From: Anaerolineales bacterium
Lineage (GTDB): Bacteria; Chloroflexota; Anaerolineae; Promineifilales; Promineifilaceae
Assembly: GCA_020432595.1 (NCBI GenBank)
Contig: JAGQGA010000255.1
Span: 1 to 7,546, forward strand
Length of the DNA stretch: 7,546 bases
Direction of reading: 5' to 3'
The translations under genes were made by a program, and so were the position numbers. Each line of letters begins with the position of its first letter. The stretch's first letter is position 1. This document shows positions 1-7,546 of the stretch, piece after piece. The notes under the pieces were generated by a model. That model worked only from the letters and a program-made list of their open reading frames with translations. It did no database searches and was not told where the DNA came from.

Positions 1-43
1 AAAGCGTTAGCGCCCTCGCCTCATACACCTGCAATATTGCCAC
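1..43 (-). CDS. Possible N-terminus of a gene running off the left edge
   Basis: A GTG codon at 43-41 opens a minus-strand frame without stops to the window edge, reading MAILQVYEARALTL. An AAGGA sequence lies about 11 nt upstream, and a good sigma70-type promoter (109-136) would place the transcript start near 102, leaving a leader of about 60 nt. An ATG two bases upstream in another frame stops after 12 codons. Only 14 codons are visible, so no family can be assigned. The promoter is the best reason to believe a gene starts here; the start codon is tentative. Confidence 0.35.
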   Translation of the reverse strand, partial: MAILQVYEARALTL

Positions 44-108
44 ATCCGTCAAGTTCCTTGATATTGACAGTGAAAAGTCCACTTAAAAGAAAGATTGCTT
101 ACGGGAAA

Positions 109-136
109 AGTATAGCAAAGCCGATTTTTGCGTCAA
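109..136 (-). promoter_or_regulatory. Sigma70-type promoter firing leftward
   Basis: On the minus strand a -35 box TTGACG (136-131) and a -10 box TATACT (114-109) are separated by 16 bp, each matching consensus at five of six positions. The predicted start of transcription is near 102. It lies downstream of the selenoprotein gene and points to the gene at the left edge. A copy of the AACGGCCGTT palindrome (151-160) lies about 15 bp upstream of the -35 box. No terminator for the selenoprotein gene was found between 137 and 217. Confidence 0.6.
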
Positions 137-217
137 ATAAGAGATTTGTTAACGGCCGTTTCGCTCTTCCACCCAACTTAGACGCACGACTATTTCGCTT
201 TCTTACCTCGCTTTTCT

Positions 218-712
218 TTAGTTGCTGCTGTAATCGGCCAGCAATTCAGTCATTTGGTTAATCATGGCCTGCTCTTCCAGTGGGCCAATCCAGGTGCGGA
301 TTTCGTTGCCGTCAGGGTCGAGCAAAATGTAGGTGGAGCGGCGGAAAAGCCCCAACTGCTCGCGGATGGTGTCAAACTCGCGCCGATCAATATTGAAGTG
401 GAAAAAATCGGCCTGCTGGTTAAATTCACGTTCAAGCCTATTCACGATAGGCTTATTGTGTTGTCAGGTCGTTCACCAGTCGGCATAGGCAGTGACAAAT
501 TGCGGCCGGCCGGTGCTGGCAACCAGCCTGGGGTCGGGGTTATAGGCGTTGCGGCTGGCGGCGGTTGGCTCGGCGGCAACGGTTGGTTCGGCTGTGGGTT
601 GGGGAGCGATGGTGGGTTCGGCAGAAACGGCCGTTTCTGTACTTGTTGTCCCACACCCAGCCAATAAAAAAAACAAGGCTGGTAAAAACAGAAAACGGAG
701 CAAAACTTTCAT
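218..712 (-). CDS. Selenocysteine-containing (UxxU) thioredoxin-like lipoprotein
   Basis: One continuous minus-strand frame of 164 residues runs from ATG 712 to TAA 220-218 if two in-frame TGA codons (475-473 and 466-464, residues 80 and 83) are read as selenocysteine. Residues 1-20 are a lipoprotein signal ending in the lipobox LAGC (Cys20). A Glu/Thr/Pro/Ala-rich linker follows, then a thioredoxin fold from about residue 68. The active site reads YADW-U-TT-U-QHNKP. Trp79 precedes the first U and Pro88 sits five residues after the second, as in E. coli thioredoxin (WCGPC and Pro40). The later Asp-Gly turn (DPDGNEI) also fits. At the usual cis-Pro site the sequence has Ser126-Thr127 instead. 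A SECIS-like hairpin follows the TGAs. The likely role is extracytoplasmic thiol/disulfide chemistry on the membrane. There is no clear Shine-Dalgarno before ATG 712. A conventional annotation would split this into a truncated lipoprotein and a fragment starting at GTG 445. A decayed CxxC gene is the alternative. Confidence 0.82.
434..454 (-). promoter_or_regulatory. Bacterial SECIS-like stem-loop
   Basis: In the mRNA sense (minus strand) AAGCCUAU (454-447) pairs perfectly with AUAGGCUU (441-434) around a five-base loop CGUGA (446-442). The loop starts 17 nt after the second UGA and 26 nt after the first. The published bacterial SECIS consensus asks for about 16-37 nt from UGA to loop, a stem of several base pairs and a G among the first two loop bases. 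All three are met (second loop base is G). In known systems this hairpin recruits SelB with Sec-tRNA. Here one hairpin would have to serve two UGAs nine nucleotides apart. The stem also encodes part of the protein (Lys-Pro-Ile-Val-Asn-Arg-Leu). Confidence 0.75.
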
Positions 713-720
713 GGGTAATC

Positions 721-753
721 AAAAATGGGTCAATCTGGCTGATTGACCCATTT
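721..753 (-). terminator. Terminator-like hairpin between the FKBP and selenoprotein genes
   Basis: A 13-bp perfect stem (753-741 with 735-723) encloses a five-base loop (740-736). In the minus-strand transcript the stem core is TGGGTCAATC with GATTGACCCA, and it runs into a TTTTT tract. It begins 13 nt after the stop codon of the double-FKBP gene, the place of an intrinsic terminator. It ends only nine bases before the selenoprotein ATG at 712. Either the selenoprotein depends on read-through, or the hairpin is an attenuator or leader structure. The G+C content of the stem is moderate, so termination may be partial. Confidence 0.65.
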
Positions 754-765
754 CGCTTATTTCAC

Positions 766-1641
766 CTATTTCACATCCAACAGCTCAATTTCAAAAATGA
801 GCGTGGCGTTAGGCGGAATGACACCACCAGCCCCGGCTGCACCATAGCCAAGCTCGGCGGGAATCACCAACTGCCGTTTTGTGCCGATAGGCATACTCAG
901 CACCCCTTCATCCCAGCCGGGAATGACCTGCCCAATGCCAATGGCAAATTGAGCCGGCTGCATCCGAGGGATGGAACTATCAAACAGGGTGCCATCTTCT
1001 AGCCAGCCCGTATAATGGACGATAACTGTTTGCCCAGCTTCTGGTGTTGCACCGTCGCCTTCCACAAAATCATAATATTTCAGCCCGCTGTCGGTGACGG
1101 TGTAATCTTCTTCGGCTACTTCAGTGGGGGCTTCAGGCGGTTTGGGCAGGTCAATGGCCGACATTAGCTCCACGTCAAACGTCAGCGTGGCGTTGGGGGG
1201 AATGACACCGCCAGCCCCCGATGCGCCATAGGCAAGGTCAGGCGGGATGATGAGGGTGGCTTTGTCACCCACGTTCATCATGGCAATGCCTTGGTCCCAG
1301 CCAGGAATGACGCGGCCAGCACCCAAAACAAACTCAATAGGCTCTCCCCGGTCGAGGGAACTGTCAAAAACGGTGCCATCGGCCAGTTTGCCGGTGTAGT
1401 GGACGGCCACAAGCTGACCGGGTTGCGCCTGGGGGCCGTCACCGGCCTCTGTTTCAATGAATTGTAGTTCTGTCACGGATTCGGTTGCCTCACTTGGGTT
1501 GGTTGTTGGTTGTTCAGGGGTAGAAACGGCCGTTTCTTCTTCTCCCGTTTCTGCGGTCGGCTCATTGGCTCCACCGCAAGCTGCCAGCATCATTATTAAC
1601 ATTACTGTCAGCCAAATAACTATCTTTTGTGTTTGCTTCAC
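766..1641 (-). CDS. Lipoprotein with two tandem FKBP-type prolyl isomerase domains
   Basis: This gene encodes 291 residues from a GTG start at 1641-1639, chosen because AAGGAG lies seven bases upstream and the product then begins with a compact lipoprotein signal (lipobox LAAC, Cys22). A longer reading from 1725 would put 28 unlikely residues, covering the terminator hairpin, before the signal. After an acidic linker come two FKBP domains, at about residues 58-162 and 180-290. Both keep the FKBP12 pocket residues: Tyr in HYTG (82, 210), Phe-Asp in the VFDSS and LFDSS strands (92-93, 220-221), VIPGW (Trp115, Trp243), the Tyr of LAYGA and LGYGA (138, 266) and GGVIPPNATL. It should catalyse peptidyl-prolyl cis/trans isomerisation during folding of exported proteins, anchored at the outer face of the membrane. 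The stop is TAG. It is upstream of, and possibly co-expressed with, the thioredoxin-like selenoprotein. An AACGGCCGTT copy encodes Glu-Thr-Ala-Val-Ser in its linker. Confidence 0.93.
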   Translation of the reverse strand: MKQTQKIVIWLTVMLIMMLAACGGANEPTAETGEEETAVSTPEQPTTNPSEATESVTELQFIETEAGDGPQAQPGQLVAVHYTGKLADGTVFDSSLDRGEPIEFVLGAGRVIPGWDQGIAMMNVGDKATLIIPPDLAYGASGAGGVIPPNATLTFDVELMSAIDLPKPPEAPTEVAEEDYTVTDSGLKYYDFVEGDGATPEAGQTVIVHYTGWLEDGTLFDSSIPRMQPAQFAIGIGQVIPGWDEGVLSMPIGTKRQLVIPAELGYGAAGAGGVIPPNATLIFEIELLDVK

Positions 1642-1682
1642 ACAGTTTCTCCTTGTTGCATAGTTTGTGTTGACAGAAGAAC

Positions 1683-1722
1683 AAAAAAACCGGCTTCTTG
1701 TCGCGTTAACAAGAAACCGGTT
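1683..1722 (-). terminator. Intrinsic terminator after the flavodoxin-pentapeptide gene
   Basis: In the minus-strand transcript AACCGG (1722-1717) pairs with CCGGTT (1693-1688), and CAAGAA pairs with TTCTTG (1695-1700 with 1710-1715), interrupted by one mismatch, around a nine-base loop. Seven T residues follow (1689-1683). It lies about 100 bases after the stop codon of the flavodoxin-pentapeptide gene and 42 bases before the FKBP start. It therefore probably separates two transcription units, though it could also act as a leader attenuator for the FKBP gene. Confidence 0.75.
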
Positions 1723-1820
1723 CATGGTTGTTCACTTGTTTCAATCGCCATGAGCACATTTTAACATACAGCCCTCATTTGGCGACGCTTTCTTAGAAAC
1801 TGTCAACAAAAAACAAAGCG

Positions 1821-2849
1821 TTATAGCCCGAACTGCTTAACTTCCACCGCTCCGACTGCCTCTGGACTAAAGTCATCAGGCCAATGTGTATGAATGTTGT
1901 AACGGGCATCGGTTAGGGTTGCACCCATTAAATTGGCTGCTGCCAAGTTTGCCCACAGCAGATTAGCTTGGCTTAAGTTGGCATCGCGTAGGTCAGCTTC
2001 GGCCAGATTCGCCCAGTTCAAATCGGCTTCTTGCAAATTCGCGCCCTGTAGCGTCGTGTTGCTCAGGTTTGCGCCATTCAAAATCGCTTCAGATAGATTG
2101 GCACTGGTGAGGTCTGCAGCGTGGAGCATAGAGCCAATAAGGTTGGCGCGTTGGAGGTTGGCACCTACTAACGTGCTGTCGCTAAAATTAGCCCAATTGA
2201 GCTGTGATTCGGTCAGATTGACATTGGTTAATTCAGCAGCCGTCAGGTCTGCCTGCTTCAAATTGACTTCGCTCAAGTTCATACCAGAGAGGTCGGTAAA
2301 ACTGAGAATGGCATTGGCTAAATTGGTTACTTTGTGGTCTTTGGGTGTTTCGCCAGTCAATAGCATCGGGCGAATTTTTTGCGCCCAGTCGCGGATGATG
2401 TCCCAATTGCGAAAGTCACCATATGGGCCAGTATGGCTGCTCATGAGCATGGTCTGGGTGGGGGCTAAAGCCCCGGCAAACAGCCCTAGCCCAACAGGCT
2501 GAATATCGGGGTCAATTTTGAGAACGGGATCCATGTAGGCAAGAACGGTGCGCCGATTGTCAGCGTTGCGGTTAGCCATGGTTAAGCAGGTGGTGAAGTA
2601 GGCGACGGGTTTGGTGCGTAAGTCGGCCTGGTTTTGTTGCACAAAGGCAACGGCTTCTGGTAACCAACGCCCAACGCGAATGGAGCTGCCAACTACAATG
2701 GCACTGTATGGGGCGGTGGTTTTCATCTCGGTCACAGATTTTACTTCGACGGTTGTGGCTTCTTGGCGTAGGACATCAGCAATTGCTTCGGCAACTTCGG
2801 CAGTGGAACCAGTGCCACTGGCGTAGGCAATTAAAATTCTTTGACTCAT
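1821..2849 (-). CDS. Flavodoxin-domain protein fused to a pentapeptide-repeat solenoid
   Basis: The 342-residue product begins with a flavodoxin fold (about residues 1-165). The first strand and FMN phosphate loop read ILIAYASGTGSTAEVA (SGTGST at 11-16), as in the flavodoxin/HemG-like (protoporphyrinogen oxidase) group. After a short linker, residues 184-318 form about 27 consecutive pentapeptides of the A(N/D)LxX type (GANLQ, EADLN, WANLA and similar), enough for six to seven turns of a right-handed quadrilateral beta-helix. The N-terminal half should bind FMN and transfer electrons. The C-terminal half is a scaffold or interaction surface; pentapeptide solenoids can mimic DNA, but nothing here shows that. 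ATG 2849 has a GAGAGG-type ribosome site upstream. The stop is TAA. It is followed by its own terminator, and no signal peptide or membrane segment is seen, so it is cytoplasmic. Partner and substrate are unknown. Confidence 0.9.
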   Translation of the reverse strand: MSQRILIAYASGTGSTAEVAEAIADVLRQEATTVEVKSVTEMKTTAPYSAIVVGSSIRVGRWLPEAVAFVQQNQADLRTKPVAYFTTCLTMANRNADNRRTVLAYMDPVLKIDPDIQPVGLGLFAGALAPTQTMLMSSHTGPYGDFRNWDIIRDWAQKIRPMLLTGETPKDHKVTNLANAILSFTDLSGMNLSEVNLKQADLTAAELTNVNLTESQLNWANFSDSTLVGANLQRANLIGSMLHAADLTSANLSEAILNGANLSNTTLQGANLQEADLNWANLAEADLRDANLSQANLLWANLAAANLMGATLTDARYNIHTHWPDDFSPEAVGAVEVKQFGL

Positions 2850-2933
2850 GGGGGATTACCTCTCAATTTTGGGGATATTCTCGTTACTGTGTTTATCGTA
2901 CTGGGACAGTGAGAGGGGAACGGGTGTGGTTTG

Positions 2934-3404
2934 TCAGGGTTTGGATGGGTCGTTTGTCATGCGCTGGTGTAAAACGGGCAGAAAATAGTCGTGGTCGGCA
3001 ATGAGGGGCGGAACGGCCGTTATTGCCACCCAGAAAAGCTCAAACCAAATCGGCTCACGGCCATCGTTGGTATGGTTCTCTGCGTGAGACCATTGCTCTG
3101 GCGGTTGTTGTAGACACTGTAGATGGAAAAAAGTGCGGTGGTGCAGTTCCAGCTTGCCAAAATCGGACATGTCGCGCTGTTGCTCACCCAGACAAGAGAC
3201 AATTTGCAGCTTTGTCAGCCCCGTTTCTTCCCACGCTTCACGCAGCACGCCAACGGCCGTTTCTTCCCCTGGCTCCAGCGTTCCGGTCGGCACCTGAAGA
3301 CCCGCCTCAGGGAAATCACGATGGCGAAAAACCAGCAGTCGCTGCTGATAGGTGATATAGGCAAAAACTTTGTGGCGAATGGGGAGAGACAGCAGGGATA
3401 CCAC
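2934..3404 (-). CDS. Nudix hydrolase family protein
   Basis: This 156-residue protein carries a complete Nudix box at residues 41-63: Gly41, Glu47, Arg55-Glu56, Glu59-Glu60, Gly62 and Leu63, fitting GX5EX7REUXEEXGU. The glutamates bind the divalent metal used to hydrolyse a nucleoside-diphosphate-linked substrate. The substrate cannot be deduced. The length is typical of a single-domain Nudix enzyme. The start is the GTG at 3404; there is no good ribosome site, so the true start is uncertain. The gene ends with TGA, evidence that TGA is an ordinary stop in this genome. Two AACGGCCGTT copies lie inside it: one encodes Glu-Thr-Ala-Val within the Nudix box, the other Ile-Thr-Ala-Val near residue 128. 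It sits between the VOC gene (a 98-nt gap holding a long inverted repeat) and the flavodoxin fusion. Confidence 0.93.
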   Translation of the reverse strand: MVSLLSLPIRHKVFAYITYQQRLLVFRHRDFPEAGLQVPTGTLEPGEETAVGVLREAWEETGLTKLQIVSCLGEQQRDMSDFGKLELHHRTFFHLQCLQQPPEQWSHAENHTNDGREPIWFELFWVAITAVPPLIADHDYFLPVLHQRMTNDPSKP

Positions 3405-3434
3405 TGGGCTACTGATGGGAAAGTTAGGGACTTG

Positions 3435-3489
3435 GAGAGTAGGAGATTAAGAGATTTGTACTTTGCCAATCTCTTAATCTCCTACTCTC
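3435..3489. repeat. Perfect 22-bp inverted repeat between the VOC and Nudix genes
   Basis: Arms 3435-3456 and 3468-3489 are perfectly complementary around an 11-base spacer. Each arm is built from near-repeats of an octamer (AGGAGATT, AAGAGATT). On the plus strand it runs into a T-rich stretch (TATTTTTA), but no plus-strand gene precedes it. On the minus strand, just after the VOC stop codon, no T-run follows. It could be a transcript-end stabiliser or a copy of a dispersed intergenic repeat family. The sequence alone does not decide. Confidence 0.85.
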
Positions 3490-3502
3490 TATTTTTATGG
3501 CC

Positions 3503-3907
3503 TTACTTTGGCCCAATATAAACAACCTCAAACAAAATGCGGTCGGGCGATTCAAACATAACCTGATAATAAGTGTGGTTCTCATCGCGGGAAAATTCTG
3601 GCCGGTGGCGCGGTGTTTCAAACAAATGGGCAACACCTTGCTCCGTCAGAAAAGCGGCTGCGCTGTCTACATCGGCAATCGAGGCCGCAGCAAAGGCAAA
3701 ATGGTTCATCCCGGGGCCATCATAATCATTTGCCACATCTTTCGCCATGCCCGCAAACCAAATGCTCCCATCACCGTGTGCCGTGCCCAGAAAGCCTTCG
3801 GCCGCAAAAATCGTTTTCCAGCCCAAAAACTCAGTCAACGCTTTGTAGAATGAGATGTTGGCTGCGTCTACATGAAAAACAATGTGTCCAAACGTTGTTT
3901 GAATCAT
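3503..3907 (-). CDS. VOC (glyoxalase/dioxygenase fold) family protein, single domain
   Basis: The gene encodes 134 residues from ATG 3907, chosen because AGGAG lies five bases upstream; an upstream start at 3937 would overlap the hairpin of the preceding gene. It has the paired beta-alpha-beta-beta-beta layout of the vicinal oxygen chelate superfamily: an N-terminal half with FGHIVFHV and the SFYKALTEFLGW helix, and a C-terminal half with GMNHFAFAA and the closing strand RILFEVVY. His8, His69 and Glu127 fall where VOC enzymes place metal ligands, so a metal-dependent enzyme is likely. The substrate cannot be told. It is cytoplasmic, with no signal peptide. The stop is TAA. It probably forms its own transcript, since a hairpin lies between it and the two-domain VOC gene upstream. 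Confidence 0.88.
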   Translation of the reverse strand: MIQTTFGHIVFHVDAANISFYKALTEFLGWKTIFAAEGFLGTAHGDGSIWFAGMAKDVANDYDGPGMNHFAFAAASIADVDSAAAFLTEQGVAHLFETPRHRPEFSRDENHTYYQVMFESPDRILFEVVYIGPK

Positions 3908-3929
3908 TACGTCTCCTGTTAATGGCAAA

Positions 3930-3970
3930 GGGCGCAAAGAGTTAGCTTGTTTTTGCTTTTCTTTGCGCCC
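3930..3970 (-). terminator. Possible terminator after the two-domain VOC gene
   Basis: An 11-bp perfect stem (3970-3960 with 3940-3930; core GGGCGCAAAG with CTTTGCGCCC) encloses a 19-base A-rich loop in the minus-strand transcript. It begins 33 bases after the TAA of the two-domain VOC gene. Only a short TTT follows, so it is a weak classical terminator, and the ribosome site of the next VOC gene comes directly after it. The hairpin itself is clear; the terminator role is inferred. Confidence 0.5.
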
Positions 3971-4002
3971 CCTGCAAACTTCTAGTTCGCTGAGTTAATA
4001 CC

Positions 4003-4800
4003 TTAGTGCCCTGGCGGTGGGTCAACCGGGCCATTGAACTGCATGGCGGTGAAAACTGCCCCGGCTGGGTCTTGAATCACAGCAAAATGCCCCATTTCAC
4101 CGGCCTGCGATACGGGAACTAAGACATTACCACCTAATTCCTGGGCTTTGGCCGCCGTGGCAGCTATGTCTTCACTCATGAAGTAGACGGCCCAGTTAGG
4201 GGGAACCGGCCCCCACGAATCGTCCATCTGCATCATACCGGCTTGAATACGGCCGTTTGCCTTGAACACAGTATACCCATTATCGTCTGTGTGGGCTTCC
4301 CAATCCAAAATGGCAGCATAAAAGGCTTTGGCTGCTTCAGCATCCCGTGTCTGAAGTTCATTCCAAATAAGGGTGTTGGGTTGGTTTACCAGCTTGGCAC
4401 CGATGTGTTGGTTAGGTTGCCAAATGCCAACCATTGCCCCAGTCGGGTCTTGGATCATCGCCATGCGGCCAGATTCCATAACATCAAAGGGCGGGGAAAT
4501 GACAGTACCACCAGCATCGGCTACTTTGGCGACCACGGCATCTACATTGCTGTGGTTGACATAGGAAGACCAATGGGATGGTGTCCCAGGGGGCATCATT
4601 CCTTCCATCATTTGGCTGCCGCCAGCCACATCATATCCATCAATCTGGAACATGTAGTAGCTGTAATCTTCGCTCATAGGAATTTCCAAAGCATCCCAGC
4701 CAAATAGGCCGTGATAAAATGCTTTGGCGGCGGCAAAATCGGTGGAAGCAAGGTCTATCCAGGAAAAAATACCATCAGGATACGCAGTTACAACTTTCAT
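4003..4800 (-). CDS. Two-domain VOC family protein (CFP30B/Rv0577-like)
   Basis: This 265-residue protein has two tandem VOC domains, at about residues 8-128 and 142-255. The first contains FSWIDLASTD, an AAKAFYHGLFGW helix and GRMAMIQDPTGAMVGIWQ. The second contains TLIWNELQTRD, AAKAFYAAILDW and GHFAVIQDPAGAVF. This arrangement, including the linker NQHIGAKLVN before the second domain, closely resembles the mycobacterial CFP30B (Rv0577) family from memory. Those proteins are annotated as glyoxalase or bleomycin-resistance-like, and their true substrate is unclear. ATG 4800 has AAGGAG seven bases upstream, a strong start. The stop is TAA. An extended -10 promoter at 4901-4909 probably drives it, with an AACGGCCGTT palindrome at the predicted transcription start. 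Cytoplasmic. Confidence 0.92.
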   Translation of the reverse strand: MKVVTAYPDGIFSWIDLASTDFAAAKAFYHGLFGWDALEIPMSEDYSYYMFQIDGYDVAGGSQMMEGMMPPGTPSHWSSYVNHSNVDAVVAKVADAGGTVISPPFDVMESGRMAMIQDPTGAMVGIWQPNQHIGAKLVNQPNTLIWNELQTRDAEAAKAFYAAILDWEAHTDDNGYTVFKANGRIQAGMMQMDDSWGPVPPNWAVYFMSEDIAATAAKAQELGGNVLVPVSQAGEMGHFAVIQDPAGAVFTAMQFNGPVDPPPGH

Positions 4801-4900
4801 TTTAAGTCTCCTTGTTTAAAAACAGGTAAGCTACCCATTCCAGTGGAGGGGGGAATGCGAGGGTCGCAAAGGAATGGTTTGGTGAAAACGAACGGCCGTT

Positions 4901-4909
4901 ACTATACCA
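4901..4909 (-). promoter_or_regulatory. Extended -10 promoter for the two-domain VOC gene
   Basis: The minus strand reads TGGTATAGT (4909-4901), an extended -10 box with five of six matches to TATAAT. No convincing -35 box lies 17 bp upstream, as is common for extended -10 promoters. The next ten bases are an exact AACGGCCGTT palindrome (4900-4891), so transcription would start inside it, about 100 nt before the ATG at 4800. Confidence 0.45.
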
Positions 4910-4954
4910 TAAACAGAACAAATGTGCTACTTTTTGCCTAGGCTTATTTGGTTG

Positions 4955-5650
4955 CTATAAAGATGCTAACATGCCATTGGCATATTTGGAATTGCGGGTG
5001 CGCTGGGCAGGAAAGTGAGCCATGATCGCTTCCAGCCGGTCTGCTTGGGCAACCTCGCTTTTGATTTCAATGACGAGCAAATCATCGTTGGGTAACGGGT
5101 GGTGAAAGTTGGGGCGTGGACTGAACTGCTGGTTATAGGCTCGCTGGTCATAATCAAGCGTAGCGCGGATTTGGCCGTCGGGCGTAACGAAGTAGTCGCG
5201 GCGGTATTGGTTAATGAACGTTGGTTGGCTGGCCGCAGCCAGCAGCGGCTGCCAATCTGCGGGAACTTGCTCGTAAAGGGCGGTGAGAATGACCGACCAC
5301 GGTTGGCGCAGGTCAAGCGGGGCGGGTAGGGGAAACCGCTTTTTGCCGCCCACTAAATTGTGCTTGAACTTTAGCTCCAGCGCGGGCTGGATGACGGGGT
5401 TTTGCTGAAAATTGCCATACCAGCGCAGCCGCAGCTTTTGCCGGTCGCTGACCCCAACGATGTTGGCGTTGAGGGCGTTGAGGTGAGGGGTATCGAGGTA
5501 GAGGCTGTTAACGAGGCGGGTGGGGTAAGCAGTGCGGAAGCCGGCCGGGTGCAGCCGTAGCCAGTTGCGGGCGTTGGGGAGCAAACGGCCGTTAACCGCC
5601 ATCTTCAGCTCATAGCGCAAATCCTGATCCATACCTCGATTGTAGGTCAT
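4955..5650 (-). CDS. VTC-domain protein (polyphosphate polymerase-like, tunnel fold)
   Basis: This is a protein of about 231 residues (from ATG 5650) with the pattern of the VTC domain, the catalytic tunnel fold of yeast polyphosphate polymerase. Visible elements are RYELK (12-16), SLYLDTP (49-55), KLRLRWYG (72-79), the ALELKFK strand (Glu92, Lys94), YRRDY (149-153), LDYD (165-168), VIEIK (193-197) and NSKYANG (220-226). The alternating basic and acidic residues are those that line the tunnel and hold phosphate and metal. Bacterial members are usually only inferred to make or bind polyphosphate. The start is uncertain: TTG 5659, ATG 5650 and ATG 5632 are in frame, and an AAGG overlaps the stop codon of the upstream APH gene, which suggests translational coupling. 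No transmembrane segment is present, unlike the eukaryotic complexes. The stop is TAG. Confidence 0.87.
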   Translation of the reverse strand: MTYNRGMDQDLRYELKMAVNGRLLPNARNWLRLHPAGFRTAYPTRLVNSLYLDTPHLNALNANIVGVSDRQKLRLRWYGNFQQNPVIQPALELKFKHNLVGGKKRFPLPAPLDLRQPWSVILTALYEQVPADWQPLLAAASQPTFINQYRRDYFVTPDGQIRATLDYDQRAYNQQFSPRPNFHHPLPNDDLLVIEIKSEVAQADRLEAIMAHFPAQRTRNSKYANGMLASL

Positions 5651-5665
5651 TTTTGCCAAAATGCC

Positions 5666-6565
5666 TTACAAAAATGGATAACGGCGCAGTTGACGCAAGC
5701 ACCAATCATACACCTCTGGCTGCCAATCTTTGCCGTTGGCAAAGTAAAGGCTGTAATAGGTGGTATAAAGAGCTATTTGTTCCAGTGCTTCGCTACCATA
5801 CTCGGCCGCAATAAGCTGCCGCAAAAACTGTTGGTCAGCATCGGTAACGAAATCATAGACGGTGAGAAAGTCGAGTGCCCCGGCCAAATCCATGATCGGG
5901 TCGCCGTTAAGGGTGAGGGGGCTGAAGTCAAAAACGGCCGTTATTTTCCCCCGTTCATCACACATCACATTGGCAAAACAGTAGTCGCCGTGAACGAGGC
6001 GTTTGGGAACGGCCGTTAGCGTTTCTAAACGGCGCAACAAGTCGGCCACAAGCTGGTCAATATTAGGCATGTCCTCGCGCAAAAAGGGGAGCGATTCGCG
6101 CAGGTTGGTTTCCGTGCGCTGCTGCAAAAATTGGAGCCAGGAAACGGCCGTTATGCTTTGCCGCCAGCCCAACAGTTCGCCAAACGGCCGTTCGGGCAGC
6201 ATCACCCGATGTAAATGGGGCAGCACTTCCAGAAAAGAGCGCAGGGCATGTTGCCGCTGTGTTGCATCCAGCGTGGGGAACACCAAACTCATATCCTGCC
6301 CCGGCAGCCGTTTCTCCACGATGTAGCTGCAATCATCCAGGTGCGCCATTTGTTCAATATCAGGCAGGGCAAAAGGAAAAGCATGGCGGTGCAGCTCAGT
6401 ATAGAAATCAGCACTGTCTTGCAGATACGCCATATTGGTATGGTCAAAAATGCGCACCACCTGACCTCGGCCAATGTCATACACACGAGAGGTTGCCCCG
6501 CTGCCCAGAAAAGTTGAGCTGTCTGCCCCAAGGGTTTGTAGAATTTTTTGGTGTGTTGAATGCAT
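5666..6565 (-). CDS. Aminoglycoside phosphotransferase (APH)-family small-molecule kinase
   Basis: The gene encodes 299 residues from ATG 6565; a GTG at 6598 is an alternative, but neither has a strong ribosome site. It shows the kinase-like APH fold: a glycine-rich loop LGSGATSRVY (GSGATS 21-26), the Brenner motif HGDYCFANVM (His192, catalytic Asp194, Asn199) and a metal-binding FDFS (Asp213) followed by GDPIMDLA. At the usual ATP-lysine strand the residue is Arg38 (VVRIF), a known variation in APH relatives. The family phosphorylates antibiotics, choline, homoserine, sugars and other small molecules, so no drug-resistance role should be assumed. Four AACGGCCGTT copies lie between 5933 and 6192, three of them encoding Thr-Ala-Val. 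The VTC gene follows 15 bases after its TAA, so the two probably form an operon. Confidence 0.9.
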   Translation of the reverse strand: MHSTHQKILQTLGADSSTFLGSGATSRVYDIGRGQVVRIFDHTNMAYLQDSADFYTELHRHAFPFALPDIEQMAHLDDCSYIVEKRLPGQDMSLVFPTLDATQRQHALRSFLEVLPHLHRVMLPERPFGELLGWRQSITAVSWLQFLQQRTETNLRESLPFLREDMPNIDQLVADLLRRLETLTAVPKRLVHGDYCFANVMCDERGKITAVFDFSPLTLNGDPIMDLAGALDFLTVYDFVTDADQQFLRQLIAAEYGSEALEQIALYTTYYSLYFANGKDWQPEVYDWCLRQLRRYPFL

Positions 6566-6666
6566 GTCTATCCCAAGCGTTGCCCGCTCTAATCCCACAA
6601 AGTTTCGCGGCTAAATTTCACCGACTCTTTATCTAGGCGGCTGGCAAGCTATGCTAAGATGAGAAA

Positions 6667-6858
6667 ATGATGAACAGGAAAGCGCAGCCCCTCGAAATTC
6701 ATGTCCGATTGTTTGAAGAACGCCCCAAAGCACCCCAGATCAAGACGTGCAGCCGATGTTCCGGTCGGCCGCTGTTTGCCGTTAACGGCGAATGGCTTTG
6801 TTTTTCATGCGCCAATGAAGCACGCAGCGCTCCCAAGTGCCTCTTGTCTCAAACATAA
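6667..6858 (+). CDS. Small zinc-ribbon protein of unknown function
   Basis: This 63-residue protein (or 62, from the second ATG at 6670) has Cys28-x2-Cys31 and Cys45-x2-Cys48, spaced like a four-cysteine zinc ribbon, around a short LFAVNGEWL hairpin. The basic N-terminal segment could contact nucleic acid or a partner protein, but nothing identifies one. A GAG four to seven bases upstream is a weak ribosome site; the second ATG has the better spacing. It is transcribed away from the APH gene, with about 100 bp between the two starts, and is followed 38 bases after its stop by a strong terminator. Single-gene transcript. Function unknown. Confidence 0.75.
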   Translation: MMNRKAQPLEIHVRLFEERPKAPQIKTCSRCSGRPLFAVNGEWLCFSCANEARSAPKCLLSQT

Positions 6859-6896
6859 AGTCTAATCACATTATCGGTAAAAATAGCTGTACAGGT

Positions 6897-6931
6897 AAAG
6901 GTGCCACTCAGGAGAAGTGGCACCTTTTTTT
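6897..6931 (+). terminator. Strong intrinsic terminator of the zinc-ribbon gene
   Basis: A 12-bp perfect stem, AAAGGTGCCACT (6897-6908) with AGTGGCACCTTT (6916-6927), encloses a seven-base loop and runs into seven T residues (6925-6931). It ends the plus-strand transcript of the zinc-ribbon gene and faces the minus-strand terminator at 6951-6977. Confidence 0.92.
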
Positions 6932-6950
6932 GCCCAAATTCTTCAGAAAA

Positions 6951-6977
6951 TAAAAAAGCCACCTCAATGAGGTGGCT
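6951..6977 (-). terminator. Intrinsic terminator of a minus-strand transcript
   Basis: On the minus strand AGCCACCTCA (6977-6968) pairs with TGAGGTGGCT (6966-6957) around a tight turn and is followed by TTTTTT (6957-6952). No minus-strand protein gene lies upstream within 300 bases. The terminator therefore implies a non-coding transcript from the 7000-7120 region, consistent with the promoter at 7129-7156. Confidence 0.85.
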
Positions 6978-7123
6978 CTTGTTGCTCGGCAATCGAGCAA
7001 TGCCAGAGTATGAGAGAGAGGAAAAGACATTGCTCTGGGTCCAATCAGTTCGTTCCAGTCGCGTTTCTCTCGTGCCAGTTTTGGGGGGAGGATTCCCTCA
7101 TACTCTTTACTGATTAAACTTAA
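6951..7123 (-). ncRNA. Candidate structured small RNA, about 170 nt, class unknown
   Basis: Between a good minus-strand promoter and an intrinsic terminator lies a sequence without a credible reading frame but with strong pairing. A 13-bp helix (7106-7094 with 7017-7005, one G-U) closes a long internal region. A 7-bp hairpin (7000-6994 with 6988-6982) sits before the terminator hairpin. AATCAGT near the 5' end (7115-7109) can also pair with ACTGATT (7049-7043), which would make a pseudoknot with the closing helix. GAGCAATG (7035-7028) can pair with CATTGCTC (7002-6995), competing with the 7-bp hairpin. Size, isolation and the long closing helix recall 6S RNA, but I do not recognise its conserved features, nor those of SRP RNA, tmRNA or a riboswitch. 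The rest of the 6859-7305 gap holds only terminators and promoter-like AT-rich sequence. Confidence 0.6.
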
Positions 7124-7128
7124 TGGGG

Positions 7129-7156
7129 ATTATATAGCAATTGCATAAAAAAACAA
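7129..7156 (-). promoter_or_regulatory. Promoter of the candidate small RNA
   Basis: On the minus strand TTGTTT (7156-7151) and a perfect TATAAT (7134-7129) are separated by 16 bp, placing the transcription start near 7122. The direct repeat TTGCATAAAA (plus-strand 7141-7150 and 7164-7173, 23 bp apart) overlaps this promoter and may be a regulator site; that part is speculative. Confidence 0.6.
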
Positions 7157-7206
7157 ATTAAAATTGCATAAAATAACGATTAAAGCCTTCGATAGTAACC
7201 TTCTTA

Positions 7207-7285
7207 AGCATATGCTCCACTTATCTATGATGCTCATTTTTCGCATATGACATTCTATTGCAGCAAGCTACAATAGAAAGCATAT
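7207..7285. repeat. Repeated GCATAT elements and inverted repeat before the rhodanese gene
   Basis: GCATAT occurs at 7208-7213 (within the palindrome AGCATATGCT, 7207-7216), 7243-7248 and 7280-7285, with spacings of 35 and 37 bp. An 8-bp inverted repeat, TTCTATTG (7253-7260) with CAATAGAA (7271-7278), lies between the last two. Position just upstream of the rhodanese start suggests an operator or leader structure. The repeats are plain in the sequence; the role is a guess. Confidence 0.4.
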
Positions 7286-7305
7286 CAAAAAGGAGCGTGA
7301 GTGGT

Positions 7306-7546
7306 ATGGCAAAATTAAAGAAGGGCGTGAAGCAGCTATGGGAAGAAGCAATGGCCGAAGTAACCACCATCTCGCCAGAAGAAGCAATGGCTCTGCATGG
7401 TAAAGAGAATGTGGTGTTTGTGGACATTCGGGATGTGCGCGAGTTGGTGCGGGAGGGTTTGATTCCAGATGCTGTTCACGCGCCACGCGGTATGTTGGAA
7501 TATTGGGTAGATCCGGAAAGCCCTTATTTTAAGCCGGTGTTCAGTG
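7306..7546 (+). CDS. Rhodanese-like domain protein, 3' end outside the window
   Basis: The first 80 residues are visible, from ATG 7306, with AAGGAG eleven bases upstream (rather long spacing). After a charged helix come VVFVDIRDVREL, the strand and Asp/Arg motif that opens a rhodanese domain, then IPDAVHAPRGMLEYW and VDPESPYF. This matches a common bacterial single-domain rhodanese group. The catalytic cysteine loop would lie beyond the window edge, so sulfurtransferase activity cannot be confirmed. It is cytoplasmic, with no signal peptide, and is the first gene of its transcript. The region upstream carries repeated GCATAT elements. Confidence 0.88.
   Translation, partial: MAKLKKGVKQLWEEAMAEVTTISPEEAMALHGKENVVFVDIRDVRELVREGLIPDAVHAPRGMLEYWVDPESPYFKPVFS

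Follow-up and report, generated by a model that had tools for sequence, protein, structure and literature searches.

Does a frame that carries UGA at both catalytic cysteine positions of a thioredoxin-like gene encode a protein with two selenocysteines (Sec), and how would its two stop codons be decoded? The window (the whole stretch of DNA that was analysed, 7,546 nucleotides) contains a minus-strand frame that starts with ATG at 712, comprises 164 codons and ends with TAA at 220-218; its translation shows no in-frame stop other than TGA at codon 80 (475-473) and TGA at codon 83 (466-464). These are exactly the coordinates given in the original prediction, in which the gene had been read as a membrane-anchored thioredoxin lipoprotein with Sec at both sites (UxxU). 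The gene has the following features:

218..712, minus strand: gene with the 164-codon frame (translation; Pfam Thioredoxin, 29.4 bits)
653..712, minus strand: signal peptide with lipobox LAGC (residues 17-20), Cys20 being the predicted lipidation site (sequence pattern only)
533..652, minus strand: linker with a high content of Ala, Glu, Pro and Thr, limits approximate (sequence; low structure-model confidence)
248..520, minus strand: thioredoxin domain, residues 65-155
473..475, minus strand: first UGA, codon 80, N-terminal Cys position (UGA in 46 of the 57 relatives read)
464..466, minus strand: second UGA, codon 83, C-terminal Cys position (UGA in 8 of the 57 relatives read)
433..455, minus strand: predicted SECIS hairpin, 9-bp stem 455-447/441-433, loop CGUGA 446-442 (fold, covariation, published rules)
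335..337, minus strand: Ser126, where a thioredoxin has its cis-proline, directly before strand 127-131 (alignment, structure model)

The active-site motif of the encoded protein is ADW-U-TT-U-QHNKP, in which the two U correspond to the Cys residues of W-C-x-x-C. At the matching site the six cysteine homologues, three from the protein database (P0002-P0004) and three from MAG contigs (L001-L003), contain ADW-C-TT-C-(Q or K)-HN, so that both UGAs are located on the catalytic cysteine positions; the motif that had been proposed, including its proline, was thus exact. When read with C for U, the protein matched the Pfam family Thioredoxin (PF00085) with 29.4 bits (cut-off 23.5), which was its sole Pfam match at E 1e-3, and it has the thioredoxin fold. 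The claim that the part downstream of the two sites has good thioredoxin features needs one qualification, in that the cis-proline is missing (Ser126). More specific profiles were matched below their cut-offs: the NCBIfam thioredoxin equivalog TIGR01068 with 36 bits (cut-off 96.8) and, weakly and far under the curated cut-offs, TlpA (24.3 of 230 bits) and DsbE (18.8 of 123 bits). The peroxiredoxin-like family PF00578 did not match the window protein at 1e-3; at the same threshold it matched 8 of the 58 family members, and Redoxin (PF08534) matched 34 of the 58. The product is predicted to be an exported lipoprotein that is lipidated on Cys20: the lipobox is present and its Cys column is conserved in at least 90% of the 58 rows, the UxxU relative L016 having no lipobox. 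The membrane anchor of the original prediction is accordingly retained as a reading of this motif only.

Relatives were sought in 396 genomes from the class of G002, 154 from the order of G255 (a set identical to the order of G353) and 56 from the order of G284. In total 57 loci were read, one per genome and from the best 30 matches at most per search, and both active-site columns were found to hold C or U: 8 loci were UxxU (L010, L012, L014, L015, L016, L105, L106 and L107), 38 UxxC and 11 CxxC. Before these main counts were made, L001-L003 (the same genes as L089, L011 and L091) and L004 (an ordinary thioredoxin) were excluded, and the counts do not cover the second copies of the family in G506 and G513. 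The protein searches recovered 3 and 3 relatives only. Among the best 30 matches in 400 genomes of the phylum, 30 loci were obtained, which comprised 23 UxxC, 6 CxxC and 1 UxxU (G284 again); two of this set (L133 and L134) are from genomes that were already included in the earlier counts. Two UxxC loci of the main set (L096 and L098) have Asp replacing the Trp ahead of the Sec codon (SYD-U-STC). The genome of L001 (G001) is labelled Bacteroidetes, yet it lies in the order of G255 together with the Anaerolineaceae-labelled G002, and the label may be wrong.

The double UGA thus recurs in eight other genomes from two orders, and six of these genomes belong to the order of G284; neither chance nor an isolated error would produce such a recurrence. 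It had been stated beforehand that TGAs confined to one assembly would speak against a selenoprotein; both are shared by these eight genomes. Over the 81 codons past both sites, dN/dS was 0.06 for the pair L012-L106 and 0.08 for L106-L107 (0.02 for L012-L107, where dS is near saturation; no dS estimate was obtained for the pairs with L014), and these low values imply that purifying selection acts on what is translated beyond both UGAs. In the tree UxxU needs two changes, and the AU test does not reject a topology with one UxxU clade (p-AU 0.229); the tree fits one as well as two origins and we do not claim independent ones.

A feature that goes beyond the original account is a SECIS-like hairpin at 455-433, which begins eight bases past the second UGA and has a 9-bp stem and the loop CGUGA, the loop being 26 nt away from the first UGA and 17 nt from the second. 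In the fdhF gene of E. coli the minimal stem begins about 11 nt past the UGA; the conserved 6-bp upper stem of the window hairpin begins 11 nt past the second UGA and 20 nt past the first. The 37-base stretch with the hairpin has a folding energy of -9.5 kcal/mol (z -4.1, none of 200 shuffles being equally good), and z becomes weaker in longer stretches (-3.5, -2.0 and -1.5 for 51, 76 and 141 bases). The available text of PMC13188914 gives a bacterial SECIS model with a loop of 3-9 nt, a stem of 4-16 bp, a G among the first two loop bases, a distance of 16-37 nt between UGA and loop and an energy of at most -7.5, and the window hairpin satisfies all of these rules for both UGAs (a loop of 5 nt, a 9-bp stem, G as the second loop base and distances of 17 and 26 nt). 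An Rfam scan of the window returned four matches, all under the curated cut-offs and none to a SECIS family; the missing Rfam SECIS match is no argument against a SECIS.

The hairpin is distributed over the family in line with the UGAs. Stems with six or more pairs that enclose the fixed loop were found in 9 of the 9 UxxU members (window included), 31 of the 38 UxxC members and none of the 11 CxxC members of the main set, three UxxC members having fewer than five pairs (Fisher p 1.4e-7 for UGA-bearing versus CxxC, not corrected for kinship). Random synonymous codons, with codon usage taken outside the hairpin and stem length as the measure, would yield such stems in 0.27 UxxU, 0.94 UxxC and 0.01 CxxC members, and in 0.0015 for the window alone. 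An energy-based version of the synonymous test, which took its codon usage from the stretches under test, gave a weaker signal (mean z -1.88 for UxxU, -1.31 for UxxC and -0.47 for CxxC), with 4 of the 9 UxxU members in the lowest 5%. Both sides of the stem change in 5 of the 7 pairs (43 cells), a level that none of 500 shuffles reached, and sliding the partner side by 1-3 columns destroyed the signal. The synonymous-codon excess and the covariation together indicate that selection acts on the hairpin structure over and above the encoded protein. With the window included, the 47 rows that carry a UGA can be aligned across 48 columns without a gap, which means that the hairpin lies at a constant distance from the first UGA; in the UxxU members it is unmoved, and the second UGA is nine bases closer to it than the first. 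The later phylum set, which is more distant and stands outside the main counts, contained stems of at least six pairs in 21 of 23 UxxC, 1 of 1 UxxU and 1 of 6 CxxC members; L158 is the CxxC member with a six-pair stem and L161 a UxxC member with none.

One CxxC copy of the main set, L084 (in G440), has retained five hairpin pairs; its genome lacks selA, and the best tRNA-Sec match there scores only 47.7 bits. This hairpin is a probable relic SECIS, left behind after a reversion from Sec to Cys; relics of such reversions have been described for other families, according to the available text of PMC1794560.

Genomes with a UGA copy nearly always encode the machinery for Sec insertion. An over-cut-off selA was found in 43 of these 46 genomes (26/26 and 17/20; G534 and G318 have none and G459 has a fragment) and in 4 of the 11 CxxC genomes (0/6 and 4/5). 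A tRNA-Sec of at least 59 bits was present in 43 of the 46 (lacking in G268, G534 and G318) versus 2 of the 11, and selB, in the subset that was searched for it, in 25 of 26 UGA-copy genomes (not in G203) versus 0 of 6 CxxC genomes. Weaker tRNA-Sec profile matches, near 44-50 bits, are probably tRNA-Ser, which is what ARAGORN called at four such loci. Among the eight UxxU genomes, selA and tRNA-Sec were each found in seven; the one without either, G534, is like the UxxC genome G318, which also has neither, a MAG-like and possibly incomplete assembly. The machinery was also recovered from 12 genomes of the class without a family match (selA in 11, tRNA-Sec in 11, selB in 10), and together with selA in 4 of the 11 CxxC genomes this makes it a common trait, so that the link holds one way. 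As an exclusive marker of UGA copies the machinery is ruled out by the same CxxC genomes and by the 11 of 12 family-less genomes. The nearest row to the window by tree path, at a weakly supported fork, is that of the UxxU genome G529, which contains both selA and tRNA-Sec, and the genome of the window's host likely encodes Sec machinery as well.

Taken together, the two UGAs and the one covarying hairpin, the predicted SECIS for both, make it very likely that the product is a UxxU selenoprotein, a reading supported by the fixed hairpin, by the co-occurrence of CxxC, UxxC and UxxU in one family and by the Sec machinery in nearly all relatives with a UGA copy. Decay of a former CxxC gene by two nonsense changes, or sequencing error, is conceivable in that each UGA is one base away from the Cys codons TGC and TGT and in that errors occur in MAG-type data, but it is already contradicted by the same double UGA in eight other genomes and fits neither the otherwise open frame, nor the dN/dS of 0.06 and 0.08 downstream in UxxU pairs, nor the retained and covarying hairpin; we consider it very improbable. 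The original prediction had likewise argued against decay, on account of the frame kept on both sides and of the thioredoxin features downstream. A reassignment of UGA to a standard amino acid, e.g. Trp or Gly, would also result in an open frame; the in-frame UGAs, however, occur only at the two Cys positions, the Nudix gene of the window terminates in UGA (2936-2934), UGA is a stop in relatives as well (e.g. L015, in a UxxU genome), and the hairpin and the tRNA-Sec pattern also count against it, so that this reading comes close to being impossible. Decoding of a single UGA as Sec, with termination at the other and a short lipoprotein as the main product, or with a restart at GTG 445, deserves somewhat more weight and is still improbable. 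Recoding in E. coli is 30-40% efficient according to the available text of PMC4513850, at which rate two successive events would give little full-length product, and a frame of 75 residues does run from GTG 445, within the hairpin loop; against this, the conserved thioredoxin domain spans both sites as one and the SECIS spacing rule is satisfied by both UGAs.

For the UxxU selenoprotein the following course of events may be envisaged. SelB and Sec-tRNA would bind the hairpin with the ribosome at the first UGA (loop 26 nt off), giving Sec80, and would bind it again with the ribosome at the second UGA (17 nt off), giving Sec83. The product would be exported and lipidated on Cys20, with the linker holding the domain outside the cytoplasmic membrane, and there the Sec pair would work as an oxidoreductase by alternating between the diselenol and the diselenide state. 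Oxidised targets in the cell envelope would most likely be reduced, with electrons supplied by a CcdA/DsbD-type membrane protein. A DsbD/CcdA-type protein is encoded in all eight UxxU genomes; since 25 of 28 genomes have a PF02683 match above the cut-off, this is not specific.

The cis-proline column bears on this chemistry. It contains Ser, Thr or Ala in 29 of the 29 members of the clade of the window, to which all 9 UxxU members belong, and Pro in 29 of the 29 members of the other clade; Arg directly precedes the Ser at this site in 28 of the 29. Since Ser takes the place of the proline, the substrate is probably unlike that of a classical thioredoxin. A more far-reaching reading is that the UxxU selenoprotein has no disulfide-reductase chemistry and that its two selenols either bind a metal or metalloid or act in peroxide reduction. 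The missing proline and the preceding Arg are in its favour, given that the cis-proline may prevent metal binding and that peroxiredoxins have Arg at that place (PMC2757866, in its available part). The fold and the best Pfam match, however, are those of thioredoxin, and 20 of the 29 members of the clade are UxxC or CxxC, which shows that the proline can be missing without UxxU; we regard such chemistry as rather unlikely. A bolder overall picture, which we would put at somewhat less than even, is that in this Chloroflexota lineage two UGAs at a distance of nine bases are decoded by one SECIS, and that the resulting diselenide centre sits in a membrane-tethered thioredoxin fold without cis-proline, constituting a redox or metal site with a chemistry unlike that of any known thioredoxin.

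The surroundings of the gene were inspected as well. The palindrome AACGGCCGTT occurs in 11 exact copies in the 7.5-kb window (0.01 expected), within and between genes:

151-160, 626-635, 1525-1534, 3012-3021, 3252-3261, 4891-4900: copies of AACGGCCGTT
5584-5593, 5933-5942, 6008-6017, 6143-6152, 6183-6192: copies of AACGGCCGTT, continued

It was recovered from 15 of 162 loci, which derive from seven genomes (G170, G386, G136, G529, G522, G318 and G284) that all belong to the order of G284, and it is absent from the loci of G355, G097, G533 and G534 of that order. The shared palindrome makes this order, with its six UxxU genomes, the likely one of the window's host. A conserved operon partner is not supported by the comparison of up to four genes per side of 21 gene copies: the widest neighbour group was a single upstream gene in 6 loci (5 UxxC, 1 CxxC), presumably an F420 ligase from its resemblance by eye, the UxxU loci had shared neighbours only in the close relatives L113, L118 and L119 (on the opposite strand), and none of the neighbours compared was related to the FKBP gene that adjoins the window gene. 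Between the stop of this FKBP gene (766) and the ATG at 712 there is a long hairpin of 13 pairs (723-753), the 3' limit of which is 10 bases short of the ATG and which could be terminator-like or serve to control the selenoprotein gene. Elsewhere in the window (1821-2849, minus strand) one frame joins a flavodoxin domain and pentapeptide repeats.

If the selenoprotein reading is true, a single hairpin must decode two stop codons that are nine bases apart. The presence of CxxC, UxxC and UxxU in one family with a fixed hairpin makes it testable whether one SECIS serves two UGAs, why two recoding events are paid for per active site and what role an extracytoplasmic Sec pair has. Such genes are easily lost in annotation. 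The public protein P0007 (101 residues) has the C-terminus YASW, directly ahead of the first U position; as it stops at the W just short of that position, it probably represents a relative that gene calling has truncated.

Within the literature covered, UxxU in a PF00085-type lipoprotein thioredoxin is new, the earlier UxxU cases in the available texts being from other families. The three UxxU cases in the accessible part of PMC13188914 are a Prx-like oxidoreductase, a metal-binding protein and FmdB, and PMC2398784 has, in what is available of it, UxxU in a Prx-like 2 family. The terms UxxU and thioredoxin are absent from PMC12013277, and no UxxU thioredoxin lipoprotein was found in titles and abstract openings of the selenoprotein literature on Chloroflexi, Chloroflexota or Anaerolineae (supplements and subscription papers excluded), nor any such protein in those of the matches listed for UxxU with selenocysteine or lipoprotein. 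Of the known systems, the selenoprotein thioredoxin (PF00085), given as UxxC with one Sec in the available texts of PMC13188914 and PMC9312934, is similar in its Pfam family, N-terminal Sec and in-gene SECIS, whereas the window protein has a second, C-terminal Sec, a lipobox with linker and Ser for the cis-proline. The Prx-like thiol:disulfide oxidoreductases with UxxC or UxxU (PF00578) and the UxxU Prx-like 2 proteins (PMC2398784, as far as available) are, like the window protein, bacterial UxxU proteins with a thioredoxin fold, but the window protein belongs to another Pfam family, PF00085 being the one that it matches at E 1e-3. SelL, which had been named as the UxxU precedent, is a fair one in that a diselenide bond is described for it in the available part of PMC2397514, and a diselenide pair in a redox motif is predicted for the window protein too; the likeness is by description only, the window protein has no match to the peroxiredoxin-like Pfam families, and SelL is known from aquatic animals and marine bacteria according to the same text. 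The TlpA/ResA/DsbE proteins share with the window protein an extracytoplasmic, tethered thioredoxin fold and weak profile matches, from which it differs by scores far under their cut-offs, by its Sec pair and by the Ser in place of the cis-proline.
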